In this document: positions 1 through 64,000 of the stretch, piece by piece
How the letters are laid out: every line of letters starts with the position of its first letter
Numbering within the stretch: position 1 is the stretch's first letter
DNA from: Streptomyces sp. ITFR-16
GTDB lineage: Bacteria; Actinomycetota; Actinomycetes; Streptomycetales; Streptomycetaceae
NCBI RefSeq assembly: GCF_031844705.1
Contig: NZ_CP134609.1
Coordinates: forward strand, 3,162,001-3,226,000
DNA length: 64,000 nucleotides
Direction: 5' to 3'
Translations under genes and position numbers: made by a program
Notes under the pieces: model-generated
The model's input: the letters and a program-made list of their open reading frames with translations, nothing else
What the model was told of the DNA's origin: nothing
The model's database searches: none

Positions 1-1580
1 TCCGGGCCCCCCTCCTTGGCGTAGTACATCTGGTCGATGGCGTGCCGGGGCCCGGCGGCCACGCCGTCCTTCTCGGTCCAGGTGAACTCCCAGATGGAAC
101 CGACGCAGTCGCGGTAGACGTTGGAGTTCATCTCCAGGCTCCGGTAGTCCGGCAGCCGCTTGCGCAGGTCCGTCTCGATGTTCTGCATGTGCGTGTACGG
201 GTGCTCGAAGTCGGGTGCCTGGTCGACGCTGAGGCGGAAGTAGTGCACGCCGTTGTCGGGGGTGTAGTCGATGTTGGTGCCGCTCACCCGGCGCTCCCAG
301 CCGATCGGCATGAGGATGCTGAACCCCGCGGGGTCCTCCACCCGCCGCCAGCCGTCCGGCACGCCCGGCGTCGCCGGGTCCTTCTCCTTGGAGCGGCTGG
401 GCTCGGGGCTCGGCGTGGCCGGACCCGGTGACCGGGTGCCGTGGGAGGTGGTGCCGCCGGTCCCGGCCCTGGCGTCGTGGTCCGCGCGGTTCGCGTACAG
501 CATCGCGGCGATGCCCGCGCCGCCGCCGAGCAGGGCCGCCAGCGCGATGACCACGGCCGTGGTCCGCCAGCGGCTGCGGCGGACCACGGGTGCGGAGCCG
601 GGGGCCGGGACGGGCCCGGGGTAGGGCAGCGGGGCCGTGCCGCCGGGCGGCATCCCGCCGGCCGGGGTGCCGTCGGGGCCGAGCGTGTGCAGGGCCTCCT
701 CGGACAGGCGCTGCGTCGGGACGTACGCCTGGGCCGAGCGGGGTTCGCGCCCCTCCATGGCCTCCAGCAGCATCCGTTCGGTCTCCGCCGCCGTCGGCCG
801 CTCGGCCGGCTCCTTGCGCAGCAGGGCGGTGATGACGTGGCCCAGGGCCCCGGCCCTCTCGGGCGGCGGCGGCTCCTCCGTGACGACGGCCTGCATCGTC
901 GATATCGGGGAGGTGCGGCGGAACGGCGAACGCCCCTCGACCGCGGTGTACAGCGTGGCGCCCAGCGACCACAGGTCGGACGCGGGCCCCGGGTCGCCGC
1001 CCCGTACCCGCTCGGGCGCCAGATAGTCGATGGAGCCGACCAGTTCACCGGTCCTGGTGATGGTCGAGTCGCCCTCTATCGCCGCGATCCCGAAGTCGGT
1101 GAGCAGGACCCGGCCGTCCCGGGCGAGCAGGACGTTGCCCGGCTTCACATCGCGGTGCAGCACCCCGGCACCGTGTGCGGCGCTCAGGGCGCCCAGCACA
1201 TGGAGACCGATCCGGGCGGCCTCGCGCGGATCGATCTCGCCCGACTCCTTGGTCCGGTCGGCGAGTGACGGTCCGTCGACGTACTGCATGACGATCCAGG
1301 GCCGGTTGTCGTACTCGACGACGTCGTGGACGGTGACCACACCGGGGTGCGTGATGCGGGCGGCGGCGCGGGCCTCCTTCTGCGTACGGGCGTGCAGCAC
1401 GACCCGGTCCGCGTCGGCGACGTACAGCCCCGCCGTCAGCTCCTTGACGGCGACGGTGCGGTGCAGCACCTCGTCATGGGCGCGCCAGACCTTGCCCATC
1501 CCGCCGCGTCCGAGGACTTCGCCCAGCCGGTACCTTCCGGCCAGCAGCAGTCCCGCGTCCGTATTCTGTGATCGATCCAC
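1..1580 (-). CDS. Membrane Ser/Thr protein kinase (PASTA-less, partial at window edge)
   Basis: Eukaryotic-type Ser/Thr kinase, expected to phosphorylate cytoplasmic targets in response to an outside signal. About 526 residues are visible; the 3' end lies beyond base 1. Seen: glycine loop GRGGMGKV at residues 24-31, VAVK lysine near 46, HRD at 142-144, DFG at 162-164 and an APE motif near 188-190, so all catalytic residues are present. A Pro-rich linker, one membrane segment (TAVVIALAALLGGGAGIAAML) and an extracytoplasmic domain follow. The GTG at 1580 is chosen because the kinase N-terminus starts directly after it. It is the first of three tandem minus-strand kinase-type genes, and its outer domain resembles theirs. 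Confidence 0.93.
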   Translation of the reverse strand, partial: MDRSQNTDAGLLLAGRYRLGEVLGRGGMGKVWRAHDEVLHRTVAVKELTAGLYVADADRVVLHARTQKEARAAARITHPGVVTVHDVVEYDNRPWIVMQYVDGPSLADRTKESGEIDPREAARIGLHVLGALSAAHGAGVLHRDVKPGNVLLARDGRVLLTDFGIAAIEGDSTITRTGELVGSIDYLAPERVRGGDPGPASDLWSLGATLYTAVEGRSPFRRTSPISTMQAVVTEEPPPPERAGALGHVITALLRKEPAERPTAAETERMLLEAMEGREPRSAQAYVPTQRLSEEALHTLGPDGTPAGGMPPGGTAPLPYPGPVPAPGSAPVVRRSRWRTTAVVIALAALLGGGAGIAAMLYANRADHDARAGTGGTTSHGTRSPGPATPSPEPSRSKEKDPATPGVPDGWRRVEDPAGFSILMPIGWERRVSGTNIDYTPDNGVHYFRLSVDQAPDFEHPYTHMQNIETDLRKRLPDYRSLEMNSNVYRDCVGSIWEFTWTEKDGVAAGPRHAIDQMYYAKEGGP

Positions 1581-1723
1581 GTGTCCCCGCCCCGTTCCTT
1601 CGGATGACAGGTTACGGAGCGGATGTGCGGCCACGGAACCTCGCATCGCTCACGAGACCGCACTGTGATGCTTGTCGCCCGGGCACAGGGCCCCGCGTCG
1701 AACCGCTTCGATCCTGCGGGGAT

Positions 1724-4330
1724 TCAGGACGTCACGCGGTAGGACAGGCTGGCCTGTTGGTAAATGTCCGACACCTTGTCACGCCGGTCCTCCGGGCCGA
1801 TGACCTGGAGGATGTGGTAGCGGCCGTCGACGAGCATCACGAGGTTGCGGACGTAGACCTCCCGGCCGTTGCCGTCCTGCCAGGTGTACTGGCCCTCCGC
1901 CATGGCCTGCCGGCCGACGTCGGTCCGGCGCAGCCCGCTCGCCGACGACCAGCTGGAGTCGCGGAACGGTTTCAACTCCGGTTCCTTGTCCCGCTGGTAG
2001 TCGAGCGGGTCGCTGCCGTTGGCCTTGGCGGTGTCGCGCCCGGGGACGATGACCAGGCTGAAGCCGTCGCTGCCGTACCGGATCTGACGGTCCGCGTTGG
2101 CCGGGCTGCGCTGCCAGCCCTTGGGTACGCCGACCTCGAAGCCCTCGGCGTCCTTGCGCAGGGTGTAGCCCGCGGCCAGCGCGGCGGCCGAGCGGCTGGT
2201 CTGCGGCTTCTGGGCGCCGGAGGACGACCCGGACGGCTCCGGCGTGCCGGGTCCGGGCTCGGGCGCCCCGGACGCCGTGCGGGAGGGACTGGCGCCCGCG
2301 CCCTGCTTCTCCCCCGACTTGGGCATGAACATCACGGCGTACGCGATCGCCGCCACGAGCACCAGCAGGATCGCGACGAGCAGCAGCCGGCCGAGCCGCC
2401 GCGGCGCACGCTGTCCGCCCTGCGGCGGGCGGGGCGGGGTGCGCAGCGCCTTGGGGCCCTTGGGCTCGCGCGGCGCCCTGATGGGGGGTTCGCGGCGGGT
2501 GGCGGGTGGCCGCTCGGCGGGCTCCAGGCGCTCCTTGGTGTGGCGGTGCCTGCCGTGCGCGGCAACCGCGCCACGGCGGCCGCGCCGCTTGCGGACGAGC
2601 TCGCCCCGCCGGCGTACGACGGGCAGCTTCGTGGCGTCGTCGGCGGGCAGCGTCACGACGTCGGTCCCGGCCTCCGGCTCGGGGGCCGAGCGGACGAGGG
2701 AGCGCAGCCAGCCGCGCAGCTCCTCGAAGTCCGGCCGCTCGGTGGGGTCCTGGCGCAGCAGCGACTCGACGACGGGGCGCAGCGGGCCGCACTCCTCGGC
2801 GAACGCGGGCGGTTCGCCGCAGACCATCTGGACGAGCTCGGCGGCGTTGTCCTCCGGGTACGGGGCGTGGCCCTGGACCGCGCGGTAGAGCAGGGCGCCG
2901 AGCGCCCAGAGGTCGGTGGAGGGGCCGATCGGCGGGGCCAGCTGCCAGTTCTCGTGGACGGGGCCCGCCTGCTCGGGCGCCCAGCGCTCGGTGACCGCGC
3001 CGACGACGGCGATCCGGGCCTGCCGGGCGCGCTCGGCGGCGAGCGTCGTGGCGGGGCCCCGGTAGGCGGAGGTCCCGGGGCTCTCGGCGACGATCTCGTC
3101 CCAGCGCCCGGGCGGGGTCTCCCGGGCGGCGGCGGAGGGGAGTTCGGGGCGTGGCGGGCCCGTGCGGCGGGAGTCGGCGCGCAGCGCGTCCTCGCCGGAG
3201 CCCCCGGCGGGCACGGGCCGCCCGGCGCCGGGCCCGTCGTCCCAGGAACCGGTCAGATGCAGCCGCCGGGGCGGGAGCGGACCGCCGTCGCCGTCCTCGT
3301 CCTCGTCGTCCTCGTCGTCGTACGGATAGGCGTCGTCGAAGGGGTTCTGCGGCTCGGGCAGGCGCGGCCGGCCGCCGCCCGGGACGGGGCCGGCCGGCCG
3401 GCCGGTGTCGCCCGTCGGCTCGGTGGCGGCGCGGCGCTCCTCCTCGCTGACGCGTGCGGCGGCGGCGCGGGCCCCGGCGCGGTAGGCGGCGATGGCACCG
3501 GCGCGCGCGGCCCTGGCCTGCGCGGCACTGTCGGCCCCGGGCGCGGGAACGGGCAGGGCGGGCGCGGACTCGATCGCGGCGGGGCCGCGCGAGGCGGGCA
3601 GCGGTGCGGGGTCGCGCGGCGGGTAGGGGCCGCCCAGGTCCTGGGCCGGCTGCAGGGCGGGCGGCACATAGGGTCCGGTGGGGCCCGACTCGACCGCGGG
3701 ACCGCCGTACTCACCCTCGTCGTCCGGGCCCTCGTCGGGGCGGGGCACCGGCATGTAGCCGCAGAGGGCCTCCTCCGCCGCGCCGGCCGCGAGGCCCGTC
3801 AGCACCACGCGTCCGTCGTCGCAGATGAGCACCGTGCGCACGGTGATGTTGCGGTGGGTCCAGCCGTGGGCGTGCAGGACGCGCAGAGCGGTCAGGACGT
3901 CGGAGCCGATCTCGGCGGCCCGGTAGGGATTGAGCGGGCGCTCCGCGAGCAGGGCGGCGAGCGGGCGGGACGCGACCAGTTCGCTCACTATCCAGAGCGA
4001 GCCCGCCTCGGCGAACACGTCGAAGACCTGGTCGAGCCGTGGATGGTCGGGCACCTGGGCGGCGGCCTGGGCCGCCTCTATGGCACGCCGCACGGCCGGG
4101 TCGGTGGACCTGCGCACGGTACGCCCGCTGGTGCGCCGGGCGGGCGCGGGCGCACCGTCGGCGTCGAGCATCTCGGCGTCCACGACCTCGGGCAACGGCA
4201 CCTGCCGGACCAGGACTTCCTGTCCGCTGTAGGTGTCGAAGGCGCGGGTCTCGACCAGTTCGTACGCATCGGACGGAGGCAGCGGAAGGCGGTAGCGGTC
4301 GGCAAGTACCCGACCCGCGTAGTCGTCCAC
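1724..4330 (-). CDS. Membrane pseudokinase with a large insertion and an extracytoplasmic domain
   Basis: This 868-aa protein has a Ser/Thr-kinase fold that should not be catalytic. The glycine loop is missing, the VAVK lysine position reads VLVRQV, HRD is HRN (residues 159-161) and DFG is GLA (179-181). C-lobe landmarks remain: APE at 451-453 and DLWALG at 473-478. A disordered Pro/Gly/Arg-rich stretch with an acidic run near 331-348 is inserted between them (about 190-445). A basic segment precedes one membrane helix at about 649-669. The outer domain (about 718-868) resembles those of the flanking kinases. It lies between two kinases on the same strand, so a regulatory or scaffold role with them is likely, as known for other bacterial pseudokinases. 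That role is inferred. Confidence 0.9.
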   Translation of the reverse strand: MDDYAGRVLADRYRLPLPPSDAYELVETRAFDTYSGQEVLVRQVPLPEVVDAEMLDADGAPAPARRTSGRTVRRSTDPAVRRAIEAAQAAAQVPDHPRLDQVFDVFAEAGSLWIVSELVASRPLAALLAERPLNPYRAAEIGSDVLTALRVLHAHGWTHRNITVRTVLICDDGRVVLTGLAAGAAEEALCGYMPVPRPDEGPDDEGEYGGPAVESGPTGPYVPPALQPAQDLGGPYPPRDPAPLPASRGPAAIESAPALPVPAPGADSAAQARAARAGAIAAYRAGARAAAARVSEEERRAATEPTGDTGRPAGPVPGGGRPRLPEPQNPFDDAYPYDDEDDEDEDGDGGPLPPRRLHLTGSWDDGPGAGRPVPAGGSGEDALRADSRRTGPPRPELPSAAARETPPGRWDEIVAESPGTSAYRGPATTLAAERARQARIAVVGAVTERWAPEQAGPVHENWQLAPPIGPSTDLWALGALLYRAVQGHAPYPEDNAAELVQMVCGEPPAFAEECGPLRPVVESLLRQDPTERPDFEELRGWLRSLVRSAPEPEAGTDVVTLPADDATKLPVVRRRGELVRKRRGRRGAVAAHGRHRHTKERLEPAERPPATRREPPIRAPREPKGPKALRTPPRPPQGGQRAPRRLGRLLLVAILLVLVAAIAYAVMFMPKSGEKQGAGASPSRTASGAPEPGPGTPEPSGSSSGAQKPQTSRSAAALAAGYTLRKDAEGFEVGVPKGWQRSPANADRQIRYGSDGFSLVIVPGRDTAKANGSDPLDYQRDKEPELKPFRDSSWSSASGLRRTDVGRQAMAEGQYTWQDGNGREVYVRNLVMLVDGRYHILQVIGPEDRRDKVSDIYQQASLSYRVTS

Positions 4331-4394
4331 GACGCCTCCCCAGAGCGCGCTGTCCCCCGGTCACGGAGACCGTCGCAAGGAAACCGCCGGGTTC

Positions 4395-4427
4395 GGTCAA
4401 TTGCGGTCACGTGCTCGCCAATTGACC
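4395..4427. repeat. Inverted repeat between kinase genes
   Basis: GGTCAATTG (4395-4403) and CAATTGACC (4419-4427) form perfect 9-bp arms around a 15-nt loop. Imperfect extensions (AACCGCCGG before, CCGGCGGTT after) lengthen the pairing. It lies in the 193-bp gap between the 4524-6476 kinase and the pseudokinase. It could be a weak terminator, since no T-run follows, or a regulator site for the pseudokinase promoter. Confidence 0.5.
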
Positions 4428-4523
4428 GGCGGTTCCGACTGCGTACGGTCTTCGGGCTCTCACCATACGTGGCAAGTGGCGCCCGCGCGGCCGGGTCGGC
4501 GCAACCCGGCCGCGCGGCCGCCC

Positions 4524-6476
4524 TCAGTCGAGCGGCTTGAACGTGTCGAACGCCGTCTTGCGCAGCGTCCGGCACTCCTTGCCGTCCCAGGCGGCGGCCT
4601 TGCAGCTGATCATGATCGCGTACCCGTGGCCCGCGTCGACCTTGAAGCCCCGGTTGAGCACCCGGACCCGCTGGCCGTGCTGCGTACGCTCGAACTGCCA
4701 GTCGGCGACCGTGGGATAGCCGTTGTACTGGACCTCCCGTATGCCGAGGTGGTGATAGGCGGTGCTGGAGCCGGCCACCCCGTTCTTCGCGGCGTTCCAG
4801 GCGGCGGCCGCGTCCCCGCCGGGCGAGGAGGTGTAGTCGACCTGGACCCGGGGGAAGCCGCCGTCGGTGTTGTAGATGGCGCCGGCGTTCTGGCCCGATG
4901 TCGTGTCGAAGCGGAAGCCCTCGGGCAGCGCGATGGAGAAGTGGAACTGCTTGTTGGTGACCGTCCGGTATCCGGCGGGCAGGGAGTCCGAGGACTTTCC
5001 GCCCTTCGCGCCGTCCGCCGCCTTGCCCGAGTCGTCGTCCTTGCCGGAGCCGTCCTTGCCGGCGTCGTCGTCCTTGGCCGAGCCGTCCCCGGTCCCGCCC
5101 TTGCCCTCGTCCGCCTTCTTGCCGCTGCCGCCCTGTTCCGTGCCGGCCGAGCCGCTGCCGGAGCCGGGGTCGCGGCCGTCGAGCGCGGACGTGCCGCCCG
5201 TCTTCCCGCCGGCGTCGGTGCCCTTGTCGTCCCCGCCGAGCGTGAGCGCGAGGACCGTGCCGAGCACGGCGAGCACGATGACGGCCGCGATGATCGCCAG
5301 CGTGCGGCGCGGCACCACGTCGGTGAGGGACGCCCGCGGCGGGGTGACCGCCGAGGGCGCCGGACGCTGCGGAGGCACGGCCCCGGAGGGCGACGCCGCG
5401 GTCACGGGGGCCGCGGCGGGCCGGGCCGGTGCGGACGCCGTCGCGGCCGGGGCCGCCGCGGCACCGGCCGCGGGTGCCTTCGCGTTGCGCACGGAGCGCA
5501 GCGCCCCGCGCAGCCGGTCGCGGGTTCCCTCGCCCTCGCCGGGCTTCGGGGCCGCGACGTTCTTGGGCAGCGCCATCACCTGGGTGGCGTCCGCCGGCGG
5601 CGGCACCGGGCGCTCCGGCTGCTCGAAGGAGCTGATGACGTCGTTGAGCAGGGCGCGCGCGCCCGCGTCGTCGAGCCGCTGCTCGGGGTCCCGGGCGAGC
5701 AGCCCGTAGATGACCTCCTCCAGCGGGCCCGCGTTCTTCGGCGGGTCGAGGGGCTCGGTCATCACGGCCGTCAGGGTCGCGATGGCGGAGCCCTTGTCGT
5801 ACGGCGGGCAGCCCTCGACGCTCGCGTACAGCAGTCCGCCGAGCGACCACAGGTCGGCGGGCGGACCCGGCTTGTGGCCGCGCGCCCGCTCCGGCGAGAT
5901 GTACGAGGGGGCGCCGACCAGCATGCCCGTGGACGTGACGGACGGGTCGCCCTCGACCTGGGCGATCCCGAAGTCGGTCAGCACGACCCGGCCGTCCTCG
6001 GAGATGAGGACGTTGGACGGCTTCACGTCGCGGTGCAGGATGCCCTCGCGGTGCGCCGAGCGCAGCACGTCGAGGATGGCGAGACCGACCTCGGCCGCCC
6101 GCTTCGGCGTCAGGACGCCGTCCTCGCGCACCGCCTCGGCCAGCGACTTGCCCTCGATGAGTTCCATGACGATCCACGGGCGGTCGTCCTCGTCGACCAC
6201 GTCGTAGACGGTGACCGCGCCGTTGTTCCGGATCCGGGCGATCGCCTTGGCCTCGCGCAGCGTACGCGTGATGAGACGGCGTTTCTCGTCGTCGTCGATG
6301 GCCGACGGGAACCGCAGTTCCTTGACCGCGACCGTGCGCCCCAGCGTCTCGTCGACGGCGCGCCAGACCGTGCCCATGCCGCCCCGGCCGAGCACCTCTC
6401 CGAGCCGGTAGCGCCCCGCGAGGAGACGTCCGTCCTTGTCCCGTTGGGGCTCCCGTGCCTGCTCCGCCTCCGACAT
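4524..6476 (-). CDS. Membrane Ser/Thr protein kinase
   Basis: This 650-aa receptor-type kinase has intact catalytic motifs: GRGGMG at residues 30-35, VAVK lysine at 52, HRD at 148-150, DFG at 168-170 and SPE at 194-196. An Ala/Pro-rich linker leads to a membrane helix at about 391-413. Outside follows a Gly/Ser/Lys/Asp-rich spacer and a compact domain of about 150 residues. That domain shares a 'GF..ALPEGF' start and a 'W.FE....G..V.V.N' pattern with the outer regions of the other two genes here, suggesting a common sensor fold. No PASTA repeats are seen. It is the most upstream gene of the three-gene array and is divergent from the serine hydrolase. The ligand is unknown. Confidence 0.94.
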   Translation of the reverse strand: MSEAEQAREPQRDKDGRLLAGRYRLGEVLGRGGMGTVWRAVDETLGRTVAVKELRFPSAIDDDEKRRLITRTLREAKAIARIRNNGAVTVYDVVDEDDRPWIVMELIEGKSLAEAVREDGVLTPKRAAEVGLAILDVLRSAHREGILHRDVKPSNVLISEDGRVVLTDFGIAQVEGDPSVTSTGMLVGAPSYISPERARGHKPGPPADLWSLGGLLYASVEGCPPYDKGSAIATLTAVMTEPLDPPKNAGPLEEVIYGLLARDPEQRLDDAGARALLNDVISSFEQPERPVPPPADATQVMALPKNVAAPKPGEGEGTRDRLRGALRSVRNAKAPAAGAAAAPAATASAPARPAAAPVTAASPSGAVPPQRPAPSAVTPPRASLTDVVPRRTLAIIAAVIVLAVLGTVLALTLGGDDKGTDAGGKTGGTSALDGRDPGSGSGSAGTEQGGSGKKADEGKGGTGDGSAKDDDAGKDGSGKDDDSGKAADGAKGGKSSDSLPAGYRTVTNKQFHFSIALPEGFRFDTTSGQNAGAIYNTDGGFPRVQVDYTSSPGGDAAAAWNAAKNGVAGSSTAYHHLGIREVQYNGYPTVADWQFERTQHGQRVRVLNRGFKVDAGHGYAIMISCKAAAWDGKECRTLRKTAFDTFKPLD

Positions 6477-6595
6477 GCGTCCCCTCTGCGATCAACCCGC
6501 CCTGGCAGAGCGTTCATTGTCCCTCACCCCGGGACCGGTCCTGGTGCCGGGTCCGGGGTCCGTCATGATGTGGCCGGAGGAAGGGACTCCCTGCC

Positions 6596-7663
6596 ATGCC
6601 GACACTCAGGGCACCGCTCGCCACCCTGTTGGTGATTACGCTGCTCGGCCTCGGAACGGCGAGCCTGCCCAGCGAACCACACCTCACGCCCGCGGCGTCC
6701 TACCTCCCCCGGCTCGTCGTGCGGGGCGGTGCCCCCGCCGCGGCACTCCTGGCGCATACCCCCTCCGCCTCGCCCCATGACAGCTACCGCTCGACGGGCC
6801 CCGGGATCCGGTTCGCGGACCGCTTCCGGGCGGGCAGCGTCACCAAGACCTTCGTCGCCACCGTCGTCCTCCAACTCGCCGGTGAGGGACGGCTGGGGCT
6901 GTCCGACCCCGTCGAGCGTTTCCTGCCCGGACTGATCCGGGGCCACGGCAACGACGGCCGCCGCATCACGCTGCGCGCCCTGCTCAGCCACACCAGCGGC
7001 CTCTACGACTACACCGACGACCCGTCCGCGCGGCCACTGTCCGCCACCGCGGCGGTCCGCACGGCGACGGCCCACCACCCCGCCGGCGCACCCGGCGTCT
7101 TCGCCTACTCCAACACCAACTACGCCGTCCTCGGGCTCGTCGTCCGCAGCGTCACCGGCCACCCCTACGCCACCGAGATCCGGCGCCGCCTCCTCGGCCC
7201 TCTCCACCTCGACGGCACCTCGCTCCCCGGCGCCCGGACCGCCCTGCCCGCGCCGCACGGGCGCGCCTACTCCCGCGATCCGGTGGACGGCGCGCTGGCG
7301 GACGTCACCGCTCTCGACCCGCGCACGGCGGGCGCGGCAGGCGAGCTGATCTCGACGCTCGCCGACCTGAACCGCTTCTACGCGGCCCTGCTCGGCGGCC
7401 GGCTGCTGCCGCCCGCGCAGCTGGCCGCCCTGCTGGACACCTCGGCGGCCCACGGCTCCTACGGCCTCGGGATCTTCCCGCAGCGGCTGTCCTGCGGGGT
7501 CACCGTCTGGGGCCACAACGGCCTGATAGCGGGCAGCTATGTGCGCGCCGCCGCCACCCGCGACGGGCGACACACCCTGACGTACCGCATCAACACGGAC
7601 ACCCTGGCCGAGGCCGGAACGCTGGAACCGGCGCTCCTGGAAGCGGAGTTCTGCCCGGCCTGA
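6596..7663 (+). CDS. Secreted serine hydrolase, beta-lactamase / DD-carboxypeptidase family
   Basis: The 355-aa protein belongs to the class C beta-lactamase-like (penicillin-binding) family. The N-terminus is a signal peptide (LATLLVITLLGLGTASL). The SxxK nucleophile motif is SVTK near residue 82, the Tyr motif is YSN near 171, and the third-box equivalent is HNG near 303. It probably acts on D-Ala-D-Ala peptides or small esters outside the cell; the substrate cannot be told from sequence. The start ATG at 6596 follows GGAAGGGA. The gene is divergent from the kinase and convergent with glpD, with a shared terminator hairpin between them. Confidence 0.85.
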   Translation: MPTLRAPLATLLVITLLGLGTASLPSEPHLTPAASYLPRLVVRGGAPAAALLAHTPSASPHDSYRSTGPGIRFADRFRAGSVTKTFVATVVLQLAGEGRLGLSDPVERFLPGLIRGHGNDGRRITLRALLSHTSGLYDYTDDPSARPLSATAAVRTATAHHPAGAPGVFAYSNTNYAVLGLVVRSVTGHPYATEIRRRLLGPLHLDGTSLPGARTALPAPHGRAYSRDPVDGALADVTALDPRTAGAAGELISTLADLNRFYAALLGGRLLPPAQLAALLDTSAAHGSYGLGIFPQRLSCGVTVWGHNGLIAGSYVRAAATRDGRHTLTYRINTDTLAEAGTLEPALLEAEFCPA

Positions 7664-7684
7664 GCCATGGGGAGCGGGGCCGGG

Positions 7685-7718
7685 CCGGGGGCCGGCGGGC
7701 AGTGCGGCCGGCCCCCGG
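7685..7718. terminator. Bidirectional terminator hairpin
   Basis: CCGGGGGCCGGC (7685-7696) pairs perfectly with GCCGGCCCCCGG (7707-7718) around a 10-nt loop. It sits exactly in the gap between the convergent serine hydrolase and glpD. No clear T-run is present, which is common for streptomycete terminators. Confidence 0.7.
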
Positions 7719-7729
7719 TTCCGGAGCCC

Positions 7730-9436
7730 TTAGATTGGCACGATGTCCGGTGCGCCCAGCCGCGCCGCGTCCGCCGTGAGGTCGTCGGGCTGGCGCTGCG
7801 ACTCCCGTTCCGCCTCGACCCGCTTCTCGTAGTGCGTGACCTCCCGCTCGATGCGGTCCTTGTCCCAGCCGAGGACCGGGGCCATCAGCTCCGCGCAGAG
7901 CCGGGCGGAGAGCGTGCCCCGGTCGAAGGTCTCGATGGAGATCCGGGTGCGCCGGGTCAGGACGTCGTCGAGGTGGCGGGCCCCCTCGTGCGAGGCGGCG
8001 TAGACGATCTCGGCCTTCAGATAGTCGTCGGCGGCGGGCAGCGGTTCGCCCATCACCGGGTCGGCGACGATCAGCTCCAGGATCTCCTCGGTCATGGAGC
8101 CGTACCGGTTGAGCAGATGCTCCACCCGGGCGACGTGCAGGCCGGTGCGGGCGGCGATCCTGGCCCGGGCGTTCCACAGGGCGCGGTAGCCCTCGGCGCC
8201 CAGCAGCGGGATGTCCTCCGTGACGCACTCCGCCACCCGCTGGTCGAGGCCGTGCACCGCCTCGTCGACGGCGTCCTTGGCCATCACCCGGTACGTCGTG
8301 TACTTCCCGCCCGCGACGACGACGAGGCCCGGGAGCGGATGCGCCACCGTGTGCTCGCGCGACAGCTTGCTGGTCGCGTCCGACTCGCCGGCCAGCAGGG
8401 GCCGCAGGCCCGCGTAGACACCCTCGACGTCGTCCCTGGTCAGAGGCGTGGCCAGGACCGAATTCACATGTTCCAGCAGATAGTCGATGTCCGCGCTGGA
8501 CGCCGCCGGATGCGCCTTGTCCAGGTCCCAGTCGGTGTCCGTGGTCCCGACGATCCAGTGCCGCCCCCACGGGATGACGAAGAGCACGGACTTCTCGGTC
8601 CGCAGGATCAGCCCGGTGGAGGAGTGAATGCGGTCCTTGGGGACGACCAGATGTATGCCCTTGGAGGCCCGGACGTGGAACTGTCCTCGCTCGCCGATCA
8701 GCGCCTGGGTGTCGTCCGTCCAGACACCGGTGGCGTTGACCACCTGTTTGGCCCTGACCTCGTACACACCGCCCGCCTCGACGTCCTCCACCCGGGCGCC
8801 GACGACGCGCTCGCCCTCCCGCAGGAAGCCGACCACCCGCGCCCGGTTCGCCACCTGCGCCCCGTATCCGGCGGCGGTGCGCACCAGCGTGGCCACATAG
8901 CGGGCATCGTCCATCTGGGCGTCGTAGTACTGCAGCGCGCCCACCAGGGCGTCCCGCTTCAGGGCCGGGGCGACCTGAAGAGCCCGGCGGCGGGAGAGAT
9001 GCCGGTGCACGGGCAGCCCTCGGCCGTGCCCGGACGACACCGACATCGCGTCGTACAGCGCGACGCCCGAACCGGCGTACAGCCGCTCCCAGCCCTTGTG
9101 CTGCAACGGATAGAGGAACGGCACCGGCTTCACCAGATGCGGGGCCAGCCGCTCCAGCAGCAGCCCGCGCTCCTTCAGCGCCTCCCGGACGAGCGCGAAG
9201 TCGAGCATCTCCAGATAGCGCAGCCCGCCGTGGATCAGCTTGCTCGACCTGCTCGACGTGCCGGACGCCCAGTCGCGCGCCTCGACCAGGCCGGTCGAGA
9301 GCCCTCTCGTGACCGCGTCCAGCGCCGTCCCGGCGCCGACCACGCCCGCCCCCACGACCAGCACGTCCAGTTCGCGCTCGGCCATCGCGGCGAGCGCCTC
9401 GGCGCGCTCCGCGGGTCCCAGTGTCGCTGTCCTCAC
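7730..9436 (-). CDS. glpD: Aerobic glycerol-3-phosphate dehydrogenase
   Basis: FAD-dependent enzyme oxidising sn-glycerol 3-phosphate to dihydroxyacetone phosphate and passing electrons to the quinone pool at the membrane. The 568-aa length is typical. The dinucleotide-binding motif VVGAGVVGAG lies near residues 30-39. RSSKLIHGGLRYLE, a signature of the GlpD family, follows near 60-75. The C-terminal DAO_C domain begins near 400. The GTG start at 9436 has a good ribosome site (GGGAGG, 6 nt upstream). No glpF or glpK is adjacent, so this is probably a stand-alone copy. It is convergent with the serine hydrolase and divergent from the nucleotide-sugar dehydrogenase. Confidence 0.95.
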   Translation of the reverse strand: MRTATLGPAERAEALAAMAERELDVLVVGAGVVGAGTALDAVTRGLSTGLVEARDWASGTSSRSSKLIHGGLRYLEMLDFALVREALKERGLLLERLAPHLVKPVPFLYPLQHKGWERLYAGSGVALYDAMSVSSGHGRGLPVHRHLSRRRALQVAPALKRDALVGALQYYDAQMDDARYVATLVRTAAGYGAQVANRARVVGFLREGERVVGARVEDVEAGGVYEVRAKQVVNATGVWTDDTQALIGERGQFHVRASKGIHLVVPKDRIHSSTGLILRTEKSVLFVIPWGRHWIVGTTDTDWDLDKAHPAASSADIDYLLEHVNSVLATPLTRDDVEGVYAGLRPLLAGESDATSKLSREHTVAHPLPGLVVVAGGKYTTYRVMAKDAVDEAVHGLDQRVAECVTEDIPLLGAEGYRALWNARARIAARTGLHVARVEHLLNRYGSMTEEILELIVADPVMGEPLPAADDYLKAEIVYAASHEGARHLDDVLTRRTRISIETFDRGTLSARLCAELMAPVLGWDKDRIEREVTHYEKRVEAERESQRQPDDLTADAARLGAPDIVPI

Positions 9437-9683
9437 TGCTGCCTCCCGGTAGATCGGGGTGGTACGGCACGGGGGTGCGGCCCGACCGCGGGGTCGGTGC
9501 CCGTGCCCATCCCTCGATTCTGTCCGCGCTCCGCGACTTCAGCCACCGCCTGTGGACAACACCCGGACGTCGATGACCACACAATGCGACATATAGGTCA
9601 TATTTACGCCTAGTCTGACATTGCGCTGTCCCCAGCAGTTGCGCTTTCTGTCCTCATGGTCTTAGGGAAGGACGGCCACCCAC

Positions 9684-10946
9684 GTGCCTGCAGACCTCGC
9701 CGTCATCGGACTCGGTCACCTCGGCCTGCCCCTCGCCCAGGCCGCCGTCGGCGCCGGTATCCAGACCGTCGGCTACGACACCGACCCCCGGGCCTTCGCG
9801 GAACTCTCCGCCGGCCGCACCCCCGTCGAGGGACCGCTCACCGCGTCCGACGTCCGCCGGATGCTCGCCGGCGGATTCCGGCCCACCACCAACCAGGCCG
9901 AACTGGGCCGGGTGCGCACCGCCGTGATCTGCGCCCCGACCCCGCTCGGCCCCGACCGCACCCTTGACCTCACCGCCGTCGGCGACGCAGCCCGCGCGCT
10001 GGCCGCCCGGCTGCGCCCGCACACCACCGTGCTGCTCGAATCGGCCGTCCACCCCGGCACCACCGAGAACTTCCTGCTCCCCCTCCTCGAAGAGGGATCC
10101 GGGCTGCGCGGCGGACGCGACTTCCACCTCGCGTACTCCCCCACCCGGCTCGACCCGGGCAACCGCACCCACGTCTACGCCAACACCCCCAAGGTCATCG
10201 GCGGCCTCACCCCCGCCTGCACCGAGTCGGCCGCCGCCTTCTACGGCCGGCTCACCGACAAGGTGGTCCGCGCCCGGGGTCCGCGCGAGGCGGAGATGAC
10301 GAAGGTCCTGGAGACCAACTTCCGGCACGTCAACATCGCCCTGGTCAACGAGATGGCCGTCCTCTGCCACGACCTGGGCGTCGACCTGTGGGACGTCATC
10401 CGGTGCGCCGAGACCAAGCCCTTCGGCTTCCAGCCCTTCCGGCCGGGCCCCGGCGTCGGCGGCCACGGCGTCCCGGTCGACCCGGGCTATCTCCCGTACA
10501 ACAGCCGCACCCCCGGGCACCCCCTGCGGATGGTCTCGCTCGCGCAGGAGATCAACGACCGGATGCCGCAGTACGTGATCCAGCGCTGCGCCACCCTCCT
10601 CAACGAACACGGCAAGTCCGTCCGGGGCGCCCGGGTGCTTCTTCTCGGGGTCACCTACAAGCCGGACCTCGCCGACCAGGAGGCCTCCCCCGCCCGCGAG
10701 ATCGCCACCCGGCTGATGGACATGGGCGCCCAGATCGGCTACCACGACCCGCACGTCCTGGACTGGCGCGTACGTGAACTCCCGGTCCCGCGTGCGGATT
10801 CGCTCTACGAGGCGGCGGCGCACGCCGATCTGACGGTGCTGCTCCAGCACCACCGTACGTACGACCTCCAGGGTCTCGCCGTGAAGGCGCAGCTCCTCCT
10901 GGACACCCGGGGCGCGACCCCGGCGGGAGCCGCGCACCGGCTCTGA
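9684..10946 (+). CDS. Nucleotide-sugar dehydrogenase family protein lacking the catalytic Cys
   Basis: The 420-aa protein matches UDP-glucose / UDP-ManNAc dehydrogenases throughout. The NAD-binding motif GLGHLGLP is at residues 9-16, the middle domain carries AEMTKVLETNFRHVNIAL, and a third UDP-binding domain has LGVTYKPDLADQEASPA. The active-site signature, normally GPGxGGxC followed by P and D, reads GPGVGGHGVPVDPGYL here. The Cys that forms the thiohemiacetal in the second oxidation is Gly (codon GGC). The overall pattern is closest to the WecC-like branch. No glycosyltransferases are adjacent. It may catalyse only a partial reaction, act on another substrate, or be non-catalytic. Start GTG at 9684. 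Confidence 0.85.
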   Translation: MPADLAVIGLGHLGLPLAQAAVGAGIQTVGYDTDPRAFAELSAGRTPVEGPLTASDVRRMLAGGFRPTTNQAELGRVRTAVICAPTPLGPDRTLDLTAVGDAARALAARLRPHTTVLLESAVHPGTTENFLLPLLEEGSGLRGGRDFHLAYSPTRLDPGNRTHVYANTPKVIGGLTPACTESAAAFYGRLTDKVVRARGPREAEMTKVLETNFRHVNIALVNEMAVLCHDLGVDLWDVIRCAETKPFGFQPFRPGPGVGGHGVPVDPGYLPYNSRTPGHPLRMVSLAQEINDRMPQYVIQRCATLLNEHGKSVRGARVLLLGVTYKPDLADQEASPAREIATRLMDMGAQIGYHDPHVLDWRVRELPVPRADSLYEAAAHADLTVLLQHHRTYDLQGLAVKAQLLLDTRGATPAGAAHRL

Positions 10947-11023
10947 GAAGAACCCGAAGGCCCTGTCATCGGCTCCTGCTAGTGTCCGGAAAGCGTCGCA
11001 CGTTCGTGCGACGATTCCGTCAT

Positions 11024-11578
<555 letters not shown>

Positions 11579-11594
11579 TCGCCTTACGACAGAC

Positions 11595-11625
11595 AAGGGC
11601 CCGGCACAGTACGTGCCGGGCCCTT
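11595..11625. terminator. Bidirectional terminator hairpin
   Basis: AAGGGCCCGGCAC (11595-11607) pairs perfectly with GTGCCGGGCCCTT (11613-11625) around the 5-nt loop AGTAC. It lies between the convergent genes ending at 11578 and 11635 and can serve both strands. Confidence 0.85.
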
Positions 11626-11634
11626 GCTCTGCGC

Positions 11635-12174
11635 CTACTTCGCGGAATGCGTGTAGTGGTAGCCAATGGCCTTCCGAGCCACTCCCTTACCGACAAGCTT
11701 GCCGGTGAACTTGCTGTAGGCCTCGAAGGAATAGGCCTTGTAGACGGGATATGCCTTGAGAGTCCCGAACTTCTTCTTCGGAACGACCCAACTACCGGAC
11801 ATGCTCTTCGTTCGCGACTTGGTCACATCGAAGCCGACCGCTGCCGAGACCGCTCCGGCAGTGACATCGAACTTGGAGCTCTTGGTGTTGCTCACGGTCT
11901 CGATGCTCGTGAGCGTCAGCGTCATGGGGCCGCGCCCCCGCACGAGAGCGATGTAGTTCTTGCCGGTCTGCAGGCCGATGTACTTGACCTTCTTGAGGTT
12001 GCACAGGTTATAGGCTTTAGGGCGGCCGAATTCATCCTTGTAGCGCGCGGCGCAACTTGTCTGTGCCGCCGCCGAGCTGGTTCCGGCTGTCATTCCCAGG
12101 GTTCCAGCCACCAGCCCCAGAACCACGATGGAACTCCGGCCCGCACGGGCCCACGAAAACGCACTGCTGGTCAA
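11635..12174 (-). CDS. Secreted protein of unknown function
   Basis: The 179-aa protein starts with a signal peptide (SIVVLGLVAGTLGMTAGTSSAAA, cleavage probably after residue 36-37). The mature part of about 140 residues has two Cys (in SCAARY and NLCNLKK) that could form a disulfide, and many Lys, Ser and Thr. No known domain was recognised. The start is taken as TTG 12174 because GGGGGAG lies just upstream and no better start precedes the signal peptide. Codon use is visibly less GC-rich than in neighbours (AAC, TAC, AAG mixed with ATA, TTC, TAT), which hints at later acquisition. A hairpin shared with the convergent membrane-protein gene follows. Confidence 0.65.
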   Translation of the reverse strand: MTSSAFSWARAGRSSIVVLGLVAGTLGMTAGTSSAAAQTSCAARYKDEFGRPKAYNLCNLKKVKYIGLQTGKNYIALVRGRGPMTLTLTSIETVSNTKSSKFDVTAGAVSAAVGFDVTKSRTKSMSGSWVVPKKKFGTLKAYPVYKAYSFEAYSKFTGKLVGKGVARKAIGYHYTHSAK

Positions 12175-12424
12175 AACTCCCCCTCGCTTTCCATCGCTCC
12201 GCCGGGAGAGCCGGCAGACACGACAGAGGCATCAGTCGACGACGACCAACGGTCTCGTGTTCCCCCACGAACGTTGATCGTTCTGTACAGATCAAAGCTA
12301 ACAGCGCTCGTCTGAGGGAAACTGCTCAAGCGGGCAAATTTGATCCAAATCTGAGCCTTCGAAATTCCCGGCCCGCTGCCCGCTTCGACAACTGCCGTGT
12401 ACGCCCGGCAGCCGGACATGGAAC
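12175..12424. other. Intergenic region upstream of the secreted-protein gene
   Basis: Gap of about 250 bp with noticeably more A and T than the flanks (for example around 12270-12370). It should hold the promoter of the minus-strand gene at 12174. I see no convincing ORF, tRNA or strong repeat in it. Confidence 0.5.
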
Positions 12425-12459
12425 GGGGCCTGAGGCACCTGATCGGTGCTTCAGACCCC
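12425..12459. terminator. Terminator hairpin after guaB3
   Basis: GGGGCCTGAGGCACC (12425-12439) pairs with GGTGCTTCAGACCCC (12445-12459), with two G-T/A-C substitutions and a 5-nt loop. It lies 19 bp beyond the stop of the minus-strand gene at 12478. Confidence 0.75.
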
Positions 12460-12477
12460 GAAAGGCTGGATCCGTTG

Positions 12478-13602
12478 TCAGCGGCGGTGCTGCGAGTCCG
12501 CCACCGTCACCTCGACGCGCTGGAACTCCTTGAGGTCGCTGTAGCCCGTGGTCGCCATCGCCCGGCGCAGCGCGCCGAAGATGTTCATCGAGCCGTCGGG
12601 GGTGTGCGAAGGACCGGTGAGGACCTCCTCCGTCGTCCCGACCGAACCGAGGTCGACCAGCTTGCCGCGCGGCACGTCCTCGTGGACGGCCTCCATGCCC
12701 CAGTGGCGGCCCCGGCCCGGCGCGTCCGTCGCGCGGGCGAGCGGGGAGCCCATCATCACGGCGTCCGCACCGCAGGCGATGGCCTTCGGCAGGTCGCCGG
12801 ACCAGCCGACGCCGCCGTCCGCGATCACGTGCACATAGCGGCCGCCGGACTCGTCCATGTAGTCACGGCGGGCGCCGGCCACATCGGCGACGGCGGTGGC
12901 CATCGGGACCTGGATGCCGAAGACGTTGCGCGTGGTGTGCGCGGCGCCGCCGCCGAAGCCGACGAGGACACCGGCCGCGCCCGTACGCATCAGGTGCAGG
13001 GCGGCGGTGTACGTGGCACAGCCGCCGACGATCACCGGGACGTCCAGCTCGTAGATGAACTGCTTGAGGTTGAGCGGCTCGGCCGCCCCCGAGACGTGCT
13101 CGGCGGAGACCGTGGTCCCCCGGATGACGAAGATGTCGACACCCGCGTCGACGACCGCCTTGGAGAACTGGGCGGTGCGCTGCGGGGAGAGCGCGGCAGC
13201 GGTGACGACGCCGGAGTCGCGCACCTCCTTGATGCGCTGCCCGATCAGCTCCTCCTGGATGGGGGCGGAGTAGATCTCCTGGAGCCGGCGGGTCGCGGAC
13301 TCGACGGGCATCTGCGCGATCTCGTCGAGCAGCGGCTGCGGGTCGGCGTGCCGGGTCCAGAGGCCTTCCAGGTTGAGCACGCCGAGGCCGCCGAGCTCAC
13401 CGATGCGGATGGCGTGCTGCGGGGAGACGACGGAGTCCATGGGGGCGGCCAGGAACGGCAGCTCGAAGCGGTAGGCGTCGATCTGCCAGGCGATCGAGAC
13501 CTCCTTCGGGTCGCGGGTCCGGCGGCTCGGGACGACGGCGATGTCGTCGAATGCGTATGCCCGGCGGCCGCGCTTGCCGCGCCCGATCTCGATCTCAGTC
13601 AC
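12478..13602 (-). CDS. guaB3: GuaB3-family IMP dehydrogenase-related protein
   Basis: The 374-aa protein belongs to the GuaB3 group of the IMPDH/GMP-reductase superfamily: a TIM barrel without the CBS pair found in true GuaB. It starts with a conserved block (TEIEIGRGKRGRRAYAFDDI) and carries the phosphate-binding segment VIADGGVGWSGDLPKAIACGADAVMMGS. At the position of the catalytic-loop Cys of IMPDH, residues read VGFGGGAAHTTRNV, so the usual Cys is not obvious. GuaB3 proteins have been reported to work as GMP reductases in other bacteria; whether that holds here is inference. It lies 105 bp downstream of guaB on the same strand, as in other actinobacteria. Confidence 0.88.
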   Translation of the reverse strand: MTEIEIGRGKRGRRAYAFDDIAVVPSRRTRDPKEVSIAWQIDAYRFELPFLAAPMDSVVSPQHAIRIGELGGLGVLNLEGLWTRHADPQPLLDEIAQMPVESATRRLQEIYSAPIQEELIGQRIKEVRDSGVVTAAALSPQRTAQFSKAVVDAGVDIFVIRGTTVSAEHVSGAAEPLNLKQFIYELDVPVIVGGCATYTAALHLMRTGAAGVLVGFGGGAAHTTRNVFGIQVPMATAVADVAGARRDYMDESGGRYVHVIADGGVGWSGDLPKAIACGADAVMMGSPLARATDAPGRGRHWGMEAVHEDVPRGKLVDLGSVGTTEEVLTGPSHTPDGSMNIFGALRRAMATTGYSDLKEFQRVEVTVADSQHRR

Positions 13603-13707
13603 GATGGTGTGGCCTTTCCCTCTACGTCTGCGCTGTCCAGTATCCCCGACACACGGATGAGGGGCGGTACCGGGAACTCCGGTCCGCCCCTCACCTGCGC
13701 TGTCGCG

Positions 13708-15252
<1,545 letters not shown>

Positions 15253-15346
15253 CTAACGGCCTCCGGGGGTGTCTCATTCCACGGGCAAGATCACCTGGAG
15301 GTTCTGTAGCTTCCTACGGCGGCGGCCCGTGGCCCCGGGGCCCGCT

Positions 15347-16012
15347 TCACTGCTCCGCGAGGGCGCGCAGCCGGCTGAGCGCGCGGTGCTGCGCGACCCG
15401 GACGGCGCCCGGTGACATCCCGAGCATCTGCCCGGTCTCCTCGGCGGTCAGGCCGACCGCGACCCGCAGGACCAGCAGCTCGCGCTGGTTCTCCGGGAGG
15501 TTGGCGAGGAGCTTCTTGGCCCAGGCCGCGTCGCTGCTGAGCAGCGCGCGCTCCTCGGGCCCGAGGGAGTCGTCCGGCCGCTCCGGCATCTCGTCGGAGG
15601 GGACGGCGGTCGATCCCGGGTGCCGCATCGCGGCCCGCTGGAGATCGGCCACCTTGTGGCCGGCGATGGCGAAGACGAAGGCCTCGAAGGGTCTGCCCGT
15701 GTCCTTGTACCGCGGCAGCGCCATCAGCACCGCGACACAGACCTCCTGCGCCAGGTCCTCCACGAAGTGGCGGGCATCACCGGGCAACCGGTTCAGCCGG
15801 GACCTGCAGTAGCGCAGCGCGAGGGGGTGGACATGAGCCAGCAGATCGTGAGTGGCCTGCGCGTCGCCCTCGACGGCGCGGTGCACCAGAGCACCGATCA
15901 CCGTCGTTCCGTCGTCGCGCATCGGACCATGGTGCCCCGGCGCCGCGTCATCCGTGGCACCGCGTCCGTAGTTGTGCACCGAAGCGTTATGAGCGGGTGC
16001 GCCGGAAGTCAT
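15347..16012 (-). CDS. shbA: ECF RNA polymerase sigma factor ShbA
   Basis: A sigma-70 family factor of about 221 aa. Region 2 is represented by [41 protein letters not shown] and region 4 by [41 protein letters not shown]. Its position between guaB and bldM and its sequence match ShbA, which in S. griseus directs transcription of hrdB, the principal sigma gene. The start is uncertain: ATG 16012 has GGAGGG upstream and is used here. An in-frame ATG at 16063 would add 17 residues, and ATG 15922 would shorten it to the conserved core. No anti-sigma gene is adjacent, which fits ShbA. Confidence 0.9.
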
Positions 16013-16188
16013 GTCCTGCGCCCTCCCCTTCCGCTCGACCGAATCGTTCCCGAGGAACTCCACATCTCAAGGATGCGGCATCGGCCGGGAAGCGTCACAT
16101 GCCGCCGGGGCGGCGGGGTCTTCGAGGACCATGGGCGGGGTGCGGCTCGCGCCGCACCCCCGCCCGGGCCGCAGGCCACGACCGGTCC

Positions 16189-16800
16189 TCAGCGGACCAG
16201 GCCCCAGCGGAAGCCGAGCGCCACGGCGTGGGCCCGGTCCGAGGCACCGAGCTTCTTGAACAGCCGCCGGGCGTGCGTCTTCACCGTGTCCTCGGAGAGG
16301 AAGAGCTCGCGGCCGATCTCCGCGTTGGAGCGGCCGTGGCTCATCCCTTCGAGCACCTGGATCTCACGCGCCGTGAGCGTGGGCGCCGCACCCATCTCGG
16401 CCGACCGCAGCCGGCGCGGGGCGAGCCGCCACGTCGGGTCGGCCAGCGCCTGGGTGACGGTCGCCCGGAGCTCCGCCCGGGAGGCGTCCTTGTGCAGATA
16501 TCCGCGGGCCCCGGCGGCGACCGCGAGCGCGACACCGTCCAGGTCCTCGGCGACGGTCAGCATGATGATCCTGGCCCCCGGGTCCGCGGAGAGCAGCCGA
16601 CGGACGGTCTCCACACCACCCAGGCCGGGCATGCGTACGTCCATCAGAATCAGATCCGAACGGTCGGCACCCCAGCGGCGGAGGACTTCCTCGCCGTTGG
16701 CCGCCGTCGTCACACGCTCGACGCCGGGCACGGTCGCGACCGCGCGACGGAGCGCTTCTCGGGCAAGCGGGGAGTCGTCGCAGACGAGGACGGATGTCAT
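16189..16800 (-). CDS. bldM: Developmental response regulator BldM
   Basis: A 203-aa NarL/FixJ-type orphan regulator, the length of S. coelicolor BldM. The receiver domain (residues 1-120) has acidic pocket residues D8 and D9, the phospho-acceptor position D54, and K103 in YLHKDASRAE. The C-terminal LuxR-type helix-turn-helix is LTAREIQVLEGMSHGRSNAEIGRELFLSEDTVKTHARRLF (about 142-181). BldM is known to control aerial hyphae and sporulation genes, as a homodimer or with WhiI, and not through classical phosphorylation. ATG 16800 has GGAGG 8 nt upstream. It is divergent from whiD across a 390-bp gap. No histidine kinase is adjacent. Confidence 0.95.
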   Translation of the reverse strand: MTSVLVCDDSPLAREALRRAVATVPGVERVTTAANGEEVLRRWGADRSDLILMDVRMPGLGGVETVRRLLSADPGARIIMLTVAEDLDGVALAVAAGARGYLHKDASRAELRATVTQALADPTWRLAPRRLRSAEMGAAPTLTAREIQVLEGMSHGRSNAEIGRELFLSEDTVKTHARRLFKKLGASDRAHAVALGFRWGLVR

Positions 16801-17190
16801 GACCGCCCTCCGCAGCTGATGCGCGTCACCTTGAGCCTCCAGGCTGTTACAAGTCGTCACCTGTGCGGTTGACGCTCTCGGACATCTGCCCGATCGCTCT
16901 TTCTGCCAACCGCCTCTGCACTCTCAACGATGGTCACTCGAAAGAGTTACGGGCCGAACGACCGAGTTCGGCACTCTATGTGAGGGGGCGTGCACGGAGG
17001 AGAGCGCCACGGTTCGTCCAGCCGTCAACCGGAACTTCTGATGACCCCATGCCCCATTTAGCGGGTTTTCTTCCCTTTTGCTGGTGTCTGTGGCTAGATT
17101 CGCAATCAGTCATATTTACATCTACTAACACCGTAGATGTACGGTCATGAGCACGGTCACCGACACAGCATGGTTTCGAGGGGACAAGCA
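16801..17190. other. Long divergent regulatory region between bldM and whiD
   Basis: 390 bp with no convincing gene. It must contain the promoters of both developmental genes. The part nearest whiD (about 17040-17150) is markedly AT-rich for this genome. A 25-bp inverted repeat is annotated separately. Near bldM, GGTGACGACTTGTAACAG (minus strand, about 16864-16847) could contain a -10 element, but that is weak. Direct repeats or BldD-type sites could not be assigned with confidence. Confidence 0.6.
17117..17141. promoter_or_regulatory. Inverted repeat upstream of whiD
   Basis: TACATCTAC (17117-17125) and GTAGATGTA (17133-17141) are perfect 9-bp arms with a 7-nt centre, 50 bp before the whiD start. 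The arm spacing (16 bp centre to centre) suits a dimeric regulator. Which protein binds is unknown; BldM or another developmental regulator is a guess. Confidence 0.6.
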
Positions 17191-17523
17191 ATGGCAGATT
17201 TCTCCCGCCTTCCCGGACCCAACGCCGATCTGTGGGACTGGCAGCTGCTGGCGGCCTGCCGCGGGGTCGACAGCTCTCTGTTCTTCCATCCCGAGGGGGA
17301 ACGCGGAGCCGCCCGGAGCGCCCGCGAGACCTCCGCCAAGGAGGTCTGCATGCGGTGCCCGGTACGCGCCGAGTGCGCCGCGCACGCACTGGCGGTCCGC
17401 GAGCCCTACGGCGTGTGGGGCGGACTGACCGAGGACGAGCGCGAGGAGCTCATGGGACGGGCCCGCAACCGCCTGATCACGGCGGCGGCGCCCTCGGGCC
17501 CCACCACGTCCGGACACAGCTGA
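17191..17523 (+). CDS. whiD: WhiB-family iron-sulfur regulator WhiD
   Basis: Wbl protein of 110 aa with the four [4Fe-4S] cysteines at residues 23, 53, 56 and 62 (LLAAC, EVCMRCPVRAEC), the turn motif GVWGGL and a basic C-terminal patch (RARNRLI). These positions match S. coelicolor WhiD, needed for late sporulation. Wbl proteins bind region 4 of the principal sigma factor and are NO-sensitive. ATG 17191 is chosen because GAGGGGAC precedes it by 4-11 nt; an in-frame upstream ATG at 17137 would break WhiD-like length. It lies divergent from bldM and close to shbA, giving a compact developmental block. Confidence 0.95.
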   Translation: MADFSRLPGPNADLWDWQLLAACRGVDSSLFFHPEGERGAARSARETSAKEVCMRCPVRAECAAHALAVREPYGVWGGLTEDEREELMGRARNRLITAAAPSGPTTSGHS

Positions 17524-17584
17524 CCGACAGCACCGCACGCGCCGACACAGAAACGTTTCTTCAGCCCACCGCACCCCTGCAAGC

Positions 17585-17626
17585 CATCCCGGACATCCCA
17601 TCCCGGGCATCCCATCCCGGGCCCGG
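17585..17626. repeat. Three tandem 14-bp units
   Basis: CATCCCGGACATCC, CATCCCGGGCATCC and CATCCCGGGCCCGG follow each other without a gap, in the region between the convergent whiD and LysR genes. The CCCGGG palindromes may form a small hairpin acting as a terminator. Confidence 0.8.
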
Positions 17627-17642
17627 GTCACCGGCGGACGCC

Positions 17643-18533
17643 TCAGCGGGCGGCCGCCAGGGACAGCTGGTCCAGGGTGGCCGCCACGGCCGGGACCCTC
17701 GCCAGATCGGGCAGGGTGAGCGCGACGATCTCGCGCTCGATGGCCGGCCGCACCGCCACCGTCCTGGCCCCTCGGGGGCGTACCGACTCGATCGCCAGCG
17801 CCGGCAGCACGGCCACCCCCAGACCCGCCCCGACCAGGCCGATCACGGCCGGGTAGTCGTCGGTGGCGAAATCGATCCGGGGGGTGAAGCCGGACTCCTC
17901 GCAGACCTCGACCAGCTGCCGCCGGCAGCGCGGGCAGCCGGCGATCCACGACTCGCCCGCGAGTTCCGCGATGCCCACCTCGGCCCGGTCGGCCAGCCCG
18001 TGCCCCTCGGGGACCAGGCCGATCAGCCGGTCGGTGAGCAGGGGGCGCACCACCAGGTCGTCCCACTCGGCGCCCGGCGCCCCGTACCGGAACGCGAGCG
18101 CGATGTCGCAGTCGCCGTCCCGAAGCATCTCCACGGAGCGGGGCGGTTCGGCCTCGACCAGGGAGACCCGGGTGCCGGGGTGGGCGGCCCGCAGCGCCGC
18201 GAGGGCGCCCGGGACCAGGCTGGAGCTGCCGCTCGGGAACGAGACCAGCCGTACCCGGCCCGCCCGCAGCCCGGCGATCGCGGCGACCTCCTCCTCGGCG
18301 GCGGTGAGCCCGGCGAGGATGCCCGACGCATGGCGCACGAGCGCCTCGCCGGCCTGGGTCAGCCGCATCTCGCGTCCCGTACGGATGAGCAGCGTCGTGC
18401 CCGCCGAGGACTCCAGGGCCTTCATCTGCTGGCTGACGGCAGGCTGGGTGCAGCCCAGCTCGCGGGCGGCGGCGGAGAAGGAGCCGGTGCCGGCCACGGC
18501 TCGCAGGACACGGAGATGACGGGCTTCGATCAC
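17643..18533 (-). CDS. LysR-family transcriptional regulator
   Basis: 296-aa LysR regulator with an N-terminal winged helix (residues 1-60, FSAAARELGCTQPAVSQQMKALE) and a periplasmic-binding-like effector domain (about 90-290). The paired Cys in AGCPRCRRQ (about 197-202) is worth noting as a possible redox or metal site. GTG 18533 starts directly beside a short inverted repeat that may be its autoregulatory site. It is divergent from the MOSC gene, its most likely target. The effector is unknown. Confidence 0.9.
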   Translation of the reverse strand: MIEARHLRVLRAVAGTGSFSAAARELGCTQPAVSQQMKALESSAGTTLLIRTGREMRLTQAGEALVRHASGILAGLTAAEEEVAAIAGLRAGRVRLVSFPSGSSSLVPGALAALRAAHPGTRVSLVEAEPPRSVEMLRDGDCDIALAFRYGAPGAEWDDLVVRPLLTDRLIGLVPEGHGLADRAEVGIAELAGESWIAGCPRCRRQLVEVCEESGFTPRIDFATDDYPAVIGLVGAGLGVAVLPALAIESVRPRGARTVAVRPAIEREIVALTLPDLARVPAVAATLDQLSLAAAR

Positions 18534-18549
18534 CCCTTGAATATAAGGG
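18534..18549. promoter_or_regulatory. LysR-box candidate
   Basis: CCCTT (18534-18538), six bases GAATAT, then AAGGG (18545-18549) form a small inverted repeat directly at the LysR start codon, in the 80-bp gap shared with the divergent MOSC gene. The arms are short, so this is tentative. Confidence 0.45.
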
Positions 18550-18613
18550 AATCTTGGAGAAGGTGCGAATTATTCGTGTGCGACTTTGGGGTCGGGGCCG
18601 TTACCGTGCAGGC

Positions 18614-19294
18614 ATGACTGCGATGAGACTGCTGACCGTGAACACCGGCCGGCCCGTGGCCGCGCCCCACACCGACTCCCCGGGCGGCGTGACCGGGATC
18701 GACAAGCACCCGGTCGACGGTCCGGTGTACGTCACCGACCCCGGGCCCGAGGGCACCGGCGGCAGCGGTCTGGCCGGTGACGCGGTCTGCGACCTGCGTT
18801 TCCACGGCGGCTCCCACCAGGCGGTGTACGCCTTCGCCCGCGAGGAACTGGACCGCTGGGAACAGGAGCTGGGGCGCCCCCTGCGCAACGGCACCTTCGG
18901 CGAGAACCTCACCACCACCGGCCTCGACGTCAGCAGGGCGCTGATCGGCGAGCGCTGGCGGGTCGGTCCCGATCTGCTCCTGGAGGTCACGTCGGGCCGC
19001 ATCCCGTGCCGTACGTTCGCGGGCCATCTCGACGAGAAGGGCTGGGTCAGGCGGTTCACGCAGGCGGCCCTGCCCGGCGCCTATTTCCGGGTGCTCGCAC
19101 CGGGTTCGATCACGGCCGGTGACCCGGTGGAGATCGTGCACCGGCCGGACCACGGGGTGACGGTGGAGCTCCAGTTCAAGGCGGTGACGACCCGGCGGGA
19201 CCTGCTGCCGCTGCTGCTCCCGGCCGAGGAGGCACTGCACCCCATTCCGCTGGCCAAGGCCCGGGAGTACGCGGCCAGGCAGGCAGCGGTGTGA
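18614..19294 (+). CDS. MOSC domain protein (YiiM-like)
   Basis: 226-aa MOSC-domain protein. Recognised by the opening LLTVNTGRP, the GDxxxDxRFHGG-type segment GDAVCDLRFHGGSHQAVYAF near residues 56-75, and the molybdopterin-binding Cys in SGRIPCRTFAGHL near 135. MOSC proteins are known to bind sulfur-containing molybdenum cofactor and act in reductive detoxification such as N-hydroxylated base reduction. The reductase partner is not adjacent. ATG 18614 is used; an in-frame ATG at 18554 would lie in the LysR promoter. The divergent LysR probably controls it. Confidence 0.88.
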   Translation: MTAMRLLTVNTGRPVAAPHTDSPGGVTGIDKHPVDGPVYVTDPGPEGTGGSGLAGDAVCDLRFHGGSHQAVYAFAREELDRWEQELGRPLRNGTFGENLTTTGLDVSRALIGERWRVGPDLLLEVTSGRIPCRTFAGHLDEKGWVRRFTQAALPGAYFRVLAPGSITAGDPVEIVHRPDHGVTVELQFKAVTTRRDLLPLLLPAEEALHPIPLAKAREYAARQAAV

Positions 19295-19336
19295 GGGCTG
19301 CGAGGCGAGCAGGGGCGTGGCACTAACGTGCCGCGT

Positions 19337-20110
19337 ATGACGACTGCACTGATTACGGGAGCGACGGCGGGCATCGGGGCCGCCTTCGCCCGGCGGCTCG
19401 CCGCCGACGGGCACAACCTGGTCCTGGTGGCCCGCGACACCGAGCGGCTCCGGGAGCAGGCCACCGAACTGCATGACCGGCACGGCATCGAGGCGGAGGT
19501 GCTGACCGCAGACCTGTCCCGGGACGAGGGGATCGCCGCGGTCGAGGAGCGGCTCGGCGACCGTCTGCAGCCGGTCGACCTGCTGGTCAACAACGCCGGG
19601 TTCGGCAACAAGGGCCGCTATCTGGACGTCCCCATGGCGGACGAGCTGGCGATGCTGAAGGTGCACTGCGAGGCGGTGCTGCGGCTGACGTCGGCGGCTG
19701 CGGCGGGGATGCGGGAGCGCGGCCGGGGCGGGATCGTCAATGTCGCCTCGGTGGCGGCGTTCGTGCCGCGCGGCACGTACGGGGCGTCCAAGGCGTGGGT
19801 GGTGCAGTTCAGCCAGGGCGCGGCGAAGGACCTGGCCGGGTCGGGGGTGCGGCTGATGGCGCTCTGTCCGGGCTTCGTCCGTACGGAGTTCCACCAGCGG
19901 GCGGGGATGGGCACGGGGAACATCCCGGGCTGGATGTGGCTCGACGCCGACAAGCTGGTGGCCGCGGCCCTGGCGGACCTGGCGCGCGGCAGGTCGGTGT
20001 CGGTGCCGGACCCTCGGTACAAGGCGCTGATGGGCCTGGTGAAGCTGACGCCGCGCGGCCTGCTCGGAGGGGTCACCTCCAAGACAGGCCGCAGGTACGG
20101 GCCTCAGTGA
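19337..20110 (+). CDS. Short-chain dehydrogenase/reductase
   Basis: About 257 aa with the classical SDR layout: TGATAGIG (NADP(H)-type Rossmann motif, residues 7-14), NNAG near 87, the catalytic Ser in NVASVAAF near 138 and YxxxK as YGASK near 151. The closest known branch is the YqjQ/DltE-like oxidoreductases. An in-frame GTG at 19328 would add three residues. It follows the MOSC gene after 42 bp on the same strand, so co-transcription is possible. The substrate is not predictable. Confidence 0.88.
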   Translation: MTTALITGATAGIGAAFARRLAADGHNLVLVARDTERLREQATELHDRHGIEAEVLTADLSRDEGIAAVEERLGDRLQPVDLLVNNAGFGNKGRYLDVPMADELAMLKVHCEAVLRLTSAAAAGMRERGRGGIVNVASVAAFVPRGTYGASKAWVVQFSQGAAKDLAGSGVRLMALCPGFVRTEFHQRAGMGTGNIPGWMWLDADKLVAAALADLARGRSVSVPDPRYKALMGLVKLTPRGLLGGVTSKTGRRYGPQ

Positions 20111-20118
20111 GCGTTCGG

Positions 20119-21648
20119 TCAGCGCACTCCGGGACCCGCGTAGGCGCCGATGTTGGGGGCGCCGGGCCTGAGGCGGTTGCCGAAGTAGTCCTTGCCGCCG
20201 TTGTCCGCGACGACGGCTCCGGCGGCGAGGGCGGGCGAGCCCGCGCCGAGCCGGAAGTCGTCGCGGAGCTTCGGGTCGGCGGTGATGCCGCCGGGGTTCG
20301 GGCGGGTCATGTCGATGCCGTGGAAGGCGTTGTGGTCGAAGGCGAGCCCCGGCGTCGGGTTCTTGAAGGCGTAGCCGCCGGTGCCCTCGCTGACGAAGAC
20401 GTTGTTGCGGATGGCCAGTTCGTGCTGGGTGGTCCCGGGGCTGCCGGCGTCGTCCTGGACGAGGTAGCCGGGGATCTGCGTCGTGTTGCGGAAGGTGTTG
20501 TTGTAGATCTGTGTGCCGAGGATGGGGCCCCAGCAGTTCTGGATCAGCCGGGCGCCGTCGTCGCGGCTGACGTTGTAGCGGGCGACGGTGCCGAGGGTCT
20601 TCGCCCCGCTGTACGGGCAGATCAGCAGGAAGCCGCCCTTGTTGTCGTGGCTGTAGTTGTACTGGAAGACGGTGTTCTGCGAGGCGCCGTCGGCGTCGAA
20701 GGACATGCCGTCGTGGGTGTTGCCGCCGCCGGAGACCTCGTTGTACTCGACGGTCGTGTCGTCGGTGTTGAAGGTCCAGATGCCCGCGTTGGCGGAGGGC
20801 GAGCGGAGCTGGAAGCCGTCGACCCGGTTGTGGTCGACGCGGGCGCCGCTGGTGGTGTCGAGCTTCATGCCGTCGCCCGCCAGGGACTTCAGCGTGTTGT
20901 GGTGGATGCGGATGCCGGTGCTGGGGGTCCACTCGCCCGGGTAGACGTCCGGGTCCTGCTGCTCGCCGACCAGATCGCGCTTGGAGAAGGTCGACTTGAA
21001 GTAGATGCCCTCGCGGTCGACGTCCTCGATGAGGTTGTTCCCGATGTCCAGGCCGTCGTACCAGCTGGCCTTCGCCGTGCCCTCGACGGCGATGTGCAGG
21101 GCGCTGGAGCCGGAGACGGTCTTGTAGTCGCCGCCGCGCACGTCATGGATGTACAGGCCGCTGATGTCGAAGCCCCGGGCGACGCCGTAGTCGGTGAGGA
21201 GCAGACGTACGCCGTTGCGCTCGCTGCCCGGGTCGGCGGCGTTGATGATCTCCAGGGCGCCGAGGTGCACGTACTGCGTGTTGGCGAGCAGGACCGCGTC
21301 GTGGGCGCCCGCGCCGTCGATCCTGGCGCGGGCCGGGCCGCCGCCGTAGTCGGCGATGGTGAACGGCGCGCGGGCGCTGCCCTCGCCCCGGGGGGCGAGG
21401 GTGCCGGTGCAGGTGGCGCCGCGCTTGAGGAGCAGCCGGTCGCCGGGGCCGTAGGTGTGCGCGTTGGCCTCGGCGAGGGTGGTCCAGGGGTGCTGTCTGC
21501 TGCCGTCGGCGCCCTGCGGGCCGGCGGAGCAGTCGACGTGGAAGGTGTGGCCGGCGGGTGCCGCCTGCGCGGCGCCCGGTCCTGCGAGGGTCAGACCGGC
21601 GGCGGCGGTCAGGGCCGCGAGCGCCGCGGCTGTGACGCGATGTCTCAC
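20119..21648 (-). CDS. Secreted right-handed parallel beta-helix protein
   Basis: 509-aa exported protein. The signal peptide is AAALAALTAAAGLTLAGPGAAQA, followed by a beta-helix made of many short coils with Asn/Asp/Gly turns (for example repeated 'NN..F', 'Y..I.DN' patterns). The family includes pectate lyases and other polyuronide-degrading enzymes, but no diagnostic catalytic Arg/Lys set was identified. GTG 21648 is chosen because GGAGG lies 4 nt upstream and the signal peptide begins there; a start at 21705 would add an odd Pro/Arg-rich extension. It is divergent from a sugar-type regulator and ABC operon, so it probably processes the polysaccharide whose fragments that importer takes up (inference). 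Confidence 0.82.
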   Translation of the reverse strand: MRHRVTAAALAALTAAAGLTLAGPGAAQAAPAGHTFHVDCSAGPQGADGSRQHPWTTLAEANAHTYGPGDRLLLKRGATCTGTLAPRGEGSARAPFTIADYGGGPARARIDGAGAHDAVLLANTQYVHLGALEIINAADPGSERNGVRLLLTDYGVARGFDISGLYIHDVRGGDYKTVSGSSALHIAVEGTAKASWYDGLDIGNNLIEDVDREGIYFKSTFSKRDLVGEQQDPDVYPGEWTPSTGIRIHHNTLKSLAGDGMKLDTTSGARVDHNRVDGFQLRSPSANAGIWTFNTDDTTVEYNEVSGGGNTHDGMSFDADGASQNTVFQYNYSHDNKGGFLLICPYSGAKTLGTVARYNVSRDDGARLIQNCWGPILGTQIYNNTFRNTTQIPGYLVQDDAGSPGTTQHELAIRNNVFVSEGTGGYAFKNPTPGLAFDHNAFHGIDMTRPNPGGITADPKLRDDFRLGAGSPALAAGAVVADNGGKDYFGNRLRPGAPNIGAYAGPGVR

Positions 21649-21728
21649 AATTCCTCCGTACGAACAGTCGGGTTCGGGACGGGCCGGGAACGGCCGGATC
21701 GGCATCGCCGGGAATCCTGGACGCGGAT

Positions 21729-21783
21729 TGATCGAACGTCAATGGATTGCGTTTGAATGATCGAAACTCCCATCGTTCGATCA
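21729..21783. promoter_or_regulatory. Operator candidate for the beta-helix / ABC sugar locus
   Basis: TGATCGAA occurs at 21729-21736 and 21758-21765, and its inverse TTCGATCA at 21776-21783. The last two form an inverted repeat with a 10-nt centre. The same core, TTCGATC, recurs at 23022-23028 before the solute-binding-protein gene. Shared occurrence at both promoters supports recognition by the regulator encoded at 21872. Confidence 0.65.
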
Positions 21784-21871
21784 CGTTGGTCTAGGGTCTT
21801 TCGGGTCGGACACCGGCTCCGGCACCGGCCGGGCCGAGGGCCGGGCCACACACTGCGAGGGGACTGCCGCC

Positions 21872-22957
21872 GTGCGCGAAAGTGCTGCTGAACGTCATGA
21901 CCGCCTGCTCGGGCTGGTACGGGACCGGGGCTCGGCCCGGGTCTCCGACCTGGCGTCGCAGCTGGGGGTCTCGCCCGTCACGGTGCGCCGGGACGTCGAG
22001 GACCTGGCGGGCCGGGGGCTGCTCGACCGGGTCCACGGCTCGGTGTCCTGGCCGCAGGACGCCACGCCCGCGGCGGCGCCGGCGGGCCCGGGCGGCGGCC
22101 GGGTCCTCGGCATGCTCGCACCCTCGGCGACCTACTACTTCGCCGAGGTCATCCGGGGCGCCCACGAGGCCGCCGCCCGGGCCGGCGCCCGGCTGATCCT
22201 GCGGATCTCGGACTACCGTCCGCAGGAGGACCAGGCCCGCACCGAAGGACTGCTCGCGGCGGGTGCCGAGGGACTGCTGGTCGCGCCCGGCTGGCAGCAC
22301 CCGGGCGACCCCTCCGCGTTCGGCGACTGGATCGCCTCGCTGCCCGTGCCCACGGTCCTGCTGGAGCGCAGGCCCACCGCCGGATCGCCGCTGGACGGCC
22401 TGGACCGGGTCTGCTCGGACCATGCGCACGGGGTCCTGCTGGCCGTGCGCCACCTGGTGGGGCTGGGGCACGGGGCGCCCCTGCTGATGGCCCGCGCGGA
22501 CTCCCCGACCGCGCTCGCGGTGCGCTCCGGGTACGCCGAGGCGCTGACCGCGCTCGGGCTGCGCGCCCCGCAGGACGTGATCGACTCCGTACCGGCCGAC
22601 CAGGCACCGGAGGCGTTCGAGCAGGCCGTGCGGGAGATGCGCGAGGCGGTCGTCTCGGGGGTGGCCACGGCCGCGCTGATCCACAACGACGTGGACGCGA
22701 TCCAGGTGGTGCAGCGCCTGGCGGAGCTGGGGGTGCGGGTGCCGGAGGACCTGGCGCTGATCGCGTACGACGACGAGGTGGCGGCCCTCGCGGACACCCC
22801 GCTGACCGCCGTGGCCCCGCCCAAGCGCGAGGTGGGCCGCCATGCGACGGAGCTGCTGGTGGAGCGGCTGGGCGAGGAGACCGGGGCACCCCGGCGGCAT
22901 CTGACGCTGCTGCCGCAGCTGCGGGTGCGGGAGTCCTGCGGAGCGCCGCTCCCGTAG
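21872..22957 (+). CDS. DeoR-type HTH / LacI-type effector domain regulator
   Basis: 361-aa regulator. The N-terminal 60 residues form a DeoR-type winged helix (RHDRLLGLVRDRGSARVSDLASQLGVSPVTVRRDVEDLAGRG). The rest is a periplasmic-binding-like domain of the LacI/GalR kind (GMLAPSATYYFAEVIRGAHEAA, then ALIAYDDEVAAL). This hybrid architecture is found in Streptomyces regulators of sugar-uptake operons. It lies between the beta-helix gene and the importer, with matching operator repeats on both sides, so it is probably a local repressor released by an oligosaccharide. The ligand is unknown. Confidence 0.85.
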   Translation: MRESAAERHDRLLGLVRDRGSARVSDLASQLGVSPVTVRRDVEDLAGRGLLDRVHGSVSWPQDATPAAAPAGPGGGRVLGMLAPSATYYFAEVIRGAHEAAARAGARLILRISDYRPQEDQARTEGLLAAGAEGLLVAPGWQHPGDPSAFGDWIASLPVPTVLLERRPTAGSPLDGLDRVCSDHAHGVLLAVRHLVGLGHGAPLLMARADSPTALAVRSGYAEALTALGLRAPQDVIDSVPADQAPEAFEQAVREMREAVVSGVATAALIHNDVDAIQVVQRLAELGVRVPEDLALIAYDDEVAALADTPLTAVAPPKREVGRHATELLVERLGEETGAPRRHLTLLPQLRVRESCGAPLP

Positions 22958-23115
22958 GACGTCTTCACGGGCTTCCGTCGCGCTTCCGCCCGGCTTCCGT
23001 ACGCAACTCTTCTGATCTTTTTTCGATCGATCGCTCTTTCGCTCTTGACTTCGGTCACGGCTGGTCCAAGGATCACGGCCAACGCCAATGTCGCCGCCTG
23101 TTCAGGAGCCTCGCT

Positions 23116-24444
23116 GTGAGCCGCAGTTCGAGCAGAACCTCTCTCGCCGTCGTCGGCGCCGCCACCGCCCTCGCCGTTCTCACGGCCTGTGGCGGCAGCG
23201 GTGACGACACGTCCACCGCCGGAAGCGACGGCAAGCCCGTCAGCATCACCTTCTGGGGCTGGGCCAAGGGGTCCAAGGAGGTCGTTGACGCGTTCAACGC
23301 CTCGCACAAGGACATCAAGGTCGTCTACGAGGAGATACCGTCCGGCAACGCCGGCGGCTACGCCAAGATCTCCAACGCCGTGAAGGCGGGCAACGCCCCC
23401 GACCTCGTCTCGATCGAGTACCCGCAGCTCCCCGAGTACGTCAGCCAGGGCGCGCTCCAGGACATCGGCCCGTACTTCACCGAGGACATCAGGAAGAAGC
23501 TGCTGCCGCAGGCGGTGGAGCTGACGACGCTCGGCGGCAAGAACTGGGCCGTCCCCTTCGATGCCTCGCCGCAGTCCTTCTACTACCGCAAGGACCTGTT
23601 CGAGAAGTACGGCGTCGAGGTCCCCAAGACCTGGGCCGACTTCCGCAAGGCCGCCGAGAAGATCAAGAAGGCCGACAAGAAGGCCCGCATCGGCACGTTC
23701 TTCCCGGACGACCCCACCACCTTCCAGGCGATGGCCTGGCAGGCCGGCGCCCAGTGGTACAAGCCCGAGGGCGACACCTGGAAGGTGAACACCACCGACG
23801 CGGGCACCACCAAGGTCGCCGACTACTGGCAGGGCCTGCTCGACGACGACCTGATCCGCGCCAACGCCTCCTTCAGCCCCGAGTGGACCAACTCCCTCAA
23901 GAACGGCGGCACCGTCGGCTACCTCGGCGCGGCCTGGGGCGCCGGTGTCCTCAAGGGCACCCTGCCCGAGCAGAGCGGCAAATGGGCCGTCGCCCCGATG
24001 CCCAGCTGGGACGGGAAGCCCGCCAGCGGGATGCTCGGCGGCTCCACCTTCGCGGTGACGAAGACCAGCAAGAAGGCCAAGGCTGCGGTCGAGTTCGCCA
24101 CCTGGATGTCGACCACCGAGGACGGCATCAAGGCCCGCATCGAGTCCGGCACGTCGAGCGCGTTCCCGGCGGCGGCGTCCCTGCGCCCGGTCGCCAAGAA
24201 GGCGTTCGACGCGGACTTCTACGGCGGCCAGGACATCTACCAGGTCTTCGAGGACGCCGCGACATCCATCGGCCCGAACTGGAGCTGGGGCCCGACCACC
24301 GGCACCACCAACACCACGATGAAGGACCAGTTCGGCAAGGTGGCCGGCGGCGGCACCACGGTGAAGGAGGCCGTGCAGGCAGGGCACGACGCCACCGTCG
24401 CCGAGCTGAAGAAGCGCGGTCTGAAGGTCGAGGACGCAGGCTGA
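23116..24444 (+). CDS. ABC importer solute-binding lipoprotein (CUT1 sugar type)
   Basis: 442-aa extracellular solute-binding protein family 1. A lipobox LTAC at residues 21-24 ends the signal sequence (VGAATALAVLTACGG), so it should be tethered outside. The family signature ITFWGWAKGSKEVVDAFN is near residues 46-63. GTG 23116 starts the signal peptide. It is followed immediately by two permeases with overlapping stop/start codons, making one operon. It probably binds an oligosaccharide; the ligand is unknown. A TTGACT at 23045-23050 may be the -35 element. Confidence 0.93.
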   Translation: MSRSSSRTSLAVVGAATALAVLTACGGSGDDTSTAGSDGKPVSITFWGWAKGSKEVVDAFNASHKDIKVVYEEIPSGNAGGYAKISNAVKAGNAPDLVSIEYPQLPEYVSQGALQDIGPYFTEDIRKKLLPQAVELTTLGGKNWAVPFDASPQSFYYRKDLFEKYGVEVPKTWADFRKAAEKIKKADKKARIGTFFPDDPTTFQAMAWQAGAQWYKPEGDTWKVNTTDAGTTKVADYWQGLLDDDLIRANASFSPEWTNSLKNGGTVGYLGAAWGAGVLKGTLPEQSGKWAVAPMPSWDGKPASGMLGGSTFAVTKTSKKAKAAVEFATWMSTTEDGIKARIESGTSSAFPAAASLRPVAKKAFDADFYGGQDIYQVFEDAATSIGPNWSWGPTTGTTNTTMKDQFGKVAGGGTTVKEAVQAGHDATVAELKKRGLKVEDAG

Positions 24445-25337
24445 TGAAGCGCGCCCGGACGACCAGAGCCGCCGCCATCCTGCTGGGGCCCTTCTTCGTA
24501 CTGTTCACGCTGGCCATGGTGCTGCCGATCGGATACGCGGTCTGGCTCAGCCTGTTCACGGAGAAGCAGTCCGGCCTGGGCTTCGGCGGCACCGAGTCCG
24601 TGTTCAGCGGACTCGACAACTACACGGCGGCCCTGGGCGACCGGGCGTTCCGCGAGGGCTTCGGCGTACTCCTCGGATACTGCCTGTTCTACATTCCGCT
24701 CCTGCTCGTCGGAGCCCTCGCCCTCGCGCTGCTGCTGGACTCCACGCTGGCCCGCGCCCGCCGCTTCTTCCAGCTCGCGCTGTTCCTGCCGCACGCCGTG
24801 CCCGGCATCATCGCCGCGCTGATCTGGGTGTATCTCTACACCCCGCAGCTCAGCCCCGTGGTCAGCGCCATGGAGTCCGGCGGCATCGGCTTCGACTTCT
24901 TCTCCCCCGACGGCGCCCTGCCCTCCGTCGTCAACATCGCGCTGTGGGAGTGGCTCGGCTACAACATGGTGATCTTCTACGCCGCGTTGCAGGCCATCGA
25001 CCGGTCCGTGCTCGAAGCGGCCACGGTCGACGGGGCGGGCGCCTGGCGGGTCGCGATCGCCATCAAGGTCCCGCTGATCCGCGCCTCGGTCGTGATGGTC
25101 GCGCTGTTCACCGTCATCGGCTCGCTCCAGCTCTTCACCGAACCACTGATCCTCAACAAGGGGACCGGCTCCGCCGTCTCCTCCACCTGGACGCCGAACA
25201 TGTACGCGTACACCGCGGCCTTCGAACGCAACGACTACGGCCTCGCCGCAGCCGCCTCCATCCTGCTGGCGCTCACCGCCGCCCTGCTGTCCTTCGTCGT
25301 CACCCGCTTCACCGGCCGGAAGGGAAAGAAAGCATGA
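24444..25337 (+). CDS. ABC sugar permease, MalF type
   Basis: 297-aa integral membrane permease with about six helices. The EAA loop that contacts the ATPase is EAATVDGAGAWRVAIAIKVPLI (about residues 188-209). It overlaps the solute-binding-protein stop by one base (TGATG), and its own stop overlaps the next ATG. No ATPase gene is present in the operon, so it probably uses the shared MsiK-like ATPase known in Streptomyces (inference). ATG 24444 is the start that fits the membrane topology. Confidence 0.93.
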   Translation: MKRARTTRAAAILLGPFFVLFTLAMVLPIGYAVWLSLFTEKQSGLGFGGTESVFSGLDNYTAALGDRAFREGFGVLLGYCLFYIPLLLVGALALALLLDSTLARARRFFQLALFLPHAVPGIIAALIWVYLYTPQLSPVVSAMESGGIGFDFFSPDGALPSVVNIALWEWLGYNMVIFYAALQAIDRSVLEAATVDGAGAWRVAIAIKVPLIRASVVMVALFTVIGSLQLFTEPLILNKGTGSAVSSTWTPNMYAYTAAFERNDYGLAAAASILLALTAALLSFVVTRFTGRKGKKA

Positions 25338-26188
25338 GTTCCCCCGCCTCCCGCGGCCGCTGGATGTCGAAGACCGCGGTCAACGGCTTCCTGCTGCTCG
25401 CCGTCGTCTACATGCTCTTCCCGCTCGTCTGGCTGGTCACCGCCGCGACCAAGGACACCGGCGGGCTGCTCGCCGGCAACGCGTTCTCCTTCGACGGCTT
25501 CAACCTCGGCGAGAACCTGTCGAACCTGGCCTCCTACGGCGACGGCATCTACTTCCGCTGGTACCTCAACAGCCTCGGCTACGCGGGCGGCGGGGCGCTC
25601 GTCTGCTCGCTGATCTGCGTCGCCGCGGGTTACGCCTTCGACAAGTACACCTTCCGGGGCAAGGACCAGCTGTTCGGCCTGGTGCTGATGGGCGTGCTCG
25701 TCCCCACCACCGCGCTGGCCCTGCCGATGTATCTGCTGGCATCCAAGGTCGGCCTGGTCAACACCTACTGGTCGGTGCTGATCCCGGTGCTGGTCAACCC
25801 CTTCGGCGTGTACCTCGCGCGGGTCTTCTGCGCGGGCTACATACCGAACGAGGCGCTGGAGGCGGCCCGTATCGACGGGGCCGGCGAGCTGCGCACCTTC
25901 TGGTCCGTGGGTCTGCCCATGGTCATGCCGGGCTTCGTGACCGTCTTCCTCTTCCAGTTCACCGCGATCTGGAACAACTTCTTCCTCCCCCTCGTGATGC
26001 TCTCGGACCGCAAGCTCTTCCCGCTGAGCCTCGGTCTGTACTCCTGGAACACCAACACCCACGGCGAGCCGAGCTTCTACCCCCTCGTCGTCACCGGCTC
26101 CCTCCTCGCCGTCATCCCGCTGATCGTCGCCTTCGTCTCCCTGCAGCGGCACTGGAAGGCGGGCCTGACCGCAGGAAGCGTCAAGTGA
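25334..26188 (+). CDS. ABC sugar permease, MalG type
   Basis: 284-aa integral membrane permease, the second half of the CUT1 channel. The EAA motif is EALEAARIDGAGELRTFWSVGLPMVMPG (about residues 174-201). It starts within the previous stop (ATGA overlap), so expression is translationally coupled. The dehydrogenase gene follows after 36 bp. Confidence 0.93.
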   Translation: MSSPASRGRWMSKTAVNGFLLLAVVYMLFPLVWLVTAATKDTGGLLAGNAFSFDGFNLGENLSNLASYGDGIYFRWYLNSLGYAGGGALVCSLICVAAGYAFDKYTFRGKDQLFGLVLMGVLVPTTALALPMYLLASKVGLVNTYWSVLIPVLVNPFGVYLARVFCAGYIPNEALEAARIDGAGELRTFWSVGLPMVMPGFVTVFLFQFTAIWNNFFLPLVMLSDRKLFPLSLGLYSWNTNTHGEPSFYPLVVTGSLLAVIPLIVAFVSLQRHWKAGLTAGSVK

Positions 26189-26224
26189 CCCCCCACGCGA
26201 GCCTTGAGGAGTACGAGTTCCACC

Positions 26225-27253
26225 ATGCCGCACCCCACTGACAACCGGCCCCGTGCCCTGCTCGCGATGGGCCCCGGCATCGCCGGACGGCTCCTCACCG
26301 AACGCCATCACGCCCGGCTGGCCGCCCTCACCCGGACCGACACCCGGCTCGTCGCCCACGACCTGGCCGACCCGACGCCCGAGGTCGCAGCCGCGCTCGC
26401 CGAGGCGGAGGTGCTGTTCACCTGCTGGGGCGCGACCCCGCTCACCGCTCCGGTGCTGGCCGCCGCGCCCCGGCTGCGCGCGGTGGTGCACGCGGCCGGG
26501 TCCGTCAAGCACCACATCACCGACGCCTGCTGGGAACGCGGCATCGCCGTCACCTCGGCGGCCGGGGCCAACGCGCTGCCGGTCGCCGAGTACACCGTGG
26601 CCGCGATCCTCTTCGCCGGCAAGCAGGTCCTGCGCTCGGCCCGGCGTTACGGGGAACTGCGCACCGGCCACGACTGGCTCGCCGAGCTGGACGGCAGCGG
26701 CAACTACGGCCGTACGGTCGGCATCGTCGGGGCCTCCCGCATCGGCCGCCGGGTGATCGGGCTGCTGCGCCCCTTCGACCTGGACGTCCTGCTGTACGAC
26801 CCGTACGTCGGCCCGGCCGAGGCGGCGCGGCTGGGTGTCCGGCTCAGCGCGCTCGACGAGCTGTGCGCGAGCAGTTCGGTCGTCTCGGTGCACGCTCCGC
26901 AGCTCCCGGAGACCCGCCATCTGATCGGCGCGGCCCAGCTGGCGGCGATGCCGTCGGGGGCGACCCTGATCAATACGGCGCGGGGGTCGCTGGTCGACGA
27001 GGACGCGCTGCTGCCCGAGCTGACGAGTGGGCGGCTGCATGCGGTGCTGGATGTGACGGATCCCGAGCTGCCGGTGGCGGGGTCGCCGTTGTACGACCTG
27101 CCGAATGTGCTGCTGACTCCGCATGTCGCGGGCTCGCTCGGCAACGAGCTGCACCGGATGGCGGACCAGGCGCTGGACGAACTCGAACGCTTCGCCTCCG
27201 GCCGCCCGTTCGCGGACCCGGTCCGGGGAGACGCGCTCTCCCGCTCGGCGTAA
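26225..27253 (+). CDS. D-isomer-specific 2-hydroxyacid dehydrogenase family protein
   Basis: 342-aa NAD-dependent dehydrogenase. The NAD-binding motif is GIVGASRIGRRVIG, which carries GASRIG where GxGxxG is usual. Catalytic positions are the Arg in INTARGSLVDEDAL, a Glu in DVTDPELP and a His in LTPHVAGSLG, so the active site looks complete. The ATG at 26225 is chosen over a TTG at 26204; a GAGGAG ribosome site lies 13 nt upstream, longer than usual. As the last gene of the importer operon it probably acts on a sugar-acid breakdown product such as glyoxylate or hydroxypyruvate (inference). Confidence 0.88.
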   Translation: MPHPTDNRPRALLAMGPGIAGRLLTERHHARLAALTRTDTRLVAHDLADPTPEVAAALAEAEVLFTCWGATPLTAPVLAAAPRLRAVVHAAGSVKHHITDACWERGIAVTSAAGANALPVAEYTVAAILFAGKQVLRSARRYGELRTGHDWLAELDGSGNYGRTVGIVGASRIGRRVIGLLRPFDLDVLLYDPYVGPAEAARLGVRLSALDELCASSSVVSVHAPQLPETRHLIGAAQLAAMPSGATLINTARGSLVDEDALLPELTSGRLHAVLDVTDPELPVAGSPLYDLPNVLLTPHVAGSLGNELHRMADQALDELERFASGRPFADPVRGDALSRSA

Positions 27254-27262
27254 CCCAAGATT

Positions 27263-27284
27263 AAGCCCCTCCGGCGATTGAGGA
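27263..27284. repeat. Dispersed intergenic repeat, copy 1 (variant)
   Basis: A variant of the short AAGCCC...GGCGATTGAGGA element that recurs at 41484-41506, 49243-49265 and 49319-49341 in this window, always just after a gene. Here it reads with CCTCC in place of CGTCC. The function is unknown. Confidence 0.8.
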
Positions 27285-27292
27285 GCGGGGTC

Positions 27293-27350
27293 CGACCGGA
27301 GTAGCCGGAGGTAGCCGGAGGGGCTGGGTTCGACCGGAGTAGCCGGAGGT
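27293..27350. repeat. 20-bp direct repeat with 38-bp period
   Basis: An identical 20-bp segment beginning CGACCGGAGTAGCC occurs at 27293-27312 and 27331-27350. Between them GTAGCCGGAG is repeated again. The stretch lies between the convergent dehydrogenase and groEL genes. Confidence 0.85.
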
Positions 27351-27374
27351 GGGCGGCAAGGCTGGGGGCGCGAA

Positions 27375-27406
27375 AGGCCCGGTACCCCCGCAGGGGTACC
27401 GGGCCT
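27375..27406. terminator. Terminator of the groES-groEL operon
   Basis: AGGCCCGGTACCCC (27375-27388) pairs perfectly with GGGGTACCGGGCCT (27393-27406) around a 4-nt loop. On the minus strand it is followed by a short TTTC. It lies 25 bp after the groEL stop and could also stop transcription from the convergent dehydrogenase side. Confidence 0.85.
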
Positions 27407-27431
27407 CGCCGCTGGCGCGGGAAGCTACACG

Positions 27432-29156
<1,725 letters not shown>

Positions 29157-29465
29157 TTACTTCTCGATGATCGCGAGCACGTCGCGAGCCGAGAGGACGA
29201 GGTACTCCTCGCCGTTGTACTTCACCTCGGTGCCGCCGTACTTGCTGTACAGCACGACATCGCCGGTCTTGACGTCGAGCGGCAGGCGCTCGCCGTTCTC
29301 GAAGCGGCCCGGGCCCACGGCCAGGACGACGCCCTCCTGGGGCTTCTCCTTGGCGGTGTCCGGAATAACCAGGCCGGAGGCCGTGGTCTGCTCGGCGTCG
29401 AGCGGCTGGACCACAATGCGGTCCTCGAGCGGCTTGATCGCAACCTTGGAGCTGGCGGTCGACAC
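29157..29465 (-). CDS. groES: 10-kDa co-chaperonin GroES
   Basis: 102-aa cap of the GroEL chamber. The opening [39 protein letters not shown] contains the mobile loop that binds GroEL. The C-terminal strand is [33 protein letters not shown] 29465 starts the protein, with GGGGGAG upstream. It is the first cistron of an operon with groEL1, behind two CIRCE elements. Confidence 0.97.
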
Positions 29466-29570
29466 GATCCGGTCTCCCCCTTCGGAGATCTCACGGGGTT
29501 AACAGTCTTGGGGTGGCGACCAGGTGGGCCCGTCGTCGCGGGTGCCGGACCTGCCGGTCGCACAGTACTG

Positions 29571-29597
29571 CTGGCACTCTCCAGTGGGGAGTGCCAG
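29571..29597. promoter_or_regulatory. CIRCE element 1 (HrcA operator)
   Basis: CTGGCACTC (29571-29579), nine bases, GAGTGCCAG (29589-29597): a perfect 9-9-9 CIRCE. It lies at or just downstream of the predicted transcription start of groES. Confidence 0.93.
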
Positions 29598-29602
29598 CAC
29601 TG

Positions 29603-29632
29603 AGACTATGACCGCGATTAGCACTCGGTCAA
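29603..29632 (-). promoter_or_regulatory. Predicted vegetative promoter of groES-groEL1
   Basis: On the minus strand, TTGACC (29632-29627) and TAGTCT (29608-29603) are separated by 18 bp and match the principal-sigma consensus. The spacer contains an arm of CIRCE 2, and CIRCE 1 begins about 6 bp beyond the -10 element, so HrcA bound at either site should block initiation. Confidence 0.75.
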
Positions 29633-29644
29633 GCGGAGTGCCAA
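29618..29644. promoter_or_regulatory. CIRCE element 2 (HrcA operator)
   Basis: TTAGCACTC (29618-29626), nine bases, GAGTGCCAA (29636-29644): one mismatch from a perfect inverted repeat and 8 of 9 consensus matches in the second arm. It overlaps the -35 region and spacer of the predicted promoter. Confidence 0.92.
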
Positions 29645-29741
29645 TTGACGCCCCTCGTGGCGGCGGGTTCGCCTCTCCCGGCGACCCGCCGCAGGGAGAA
29701 CGCCGCAGGGCGCCGCGGCGTTCCATGGGCCGCTGCGCACG

Positions 29742-30074
29742 TCAGGGGCGACCGCACCCCGTGTCCGCACGCTCCCCGGAGCGCGGTCCGGGCCGGTCCG
29801 GCCAGCGGCGCACCGGCGGGGAGACCGGCCGCGCGTTCCCGGGGTGCCGGGCCCGGCCGCAGGCGACGACGACCATCGCCCCGGGCGCCCCGTGGTCGCC
29901 GCGCACCGCCGCCGGGCGCACGGCGGCCGGAGCGCTGGGCCGCCGGTCCACCCGCTGCGCGGCCTTGCGGCCCAGGCGTTCGATCGGGTCCACCGACTGT
30001 GCGCAGCCGGTGGTGGCGGTCAGGAGCGCACCGGCCGCCAGCAGCCCGGCCAGCAGCCGGTGCGCGCCTGTCAT
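29742..30074 (-). CDS. Small lipoprotein, possibly a truncated deacetylase paralogue
   Basis: 110-aa reading frame whose ATG overlaps the stop of the deacetylase gene (ATGA). The first 22 residues are a clear lipoprotein signal (LLAGLLAAGALLTATTGC). The next segment, SVDPIERLGRKAAQRV, resembles the region between lipobox and catalytic domain in streptomycete polysaccharide-deacetylase lipoproteins. The rest, rich in Arg, Pro and Gly, has no domain. A degenerated second deacetylase is therefore possible, as is a genuine short protein. Translation coupled to the preceding gene argues that it is still expressed. Confidence 0.45.
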   Translation of the reverse strand: MTGAHRLLAGLLAAGALLTATTGCAQSVDPIERLGRKAAQRVDRRPSAPAAVRPAAVRGDHGAPGAMVVVACGRARHPGNARPVSPPVRRWPDRPGPRSGERADTGCGRP

Positions 30075-31054
30075 ACGTAGTCCTCCAGCCGGGCCACGGC
30101 GTAGCCCTTGTCCGTGACGACCTTCATGACGGACCGGATCAGGTCGGGCATGCTGCCCTTCCAGTCCTTCTTGCCGCGGAAGTGGGTGAGGATGATGTCG
30201 CCGGGGTGCAGGTCCTGGTCCTCCTCGCGCCACTCCATGTGGTCGGGGAACGCCTCGGCCGACCAGAGGGGCACGGCGGTGATCCCGCAGGACTTGGCGA
30301 TCCGCAGGGTGTCGCCGTTGTAGTTGCCGTACGGCGGCCTGAAGAGCCGGGGCCGCTTGCCGTACTGCTTCTCCAGGATGTCCTGCTGGTCGCAGATCTC
30401 CCGCTTCTGCTCGGCGTAGGACAGGCCGGGCATGTAACGGTGGTTGAGCGTGTGGTTGTTGAGCGTGACACCCCGGGCCTCGGCGTCCTTGAAGTACGCG
30501 TAGTTGTCGCGCACCAGGTAGTCGCTGAGGAAGGCGCTGTACGGGATGTTCAGCTCCGACATCATCTTCAGGAGCTCGGGGTCCTTGTCGTCACCGTCGT
30601 CCATCGTCAGGAAGACGACCTTGTCCTTGGTGGGGACGGTGGTGAAGACGGGCGGCAGCGAGGCGTCGCCGCCCTCGACCTCGAAGCCCTTGCGGGTGGT
30701 GATGTGCGGCTTCACGGCGGGCGGCAGCGGTGCCGTGAGGGGGGTGCTCGCCAGGCCCCACTTCTTGGCGGCGACCGCGCGGGCCGCCCGGGCGAGGCGG
30801 GCCCGCTCCTCCTGGGCCGCGCGGGTGCCCAGCGCCCCGGCGGCGGCCTCGGCCTGCGCGCCCGGGGCTCCGGCCTGCGCCTTCGCCGCGCGCCCGGTGT
30901 CCGAGGCGTCGGTCCCGGCCGCGCAGCCGGAGCCGACGGCGGCCAGCAGGAGCACGGAAAGGACCGTGAATCCCGGCCGGCGCCGCAGATGACCCCGCCG
31001 CCGCCCGGTCCGTACCGCTCCGCCCGTCACCGCATCCGGTCTGCGCCTGTTCAT
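30071..31054 (-). CDS. Polysaccharide deacetylase lipoprotein (NodB/CE4)
   Basis: 327-aa surface protein. An Arg-rich N-terminus and signal VLSVLLLAAVGSGC ending in a lipobox Cys suggest a membrane-anchored lipoprotein, possibly Tat-exported. The CE4 motifs are FLTMDDGDD (motif 1, metal-binding Asp; Met replaces the common Phe), NHTLNH (motif 2, two metal His) and FRPPYGNYN (motif 3), with LTHFRG near the end. The active site is complete. It probably removes N-acetyl groups from cell-wall or environmental polysaccharide. ATG 31054 is the start. The divergent methyltransferase starts 115 bp away. Confidence 0.9.
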   Translation of the reverse strand: MNRRRPDAVTGGAVRTGRRRGHLRRRPGFTVLSVLLLAAVGSGCAAGTDASDTGRAAKAQAGAPGAQAEAAAGALGTRAAQEERARLARAARAVAAKKWGLASTPLTAPLPPAVKPHITTRKGFEVEGGDASLPPVFTTVPTKDKVVFLTMDDGDDKDPELLKMMSELNIPYSAFLSDYLVRDNYAYFKDAEARGVTLNNHTLNHRYMPGLSYAEQKREICDQQDILEKQYGKRPRLFRPPYGNYNGDTLRIAKSCGITAVPLWSAEAFPDHMEWREEDQDLHPGDIILTHFRGKKDWKGSMPDLIRSVMKVVTDKGYAVARLEDYV

Positions 31055-31169
31055 GGCCAATTCTTCCTTTTGTCGTACTGGCTGCATGGCGCCGCATCCT
31101 GCCAGTACGCGATCGGGCTCCCGGCCCGACACCGCCGCCGGACCCGCACGGTCCCCCGGCTGGCTCACA

Positions 31170-32381
31170 ATGGGGCAGGTGAACGCACTCGATGACTTCC
31201 TGGCCCTGCGCACCCCGGAGGGCGAAGGGCTGCTGGCCGGACTGCGGTCGTACGACCCGGCGACGGAGCTCGCCACCGCCACCCGGCTGCGCCGCACCCA
31301 CCCGGCCGCCCTCGTCTCGGCGGCGCTGGGACAGGCCCGGCTGCGGCAGCGGGCGGTCGCGAAGTTCGGCGCCGAGGACGCGTACCGGATGTTCTTCACG
31401 CCCAACGGGGTCGAGCAGGCCACCCGTGCCTCGGTGGCCGGCCACCGGGCCGGCCGGTTCGCGGCCGCCGGGGTGCGCAGCGTCGCCGACCTCTGCTGCG
31501 GGATCGGCGGCGACGCCATCGCACTGGCCCGCGCCGGGATCTCCGTCCTCGCCGTGGACCGCGACCCGCTGACCGCCGAGGTGGCCCGGGCCAATGCCGC
31601 CGCGCTCGGGCTCGACGGGCTGATCGAGGTGCGGTGCGCCGATGTCACCGAGATCGACACCTCGCCCTGTGACGCGGTCTTCGTCGACCCGGCCCGCCGG
31701 GGCGGCCGCGGCCGCATCTTCGACCCGGAGGCCTACTCACCGCCGCTGTCCTGGGCGACCGCCGCCGCGCTGAAGGCGCCCAGGGCCGCGCTGAAGATCG
31801 CCCCGGGCATCCCGCACGAGGCGATCGGGCCCCGGGCGGAGGCCGAGTGGATCTCGGACGGCGGCGATGTGAAGGAGGCGGTGCTCTGGTTCGGCGAGGG
31901 CTTCGAGGCGGGCTCCTTCCGCGCCACGCTGCTCCCCTCGGGCGCGACCCTGTCCGCCCCGGCCGCGCTGCCGGCCCCGCCGGTGGGCCCGGTCGGCCGC
32001 TATCTGTACGAGCCGGACGGCGCGGTGATCAGGGCGCATCTGGTCGCCGACATCGTCGGGCGCTGCCGCGGCCGGCTGATCGACGAGATGATCGCGTACG
32101 TCACGAGCGACGAGCTGTACGACTCCCCGTACACCGCCGGGTACGAGATCACCGATCAGCTGCCGTTCAACGTGAAGCGGCTGAAGGCGCTGCTGCGGGA
32201 GCGGAAGGTCGGCGTCCTGACGGTCAAGAAGCGCGGTTCGGCGGTCGAACCGGAGGAACTGCGCCGGAAGATGAAGCTCCAGGGGCCGAACGCGGCCACG
32301 GTCTTCCTGACCCGGGTCGCGGACGCGCCGACCATGCTGGTCGGCCGGCCGGTGACCGGCCCGGAGGCCGGCCACCGGTAG
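31170..32381 (+). CDS. SAM-dependent methyltransferase with THUMP-like C-terminus
   Basis: About 403 aa. The SAM motif I is VADLCCGIGGDAIALARAG (near residues 105-123) and the acidic residue of motif II lies in LAVDRDPL. VFVDPARRGGRGRIFDPEAYSPPLS resembles the DPPR/DPAR catalytic segment of RNA and protein methyltransferases. The C-terminal 70 residues (YEITDQLPFNVKRLKALLRERKVGVLTVKKRGSAVEPEELRRKM) match the THUMP-like domain, suggesting an RNA substrate. ATG 31170 is used because the upstream in-frame extension is low in conserved sequence; GTG 31179 is also possible. Confidence 0.85.
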   Translation: MGQVNALDDFLALRTPEGEGLLAGLRSYDPATELATATRLRRTHPAALVSAALGQARLRQRAVAKFGAEDAYRMFFTPNGVEQATRASVAGHRAGRFAAAGVRSVADLCCGIGGDAIALARAGISVLAVDRDPLTAEVARANAAALGLDGLIEVRCADVTEIDTSPCDAVFVDPARRGGRGRIFDPEAYSPPLSWATAAALKAPRAALKIAPGIPHEAIGPRAEAEWISDGGDVKEAVLWFGEGFEAGSFRATLLPSGATLSAPAALPAPPVGPVGRYLYEPDGAVIRAHLVADIVGRCRGRLIDEMIAYVTSDELYDSPYTAGYEITDQLPFNVKRLKALLRERKVGVLTVKKRGSAVEPEELRRKMKLQGPNAATVFLTRVADAPTMLVGRPVTGPEAGHR

Positions 32382-32388
32382 ACACGCC

Positions 32389-32754
32389 CTAGGCGAGGTC
32401 CGTCAGCTCGTCCGCGTACACCTGCGAGAGCGGCTGCGGGCCCACGTACTGCTGGCAGTTGCACTGCCCCGCCTCGAAGCGGACCGGCTTCTTCTGTTCG
32501 TCCCAGGCGGTCGGCACCTCGATCCGCTCGTGGCACTTGCCCTGCTTGTCATGCTTGGCGGTGTGGTGCGTACAGCCGCAGACGGGCTCGGGCGGCCGGT
32601 TCGCCGCTTCGAGCGCGAGCCGTTCCCGCCGTTCGGCCTCCAGCAGTTCCAGCCTGCGGGTGTGCCGGTTGCGCAGCGCCGTACGGACGTTGTCGGCGAG
32701 CCAGCCGAAGCCGCCCGTCCAGAAGATGATGAGCACCCACCAGTACCACTCCAT
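32389..32754 (-). CDS. Conserved Cys-rich small membrane protein
   Basis: 121-aa protein with an N-terminal membrane anchor (WYWWVLIIFWTGGFGWLA, residues 3-20), a charged coil (RHTRRLELLEAERRERLALEAA) and a C-terminal part with CGCTHHTAKHDKQGKC and QCNCQQY. The Cys and His could bind zinc. I know such proteins as widespread in Streptomyces but cannot give a function. It converges on the methyltransferase stop with a 7-bp gap. Confidence 0.75.
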   Translation of the reverse strand: MEWYWWVLIIFWTGGFGWLADNVRTALRNRHTRRLELLEAERRERLALEAANRPPEPVCGCTHHTAKHDKQGKCHERIEVPTAWDEQKKPVRFEAGQCNCQQYVGPQPLSQVYADELTDLA

Positions 32755-32805
32755 GAAACGCCCTCCCCCTGAATCACCGTGTACCCGCCAAGGATAGGGC
32801 CGGGG

Positions 32806-33474
32806 TCAGCGGTGGGCGCCGCCGCCGGAGGAGGAGATGAGCGGCTCGGGCGCGCTCGCGCCGATCAGTACCCGCAGGACCCAACGCCGGTGCCAGAAGG
32901 CCTTGACGACGCCGATGAGACCGACGAGCCAGCAGAGGAGGCCGAGGCCCATGATCAGGGCCATCAGGCCGTAGGTGTCATGGCCCCGGACGGCGCCCGC
33001 CGGCACGACGACGCAGGCGTAGAGGCCGACCGCGCAGAGGACGAAGGAGCCGAGCAGCAAGCAGAGGCTGACGCCGGGCTGCCGCAGGGCGGTGTCGCCC
33101 GCCGGGTCACGGTCCAGCGCGCCCCACTCCACGAGGAGTCGGCGGATCCGCACGTCCCGGCGCAGGCCGATGACGACGAGGACGATCGCGGGCACCAGCG
33201 CGCAGGCGCCCATGGCGATCATGACCACGCCGACGATCGCGCCGACGAAGTCGTAGGACTCCTCGAAGGTGATGAACGCCGTGCCGATCAGCGACCAGCC
33301 GAGCGCACCCAGCGCACCCCACAGCCACAGCAGCCCCAGCCGGCCCGGACCGATGTGTGTCCTCACCAACTCGCCCAGGACGGCGGCCCGGTCGGCGAGC
33401 AGCGCTCCCCGGTCGGGCCAGGCGCGTATCTCCACGGGCGGCGGGGGCGGCGGCAGCTCTGAACGGGGCGACAT
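32806..33474 (-). CDS. Integral membrane protein of unknown function
   Basis: 222-aa protein with a Pro-rich N-terminus (ELPPPPPPVEIRAWPDRGALLADRAAVLGELV) and four predicted helices: LWLWGALGALGWSLIGTAF, IVGVVMIAMGACALVPAIVLVVIG, CLLLGSFVLCAVGLYACVVV and LMALIMGLGLLCWLVGLIGVV. No family was recognised. ATG 33474 begins a natural N-terminus; an upstream extension in frame would run through the VOC gene and is rejected. Confidence 0.75.
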   Translation of the reverse strand: MSPRSELPPPPPPVEIRAWPDRGALLADRAAVLGELVRTHIGPGRLGLLWLWGALGALGWSLIGTAFITFEESYDFVGAIVGVVMIAMGACALVPAIVLVVIGLRRDVRIRRLLVEWGALDRDPAGDTALRQPGVSLCLLLGSFVLCAVGLYACVVVPAGAVRGHDTYGLMALIMGLGLLCWLVGLIGVVKAFWHRRWVLRVLIGASAPEPLISSSGGGAHR

Positions 33475-33527
33475 GGGCCAGACCCTATCGAGCGCGCGCG
33501 ACGCCTCCGCCCGGGGCCCGGGCCCGC

Positions 33528-34001
33528 TCAGGCGTTGCGCAGGGCCTCGATGTCGAGGCGCTTCATGCCGAGCATCGCCTTCATGGCGCGGGCCGCCTTC
33601 TCCGGGTCCGGGTCGGTCAGGGCCCCGCCGAGGCCGGGCGGGATGATCTGCCAGGAGACTCCGAACCTGTCCTTGAGCCAGCCGCACTGGCTCTCCTGGC
33701 CGCCGTCCGCCGTGAGCCGGTCCCACAGCTCGTCCGCCTCCTCCTGCGAGGCGCAGTCGACGGAGAGCGAGACGGACTCGTCGAAGGAGAACCCGGCGGG
33801 GCCGCCGTTGAACGCGATGTACTCCGTACCGTCCAGCTGGAACCGTACGGTCATCACCGAGCCCGCCTCGCCCGGTCCGGCCTCGGTCCAGCGGGTCACC
33901 TCCAGGACGCGCGAGTCGCCGCCGATGACGGAGATGTAGTGGTCCGCCGCCTCCTCGGCCTGGTTGTCGTCGAACCACAGGAACGTGGTGACCTTCTGCA
34001 T
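33528..34001 (-). CDS. VOC / PhnB-like protein
   Basis: 157-aa glyoxalase-fold protein of the PhnB-like (3-demethylubiquinone methyltransferase-like) type: FLWFDDNQAEEAADHYISVIG, FQLDGTEYIAFNGGPAGFSF and DRFGVSWQIIPPGL are family blocks. It probably acts on or binds a small molecule; no substrate is predictable. It is the last gene of the DGPF-sigma-VOC group on the minus strand, a combination commonly seen near ECF42-type sigma factors. ATG 34001 lies 83 bp after the sigma gene stop. Confidence 0.85.
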   Translation of the reverse strand: MQKVTTFLWFDDNQAEEAADHYISVIGGDSRVLEVTRWTEAGPGEAGSVMTVRFQLDGTEYIAFNGGPAGFSFDESVSLSVDCASQEEADELWDRLTADGGQESQCGWLKDRFGVSWQIIPPGLGGALTDPDPEKAARAMKAMLGMKRLDIEALRNA

Positions 34002-34083
34002 GACCGTCTCCTCACTCTCGGTGGCGCGAACCACCCGGTGGTGCGAAATGCCGTGCAGGGTAGGCCGCCGCCGTGGCCGGAAC

Positions 34084-35395
34084 TCATCGGCCGGCGCGGT
34101 CCAGGAGCATCGCCCTCTCCCGCTCGTTGCGGGTCAGTTCCGCCGCCCGTACGAATGCGGCGCGCGCCTCGTCGGTACGTCCCATGCGCTCCAGGAGATC
34201 CCCGCGCACGCTCGGCAGCAAGTGGTAGCCCTTGAGGGCGGGGTCGGCGGCCAGCGCGTCGACCAGGACGAGCGCCGCCGCCGGGCCCTCGGACATGGAG
34301 ACGGCGACGGCGCGGTTGAGCTCGACGACCGGTGACGGGGTGAGGGCGGCGAGGCGGTCGTAGAGCGCGGTGATGGCGGCCCAGTCGGTGTCCTCGTAGC
34401 GCGCCGCGCGGGCGTGACAGGCGGCGATGGCGGCCTGGAGGGCGTACGGACCGAGCGGCTCGCCGGTCTCCGGTGCGGCCTGCGCAGCCGTCTGCTTCGC
34501 CGTCTCCGTGGCCCGGATCAGGGCCGCGAAGCCACGGCGGATCAGCAGCCGGTCCCAGCGGGCCCGGTTCTGGTCCGCGAGCAGCACCGGGGTGCCGTCC
34601 GGGCCGGTCCTGGCGGCGGTGCGGGACGCCTGGAGCTCCAGCAGGGCGGCCAGGGCGTGCACCTCGGACTCCTGGGGCATCAGCCCGGCCAGCACCCGGG
34701 CCAGGCGCAGCGCGTCCTCGCAGAGCGCCGGGCGCAGCCAGTCGTCGCCGGCGGTCGCCGCGTACCCCTCGTTGAAGACGAGGTAGATCACTTCGAGCAC
34801 CGAGCCGAGGCGGGCCGCGCGCTCGGGGCCGTACGGCACCTCGAAGGGGACGCCGGCCCGGCCCAGCGAGCGCTTGGCCCGGACGGTGCTCCCCCATGGC
34901 TTGACGCATGGGAGGTACCCCCTCGGCGACGGCCGGTTCGGTGGTGAGGAAGGCGCGGGCGATCTCCGCGGTGGTGAGGCCGCCGAGGAGCCGCAGGGTG
35001 AGGGCGATCCGGGCGTCGGTGGAGAGCACCGGATGGCAGGCGGTGAAGATCAGCCGGAGCAGGTCGTCGTCGATGCGGTCGGGGTCGGCGTCGGCGGGTT
35101 CCGGCGCGGTCGAGACGCCGTCGAGGTCGCGGCCCATCTCGGCGAGCTTGCGGGCGTACGTCTCGCGGCGGCGCACGAGGTCGATGGCGCGGTGCCGGGC
35201 CGTGGCCATGAGCCAGGCACCCGGGTTGTCCGGGACGCCCGACTCCGGCCACTGCTCCAGTGCGGCGACCAGCGCGTCCTGCGCCAGTTCCTCGGCGATG
35301 CCCACGTCCCGCACGATCCGGGCGACACCGGCGATGATCCGCGCGGACTCGATCCGGAATACCGCCTCAACCGCGCTCGCTGTCGTCACGGCCAC
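34084..35395 (-). pseudogene. ECF42-type sigma factor gene, frameshifted by a palindromic insertion
   Basis: The intact reading should be about 425 aa. The N-terminal part (35395 to about 34925) gives sigma region 2 (ELAQDALVAALEQWPESGVPDNPGAWLMATARHRAIDLVRRR) and the start of region 4. The C-terminal TPR-like domain (from about 34880 to 34084) continues in another frame from VRAKRSLGRAG onward. At 34885-34924 a 40-nt palindromic sequence stands where 9 nt are expected, a net gain of 31 that shifts the frame by one. The DGPF gene upstream and VOC gene downstream match ECF42 loci. Functional only if a frameshift occurs or the reference is wrong. Confidence 0.8.
34885..34924. repeat. Short palindromic insertion element inside the sigma gene
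   Basis: The core CCCATG (34893-34898) and CATGGG (34907-34912) pair, and the outer ends GGTGCTCCC and GGGAGGTACC pair imperfectly. I recall very similar GGTGCTCCCCC...GGGAGGTACCCC units scattered in Streptomyces genomes. Removal of 31 nt plus replacement restores the reading frame of the sigma gene. No transposase is encoded nearby. Confidence 0.75.
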
Positions 35396-35467
35396 CCATC
35401 AGAGCAGCCGTGCCGGGCCCGGGCAAGCGCGGCCGGGCCCGGCCTGATCCGAACGAAAGGCCCTGGC

Positions 35468-35824
35468 TCAGGACTCATCGATGGCCCGGATCTCGCAGGT
35501 GACGCTCCAGCTCTCCGGGTGGATCCGGAGGAACCGCCGGGTCCACTCCAGGGCCTCCTCCCTGTCCTTGCACTGGAGGATGGCGTATCCGCCGACGACC
35601 TCCTTGGTCTCGGTGAAGGGCCCGTCGGTGTAGCTGAGCTCTCCGCCGGTCCAGTGGACCCGGGTGCCCCGCTCGGTCGGCGTGAGGCCGGCCGTGTCCA
35701 GCACCACTCCCGCCTTGTCGAACTCCTCGAACAGCGCGGTCACCCGCTCGTCGAAGCCGGGGTCGGGCTCGAAGGAGGCGGCGGCCTGCTCGTCGATGCG
35801 GATGAGTGACATGAAGCGCGGCAT
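35468..35824 (-). CDS. DGPF/YCII-domain protein
   Basis: 118-aa YCII-related protein carrying the family motif YTDGPFTETKEVVGGYAIL (residues 65-83). Such proteins are regularly encoded next to ECF42 sigma factors and are presumed part of their output or signalling; the biochemical role is unknown. ATG 35824 has GAGGAGTCACC upstream. It is the first gene of the minus-strand group DGPF, sigma, VOC. Confidence 0.9.
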   Translation of the reverse strand: MPRFMSLIRIDEQAAASFEPDPGFDERVTALFEEFDKAGVVLDTAGLTPTERGTRVHWTGGELSYTDGPFTETKEVVGGYAILQCKDREEALEWTRRFLRIHPESWSVTCEIRAIDES

Positions 35825-35865
35825 GGTGACTCCTCGGTCGGAAGGACGGGGGCTCTCCCCGCCTC

Positions 35866-37377
35866 TCACCCTTGCGTCGAACGGGGCACGGCCGGATCGA
35901 CACCTCCCACGGAATTCTTCTGAGAATCTTCCGGACCGGCCACCGCAAGGCCCCCCGCGTCCGTTCCGGAGGGGTCCGCGGGGCCGGTGGCGGGGTCGCG
36001 GGGCAGCAGGAGCAGCGCCGCCAGCGCGCCCGCGGCGAGCAGTCCGGCCGCCGCCCAGAAGGCCGTCGCGTAGCCGGCGACCAGGTCGGTCCGCCGGTCC
36101 GATCCGCCGGTGACCTGCGCGGCGGCGGTCACCAGGACCGCGAGTCCCAGCGAGCCGCCCACCTGCCGGGAGCTGTTGAGCAGCCCGGAGGCCATGCCGG
36201 TCTCGCCGGGCGCGACCCCGGTGGTGGCCGCCGTGCCGAGCGGGACGAAGCACATGCCGATGCCGACGGAGGCGACCAGGGACGGCCCGAGGACGAAGGT
36301 GAGGAAGGTGCCGTCGACCCGCGCGGTGGCCGCGAAACCGGCGAAGCCGAGGGCGGCCAGGGCGCCGCCGGCCGCCAGCAGCCGCCGGGTGCCGAGCCGG
36401 GCGACCGTACGGGTGGCGATCACCGAACCGGCGACGACGCCCACGCAGAACGGCAGGAAGGCGGCCCCGGCGGCGGTCGGCCCGTATCCGAGCACCTGCT
36501 GGAGGCAGAGCGAGACGAAGTAGAACGAGGCGAACTGCCCGGAGCTGAGCAGCAGGCAGAACAGGTTGGCCGTGAGCACCGGGCGCCCCTTCAGCAGGCC
36601 GGGCCGCAGCAGCGGCGACGCGGTGCGGTGTTCCACGGCGACGAAGGCGGCGAGCAGCACGGCCGCCGCCGCGAGGACGCCGACGGTCCTGGCCGAACCC
36701 CACGGGTGCGTCGCGGTGCCGACGAGCCCGAGGACCAGCAGGGTCGTCCCGCCGGTGGCGAGCAGCGCCCCGGTCACGTCGAGCCGGGCGCCGGTCGCGG
36801 CCGGGGTGCGCGCGGCCGGTCCGGTGCGCAGGGCCGCGACCAGGGCGAAGGCGACGATCGGCACGTTGACCAGCATCACGGCCCGCCAGCCCGCCGCATC
36901 GGTGAGCAACCCGCCGGCCAGCACCCCGGCCGCGCCGCCCGCCGCGCCCGCCATGCCCCACAGCCCGAGCGCGCGGGAGCGTTCCGGTCCGGCCGGGAAG
37001 GCCAGGGCGATGAGCGCGAAGGCGACCGGGGCGAGCGCGGCGGCCCCGGCCCCCTGCACCGCGCGGGCGGCGATCAGCACGCCGGGCGACTGGGCGAGGC
37101 CGCCGGCCAGGCTCGCCGTGCCGAAGAGCACCAGGCCGGTGATCAGGACGGGGCGGCTGCCGAGCAGGTCGCCGAGGCGTCCGCCGAGCATCAGCAGTCC
37201 GCCGAAGGCGAGCGCGTAGGCGTTGACGACCCACAGCAGCCCCTCCGGTGTGAAGCCGAGCCCGGCGCGCATGTCGGGCAGCGCCACGTTCACCACGGAC
37301 ATGTCCAGCGCCACCATGAACTGCACGGTGAGCGACACCACCAGCAGCCGGCGCATGTGCCGTGAGCGGTCGTCCAC
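35866..37377 (-). CDS. MFS drug exporter, DHA2 (14-TM) type
   Basis: 503-aa proton-driven multidrug efflux protein with 13-14 predicted helices. The signature LDMSVVNVALPDM (helix 1, about residues 24-36) and GGRLGDLLGSRPVL (loop 2-3) fit the EmrB/QacA group. Loops are Arg-rich and the C-terminus is polar. GTG 37377 is used; ATG 37356 is possible. It is divergent from a TetR gene with a perfect 14-bp palindrome in the shared promoter, so it is probably repressed by that TetR and induced by its substrate. Confidence 0.92.
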   Translation of the reverse strand: MDDRSRHMRRLLVVSLTVQFMVALDMSVVNVALPDMRAGLGFTPEGLLWVVNAYALAFGGLLMLGGRLGDLLGSRPVLITGLVLFGTASLAGGLAQSPGVLIAARAVQGAGAAALAPVAFALIALAFPAGPERSRALGLWGMAGAAGGAAGVLAGGLLTDAAGWRAVMLVNVPIVAFALVAALRTGPAARTPAATGARLDVTGALLATGGTTLLVLGLVGTATHPWGSARTVGVLAAAAVLLAAFVAVEHRTASPLLRPGLLKGRPVLTANLFCLLLSSGQFASFYFVSLCLQQVLGYGPTAAGAAFLPFCVGVVAGSVIATRTVARLGTRRLLAAGGALAALGFAGFAATARVDGTFLTFVLGPSLVASVGIGMCFVPLGTAATTGVAPGETGMASGLLNSSRQVGGSLGLAVLVTAAAQVTGGSDRRTDLVAGYATAFWAAAGLLAAGALAALLLLPRDPATGPADPSGTDAGGLAVAGPEDSQKNSVGGVDPAVPRSTQG

Positions 37378-37417
37378 GGTCTTCCCCTTCCCTCGCGGTC
37401 ACTCGGTCGAGCCATTA

Positions 37418-37431
37418 CTATACGCGTATAG
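37418..37431. promoter_or_regulatory. Palindromic TetR operator between MFS and TetR genes
   Basis: CTATACGCGTATAG is a perfect 14-bp palindrome in the AT-rich middle of the 114-bp divergent promoter, 40 bp from the MFS start and 60 bp from the regulator start. Placement suits control of both genes. Confidence 0.75.
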
Positions 37432-37491
37432 AAAATAAGCGCGAGGAGGTGCGGACCCACCGGGCGGGGAGGGACGGGAGACAATGCCCGG

Positions 37492-38199
37492 GTGTCAGGG
37501 AACGGGAAGAAGACTCCGGCGGCGAAGCGATCCGTGGGACGGCCGCGCAGGCTCGACCCGGACGCGATGGTCGCCACCGCGCGCCGGATCATCGAGGAGG
37601 AGGGCGTGGCCGCCCTGAGCATGCGCAGGGTCGCCAAGGAGCTCGGCTCCACGCCGATGGCGCTCTACCACTACGTGCAGGACAAGGACGAGCTGCTGAT
37701 GCTCACCCTGTCCGGGACGGCGGCCACCTTCCCGCGCCCCGAGCTGCCCGCCGAGCCGCGCGCGCGGCTGCTCGCCGTGGCGGCGCACATGCACGGGATC
37801 CTCGCCCGGCTCCCCTGGGTGCTCGACGTCCTGGCGCTGGGCGAGCTCACCGACAAGGAGGCGCTGTGGATGGTCGAGGAGATCATCGACTGCGCGATGG
37901 CCTGCGGCCTCTCCCCCGCCCAGGCGGTACGCGCCTACCGGACGATCTGGAGCTACGTCTACGGCGACCTGGTCTTCCGCCGGGCGGCCGAGCGCCGCGC
38001 CGAGCACCCGCCGTCCGCGCGGTACTTCCCGGAGATGGTCACGGAGCAGGACGCGGCACAGCTGCCCCGCCTCACCGCGATCAAGGACGACTGGCGGGCG
38101 TACGCCGCCGACTACGAGGTGGCGGACGAACTCGACGCGATCATCACCGGTCTGCTGGCCCGAGGGACTCGAAACGCCAGCGGTGCACCGGCCGGGTGA
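37492..38199 (+). CDS. TetR-family regulator (TetR_C type)
   Basis: 235-aa regulator. The N-terminal helix-turn-helix is VATARRIIEEEGVAALSMRRVAKELGSTPMALYHYVQDKDELLML (about residues 28-72); the C-terminal ligand domain is of the tetracyclin-repressor-like kind. The GTG at 37492 is its start. Divergent MFS gene and shared palindrome suggest it represses the exporter. The last 56 bp overlap tail to tail with the following minus-strand gene. Confidence 0.92.
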   Translation: MSGNGKKTPAAKRSVGRPRRLDPDAMVATARRIIEEEGVAALSMRRVAKELGSTPMALYHYVQDKDELLMLTLSGTAATFPRPELPAEPRARLLAVAAHMHGILARLPWVLDVLALGELTDKEALWMVEEIIDCAMACGLSPAQAVRAYRTIWSYVYGDLVFRRAAERRAEHPPSARYFPEMVTEQDAAQLPRLTAIKDDWRAYAADYEVADELDAIITGLLARGTRNASGAPAG

Positions 38200-38422
38200 C
38201 GATCCCCGCGTCCGGCTCGGGCAGCTCCGGCAGCTCGTCGCCGTACGCCCCCTGCCACCAGGTGATGACCAGGACCCGGTCCTGCGGGGCGCGCAGCAGC
38301 TCGCTGCGCAGCGGCGGCCGGGCCAGCTCGCCGGCGCGGGCGCGGGCCCACTCCAGCAGCTCGGCGCCCCGGCCCTCGGTGGCGCGGGCCTCCCACATCA
38401 GGGCGACGGTCGTCCCGCTCAT
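38144..38422 (-). CDS. Small protein coupled to tsaD
   Basis: 92-aa protein ([30 protein letters not shown]...) resembling small ferredoxin-fold, ABM-like proteins: a beta strand, helix with [13 protein letters not shown], then [12 protein letters not shown] do not recognise a precise family. Its ATG overlaps the tsaD stop (ATGA), so it is co-translated with the t6A genes, and its 3' end overlaps the TetR gene by 56 bp on the other strand. Confidence 0.7.
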
Positions 38423-39513
38423 GAGTACAGGTTGTCCTTGCTGACCTCGTGCACATGGTCGTGGTCGTGGGCGCCGGGGACATGGGGCTCGGTCACCGGC
38501 AGCGAGGAGTCCGCCGACAGCTCCAGGTCGGAGGCGGCGCGGTTCCTGGCCACCATCTCGGCGCCCAGCGCGGCGACCATCGCCCCGTTGTCGGTGCACA
38601 GGCCCGGACGCGGCACGCGCAGCCGGATGCCGGCCTTCTCGCAGCGCTCCTGGGCCAGCGCCCGCAGCCGGGAGTTGGCCGCGACACCGCCGCCGATCAT
38701 CAGGTGGTCGACGCCCTCGTCCTTGCAGGCGCGCACGGCCTTGCGGGTGAGCACGTCCACCACGGCCTCCTGGAAGGACGCCGCCACATCCCGTACCGGC
38801 ACCTCCTCGCCCGCCGCGCGCTTCGCCTCGATCCAGCGGGCCACCGAGGTCTTCAGGCCGGAGAAGGAGAAGTCGTAGGCCGGGTCGCGCGAGCCGCTCA
38901 GACCGCGCGGGAACGCGATGGCCTTCGGATCGCCCTCCTTGGCGAGCCGGTCGATGACCGGGCCGCCGGGGAAGCCCAGGTCCAGCACCCGGGCGATCTT
39001 GTCGAAGGCCTCGCCGGCCGCGTCGTCGATGGTCGCGCCCAGCGGCCGTACGTCGGCGGTGATGTCGGGCGCGAGCAGCAGCGAGGAGTGTCCGCCGCTG
39101 ACCAGCAGTGCCATCGTCGGCTCGGGCAGCGGGCCGTGCTCCAGCTGGTCGACGCAGATGTGCGAGGCGAGGTGGTTGACCCCGTAGAGCGGCTTGTTCA
39201 GCACGTAGGCGTACGCCTTGGCCGCCGAGACGCCGACGAGCAGGGCGCCGGCGAGCCCGGGGCCCGCCGTGACGGCGATGCCGTCGAGGTCCCGGCCGCT
39301 GACCCCGGCCTCCTTCAGCGCGCGCTCGATGGTGGGGACCATCGCCTCCAGATGCGCGCGCGAGGCGATCTCCGGGACGACCCCGCCGAAGCGGGCGTGC
39401 GTGTCGACGCTGGACGCGACGGCGTCGGCGAGCAGCGTCGTCCCCCGGACGATGCCGACGCCGGTTTCGTCGCAGGAGGTCTCGATGCCGAGTACGAGCG
39501 GTTCGTCAGCCAT
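38419..39513 (-). CDS. tsaD: tRNA N6-threonylcarbamoyladenosine transferase TsaD
   Basis: Transfers the threonylcarbamoyl group from TC-AMP to A37 of ANN-decoding tRNAs; an essential ASKHA-fold enzyme in the cytoplasm. 364 aa, with [14 protein letters not shown] at the start, the metal-binding NHLASH near residues 115-120, the SGGHSSL phosphate segment and [11 protein letters not shown]. The C-terminal 40 residues are unusual, including HDHDHVHE. It is the third gene of tsaB-rimI-tsaD, with start and stop codons overlapping both neighbours. Confidence 0.97.
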
Positions 39514-40040
39514 CAGTCAGTCTCTGTTTCCTGTACGTGCCCTTGTACGTCTTCGTGTACGTCTTCGTGTACATGGAGGCGCATGACGAGTGCGTCGATG
39601 TTGCCCGGCTGGTAGTAGCCGCGCCGGAAGCCGATCGGTTCGAAGCCGAAGCGTTCGTACAGCTTCTGCGCCCGGGTGTTGTCGACCCGGACCTCCAGCA
39701 GCACCTCGGCGCACTCGAAGGCCGTGGCGTGCTTGAGCAGATCGGTCAGCAGCTCCGAGCCGAGCCCGCCGCCCCAGTGGTCGCGGGTGACCCCGATCGT
39801 CTGGACGTCGGCGAGGTCACCGGCCGCCGCGAGGCCCGCGTACCCGACGATCCGCCCGCTGACCGGGTCCTCGGCGACCACATAGCGGCGGGTCGCCTGC
39901 GGGCCGCGGGCGTGCGCCAGCTCGGACCAGAACATCCCGGCCGACCAGGCGTCGTCCGGGAACAGCTCGTGCTCCAGGTCGAGCACCGCGTCGATGTCCC
40001 ACCAGCGCATCTCGCGCAGCACTGCGGTCGTGGCGGTCAC
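39513..40040 (-). CDS. rimI: Ribosomal protein alanine N-acetyltransferase RimI
   Basis: 175-aa GNAT acetyltransferase, in the tsaB-tsaD operon as in most actinobacteria; the RimI family acetylates the N-terminus of ribosomal protein S18. The acetyl-CoA motif is [22 protein letters not shown] (about residues 96-117), with [20 protein letters not shown] near the C-terminus. The tail [16 protein letters not shown] is encoded by near-identical repeats of a TACGTCTTCGTG unit (plus strand, about 39545-39570) and is not part of the fold. Confidence 0.95.
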
Positions 40041-40699
40041 TTCGGCGTGACCACCTTGTAGTTCTTCGGGACCTGCGCGTCGGGCCTGCGGAGGTAGAGC
40101 GGCTGCGGCGGCAGCAGCTCGCCGCCCGCCGCGAGGCGTTCGGCGGCCAGCGCGGCGAGCGCACCGGCGGCGACGTGCTCGGGCCCGCGCGCGTCCGGGA
40201 AGGCGTCGGGGTAGAGCACCGCGCCCGCCCCGACGACGGGGAGCCCTTCGAGCTGTGCGGCGATGTCGGCGGGCCGGTCGACGGAGGGTTCACCGGTATG
40301 GGTGCGGGCGTCCTCGTAGCGCGCCCAGTACACCTCCTTGCGGCGGGCGTCCGTCGCGACGGCGAACGGGCCCTCGACGCCCGCCTGCCCGGCGGCGTAC
40401 GCGAGACCGTCCAGGGTGCACAGCCCGTGCACGGGCACGGAGAGCACCGAGCCGAATGTCGCGGCCGTCACCAGTCCGACGCGCAGCCCGGTGTACGGGC
40501 CGGGGCCGACGCCCACGACCACGCCCGTCACGGCGTCGAGCTTCACCCCGGCCTCGGCGAGCACACGGTCGACGGCGGGCAGCAGCAGCTCCCCGTGCCG
40601 GCGGGCGTCGACCTGACCGGACTCGGCGACGACGCGGGTCCCGTCGTGCAGGGCGACGGTGACGGCGGGGGTGGCGGTATCCATAGCGAGCAAGAGCAC
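40037..40699 (-). CDS. tsaB: t6A biosynthesis protein TsaB
   Basis: 220-aa ASKHA-fold partner that activates and stabilises TsaD; it lacks a catalytic site of its own. Starts LLLAMDTATPAVTVALHDG; TGVVVGVGPGPYTGLRVGLVTA (about residues 57-78) is the family core. GTG 40699 opens the operon with tsaB, rimI and tsaD on the minus strand. The TsaE partner is encoded separately at 41833-42396. Confidence 0.95.
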   Translation of the reverse strand: MLLLAMDTATPAVTVALHDGTRVVAESGQVDARRHGELLLPAVDRVLAEAGVKLDAVTGVVVGVGPGPYTGLRVGLVTAATFGSVLSVPVHGLCTLDGLAYAAGQAGVEGPFAVATDARRKEVYWARYEDARTHTGEPSVDRPADIAAQLEGLPVVGAGAVLYPDAFPDARGPEHVAAGALAALAAERLAAGGELLPPQPLYLRRPDAQVPKNYKVVTPK

Positions 40700-40879
40700 G
40701 CAAACAGCCTACGGCTCCGGCGCGGCGGAAACGGCGCCCCGTCCGGCGTCCCGGGACGGGGGGCCGCGGCTGCTACCGTCACCGGGTATACGCGGAGTAC
40801 GTGTAAACGCTTGTACGACATACGGCGCGCGGCACGTTCCGCGCCATGACGGCACACGACGGCGAAAGAGGCACGCACG

Positions 40880-41440
40880 GTGGCAAGGGGCAGCTCGGGA
40901 ATCGTGGCCGCGCTCACCGCGGCGGCCCTCGCCGCGGTCGGCTTCCTGGCCTACCAGGCGTCGGCGAACGCCCCTGACCGCCTCGGCGCCAAGCCGAAGG
41001 CGTCCAGCAGCGCGCCCGCGACGGGCGGCCACGCCAAGCCGAAGCCGAAGAAGGACCCTCTCGCCGTCCCCGCCGCGTCCGGCCACGGCATGCGCGTCGT
41101 GTACGCGCTGGGCGACCGCCGGGTGTGGCTGGTCGACGCCAAGGGCAAGTCCACCCGGACCTTCAAGGTCATGCCGAGCGCGGTCCACGCCCTGCCGGGC
41201 ACCTATCAGGTGACCTCGCGCTCCGGAAAGGTGACGGGCTCGGACGGGGTGCCGATCGAGCACGTGGTGCGGTTCGCGACGACGAACGACGTGGCGATCG
41301 GCTTCAGCGCGGCCCAGGACGGCTCACTGGAGAGCCCGGACCCGACCCTGAAGGCGGGCGGCGTCCGCATGAGCCGCGAGGACGGCAACGCGATCTGGAC
41401 GTTCGCCACGGTGGGCGTCAAGGTCGTCGTGGTCCCGTAG
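40880..41440 (+). CDS. YkuD (L,D-transpeptidase)-like protein without catalytic Cys and His
   Basis: 186-aa exported protein: membrane anchor or signal (VAALTAAALAAVGFLAYQAS, residues 7-26), a Lys/Pro linker, then a YkuD-like fold (VVYALGDRRVWLVDAKGKSTRTFKV, LPGTYQVTSRSG). The usual catalytic end SHGC-[VI]-R-[ML] reads KAGGVRMSREDGNAIW here, and the upstream HG motif reads IGFSA. Both catalytic residues are missing, while the surrounding sequence is well kept, so a binding or structural role at the wall is more likely than transpeptidation. The ATG at 40880 is preceded by AAAGAGGCACGC. Confidence 0.82.
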   Translation: MARGSSGIVAALTAAALAAVGFLAYQASANAPDRLGAKPKASSSAPATGGHAKPKPKKDPLAVPAASGHGMRVVYALGDRRVWLVDAKGKSTRTFKVMPSAVHALPGTYQVTSRSGKVTGSDGVPIEHVVRFATTNDVAIGFSAAQDGSLESPDPTLKAGGVRMSREDGNAIWTFATVGVKVVVVP

Positions 41441-41483
41441 CGGTTCGAGCCCGCAGAATCAGCCCGTCGAGCCCGCGAAAATC

Positions 41484-41506
41484 AAGCCCGTCCGGCGATT
41501 GAGGAC
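41484..41506. repeat. Dispersed intergenic repeat, copy 2
   Basis: Copy of the AAGCCCGTCCGGCGATTGAG-type element, followed by GAC, 43 bp after the stop of the YkuD-like gene. Compare the copies at 27263, 49243 and 49319. Confidence 0.9.
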
Positions 41507-41549
41507 ATCTTTGACGGCGCCGGCAACGGCCCGCACTCGCCCCCGGGCA

Positions 41550-41705
41550 TCAACCCCGCTTCTGCGCCGACCCCTCACGCGGCGCAGGCGCCGCAACGCG
41601 CCGGGGCGGGGTGGAGACCGCACTCGCCGCCGCCCCCGCGGCCAGCAGCTCCCGCATCGTCACGGCCGCCGGCGACGGCCGCACTTCTCGCTCGGATGTC
41701 GGCAT
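41550..41705 (-). CDS. Probable 51-aa peptide gene under an iron box
   Basis: Short reading frame with MPTSEREVRPSPAAVTM at the start and a helix-forming core MRELLAAGAAASAVSTPPRR (residues 17-36), then a Pro/Arg tail. Two points support it: the ideal ribosome site AGGAGG 5 nt before the ATG, and an inverted repeat resembling the DmdR/IdeR iron box 33 bp further upstream, placed where a promoter would be. No signal peptide or lipobox and no Cys. I do not recognise the product. It could be an iron-regulated small protein or leader peptide. It lies between the YkuD-like gene and tsaE. Confidence 0.6.
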   Translation of the reverse strand: MPTSEREVRPSPAAVTMRELLAAGAAASAVSTPPRRVAAPAPREGSAQKRG

Positions 41706-41737
41706 GGACGCCTCCTGAGGCTCCGGTGGAAGGCATA

Positions 41738-41753
41738 GTTAGGTAGACCTAAC
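41738..41753. promoter_or_regulatory. Iron-box-like operator (DmdR/IdeR/DtxR type)
   Basis: GTTAGGT (41738-41744) AG ACCTAAC (41747-41753) is a perfect inverted repeat. On the minus strand the 19-bp window matches the actinobacterial iron-box consensus at 13 of 19 positions by my count. It is AT-rich, suiting a -10 region, and is 33 bp from a start codon with a strong ribosome site. Confidence 0.7.
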
Positions 41754-41832
41754 CGGCTCTCGTCCTCCATGTCACCACGCTTGCCCCGCCCCGCGCAACA
41801 TTTTGCCGACACCGCGTCGGAAACAGGCTCCC

Positions 41833-42396
41833 TCAGACCCCCGTCGCGTCCCAGGGCGCCCACGAGTCCGACCGCAGCCCCGCCCAGCGGGCGCCCACGC
41901 CCACCAGCGTCACCGTGCGCCGCTCGTCGTCCGTGTCGCCGACCGCACGGTCGATCAGCACCTGGAGCCGGTCGTCCGACAGCTCCTCGACCTTGCCGTC
42001 GCCCCACTCGACGACGACCACCGACTCCGGCAGCGACACATCGAGGTCCAGGTCCTCCATCTCGTCGAGCCCGCCGCCCAGTCGGTAGGCGTCGACATGG
42101 ACCAGCGCCGGTCCGCCGGAGAGCGAGGGGTGGACGCGGGCGATCACGAACGTGGGCGAGGTGACCGCGCCCCGGACCCCGAGGCCCTCGCCGAGGCCCC
42201 GGGTCAGGGTCGTCTTCCCGGCCCCCAGCTCGCCGGTGAGCATCACGAGGTCCCCGGGGCGCAGCACGGAGGCGATCCGGCGGCCCAGGGCCTGCATCTG
42301 TTCGGGGGACTCGACGGCCAGGGCGACGGTGACGGTGCCGGGCGCGGCCTCGTACGCGGCGGGCTCAGCCGCCGGGCTGTTGTGCGGTGCTTCCAT
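41833..42396 (-). CDS. tsaE: t6A biosynthesis ATPase TsaE
   Basis: 187-aa P-loop protein that drives the TsaB-TsaD cycle. The Walker A motif is LTGELGAGKTTLTRGL (about residues 53-68); the family segments SPTFVIARVH and ALVHVDAYRLGG follow. ATG 42396 gives 187 aa and overlaps the end of the preceding hydrolase gene by 32 bp, hence translation coupling. Confidence 0.94.
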   Translation of the reverse strand: MEAPHNSPAAEPAAYEAAPGTVTVALAVESPEQMQALGRRIASVLRPGDLVMLTGELGAGKTTLTRGLGEGLGVRGAVTSPTFVIARVHPSLSGGPALVHVDAYRLGGGLDEMEDLDLDVSLPESVVVVEWGDGKVEELSDDRLQVLIDRAVGDTDDERRTVTLVGVGARWAGLRSDSWAPWDATGV

Positions 42397-43624
42397 GCCC
42401 GCCAACGTTAGAGGACTCCGGTACGGCTCCGGCCCGCACCAGCAGGTCCGCGAGCCGGTCGGTCACGGTCTCCGGGTGCTCCAGCATCACCAGATGGCCG
42501 GCGTCCGGGACGATGACCAGTTCCGCGTCCGGCAGCTGGTCCGCGATGGCCTCGCTGTGCGAGCTGGGGGTCACCAGGTCCTTGTCACCGGCCAGGATCA
42601 GCACCGGGACATCGCGGAACAGGGGCAGGGCCGCGCTCTTGTCGTGCTCGGCGAAGGCCGGGTAGAACTCCGCGACCACATCGATCGGTGTGGACTCGAT
42701 GAGCCGCTCCGCGAACCGCTCGACCGCCGGGTCCACGTCCCGCGAGCCGAACGAGTACCGCTTGATCAGCCCGGCGAAGAGGTCCGCGGTCGCCCGCCTG
42801 CCCCGCTCCACCAGCTCCGCCTGCGAGCCGAGCGCCTTCAGCACCCCGGGCAGCACCCGGCGCACCGCGTTCACCCCGGCCACCGGCAGCCCGAAGCTGA
42901 CCTCGTTGAGCTTCCCGCTCGACGTGCCGACGAGCGCGACCGCGGCGACCCGGTCGCGGATCAGCTCGGGGTAGCGGTCGGCGAGCGCCATGATCGTCAT
43001 GCCGCCCATGGAGTGCCCGACCAGCACGAGCGGGCCCTCGGGCGCCGCCGCGTCGATCACGGCCTTGAGGTCGCGGCCCAGCTGGTCGATGCCGACCGGC
43101 ACCCCGCCCCCGGCGCGCGCCTGGGCCCGGCCGCGCTCGGAGCGGCCGTGGCTGCGCTGGTCCCAGTGGACGGTGCGCACGATGCCGCGCAGGGCGGCCC
43201 GCTGGAAGTGCCAGGAGTCCTGGCTGAGGCAGTAGCCATGGCTGAAGACGACGGTCACCGGGGCCGGGGCCTTGCGCCCGAAGAGCCGGCGCCGGCGGGG
43301 ACCGGAGGCGGCGCCGGCGGCCGTACCGCCCGTCCCGGTGCCGCTGCCGGGATCGACCTCGTCGACCTCGTAGTACAGCTCGGTGCCGTCGTCGGCGGTG
43401 GCCCGGCCGGGCAGCCCGCGCAGCGAGCCGTACGGTCCGGTGGCGTCCAGCGCCAGCCGGGCCCGCTTGCGCATGCCCCGGCCGACCGTCAGCCGCTCCA
43501 CCGCGACCCCGGCGGCCGCGCCCGCGGCGATCACGCCTATGGCGGCGCCGGCGATGCCCGCCCGGCGCCAGCCGGCCGCCGAAGCGGCCGCCGCCACCGA
43601 CTCACCTGCGCTGATCTCGCTCAC
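42365..43624 (-). CDS. Alpha/beta hydrolase with N-terminal membrane anchor
   Basis: 419 aa. An N-terminal hydrophobic stretch (GIAGAAIGVIAAGAAAGVAVERL, about residues 23-45) may anchor it. The alpha/beta-hydrolase core has HGYCLSQDSW (oxyanion region), the nucleophile GHSMGG near 202-207 and a catalytic His in PDAGHLVMLEHPE. The function is unknown; the gene is conserved between alr and tsaE in Streptomyces. GTG 43624 is the start. Confidence 0.88.
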   Translation of the reverse strand: MSEISAGESVAAAASAAGWRRAGIAGAAIGVIAAGAAAGVAVERLTVGRGMRKRARLALDATGPYGSLRGLPGRATADDGTELYYEVDEVDPGSGTGTGGTAAGAASGPRRRRLFGRKAPAPVTVVFSHGYCLSQDSWHFQRAALRGIVRTVHWDQRSHGRSERGRAQARAGGGVPVGIDQLGRDLKAVIDAAAPEGPLVLVGHSMGGMTIMALADRYPELIRDRVAAVALVGTSSGKLNEVSFGLPVAGVNAVRRVLPGVLKALGSQAELVERGRRATADLFAGLIKRYSFGSRDVDPAVERFAERLIESTPIDVVAEFYPAFAEHDKSAALPLFRDVPVLILAGDKDLVTPSSHSEAIADQLPDAELVIVPDAGHLVMLEHPETVTDRLADLLVRAGAVPESSNVGGHGSTAQQPGG

Positions 43625-43690
43625 CGTGCCGCGCTCCTCGTCGGTCGTCTCATGTCCGTCAGATCGTGCCTGGTCAGGGGCGCTTCCCGG

Positions 43691-44860
43691 TCACGACCCG
43701 GCCGAGGCGCCGTCCGGTGTCGTGCCGTCCCGGTGGACGCGCGGCACCCGGCCGCTGATCCGGGTGACGATCTCGTACGCGATCGTGCCCGCCGCCCGCG
43801 CCCAGTCCTCGGCGGTCGGCTCGCCCCGGTCGCCGGGTCCGAACAGCACCGCCTCGCTGCCGACCGGCAGCTCGTCCCCGTCGAGATCGACGACGAACTG
43901 GTCCATGGCCACCCGGCCCGCGACCGTCCGCCGGACCCCGCCGACCAGCACCGGGCCGGTGCCGGACGCGTGGCGCGGGACGCCGTCCGCGTACCCCAGG
44001 GGCACCAGGCCGAGGGTGGTCTCCTTGGACGTCGTGTAGTGGTGCCCGTAGCTGATGCCGTGCCCGGCCGGGACGTGCTTGACCAGGGCGACGGACGCGG
44101 ACAGCGTCATCACCGGCCGCAGCCCGAAGTCGGCGGAGGTGCCCAGCTCGGGGCTGGGCGAGATGCCGTACATGGCGATCCCGGTCCGTACGAGGTCGAA
44201 GTGCGACTCGGGGACCGTCAGTGTCGCCGGGGAGTTGGCGATGTGCCGCACCTCGGGCTCGACGCCGGCCTTCTCCGCGTACGCCACCATGTCGCGGAAG
44301 GTGTTCAGCTGGGCGGTGATCGAGGGGTGGCCGGGCTCGTCGGCGCAGGCGAAATGGGACCACAGGCCGGTGATCCGGGCGGTGCCCGCCTGCTCGGCGG
44401 CCCGGGCGGCGGCGACCAGTTCGGGCCAGTCGGCGGGCTGGCAGCCGTTGCGCCCCAGGCCCGTGTCGGCCTTGAGCTGGATACGGGCGGGCCGGCCCGC
44501 ATCCGCCGCCGCCGCAGTGGCCTCGGTGAGCGCCCACAGGCCGCTGACCGACACGTCGATGTCGGCCTCGATCGCCTCGCGCCACGGCCCGCCGGGCGTC
44601 CACAGCCAGCACATCACCCGGCCACCGAGCCCGGCCGCGCGCAGGGCGAGCGCCTCCTGCGGGGTGGCGGTGCCCAGCCAGGTGGCGCCGGCTTCGAGCG
44701 CGGCGTGCGCGCAGGGCACCGCGCCGTGCCCGTAGGCGTCGGATTTGACCACGGCCATGAGTTGCGCGCCGGCGGCCCGGGCACGCAGAACGCGCACGTT
44801 GGCGCGGAGTGCGGCGAGGTCGATCTCGGCACGGGCTCTCAAGGACGCTGTCTCGTTCAT
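43691..44860 (-). CDS. alr: Alanine racemase
   Basis: 389-aa PLP enzyme converting L-Ala to D-Ala for peptidoglycan. The PLP lysine is in VVKSDAYGHG near residue 38; the second catalytic region is RTGIAMYGISP near 245 and the C-terminal Tyr segment YGHHYTTSKETTLGLVPLGYADG. ATG 44860 is chosen; a longer in-frame reading into the DUF488 gene is rejected. It is encoded with other wall and cofactor genes on the minus strand. Confidence 0.96.
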   Translation of the reverse strand: MNETASLRARAEIDLAALRANVRVLRARAAGAQLMAVVKSDAYGHGAVPCAHAALEAGATWLGTATPQEALALRAAGLGGRVMCWLWTPGGPWREAIEADIDVSVSGLWALTEATAAAADAGRPARIQLKADTGLGRNGCQPADWPELVAAARAAEQAGTARITGLWSHFACADEPGHPSITAQLNTFRDMVAYAEKAGVEPEVRHIANSPATLTVPESHFDLVRTGIAMYGISPSPELGTSADFGLRPVMTLSASVALVKHVPAGHGISYGHHYTTSKETTLGLVPLGYADGVPRHASGTGPVLVGGVRRTVAGRVAMDQFVVDLDGDELPVGSEAVLFGPGDRGEPTAEDWARAAGTIAYEIVTRISGRVPRVHRDGTTPDGASAGS

Positions 44861-44910
44861 CGCGCCCAGTGTCTCAGAGCCGTGCGCGCGGACCCGTCCG
44901 GCGGGGCGCG

Positions 44911-45297
44911 TCAGCCGTGGTTGAGGACGTGTTCCACCTGGTCGACGAGGACCGGGACATGGCTGTGCGGGACGTCCTTGACCGCCGTGACCAGCGTCAC
45001 CGGCCCGCCGTCGCGCACCAGCCGCACCAGCTCGTCCACGGCCGCCGTGTGCGCCGGGTCGGCCAGCTCGGCGCGGTAGCGGTCCACGAAGCTGTCGTAC
45101 CGGGTCTCCGAACGGTCCCCGTGGTACCAGGAGCGCAGCTCGTCCGAGGGGGTGATGTCCTTGAGCCAGCGGTCGATCGCGGCCCGCTCCCTGGACACCC
45201 CGCGCGGCCACAGCCGGTCCACCAGGACGCGGGTGCCGTCGCCGTTCTCCCGGGGGTCGTACACCCTGCGGACGCGCAGGCCGTCGGTGCCGCTCAC
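44911..45297 (-). CDS. DUF488-family protein
   Basis: 128-aa protein of the DUF488 (YeaO-like) family: [52 protein letters not shown]. Function is unknown; a role linked to stress or metal has been suggested for relatives but is not established. GTG 45297 gives the expected length. It lies 50 bp upstream of alr and 32 bp downstream of nnr on the same strand. Confidence 0.85.
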   Translation of the reverse strand: MSGTDGLRVRRVYDPRENGDGTRVLVDRLWPRGVSRERAAIDRWLKDITPSDELRSWYHGDRSETRYDSFVDRYRAELADPAHTAAVDELVRLVRDGGPVTLVTAVKDVPHSHVPVLVDQVEHVLNHG

Positions 45298-45329
45298 GGG
45301 CCGTCCCCTCTCGCCGCCTCCAGGATCGC

Positions 45330-46802
45330 TCAGGCCCGTACGTCCCGCCACGCCGCCGCGATGGCCCCGGCCACGTCCTGTGCGGCGACCGCGGAGCCGT
45401 CCGAGGCGTGCCGGGCCGCCAGCCCGTGCAGATAGGCGCCGACCGAGGCGGCGTCGCGCGGGGCGAGGCCCGCGGCCAGCAGCGAGCCCGTCAGCCCGGA
45501 GAGCACGTCACCGCTGCCGGCGGTGGCCAGCCAGGAGGTGCCGGTGGGGTTGACCCGCACCGGTGTGCGCGGGGTGTCCGCGGCGACCAGGGTCGTCGAG
45601 CCCTTGAGCAGGACCGTGGCCCGGAAGCGGGAGGCCAGTTCGCGTACAGCGGCGAGCCGCCCCGCCTCGACCTCCTCGCGCGCGACGCCGAGCAGCGCGG
45701 CGGCCTCCCCGGCGTGCGGGGTGAGGACGGTCGGGGCGGTGCGGGCCTGGACGGCGTCCGCGTCCAGCAGCCGCAGCCCGTCCGCGTCGACCAGCACCGG
45801 CACCTCGGCGGCCAGCACGTCGGAGACCGCGTCCACGGCGTCCGTGCCGTCGCCGAGCCCTGGCCCGACGACCCACGCCTGTACCCGCCCGGCCCTCGAC
45901 GGCGGGCCCGCGTGGACCAGGGTCTCCGGATGGCTCGCGATGACGGCGTCGCCGCCGGGCCCGACGTACCGCACGGCCCCCGCGCCGCCGCGCAGCGCCC
46001 CGGAGACGGCCAGCACCGCCGCGCCCGGGTAGCGCGCGGAGCCGGCGACGATGCCGACGACCCCGCGCCGGTACTTGTCGCTCTCGGCGGAGGGGACGGG
46101 CAGCAGGGCTGCGACGTCCGCGTACTGGAGCGCCTCCAGCTCGGGCACGTCCGGGAGTTCGGCACCGAGCCCGATGTCGACGAGGTGCAGCGCGCCGGCC
46201 CGTTCGGCGGCGGGGTCGACGAGCAGCGCCGGCTTGTACGCGCCGAAGGTGACCGTCGCGTCCGCGCGCACCGCGTCCCCCCGCACCTCGCCGGTGTCGG
46301 CCTCGACGCCGCTCGGCAGGTCGACGGCGACGACGGGCACGGGGTGGGCCGTGTACCGCTCCACGAGCGCGGCCGCCTCCGGCCGCAGCCCGCCGCGCCC
46401 GCCGATGCCCGTGACGGCGTCGACGACGAGGTCGATGTGCCCGCCCCAGTCGCGGTGCGTGTCCGGGGTGACGTCACCGGCGTCCACGACCCGCCCGCCC
46501 GCCGCGCGCAGCGCCGCGCTGCCGCCCTCGTGGGCCCGGCCGGGCGAGACCCGTACGGCCACCACGCCCGCGCCGCGCCGGGCGAGCCGGGCGCCCGCGT
46601 ACAGGGCGTCGCCCCCGTTGTCGCCGCTGCCGACGAGGAGGACGACCCGGGAGCCGTAGACCCGGCCGCCGCGCCGCAGCAGATCGGCGCAGGCGGCGGC
46701 GAGCCCGGCGGCGGCGCGCTGCATCAGCGCACCCTCCGGAAGCCGTGACATCAGGGCCTGTTCGGCGGCCCGTACGGTCGAGACGCTGTAAGCGGTACGC
46801 AT
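45330..46802 (-). CDS. nnr: Bifunctional NAD(P)HX epimerase/dehydratase
   Basis: 490-aa repair enzyme for hydrated NAD(P)H. The N-terminal YjeF_N domain (about 1-200) epimerises NAD(P)HX, with VLLVGSGDNGGDALYAGARLARRG. The C-terminal ribokinase-like domain (about 220-490) dehydrates it, with the ATP/ADP motif TAGSGDVLSGLTGSLLAAG. This fused form is usual in bacteria. ATG 46802 is the start. Confidence 0.95.
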   Translation of the reverse strand: MRTAYSVSTVRAAEQALMSRLPEGALMQRAAAGLAAACADLLRRGGRVYGSRVVLLVGSGDNGGDALYAGARLARRGAGVVAVRVSPGRAHEGGSAALRAAGGRVVDAGDVTPDTHRDWGGHIDLVVDAVTGIGGRGGLRPEAAALVERYTAHPVPVVAVDLPSGVEADTGEVRGDAVRADATVTFGAYKPALLVDPAAERAGALHLVDIGLGAELPDVPELEALQYADVAALLPVPSAESDKYRRGVVGIVAGSARYPGAAVLAVSGALRGGAGAVRYVGPGGDAVIASHPETLVHAGPPSRAGRVQAWVVGPGLGDGTDAVDAVSDVLAAEVPVLVDADGLRLLDADAVQARTAPTVLTPHAGEAAALLGVAREEVEAGRLAAVRELASRFRATVLLKGSTTLVAADTPRTPVRVNPTGTSWLATAGSGDVLSGLTGSLLAAGLAPRDAASVGAYLHGLAARHASDGSAVAAQDVAGAIAAAWRDVRA

Positions 46803-46885
46803 GGGTCCAACGTATGCGGGAACGGCGGCCCGCGCCCCGGCTCGGCGCCCGCCGGCCCGCGCGGGAGCGGGGGCCGATCCCCGGC

Positions 46886-47254
46886 TCAGCCCTCGGCGAT
46901 CACGACCGCCGAGGCGACGCCCGCGTCATGGCTGAGCGAGACGTGCCACTGCCGGACGCCCAGGGCTGCGGCGCGTGCGGCGACCGTGCCGCTCACCCGC
47001 AGCCGGGGCTGCCCGGACTCCTCGACGTACACCTCGGCGTCCGTCCACAGCAGCCCGCCGGGCGCGCCGAGCGCCTTGGCCAGGGCCTCCTTGGCGGCGA
47101 ACCTGGCCGCCAGCGAGGCGATGCCGCGCCGCTCGCCGCCGGGCAGCAGCAGCTCCTGCTCCAGGAACAGGCGCGCGGCCATCTGCGGTGTCCGCTTCAG
47201 CGCCGCGTCGAACCGTTCGATCTCCGCCACATCGATCCCGACCCCGATGATCAC
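46886..47254 (-). CDS. acpS: Holo-[acyl-carrier-protein] synthase
   Basis: 122-aa enzyme that transfers 4'-phosphopantetheine from CoA to ACP. The family motifs are [12 protein letters not shown] (metal-binding Asp) and [13 protein letters not shown] (metal-binding Glu). It sits between glmS and nnr, as in other streptomycetes, with a 28-bp gap to glmS. Confidence 0.96.
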
Positions 47255-47282
47255 GTACCCACCCTCACTGCTCGCTCACGGC

Positions 47283-49130
47283 TCACTCCACGGTGACGGA
47301 CTTCGCCAGGTTGCGCGGCTGGTCCACCTCGTTGCCCCGGGCCGTCGCCAGTTCGCAGGCGAAGACCTGCAACGGCACGGTGGCGACCAGCGGCTGAAGC
47401 AGCGTAGGCGTTGCGGGGATCCGGATGAGGTGGTCGGCGTACGGGACGACCTCCTCGTCGCCCTCCTCTGCGATGACGACGGTGAGGGCGCCGCGGGCCC
47501 GGATCTCCTGGATGTTCGACACGATCTTGCCGTGCAGCACCGAGCGCCCGGCCGGGGACGGCACCACCACGACGACCGGCATCCCGTCCTCGATCAGCGC
47601 GATCGGCCCGTGCTTGAGCTCGCCTGCGGCGAACCCCTCGGCGTGCATGTACGCGAGTTCCTTGAGCTTCAACGCGCCTTCCAGCGCGACCGGGTAGCCG
47701 ACGTGCCGGCCGAGGAAGAGCACGGTGTCGTGCCCGGCGAGCGACCGGGCCAGCTCCCGTACCGGCTCCATGGTCTCCAGGACCCGGCCGACCGAGCCGG
47801 AGATCTCGGAGAGCTGGCGGATGACGGTACGGATCTCGTCGCCCCACTTGGTCCCCCGGATCTGGCCGAGGTAGAGCGCGACGAGGTAGCAGGCCACGAG
47901 CTGGGTCAGGAATGCCTTGGTGGAGGCGACGGCGACCTCGGGCCCGGCGTGCGTGTAGAGCACCGCGTCGGACTCGCGCGGGATCGTCGAGCCGTTGGTG
48001 TTGCAGATGGCGAGGACCTTCGCGCCCTGCTCGCGGGCGTGCCGCAGCGCCATCAGGGTGTCCATCGTCTCGCCGGACTGCGAGATGGCGACGACGAGGG
48101 TGTGCGGGTCCAGGATCGGGTCCCGGTAGCGGAACTCGCTGGCGAGTTCGGTCTCGCAGGGCAGCCGGGTCCAGTGCTCGATGGCGTACTTGGCGATCAT
48201 CCCGGCGTGGAACGCGGTCCCGCAGGCGACGATGACCACCTTGTCGACCTCGCGCAGCTCCCCCGGCGAGATCCGCACCTCGTCGAGGTGGAGCGTGCCC
48301 TCCGGGTCGATCCGGCCGAGGAGGGTGTCGGTGACGGCCTTGGGCTGCTCGGCGATCTCCTTGAGCATGAACGAGGCGTAGCCGCCCTTTTCCGCGGCGG
48401 ACGCGTCCCAGTCCACGTGGTACGCGCGCACCTCGGCGGGCTCCCCGTCGAACCCGGTGACCACGACGCCCTCCCGCCGCAGCTCCACCACCTGGTCCTG
48501 GCCGAGCTCGACCGCGGACCGGGTGTGCGCGATGAACGCGGCGACGTCGGAGGCGAGGAAGGCCTCGTCCTCCCCCACCCCGACGACGAGCGGCGAGTTG
48601 CGCCGGGCGCCGACCACGACGTCGGGCGCGTCGGCGAACACCGCGACGAGCGTGAACGCCCCTTCGAGCCGCCGGCACACCTGCCGCATGGCCTCGGCCG
48701 GGTCCCCGCTCTGCGAGTACGCCTCGGCGAGGAGGTGGGCGACGGCCTCGGTGTCGGTCTCGGAGACCAGGTCGTGGCCGCGCTCGCCGAGTTCGGCGCG
48801 CAGGGCGGCGAAGTTCTCGATGATCCCGTTGTGGACGACGGCGACGCGGCCGGCGTTGTCGAGGTGCGGGTGGGCGTTGACGTCGGTGGGCCCGCCGTGG
48901 GTGGCCCACCGGGTGTGCCCGATCCCGGCGCCGCCGGCGGGCAGCGGCCGCTCGCTCAGGGCCTTCTCCAGGTTGACGAGCTTCCCGGCCTTCTTGGCCG
49001 AGGCCAGCCCGCCGTCGGCGAGGACCGCGATGCCGGCGGAGTCGTACCCCCGGTACTCCAGCCGCTTGAGGCCCGCGACGACGACGTCCTGCGCCGACTG
49101 CCCACCGACGTAACCCACGATCCCGCACAT
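47283..49130 (-). CDS. glmS: Glutamine-fructose-6-phosphate aminotransferase
   Basis: 615-aa enzyme making glucosamine 6-phosphate, the first step to UDP-GlcNAc. The N-terminal glutaminase has nucleophile Cys2 (MCGIVGYVG) and the segment GIGHTRWATHGGPTDVNAHPH. Two SIS isomerase domains follow, with SQSGETMDTLMALRHA and STKAFLTQ. The C-terminus ends in KSVTVE. No ribozyme-like leader was recognised upstream. glmM, which makes the next step's product, is encoded at the right end of the window. Confidence 0.97.
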   Translation of the reverse strand: MCGIVGYVGGQSAQDVVVAGLKRLEYRGYDSAGIAVLADGGLASAKKAGKLVNLEKALSERPLPAGGAGIGHTRWATHGGPTDVNAHPHLDNAGRVAVVHNGIIENFAALRAELGERGHDLVSETDTEAVAHLLAEAYSQSGDPAEAMRQVCRRLEGAFTLVAVFADAPDVVVGARRNSPLVVGVGEDEAFLASDVAAFIAHTRSAVELGQDQVVELRREGVVVTGFDGEPAEVRAYHVDWDASAAEKGGYASFMLKEIAEQPKAVTDTLLGRIDPEGTLHLDEVRISPGELREVDKVVIVACGTAFHAGMIAKYAIEHWTRLPCETELASEFRYRDPILDPHTLVVAISQSGETMDTLMALRHAREQGAKVLAICNTNGSTIPRESDAVLYTHAGPEVAVASTKAFLTQLVACYLVALYLGQIRGTKWGDEIRTVIRQLSEISGSVGRVLETMEPVRELARSLAGHDTVLFLGRHVGYPVALEGALKLKELAYMHAEGFAAGELKHGPIALIEDGMPVVVVVPSPAGRSVLHGKIVSNIQEIRARGALTVVIAEEGDEEVVPYADHLIRIPATPTLLQPLVATVPLQVFACELATARGNEVDQPRNLAKSVTVE

Positions 49131-49203
49131 AACGTCCCTCTCCTGGTCGCCGCCCCCCGTTCATCGCATAGTCGCAGAAAACCGCCCTATTTCCCGCCAA
49201 ATC

Positions 49204-49341
49204 AAGCCCACCTGGCGCATCGGAACACACACCGGGCGCATCAAGCCCGTCCGGCGACCGAGGACAACGCGGCCACCACCGAGCCCGCCGCGCATCACCG
49301 ACCGCACCGGTCGGAATCAAGCCCGTCCGGCGCTTGAGGAC
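49204..49341. repeat. Cluster of three dispersed repeats
   Basis: Copies of the AAGCCCGTCCGGCG-GAGGAC element at 49243-49265 and 49319-49341, and a degenerate one starting at 49204 (AAGCCCACCTGGCGCAT). They fill the gap between the glmS start and the end of the MFS gene. No gene is present in this 240-bp gap. Confidence 0.85.
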
Positions 49342-49372
49342 GGCGCGCCACCGGAGGCGGCGCGCCGCATCC

Positions 49373-50863
49373 TCATCCCACCCGCACGGCCTCCACCCCC
49401 GCACCGCTCTCCGCCACCGCCGGGGCCTTCCGCTCGCCGCCCCGCACGAGCACCAGCACCGCGACCCCCGCGACGACCCCCACCGCACCGGCCACCACGG
49501 CCGCCGTGTTCAGCCCCGACGCGAAGGCGGCCCGCAGCGCGTGCTCCGGCACCCCGGCCGCCCGCAGCCCCGGCGCGCCCCCGCCCGCGAGAGCGTGGGA
49601 TTGGCCCTCGCCGAGCGTCTCCCCCATCCGGGAGGTCAGCACCGTCCCGCACACGGCCACCCCGAAGGCGTATCCGAGCTGGCGGAAGGTGTTGACCGCG
49701 CCGCCCGCCATACCCGCGCGCTCCGGCGGTACGGCGGCAAGGGCCGCGCCCGCGAGGGCCGGCGAGACCAGCCCCGTACCGACGCCGGCGACGATCAGCC
49801 CCGGCAGCAGCGCGGGCCACGAGGAGCCCGCGCCCAGTACGGCCTGGCCGAGCGTGCCGAGGCCGATCAGCGCGAGGCCGACACCGATGGTCAGCCTCGG
49901 CTGCGCCCCGTGCAGCAGCCGCCCGCCGACGGCGGCCACGACGAACGCCGTCGCGGCCAGCGGCAGCACCGCGAGCCCGCCCTGCACCGGGCTGAGGCCG
50001 AGCACGGTCTGCAGCCAGATCGAGGTGTACGGCAGCACGGCGAAGGCCGCCATGTTGTACGCGAGCGCCCCGGCCATCACGCCGGTGAACGCGGAGGTGC
50101 GGAAGAGCGACAGGTCCAGCAGCGGGTGCGCGACGCGCCGCTCCACGAGCACGAAGGCCAGCAGGGCGAGCACGGCGACGCCGAGTGTGGCGAGCGTGCG
50201 CCCCGACGTCCATCCCAGGCTTCCCGCCCGGACGACGGCGTACGTCGCCGCGCCCGCGAACAGCGCGAACGTGACGGTCCCCGCCCAGTCGATGCGCCGG
50301 TCCCGCGCCCCGTGCGACTCCGGCACGGTCCGGGCGGTCAGCCAGACGGCGGCGACGCTGACCGGCAGGTTCACGAAGAAGATCCAGCGCCAGCCGGGCC
50401 CCTCGGTCAGCAGCCCGCCGACCACCGGACCGATCGCGGCGGCGCCCCCGCTCACCGCGCCCCACAGCCCGAGCGCGACGGACCGGTCCTTGCCCCGGTA
50501 CACCGAGGCGAGCAGCGGCAGTGTGGTCGCGAACATCGCGGCCGCGCCGACCCCCTGGACCCCGCGCGCGGCCACCAGCGCCGTCGGCGACGAGGCGAGG
50601 CCGCAGGCCAGCGAGGCGACGGCGAACAGCACGACACCCGCGATGTGCACCCGGCGCCGCCCGAGCCGGTCGGCCGCCGCCCCGATGCCGAGGAGCAGCG
50701 CGGCGAGCGCGAGCGCGTATCCGTCGATGACCCATTGCAGATCGGAGAGCGACGCGTCCAGCGCCCGTGCCATGTCCGGCAGCGCCACGATGACGATCGT
50801 GACGTCGAGCAGCAGCATGAACGTCCCCAGACAGACCGCTGTGAGCGGCCCCCACTTACGCAT
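49373..50863 (-). CDS. MFS drug exporter, DHA2 type
   Basis: 496-aa exporter of the EmrB/QacA group with about 14 helices: LLDVTIVIVALPDMARALDASLSDLQWVIDGYALALAALLL covers helices 1-2, and GAAADRLGRRRVHIAG is the conserved loop. Divergent from an AsnC/Lrp-type regulator across 132 bp. A short intergenic repeat follows its stop. ATG 50863 has GGGAGAAAG upstream. Confidence 0.92.
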   Translation of the reverse strand: MRKWGPLTAVCLGTFMLLLDVTIVIVALPDMARALDASLSDLQWVIDGYALALAALLLGIGAAADRLGRRRVHIAGVVLFAVASLACGLASSPTALVAARGVQGVGAAAMFATTLPLLASVYRGKDRSVALGLWGAVSGGAAAIGPVVGGLLTEGPGWRWIFFVNLPVSVAAVWLTARTVPESHGARDRRIDWAGTVTFALFAGAATYAVVRAGSLGWTSGRTLATLGVAVLALLAFVLVERRVAHPLLDLSLFRTSAFTGVMAGALAYNMAAFAVLPYTSIWLQTVLGLSPVQGGLAVLPLAATAFVVAAVGGRLLHGAQPRLTIGVGLALIGLGTLGQAVLGAGSSWPALLPGLIVAGVGTGLVSPALAGAALAAVPPERAGMAGGAVNTFRQLGYAFGVAVCGTVLTSRMGETLGEGQSHALAGGGAPGLRAAGVPEHALRAAFASGLNTAAVVAGAVGVVAGVAVLVLVRGGERKAPAVAESGAGVEAVRVG

Positions 50864-50995
50864 GTCTTTCTCCCTGTACGGCTACGGATACGGCTCCGGC
50901 GTGATCGCCCGGCCGCTCCCGTACGATCGAATGACCGCGACCGAAAACCCCAGCCAGAAGTCACCGAACGCCGGAATCCGACACAGAAGAGGCCC

Positions 50996-51985
50996 ATGGC
51001 AGTGGAATCCAACGCACCGAGCGACGCCCTCGACCTGCGGATCCTGCACGCGCTGGAGCTGGACGCGCGGGCCTCCTTCAGCCGGATCGCCGGGGTGCTC
51101 GGTGTCTCGGACCAGACGGTGGCGCGCCGCTTCCGCCGGTTGCGGACCGAGGGCGGACTGCGGATCGTCGGGGTGCGCTGCGCGACCGCCGAGGACTCGC
51201 TCGACCACTGGCTGCTGCGGGTGCGGTGCGCGCCCGAGGGCGCGCTGGCCATCGCCCAGGCCCTGGCGAAACGCCCGGACACCTCCTGGATCGGCCTCAC
51301 CTCGGGCGGTACGGAGGTGACGTGCACGGCCAATGTGCGCGGCCGGGGCGACGCCGACGACCTGCTCCTCGGCAAGCTCCCGCGCACCCCGCACATCGTC
51401 GACATCCGCGCGCACCAGCTTCTGCACCGCTTCTACGGCGGCCCCTCGGGCTGGCTCCACAAGAGCGGCGCGCTCTCCCCCGAGGAGGCCGCCGCCCTGA
51501 CCCCGCCCCCGCCCCCGGAGCACCCGGGCCCGGCCGTCATCACCGCCGAGGACGAGCCCCTGGTCGCCGCGCTGGAACGGGACGGCCGGGCCACGTACCC
51601 GGAACTCCAGAAGGCGACGGGCCGCTCCGAATCAGCGGTCAAGCGCCGCATGGCCCAGCTGACGGCCTCGGGCGCGCTCTATGTGGACGTCGAGTTCGAC
51701 TCCGAGCACGTCGGCTTCCGCAAGGCGACCATGCTCTGCATCACGGCCGCGCCCCGCGCCCTCCAGTCGGTGGGCGAAGCGCTCGCCACGGACCGCGAGG
51801 TCGCCTACGCGACGGCCACCACGGGCCCGTCCAACCTGATGGCCGTGGTGATCACCCGCGACACGGCCCACCTCTACCGCTACCTCAGCGAACGCCTGGG
51901 CCGGCTGGACGGGGTCGAACACGTGGAGTCGATGCCGTTCCTGCGTCAGGTGAAGCAGCTGACGTACCGGCCGTTCCGGGGGTAG
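50996..51985 (+). CDS. AsnC/Lrp-family regulator with two HTH/RAM-like halves
   Basis: 329-aa regulator about twice the usual Lrp length. Helix-turn-helix one lies at about residues 12-55 (LDLRILHALELDARASFSRIAGVLGVSDQTVARRFRRL) and helix-turn-helix two at about 188-225 (EPLVAALERDGRATYPELQKATGRSESAVKRRMAQL), each followed by a RAM-type region. This tandem form is known in actinobacteria. ATG 50996 is preceded by AGAAGAGG. Probably controls the divergent exporter; the ligand is likely an amino acid or a related small molecule (inference). Confidence 0.87.
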   Translation: MAVESNAPSDALDLRILHALELDARASFSRIAGVLGVSDQTVARRFRRLRTEGGLRIVGVRCATAEDSLDHWLLRVRCAPEGALAIAQALAKRPDTSWIGLTSGGTEVTCTANVRGRGDADDLLLGKLPRTPHIVDIRAHQLLHRFYGGPSGWLHKSGALSPEEAAALTPPPPPEHPGPAVITAEDEPLVAALERDGRATYPELQKATGRSESAVKRRMAQLTASGALYVDVEFDSEHVGFRKATMLCITAAPRALQSVGEALATDREVAYATATTGPSNLMAVVITRDTAHLYRYLSERLGRLDGVEHVESMPFLRQVKQLTYRPFRG

Positions 51986-51999
51986 GCGGGGGCCTGCGG

Positions 52000-52206
52000 T
52001 CAGTGCGTCGACGCGTACGCCACGAAGTCGGCCCAGGCCGCCGGGGCGAAGCCGAGTTCGGGGCCGGGGATGTTCTTGGAGTCGCGGACGTGAACGGCGG
52101 TGAGGGCAGCGGCCACCTCGACGCACTGAGGCCCGTCGTTCGTGCTGTAGCTGCTCTTGACCCAGCTCAGGTCCGCAGAGCTTCCGGCCGAGGGCTTGGC
52201 ACTCAT
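52000..52206 (-). CDS. DUF397 protein
   Basis: 68-aa DUF397 protein: LSWVKSSYSTNDGPQCVEVA is the family core. Such small proteins are encoded next to Scr1/WhiJ-like regulators in Streptomyces and are thought to bind or regulate them. It overlaps the preceding regulator gene by 4 bp (ATGA). Confidence 0.93.
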   Translation of the reverse strand: MSAKPSAGSSADLSWVKSSYSTNDGPQCVEVAAALTAVHVRDSKNIPGPELGFAPAAWADFVAYASTH

Positions 52207-53054
52207 GTCTCTCCCAGCAGTTTTTCGATAAAGGTCCGCGACAGCCGAGGCGTGAGCGCTTGTGCCCTGATCATGCCGTACCGCATCTCAAGGATCTGTA
52301 CTTCCTTGGGATCACTGATCAGCCGACTGGTGAGTTGGACCTCGTTGTGCCCCACAGCCGTGCCGTCTCTCAGCTTAAGCACCTCGTGCGAGCCACCCAA
52401 ACCCGCGTGCTCCTCGGTTTCCGTCGGCATCACCTGGATCTCGACGTGTCTCAACGAGGCCATTTCTAGCAGGTGTTGGAGCTGTCCACGCAACACGTTT
52501 TTCCCACCCGTCGGCCGCCTCAGCGTCGCCTCCTCCTGCACAAAGGTCAGGAGGGGAGAAGGCCTGCGCTCGAAGATGGACTGACGGGCCATACGCGCCG
52601 CGACAAGCCGGTCGATCTGCTCCTCCGCGTACGCGGGGCGCCGCTCCTGATACAGGGCGCGCGCATACGCCTCGGTCTGGAGCAGGCCGTCGATGACGCC
52701 GCTGGCGTACGACCCGAGCTCCACGGCATCGGCCTCCAGCTTGGTCAGATCCCGGATCTTCTTCGGGTACCGCGCCTCCGCCACGTCCTGCTTCATCGCG
52801 GAGATCTTGCCGCCCGCGCCGAGGGCCTTGTCCGACTTGTCCAGGAACTCCGGCTTGGGGATCCGTGTCCCGGCCTCCACCTTGTAGACCAGGTTCTCGC
52901 TGTAGCCGATCAGCTCGCCGAGTTCCGCCGGACGTAACCCCGCCGCCTCGCGCCAGAGCCTGATCTGCCGGCCGACCGCCGCGATCACCGCACCCGAATC
53001 GTCCTCGGGTTCGATGTCCCATCCCGGCTCGTCCACAACGCCGTTGACACCCAT
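52203..53054 (-). CDS. WhiJ/Scr1-like HTH regulator (DUF5753)
   Basis: 283 aa. An N-terminal XRE-type helix-turn-helix (about residues 20-75: VGRQIRLWREAAGLRPAELGELIGYSENLVYKVEAGTRIPKPE) followed by a DUF5753 effector domain (about 95-280). Such regulators act in development and antibiotic control together with a DUF397 protein and an ATPase. ATG 53054 is used; a start further up adds a Gly-rich run. DUF397 follows; an ATPase gene is divergent. Confidence 0.9.
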   Translation of the reverse strand: MGVNGVVDEPGWDIEPEDDSGAVIAAVGRQIRLWREAAGLRPAELGELIGYSENLVYKVEAGTRIPKPEFLDKSDKALGAGGKISAMKQDVAEARYPKKIRDLTKLEADAVELGSYASGVIDGLLQTEAYARALYQERRPAYAEEQIDRLVAARMARQSIFERRPSPLLTFVQEEATLRRPTGGKNVLRGQLQHLLEMASLRHVEIQVMPTETEEHAGLGGSHEVLKLRDGTAVGHNEVQLTSRLISDPKEVQILEMRYGMIRAQALTPRLSRTFIEKLLGET

Positions 53055-53190
53055 ACGCCACCCGCCTCCACCCGCATCCCGCACCCGAGCGCTGTACGCG
53101 ATGGACAGGTCCGTACAACCGCTGGACAGTCACCGTCCGTACACGCGTCACTCCTGTTCAGGGTAGACACCAACGGCCACGCTGAGTGAT

Positions 53191-53667
53191 GTGAACCGAG
53201 AAATCACCCACCCCCGCATCCGCAGCGGCCAGTTCGCCGTCCAGCTCTCCGCCACCCGCCGGGGCGCCCGGCTCGCCCGGCTGCTGGCGACGGAGCAGCT
53301 CCGCTCCTGGGGCCTGCCCCTCGACGACGCGGCTCTCGTCGTCGCCGAACTCGCGGCGAACGCCACGCTGCACGGACACGTACCGGGACGGGACTTCCGC
53401 GTCCTGCTGCTCGTCGACGAGGACACGCTGCGTGTCGAAGTGACGGACGTACGCGGCGAGGAACTCCCCCGCCTCCAGGAGCGGAACGACATCGCCGACG
53501 GCGGGCGCGGGCTGCTGCTCGTCGAGGCGCTCGCCGCCCGATGGGGCGTCGAGCGCGGGCCGTTCCCCCGCAAGACCGTGTGGGCGGAACTCGCCCTCGC
53601 ACCGGATCGTGCCCACCGCGACCCGGTCCGCCGCGACCCGGTCCCCCACGACGCAAAAAGCTTTTAA
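53191..53667 (+). CDS. HATPase_c regulatory ATPase (anti-sigma-like)
   Basis: 158-aa protein with the GHKL ATP-binding fold: N-box VVAELAANATLHGHV, and a G-box like DGGRGLLLVEALAARWG. It lacks a phospho-acceptor domain, so is more like serine-protein kinase anti-sigma factors than a histidine kinase. Commonly found with the WhiJ/DUF397 pair. GTG 53191 is the start. The 3' end is AT-rich (AAAAGCTTTTAA). Confidence 0.88.
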   Translation: MNREITHPRIRSGQFAVQLSATRRGARLARLLATEQLRSWGLPLDDAALVVAELAANATLHGHVPGRDFRVLLLVDEDTLRVEVTDVRGEELPRLQERNDIADGGRGLLLVEALAARWGVERGPFPRKTVWAELALAPDRAHRDPVRRDPVPHDAKSF

Positions 53668-53901
53668 GTCCCTGGGAAGAAGAAACCAACCAGACCCGGC
53701 CCACCCGGGTGGGCCTCAGCGGGCCCCGCGCGCCCGCGAGCGCCCATCACCCGCACGGGTGAGCTTGCCCAACTGGGCTGGATTTCGCCCCGGTTGCCTG
53801 GCATATGCTCACGAAACCAAACTTCAGAACTGAGACGGCCCCCGCCGGGACACCAAATCCCGAGCGAGGGCCTGACCACCGAGGAAGGCAACAACTTCCC
53901 G

Positions 53902-54714
53902 ATGGATACCCCGCAGATTATCGCGCCCCCGCGCGCCCCGTCCGGCGGCGTCGTACACATGAATGTGCGTCACACCAGCCACTTCACCGTCGTCGGCAAC
54001 CACCTCGCCCAGCACCCCGGCCTCTCGCTCACCGCGATCGGCCTCGCCACGCACATCCAGTCGCTGCCCGCCGGAGCCAAGATCGGCATCAAGTGCCTGG
54101 CCGAGCGCTTCCCGGAGAGCGAGACCCGCATCGCCGGGGCCCTGCGCGAGCTGGAGACCTACGGCTATCTGAAACGCACCCGCGAGCGCCTTCCCAGCGG
54201 CCGGGTCGTCACGCGCACCACGTCGTTCAACAAGCCGGGCATCGCGCCCTCGCGCCCGCCCTGCCCAGCGCCTGCCGGGCCGCCACCCGTCGTACGGGAA
54301 GAGCCCGCACCGCGCCCGGCCGCGCCCGCGAAACCGATGGTCACCGGTCCTGCGGATCTGCTCCCCACCGCCTCCGAAGTCCTGGCCCGCCTGCGCCTCG
54401 TCTCCGACGCCCTGCCGCTCTCCTCGGTGGAGGTACGGACGCTGGCCCCCGCCGTCGCCGCCTGGCTGGAGCGCGGCGTCACCCCCGAGGCCGTCACACG
54501 GGCCCTGACGACGGGCCTCCCCGCTCCACTGAAGCACCCGGCGAGATTCCTGGAACACCGGCTGACCACCCGCCTCCCGGCACCGCTGCCGCCCGCCGTC
54601 CCGGTCGTCCCGCACGACCCGCTGCAGAACTGCGACGGCTGCGACCGCGCGTTCAGAGCCCCCGAGCCGGGGCACTGCACCGAGTGCCGGTGGGAGCGGC
54701 CCGCTACGGCGTAG
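53902..54714 (+). CDS. Winged-helix protein with C-terminal zinc ribbon
   Basis: 270 aa. The middle (about residues 20-110) is a replication-initiator/DnaD-like winged helix: [35 protein letters not shown] and [30 protein letters not shown]. The C-terminus holds NCDGCDRAF and HCTECRWE, a CxxC-CxxC zinc site. Function is unknown; relatives occur with developmental regulator clusters in Streptomyces. ATG 53902 has GAGGAAGG 13 nt upstream. It converges with the LysR pseudogene (11-bp overlap). Confidence 0.75.
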
Positions 54715-55571
54715 CGGCCCCGTCCGGCGACCGCAGCCAGCCGCCCGAGCGGGCCGTCTCGGTTGCCGTGCGCAGGAGTTGGGCGACGGCGGGGCGGGCG
54801 CCAGAGCAGGCCCGCGGGCAGGCTGGACGCGGCCGAGGCACCGACCACGGAGACGGCGTCGCCGCGTACCACCGGGGTGTGGCCGGCGTCGAACGACAGC
54901 GGGCGCAGCATCAGGTCCGGGCTGACGCCGACACGGTCGAGGACGGCGATGATCGCGTCGTAGTGGCCGGGGTTGGCCTCGCGCGGGTGGATGAGCAGGG
55001 TCTCACCGGCCAGGGCCGCGGGGTCGACGGCGGGCAGGGCGGCGAGCCGGTGTCCGGCGGCCAGCAGGACGCCCTGCGGCTCCAGCCGTACGAGCGTGCG
55101 CACCAGTTCCGGCGTGGGCGGCGGGCAGCGGACCAGGCCCGCGTCGAGCGTGCCGTCGGCGACCCCGGCGAGGATCTCGGCGGTGGGGAGCAGCCGGGTG
55201 GTGGCGGTGAGGCCCGGCAGCCGCTCGGCCAGGGCGGCGAGGAGGGCCGGGGCCGTCTCGTAACTCGTGCTCATGCTGTACCCGAGCGCCAGCGTCCCAT
55301 GCTCGCCGCCGGCGAAGCCGCGTACATCGCGCCAGAGCCGGTCGGCGTCCTCGCAGAGGGCGGCTCCGCGCTCCATCAACACCCGCCCGGCCTCGGTCGG
55401 TTCGACGGAGTGGGTGGTGCGGTCCAGGAGCTGGACGCCCAACTCCTTCTCCAGCTCGCGTATCTGCCGGCTGAGAGCGGGCTGGGCGATGTGCAGCCGC
55501 TCGGCGGCGCGCGTGAAGTTGCGCTCCTCGGCCACGGCCAGGAAGTAGCGCAGACGCCGGAGTTCGGACAT
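54704..55571 (-). pseudogene. LysR regulator gene with a frameshift near its 3' end
   Basis: The first 260 or so residues are a normal LysR regulator ([30 protein letters not shown]). After SSLPAGLLW (about base 54803) the frame gives Arg/Pro-rich sequence and would run to 54165 through the opposite gene. In another frame the typical LysR end [20 protein letters not shown] then WLRSPDG continues to a stop at 54704. So a small deletion or indel disrupts the C-terminus. It lies divergent from the SnoaL-like/MDR gene pair, which it may once have controlled. Confidence 0.7.
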
Positions 55572-55707
55572 GCGCAGCAGCATACGAGCCGCGCTGACCA
55601 GCGGTGATGCCGGCCGGTTCTGGAGCGATCGAGAACAGGTCTTTCCCTGCGCGGCCCCCGCGCTCCTAGCGTTCGGGAGTCAGCGGATACGAGCAACGGA
55701 GCAGGCC

Positions 55708-56115
55708 ATGAACAGCACTCACCCCAGCCCCAAGGACGTCGTCCTCGACTACATGAACACGCTCGTCGAGGGGGACATGGACCGGCTGCGGGCGTTCTTC
55801 GGTCCCGACGTCACCTGGACGCTCGCCGGGGATCTGCCGGTGTCGGGGACCTGGACGGGGCCGGACGAGATCTTCGACGACTTCGTGGGCCAGATGGTCG
55901 CCCGGCTGGTACCCGAGTCGGTGGAGATCGAGTTCGAGGGTGTGATCGCGGAGGGCGAGCGCGTCCTGGCGGAGTGGAACACCCGGGGGCTGACGCGGAA
56001 GGGCGCCCGGTACGACCAGCACTGCCTGGCCGTGTTCACGGTGCGCGACGGCCGGATCGCCTCCGTGCGCGAGCACTTCGACACCTTGCACGCCCACACC
56101 GTCGTCTTCGCCTGA
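55708..56115 (+). CDS. SnoaL-like (NTF2-fold) protein
   Basis: 135-aa polyketide-cyclase/SnoaL-like fold: MNTLVEGDMDRLRAFFGPDVTWTLAGDLPVSGTWTG and CLAVFTVRDGRIASVREHFDTL match the family. Probably an isomerase, hydratase or ligand-binding protein; the substrate is unknown. It is followed after 20 bp by an MDR oxidoreductase gene with a good ribosome site (GGAGGG), so the two form an operon divergent from the LysR pseudogene. Confidence 0.85.
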   Translation: MNSTHPSPKDVVLDYMNTLVEGDMDRLRAFFGPDVTWTLAGDLPVSGTWTGPDEIFDDFVGQMVARLVPESVEIEFEGVIAEGERVLAEWNTRGLTRKGARYDQHCLAVFTVRDGRIASVREHFDTLHAHTVVFA

Positions 56116-56135
56116 GAAAGAGGAGGGAGCATCCG

Positions 56136-57059
56136 ATGAGAGCGCTGGTCCCCACCGGAACATCGGTCCTGCTCGGCGAGGCACCCGAGCCCGAGCCCGC
56201 CGCCGACGAGGCCCTGGTCTCGGTCGAGGCGTACTCGGTCAACCGGGGCGAGACCTTCCAGCTGGACGGGCAGCTCGGCCGGCGGTGGCCCGGCTGGCGG
56301 CCCGGCAAGGACGTCGCGGGCACGGTGATACGGGCGGCGGCCGACGGCACGGGGCCGGCGGCGGGCACCCGGGTCGTCGCCCATCCGCCCGCGTACGGCT
56401 GGGCCGAGCGCGTCGCGGTCCCGGTCCACAGCGTCGCGGCCCTCCCGGACAGCGTCGACGCGGTGACCGCTGCGGCGCTCCCCCTGGCGGGCATCACCGC
56501 ACTGCGCCTACTCCGGGCGGCGGGCCCGGTGGCGGCCCGGCGGCTGCTGCTCACCGGGGCGAGCGGGGGCGTCGGCCACTACGTCACGGAGCTGGCGGCG
56601 TCCTCGGGCGCGGCGGTCACGGCGGTCAGCGCGACGCCGGAGCGGGGGGCCGGGCTGCTGGAGCGGGGCGCGGTGGACGTGGTCACCTCGCCGGACGCCG
56701 CCGGGGGCCCGTACGACATCGTGCTGGAGTCGGTGGGCGGCGCCTCCCTGCCGGCCGCCCTGGCCCGGCTCGCCCCGGGCGGGCTGCTGGTCTGGTTCGG
56801 CCAGGCGAGCAGGACCCCGGTGACGCTGGACTTCTTCGACTTCTTCAAGGGCCCGGGCCAGGCCCGTATCGCGCACTTCGACTACACCCGCGCGGACACG
56901 GCGTACGCCACCGACCTCGCCACGCTGGTCCGTCTCGTGGCGGGCGGCCGCCTGCACCCGGAGATCGGCTCGGTCCGGGACTGGTCCCGTACGGCGGACG
57001 TCATCGGGGACATCCGGGGAAGGCGGGTGCGGGGGAACGCGGTGCTGACAGTGGGGTGA
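56136..57059 (+). CDS. MDR family NADPH:quinone oxidoreductase-like protein
   Basis: 307-aa medium-chain dehydrogenase/reductase without zinc ligands, i.e. quinone-oxidoreductase type. The catalytic domain starts RALVPTGTSVLLGEAPEP; the NADP motif is GASGGVGHYV (about residues 140-149). It probably reduces a quinone or an enone. It follows the SnoaL-like gene in an operon; the LysR beside it is degraded, so regulation may be lost. Confidence 0.87.
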   Translation: MRALVPTGTSVLLGEAPEPEPAADEALVSVEAYSVNRGETFQLDGQLGRRWPGWRPGKDVAGTVIRAAADGTGPAAGTRVVAHPPAYGWAERVAVPVHSVAALPDSVDAVTAAALPLAGITALRLLRAAGPVAARRLLLTGASGGVGHYVTELAASSGAAVTAVSATPERGAGLLERGAVDVVTSPDAAGGPYDIVLESVGGASLPAALARLAPGGLLVWFGQASRTPVTLDFFDFFKGPGQARIAHFDYTRADTAYATDLATLVRLVAGGRLHPEIGSVRDWSRTADVIGDIRGRRVRGNAVLTVG

Positions 57060-57136
57060 GGTCCCGGGCGCGGCAGCGATGAGTTCGCCGGGCGCGGGGA
57101 GTCTCACACTGAAGGCACCCACCAATGGAGGAACGC

Positions 57137-57781
57137 ATGCCACAACTGCTGAGGGTCCAGAACTTCAACGTGTCGAGCGACGGCATCGGCGCCGGTGAGG
57201 ACCAGACGCTGGAGAGGCCGTTCGGGCATGTCGATCCGGAGCGGCTGTTCTCCTGGGCCGGGGACACGGCGAGCTGGCCGATGCGGACCGAGCCGGGCGG
57301 GAGCCGGGGGCTGGACGACTATCTGACCCGGGACTATCCGCACAACATCGGCGCCGAGATCATGGGCCGCAACAAGTTCAGCCCCTACCGGGGTCCCTGG
57401 GAGAACCTCGACTGGCAGGGCTGGTGGGGCGACGAGCCGCCGTTCCATACGCCGGTGTTCGTCCTGACCCACCACAAGCGCCCCTCGATCACGCTCTCCG
57501 ACACCACCTTCCACTTCGTGTCCGGGGAGCCCGCCGCGATCCTGGAGCAGGCCAAGGAGGCGGCCGGGGGCAAGGACGTCCGGCTCGGCGGCGGGGCCAC
57601 CACCATCAGGGAGTTCCTCGACGCGGACCTCGTCGACACCCTGCACGTGGCGGTCTCGCCGAAGAAGTTCGGGACCGGGGTACGGCTGTGGGAGTCGCCC
57701 GACGAGCTGCTCGACCGCTTCCACCTGGACGTCGTGCCCAGCCCGAGCGGGGTGACACACCACCTGTTCTGGCGGAAGTGA
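57137..57781 (+). CDS. RibD C-terminal / dihydrofolate reductase-like protein
   Basis: 214 aa of the RibD_C / DHFR-like reductase family: NFNVSSDGIGAGEDQTLERPFG, EIMGRNKFSPYRGPW (a conserved GR-K segment) and RLGGGATTIREFLDADLVDTLHVAVSPKKFGTG, which is the NADP-binding part. An in-frame ATG at 57125 is possible, but ATG 57137 has GGAGG 5 nt upstream. It precedes argG by 63 bp. The substrate is unknown. Confidence 0.87.
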   Translation: MPQLLRVQNFNVSSDGIGAGEDQTLERPFGHVDPERLFSWAGDTASWPMRTEPGGSRGLDDYLTRDYPHNIGAEIMGRNKFSPYRGPWENLDWQGWWGDEPPFHTPVFVLTHHKRPSITLSDTTFHFVSGEPAAILEQAKEAAGGKDVRLGGGATTIREFLDADLVDTLHVAVSPKKFGTGVRLWESPDELLDRFHLDVVPSPSGVTHHLFWRK

Positions 57782-57808
57782 GCCCGGGCGGGGAGGGGGG
57801 AACCAGAC

Positions 57809-59289
<1,481 letters not shown>

Positions 59290-59290
<1 letters not shown>

Positions 59291-59353
59291 GGCGTGTCGT
59301 CGAACTGGTGTCGTTGCCCGCAGCCCGGCAGACGCCAGTTCGACGACACGCCC
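59290..59353. repeat. Perfect 19-bp inverted repeat, hairpin or mini-element
   Basis: GGGCGTGTCGTCGAACTGG (59290-59308) pairs perfectly with its inverse (59335-59353) around a 26-nt loop, starting inside the argG stop codon. A separate terminator follows, so this may be a small inverted-repeat element; GGGCGTGTC also starts at 61737 after the MFS gene. Confidence 0.8.
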
Positions 59354-59374
59354 CAGGACCCCGGCGAGAACGCG

Positions 59375-59411
59375 GGCCGGCCCGGCGCATCACGCGCCGG
59401 GCCGGCCTTTT
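59375..59411 (+). terminator. Strong intrinsic terminator after argG
   Basis: GGCCGGCCCGGCGC (59375-59388) pairs perfectly with GCGCCGGGCCGGCC (59394-59407) around ATCAC, followed by TTTT (59408-59411). This is a canonical intrinsic terminator on the plus strand. Confidence 0.93.
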
Positions 59412-59455
59412 CGTTGCCCGCCGGGCCGCTTGTCCGCTTGTCCGCCGCGCCGGCG

Positions 59456-60178
59456 TCAGGCCCCGGCCTGGAGGCGCAGGCCCGCCAGCGTCAGCTCCAG
59501 CGCGGCCAGGAACTGCTCCTTGTCGTCGTGCCCGTCGAACTCGTCGACGATGTCGTGCAGGAACGGGAACTCCTCGGCGTCGAACTCCCGCCACGTACGC
59601 GCGTAGCGGCCTAGGAACTCGACGCGGTCCACAGCGCCGTCGAGCACCTCCTCCGGCGGCTCCTGCCCCATGTCGACGGCGCTGCCGACCACCACGCCCA
59701 CGACCGCCGACACGGCGTGGAACCGCTGCTTCGGGGTGAGGTCGAGCCGGAGCGTCTGGCGCCCCAGCTCCTCGTAGAGCCGCAGCGAGTTGCCCCGGTC
59801 GGCGATGTTGCGCATGAAGTGCCCGCCCAGCCAGGGCCGGTCCACGATCGCGTCGAAGAGCGTGACGGCCATCGTGCGCAGGTCGTCGATCGGGTCGCTG
59901 CTGCGGCTCTGGCCCTCGACGGCGGTGAGCACCCCGCCGAGCACATGGTCGATGGCTCGGTCGAGCAGCTCGTCCTTGCCCGAGACGTACCAGTAGATGC
60001 TGCCGACGCCCGTGCCGAGCCGGGCGGCGAGCGCGCGGAGGGTCAGCGCGGGCGCGCCCGCCTCGTCGAGCAGGGCCACGGCCGCGGTGAGAACGGCCTC
60101 GATGGAGTGCGAAGCGCGCCGGCGCCCCCGGGCGGGGCGGTCGGCGGGTCGTGGTCGCGGGCCTGTCATGTCCTTCAT
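59456..60178 (-). CDS. TetR-family regulator
   Basis: 240-aa regulator: helix-turn-helix at about residues 25-70 (VLTAAVALLDEAGAPALTLRALAARLGTGVGSIYWYVSGKDELLDRAIDHVL), C-terminal ligand domain of the TetR_C type. Divergent from an MFS exporter; the promoter between them holds three spaced GAAC-N3-GTTC repeats that it probably binds. ATG 60178 is used; ATG 60169 is also possible. Confidence 0.9.
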   Translation of the reverse strand: MKDMTGPRPRPADRPARGRRRASHSIEAVLTAAVALLDEAGAPALTLRALAARLGTGVGSIYWYVSGKDELLDRAIDHVLGGVLTAVEGQSRSSDPIDDLRTMAVTLFDAIVDRPWLGGHFMRNIADRGNSLRLYEELGRQTLRLDLTPKQRFHAVSAVVGVVVGSAVDMGQEPPEEVLDGAVDRVEFLGRYARTWREFDAEEFPFLHDIVDEFDGHDDKEQFLAALELTLAGLRLQAGA

Positions 60179-60202
60179 CCAATCACAGCTTGCCTCTTCA
60201 TC

Positions 60203-60249
60203 GAACCATGTTCTATGGTCGAACGACGTTCCATTGTCGAACCTCGTTC
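60203..60249. promoter_or_regulatory. Three phased TetR operator repeats
   Basis: GAAC-N3-GTTC occurs at 60203-60213, 60221-60231 and 60239-60249, with an exact 18-bp period. The last is within TCGAAC-CTC-GTTCGA. They fill most of the 101-bp gap between the divergent TetR and MFS genes, 30-77 bp before the MFS start. Confidence 0.8.
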
Positions 60250-60279
60250 GATGTTCGGCATCCCGAGAGGAGGCCCGCC

Positions 60280-61737
60280 ATGACCACGACCGCCACCGAG
60301 CCCGCCGCATCGCGCACCTATCCGTCGCTGCGCGCGGCATGGATCCCCCTGGCCGCGCTCTGCCTGGCCTTCTTCGTCGAGATGGTCGACAACACACTGC
60401 TCTCCATCGCGCTGCCCACGATCGGCCGCGACCTCGACAGCAGCACGACCTCGCTGCAATGGGTCACCGGCGCGTACTCACTGACGTTCGGCGGCCTGCT
60501 GCTGACAGCCGGATCGATGGCCGACCGGCTGGGGCGCCGCCGTGTGCTGCTGGTCGGCCTGGCCGTGTTCGGCCTGCTGAGCCTGGCCGTCGTCGCGGTC
60601 ACCACCTCGGGCGAGCTCATCACCCTGCGGGCCGGACTCGGCATAGCCGCAGCGGCGATGGCCCCCATCACCAACTCGCTGGTCTTCCGGCTGTTCGACG
60701 ACAAGGCGCTGCGCATGCGCGCGATGACCCTGATGATCGTCGTCGGCATGTCCGGTTTCGTCCTCGGCCCCCTGCTGGGCGGCACCGCCCTGGCCCACGT
60801 CCGGTGGCAGTGGCTCCTGATCGTCAACGCCCCGATCGCCCTGATCGCGGCCATCGGCGTCCGCCTCGGCGTCCCCGCCGACCGGCCGCAGACCCTGACC
60901 CGCGACAAGCTCGACCTGCCGGGCGCCGCACTGAGCGTCGCCACCATCGGCCTCGCCTGCTACGCGCTGACCAGCGGTGTCGAGCACGGCTGGCTCTCCG
61001 CGCCCACCGTCGGATCGCTCCTGGGAGCCGTCGCCGCGGGCCTCGCCTTCGTGTGGCACGAGCGGCGCAGCCCCTCCCCCATGCTGGACCTCCGGCTCTT
61101 CTCCAACGGCACCGTCCGCGGCGCCGCCATCGCCCAGATCGGCACGGCCATCGCGATGGCCGCCGTGATGTTCGGGCTGATCCTGCACTTCCAGTACGCC
61201 TACGGGTGGAGCCCGGTTCGGGCCGGACTGGCGAACCTGCCCCTCATCGTGACCATGATCGTCGCCACCCCCCTGTCCGAATGGCTCGCGAAGAGGTTCG
61301 GCCACCGCATCGCCTGCCTGGTCGGCGCGGCCTGCCTGGCCGGCTCGCTGGCGGGCCTGTCCTGGGGCGTCGGCCACGGGTACGGCGCCATCGCGGCCTG
61401 CATGGTCCTGATGACCGTCGGACTGCGCACCGTCATGACGATCTGCGCCATCGCGCTGGTCGACGCGATGCCGGGCAACCGCACATCGATGGGCACCGCG
61501 CTCAACGACACCGCGCAGGAGGTCGGAAGCAGCGTCGGCACCGCGGTGGTCGGCACCCTGATCGCCGCGCTGGTCACCACCCGGCTGCCCGCGGGCACCT
61601 GGAGCGACGCGCTGGTGGCGTCGTTCTTCCACGGGGAGCGGATCACCTACGCCCTGCTGGCGGTCGTCGTCGGTCTGGTCGCGGCGGGCGGCGCGCTCAC
61701 CCTGACCGACTCCCACGCCACCGAGGAGCACGGCTAG
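60280..61737 (+). CDS. MFS drug exporter, DHA2 type
   Basis: 485-aa EmrB/QacA-type efflux protein: VDNTLLSIALPTIGRDLDSSTTSLQWVTGAYSLTFGGLLLTAGSMADRLGRRRVLL covers helices 1-2 and loop 2-3. The start ATG 60280 follows GAGAGGAGG. It is divergent from a TetR gene with an unusually regular operator array. The substrate is unknown. Confidence 0.93.
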   Translation: MTTTATEPAASRTYPSLRAAWIPLAALCLAFFVEMVDNTLLSIALPTIGRDLDSSTTSLQWVTGAYSLTFGGLLLTAGSMADRLGRRRVLLVGLAVFGLLSLAVVAVTTSGELITLRAGLGIAAAAMAPITNSLVFRLFDDKALRMRAMTLMIVVGMSGFVLGPLLGGTALAHVRWQWLLIVNAPIALIAAIGVRLGVPADRPQTLTRDKLDLPGAALSVATIGLACYALTSGVEHGWLSAPTVGSLLGAVAAGLAFVWHERRSPSPMLDLRLFSNGTVRGAAIAQIGTAIAMAAVMFGLILHFQYAYGWSPVRAGLANLPLIVTMIVATPLSEWLAKRFGHRIACLVGAACLAGSLAGLSWGVGHGYGAIAACMVLMTVGLRTVMTICAIALVDAMPGNRTSMGTALNDTAQEVGSSVGTAVVGTLIAALVTTRLPAGTWSDALVASFFHGERITYALLAVVVGLVAAGGALTLTDSHATEEHG

Positions 61738-61839
61738 GGCGTGTCGGGGGTGGCGGAACCGGCCTTCTCCGTGCGGCCCCAGGCCCCACGTGACCGACCC
61801 CACCCCCCACTCCGTTAAAACTCCCGCAACAATAAACCT

Positions 61840-62835
61840 GTGATCACTTCGCCGACACGGAGCACGAACCGACGCGCCGAGCCCGCCGCTACGCCGTACG
61901 TCGACCTCTCCCGGGCGGAGTGGAGCGCGCTGCGCGACAAGACGCCGCTGCCGCTGACCGCCGACGAGGTGGAGCGGCTGCGCGGGCTCGGGGACGTCAT
62001 CGACCTCGACGAGGTGCGCGATGTCTATCTGCCGCTCTCCCGGCTCCTGAATCTGTACGTGCAGGCCACCTCCGGGCTGCGCGGCGCGCTGAACACGTTC
62101 CTCGGGGACGCGGGCAACGGGCACGGGGCGCAGCGCGGAACCCCGTTCGTCATAGGGGTCGCGGGCAGTGTCGCCGTGGGCAAGTCCACCAGCGCCCGTA
62201 TCCTCCAGGCGCTGCTGGCTCGCTGGCCGGAGCACCCGCGCGTCGAGCTGGTGACCACGGACGGCTTCCTGCTGCCGATGAAGGAGCTCCGTGCGCGCGG
62301 CCTGATGTCGCGCAAGGGCTTCCCGGAGTCGTACGACCGGCGGGCCCTGACCCGTTTCGTCGCCGACATCAAGGCCGGCAAGGACGAGGTGACGGCCCCC
62401 GTCTACTCGCACCTGATCTACGACATCGTGCCGGGCGAGCGGCTCACCGTACGGCGTCCGGACATCCTGATCGTCGAGGGGCTCAACGTGCTCCAGCCGG
62501 CCCTGCCCGGCAAGGACGGCCGCACCCGGGTCGGGCTCGCCGACTACTTCGACTTCAGTGTGTACGTGGACGCGCGGCCCGAGGACATCGAGACCTGGTA
62601 CCTGAACCGCTTCCGCAAGCTGCGGGCCACGGCCTTCCAGGACCCGTCCTCGTACTTCCGCAAGTACACACAGGTCTCCGAGGCGGAGGCGATGGAGTAC
62701 GCCGCCACGATGTGGCGGACCATCAACAAGCCCAATCTGGTGGAGAATGTCGCGCCGACCCGGGGCCGGGCCACGCTGGTGCTGCGCAAGGGCCCCGACC
62801 ACAAGGTCCAGCGGCTGTCCCTGCGCAAGCTCTGA
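61840..62835 (+). CDS. coaA: Type I pantothenate kinase
   Basis: 331-aa enzyme phosphorylating pantothenate, the first step of coenzyme A synthesis. P-loop [12 protein letters not shown] (about residues 106-117); [28 protein letters not shown] is the substrate region. The start GTG 61840 has no purine-rich ribosome site upstream; AACAAT lies 6 bp before it and may be a -10 element, so the mRNA may be leaderless. Confidence 0.95.
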
Positions 62836-62862
62836 GCCGCCCGAGCCCCTACGAGGAGCGTT

Positions 62863-63828
62863 GTGCTGCATCTGCGCCTGATCGTGCCCGCCGGCCGTAC
62901 GGACGAGGTGACGGAGCTGCTGGAGCGGACCGTCGGCACCGCCCATCTGGTGGTGCTGCCGGGGGTGGCGCGCGATCCGGTGGGTGACGTGGTCATGTGC
63001 GACGTGGCGCGCGAGGCGGGCGACGAGCTCATCGGGGAGCTGCGGCGGCTCGGCGTCGACACCTACGGGTCGATCGCCGTCGAGGACATGGACCTGACGC
63101 TCTCCGCCAGCGCCGACCGGGCCGAGAAGGCCGCCCCCGGCGAGGGCGCGGACGCGGTGCTGTGGGAGGAGCTGACGGAGGCCACCCACGAGGACTCGAC
63201 GTTCAGCGTCACCTATGTGTCGTTCCTCGCGGTCGCGACGATGCTCGCCGCCTGCGGGGTGATGCTCGACAACGCGATCCTCATCGTGGGCGCGATGGCG
63301 GTGGGCCCGGAGTTCGGGCCGCTGGCCGGGATCTCCACGGCCCTGGTGCAGCGCGCCCCGCGCCTGGTGGGGCGCTCGCTGGTGGCGCTGGTCGGCGGGT
63401 TCGCCGTGGCCATGGTGGTGACGGCCGGGTTCGCCTGGCTGCTCGACGCCCTCGGGCTGTTCGACGAGGCCATGATCGAGGCCGACCGGCCCAACACGGC
63501 GTTCGTCTGGCAGCCGGACTGGATGTCGTTCGTGGTGGCGTTCCTCGCGGGCATCGCCGGGACGCTCTCGCTCACCTCGGCGAAGTCGGGCGCGCTGATC
63601 GGGGTCGCGATCTCGGTGACGACCGTGCCGGCCGCCGCCAACGCGGCGGTGGCCTTCAGCTACAGCGACTACGCGCAGATGTCCGGCTCAGCCAAACAGC
63701 TGACGGCGAACCTCGGCGGGATCGTGCTGGCGGGAACGCTGACCCTGCTGCTCCAGAAGGCGCTGTGGCGCACCGCCCAGCGCCGCCGGCGGGACAGGCA
63801 GGAACCGTCCGTGGCGACGGACGCCTGA
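62863..63828 (+). CDS. DUF389 membrane protein
   Basis: 321-aa protein with a ferredoxin-like N-terminal region (LHLRLIVPAGRTDEVTELLERTVGTAHLVVLPGVAR) and at least five membrane helices from about residue 120 (VSFLAVATMLAACGVMLDNAILIVGAMAVGPEFGPLAGI is typical DUF389). Function is not established. It follows coaA after 27 bp on the same strand. Confidence 0.88.
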   Translation: MLHLRLIVPAGRTDEVTELLERTVGTAHLVVLPGVARDPVGDVVMCDVAREAGDELIGELRRLGVDTYGSIAVEDMDLTLSASADRAEKAAPGEGADAVLWEELTEATHEDSTFSVTYVSFLAVATMLAACGVMLDNAILIVGAMAVGPEFGPLAGISTALVQRAPRLVGRSLVALVGGFAVAMVVTAGFAWLLDALGLFDEAMIEADRPNTAFVWQPDWMSFVVAFLAGIAGTLSLTSAKSGALIGVAISVTTVPAAANAAVAFSYSDYAQMSGSAKQLTANLGGIVLAGTLTLLLQKALWRTAQRRRRDRQEPSVATDA

Positions 63829-63902
63829 CGCGGGCGGTCCGGGCGGCGGGGGCGCGTCCACGTACCCGCACCCGCCGCCCGGACCGGTCCGGTCCGCCCC
63901 GC

Positions 63903-64000
63903 TCAGCCCAGCGCCGACTTCACCACGTCGGCCAGCCGGCCGGCCACCGCGCGGGCCTGCTCGATGTCGGCCGCCTCGACCATGACCCGTACCAGCGGCT
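63903..64000 (-). CDS. glmM: Phosphoglucosamine mutase, C-terminal end (partial)
   Basis: The last 31 residues end in PLVRVMVEAADIEQARAVAGRLADVV then KSALG, matching the GlmM C-terminus with its typical RVMVE segment. GlmM converts GlcN-6-P to GlcN-1-P, the step after GlmS. The start lies beyond the window end. Confidence 0.85.
   Translation of the reverse strand, partial: PLVRVMVEAADIEQARAVAGRLADVVKSALG

Follow-up and report, generated by a model that had tools for sequence, protein, structure and literature searches.

Within a 64,000-nucleotide stretch of the Streptomyces sp. ITFR-16 genome (hereafter the window), a 51-codon open reading frame (ORF) beside tsaE is, judged by its sequence, a real coding gene of a small-protein family that is spread through the genus and not peculiar to this strain. 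Its promoter carries a 14-bp half iron box together with a second dyad, CCGAC-N5-GTCGG, which is also found at the heme oxygenase gene hmuO. The explanation that we favour, and hold to be fairly probable, is that the gene would be repressed by iron via DmdR1/IdeR and co-controlled with hmuO through a putative regulator binding the dyad, and that it would encode a small soluble protein. This protein is probably made in iron shortage, where it would help the cell to manage heme and iron. The features concerned are listed here in window coordinates.

41550–41705, minus strand: gene of the 51-aa small protein with core VTMRELLAAGAAASAVSTPPR (ORF listing, ATG start)
41711–41716, minus strand: AGGAGG ribosome binding site, 5 nt ahead of the ATG (read directly in the sequence)
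41738–41753, strandless: GTTAGGTAGACCTAAC, a half iron box: 14-bp IdeR/DmdR1-type site for one dimer, flanked by a matching G and C (perfect palindrome)
41767–41778, minus strand: conserved block GTGGTGACATGG, in the family consensus GTGGTCACATGG, that may be the −10 region
41794–41798, minus strand: TTGCG, putative −35, beginning 22 nt downstream of the start of the dyad (same offset in most family promoters)
41803–41823, strandless: second dyad TTnCCGACN5GTCGGnAA, common to the hmuO promoter (0 mismatches)
41833–42405, minus strand: tsaE, upstream neighbour, stop at 41833 (Pfam TsaE, E=1e-32)
40880–41440, plus strand: convergent 186-aa ORF, downstream neighbour (ORF listing)

The original prediction had described a short minus-strand ORF of 51 aa near tsaE, whose ATG is preceded at 5 nt by AGGAGG and, further upstream, by a perfect inverted repeat. 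When the sequence was reread, the ORF, the ribosome site, the repeat and the neighbouring tsaE were all found in place, while the distance from the ATG to the near end of the repeat was corrected from 33 bp to 32 nt. The ORF sits in the gap between the tsaE stop and the convergent 186-aa ORF, for which no Pfam match was obtained and whose N-terminus looks, by eye, like that of a secreted protein. The AGGAGG site was also seen in the homologue sequences inspected. The surroundings are also kept: in 30 family loci (the window's own and 29 others), tblastn puts tsaE next to the small gene in 29 and a relative of the 186-aa ORF in all 30.

The spread of the family was followed with a profile of 27 members (E<=0.01). 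This profile finds the family in 178 of 181 genomes of the genus and, across the order, in 180 of 197; the one genome from another genus of the same taxonomic family has a match, and among 15 genomes of other taxonomic families there is one weak match (E=0.0018). Searching with the 51-aa protein as a single sequence gave matches in 142 of 150 genus genomes at E<=0.1, a threshold at which many of the weaker matches are possibly due to chance. In named genomes the family is present at no fewer than 80 loci, and 76 among the matches listed belong to Streptomyces. That these ORFs are translated is supported by the substitution pattern in a 19-codon core, compared over 114 distinct DNA sequences that represent 119 of the 121 distinct members. 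In frame, pN is 0.122 and pS 0.479, giving a ratio of 0.26 in which pN is somewhat lowered through the choice of loci by protein likeness and of cores by residue pattern; the other two frames of the same core give ratios of 2.0 and 3.2. With a pS of 0.48, synonymous change in the core is free.

Eleven residues (in the numbering of the window's protein, M1, M17, L20, L21, A22, A26, A27, S31, T32, P33 and P34) are invariant in the 27 members, and the length of the family proteins ranges from 50 to 86 aa. AlphaFold, run on an alignment of 60 rows, places one helix at residues 17–30 with low confidence elsewhere (mean pLDDT 60). The product is predicted to be a soluble protein in which 19 conserved residues make a short helix that STPP terminates, with disordered tails on both sides. 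Position 8 of the core is Cys in 77, Gly in 36 and Ser in one of the 114 distinct cores, dividing the family into an ALLA-SC type and an AAG type; the window's own protein has Gly. Since the core holds no invariant His, Cys or Tyr, the family in general is unlikely to have a role with metal or heme, though the Cys-type members alone may have one. None of the 27 members matched a Pfam or NCBIfam family above the curated cut-off, the best scores being CwsA in Pfam (E 0.011 in three members, below cut-off) and E 7.6 in NCBIfam (one member). A PDB profile search with the small protein returned nothing usable, and plasmid records contained no match to it.

Turning to the promoter, the palindrome has to be seen against the architecture of the iron box, in which the 19-bp element is made up of two overlapping copies of a 14-bp unit. 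In the part of the source available, TTAGGNNNNCCTAA is proposed as the 14-bp consensus of IdeR, and on a designed half site the Saccharopolyspora IdeR binds as a single dimer with an apparent KD of 78 nM (PMC8464063). The window's site is equal to this one-dimer consensus and can therefore be called a half iron box. The claim of an iron-box-like site thus stands and extends across the genus, whereas a full 19-bp iron box is not what the site turned out to be: a search of its own genome for the 19-bp box with <=3 mismatches does not pick up the small-gene locus, and the promoter box of the DmdR1/IdeR regulon found at this gene is the 14-bp half box at 41738–41753. Conservation was counted over 121 distinct members, obtained from 140 loci after 7 without a usable ORF row and 12 duplicates had been dropped. 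Exact TTAGGN4CCTAA lies within 90 bp before the start in 113 of them, so that the homologues with a conserved iron box on which the original prediction depended do exist. Six of the eight exceptions have a one-base variant, and in the other two (L098 and L142) the start codon had been picked too far upstream. It is this count that carries the conservation of the box, since the promoters were anchored on the box pattern and the invariance of its letters is partly built in.

Across the 8.12-Mb genome, TTAGGYNNRCCTAA occurs at nine places and a reversed control pattern at none. Six of the nine overlap 19-bp iron box matches with <=3 mismatches, and some of these six, as read by eye, adjoin siderophore and iron genes. 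The remaining three are isolated half boxes, namely that of the small gene, one at G000:C1:720637 (L037) and that of the heme oxygenase promoter (L041). At L037 the isolated half box, TTAGGCATACCTAA, is directly upstream of a possible gene starting VPKENVRLGTVQETLLIPLYG, which is methyltransferase-like by eye; the ORFs there have no visible iron role.

The half box is one part of a promoter plan with a fixed order across the family, in which TTCCGACAAGnCGTCGGCAA..TTGCG is followed by GTGGTCACATGG, then by the box and then by the ribosome site. CCGAC-N5-GTCGG is present in 117 of 119 family promoters. Both it and GTGGTCACATG were matched in 102 promoters, and in 99 of these the latter lies 42 nt from the start of the dyad; TTGCG begins 22 nt after that start in 105 of the 117. 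By eye, the putative −10 of the small gene is poor and the box lies downstream of it, while at hmuO the box falls between −35 and −10.

Heme oxygenase (PF01126) was found in 59 of 61 Streptomyces genomes, including that of the window, where hmuO (L041, G000:C1:5827747 region) matches at E=2.1e-69. The promoter of this hmuO has two tandem CCGAC-N5-GTCGG dyads, then TTGAC and the isolated half box. The best-scoring 30 hmuO loci all have the dyad, and 25 of them an exact half box; a near box can be seen by eye in four more, and L205 has none. In 25 of these 30 promoters TTGAC stands at the 22-nt offset that TTGCG has in the family. Most of them have one exact dyad and four have two. The window in turn displays what marks the hmuO promoters, with a dyad of 0 mismatches, TTGC at the family offset and a half box. 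The expectation of an iron-controlled small gene for a peptide or regulator is partly supported by the conserved box and by the half box common to hmuO; it had included neither the second dyad nor a link to heme oxygenase, and said nothing of the half-site nature of the box or of the Ala-Ala tail that most relatives have.

In its strict form the dyad is, within the genus, specific to these two genes. In the window's own genome, TTnCCGACN5GTCGGnAA occurs without mismatch at three places, one at the small gene and two at hmuO, and the two dyads with one mismatch are both inside ORFs. At two mismatches the pattern is found 24 times and its reversed control 15 times, for which reason weak sites cannot be judged. 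A related, earlier pattern found just the two promoters in this genome at no mismatch, with one match of its control at <=1 mismatch. The strict dyad, TTNCCGACANNNNGTCGGNAA, was located at 77 distinct places in 54 of 61 Streptomyces genomes, with no match of the reversed control in any genome, and every one of the 77 is at hmuO (61) or at the small gene (16). These 16 consist of 15 sites (G019 included) and that of G033, whose small gene has a slightly different core. Thirteen further members of the genus added 11 strict sites, 10 at hmuO and one at the small gene. The strict pattern catches only 16 small-gene sites because many of them have G instead of T three bases before CCGAC; since it would miss such variants, other targets of the dyad may exist.

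Outside the genus, a class-wide scan found the strict dyad in four of 181 genomes (reversed control, 0). Three of the four sites lie in a gene read as yidC and one between TetR-type and ABC permease genes; about one chance match is expected by a hand estimate, and for this reason no regulator is named from them. In the last case (L231, 1501–1521) the dyad is, by eye, directly upstream of the gene for an FtsX-like ABC permease, with the TetR-type gene adjoining. We take this arrangement to recall the heme exporter HrtBA with HrtR, a likeness that may be due to chance.

The two genes do not always occur together. G013 and G298 have the small gene and lack a PF01126 hmuO, with G013 retaining both dyad and box, and G176 and G247 have hmuO and no match to the small-gene profile. 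Both genes are missing from G243 and, by the weaker single-sequence search, from G045. Thus, with exceptions both ways among 13 chosen genomes, the link in presence is weak and the small gene and hmuO are not strictly tied, which suggests that the small protein may serve a wider purpose than HmuO alone.

Several other explanations of these data were considered. It is conceivable, if unlikely, that the gene and its co-regulation are real, with the palindrome recognised not by DmdR1/IdeR but by a different DtxR-type protein, such as a manganese sensor. The site is a 14-bp half site only, usually with its flanking G and C conserved and sometimes inside a longer palindrome, and manganese-dependent regulators of the DtxR family are described, in the part of the source available, as more divergent from IdeR (PMC8464063). 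However, the site is identical with the 14-bp IdeR consensus of the same source, the same half box recurs in the promoters of hmuO, an iron/heme gene, and two thirds of such sites in the genome (six of nine) overlap 19-bp iron boxes. An effect of the transcript itself, either as a regulatory RNA or through a 3' end antisense to the convergent 186-aa gene, with the peptide incidental, would fit a gene so short and convergent to a close neighbour. Selection nevertheless acts at the protein level (pN/pS 0.26), leaving synonymous sites free to vary, and most members keep the core and an Ala-Ala end even though their length varies, so that we regard this as very unlikely.

That CCGAC-N5-GTCGG should be the transcription terminator of the upstream gene, and no regulator site, is also highly improbable. 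Its arms neither drift nor covary, being exact in 117 of 119 family promoters and in all of the best-scoring 30 hmuO promoters, four of which have two exact copies. Two unrelated loci have the same dyad, each time 22 nt from the −35, and no strict site was found at any other gene in 61 genomes. These observations outweigh the ability of the dyad to form a stem and its place immediately behind the preceding gene, tsaE here and, by eye, MetAP at hmuO. As for a chance ORF with a chance palindrome, the GC-rich window holds 24 perfect 7+2+7 palindromes and the palindrome alone is nothing special; what raises it above chance is its conservation upstream of the family members. With ORF, box and dyad conserved genus-wide, this reading is already refuted at the sequence level, and its probability is close to nil.

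We therefore return to a gene controlled by iron through DmdR1/IdeR and, together with hmuO, through the dyad. When iron is sufficient, Fe(II)-loaded DmdR1, the IdeR orthologue, would occupy the half box as one dimer and block the promoter, and it would leave as iron falls. Such repression is suggested by the identity of the site with the one-dimer consensus of IdeR and by the place of the hmuO homologue SCO2267, which, in the part of the source available, belongs to a run of 11 genes with three predicted DmdR1 sites (PMC12161575). A putative second regulator would bind CCGAC-N5-GTCGG. The dyad is just upstream of the −35, is doubled in some hmuO promoters and is accompanied by −10 elements that by eye are poor, all of which points to an activator as its most likely binder. 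This regulator, possibly responsive to heme or redox state, would act on the small gene and hmuO, the only genes in the genus at which strict dyads were found.

Three regulators described at hmuO promoters or in heme sensing were compared with the dyad. In C. glutamicum, the hmuO promoter has sites for the repressor DtxR and the heme-activated activator HrrA 3 bp apart (PMC12327846), so that in the part of the source available the design is like that of the Streptomyces hmuO, with a DtxR site beside the site of a second regulator. The HrrA motif CMAMCDAAAGKTKGA (PMC12327846) nevertheless differs by eye from the Streptomyces dyad, which moreover marks the small protein gene as well, and HrrA was set aside. 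SAV4189, of the MarR family, binds the S. avermitilis hmuO promoter in vitro, and its motif, given as TTGCCYKHRSCAA in the available text (PMC6036246), differs by eye from TTnCCGACN5GTCGGnAA. The same is true of SenR, part of a system that senses iron and haem stress (PMC3754957), with the motif CGGGCCGCGTCCCG in the text available (PMC4991794). Both were likewise set aside as dyad binders.

The C-terminus offers a hint as to the fate of the protein. Ala-Ala ends 116 of the 121 distinct family members, compared with 0 of 327 ORFs from the family loci, a background that is not independent since a few genes and their orthologues make up most of these ORFs. Within the window, 0 of 45 ORFs end in Ala-Ala, about 2% being expected from its Ala content. 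An Ala-Ala tail is a proven ClpXP degron on sigma-AntA, 67 of whose 71 orthologues carry it (PMC7142297, in the part available), and by analogy the small protein may be turned over by Clp through this end. The likeness to sigma-AntA is limited to the tail, the small protein being no sigma factor. The window's own protein ends in KRG in place of the di-alanine of a ClpXP substrate; it and four further distinct members without Ala-Ala make clear that the degron is not universal. The closest relative of the window's protein, L008, ends in KRAA where the latter has KRG (41550–41560).

With regard to its action, the small protein would most likely be a short-lived, ClpXP-tuned regulator or adaptor that binds a partner through the core helix. 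It could thereby tune a target that uses heme or iron at the time when HmuO is recovering the iron of heme. Metal-repressed small proteins are known from other bacteria: FbpB of Bacillus and MntS of E. coli are made on metal shortage and adjust metal use. Unlike these, the gene described here would answer to a different repressor and has a second control site, and in profile searches of Pfam and NCBIfam its family members match no such family. Compared with the DmdR1/IdeR regulon of Streptomyces, a regulon of the DtxR family, the small gene fits in having a 14-bp TTAGGNNNNCCTAA site and a promoter designed like that of hmuO, and is unusual in that it has a half box only and a product of no known family.

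The neighbours of the small gene are, we assume, SCO4747 and SCO4748. In the open-access literature searched, SCO4747 is mentioned in one paper and SCO4748 in none, and in the part available the main text of PMC12161575, which scanned −350 to +50 of gene starts, mentions no SCO474x gene. The new DmdR1 targets given there are SCO2114, SCO2275 and SCO5998, and the small-gene locus is not among them (PMC12161575, in the part available). Title, abstract start and term counts in the open-access literature likewise revealed no paper that describes the small gene.

A bolder proposal, which we offer tentatively and think rather doubtful, is that the dyad defines a two-gene heme-iron regulon. It would consist of hmuO and the small gene, whose product, a Clp adaptor or inhibitor with a short life, would switch off some target that makes or uses heme when iron is low. 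This would amount to a protein-based iron-sparing device of actinomycetes. To our knowledge, the balance of heme breakdown, heme synthesis and iron in Streptomyces is little worked out. Here, what was a 51-codon ORF in a gap is now one member of a small-protein family that spans the genus and has heme oxygenase, a gene of known function, as its partner. At the same time, a second control site of the Streptomyces heme oxygenase has been exposed, read by a putative regulator. The dyad and the small gene provide direct handles for finding the sensor and a possible iron-sparing factor, and half iron boxes upstream of short ORFs merit inclusion in iron-regulon searches, which otherwise begin from annotated genes.
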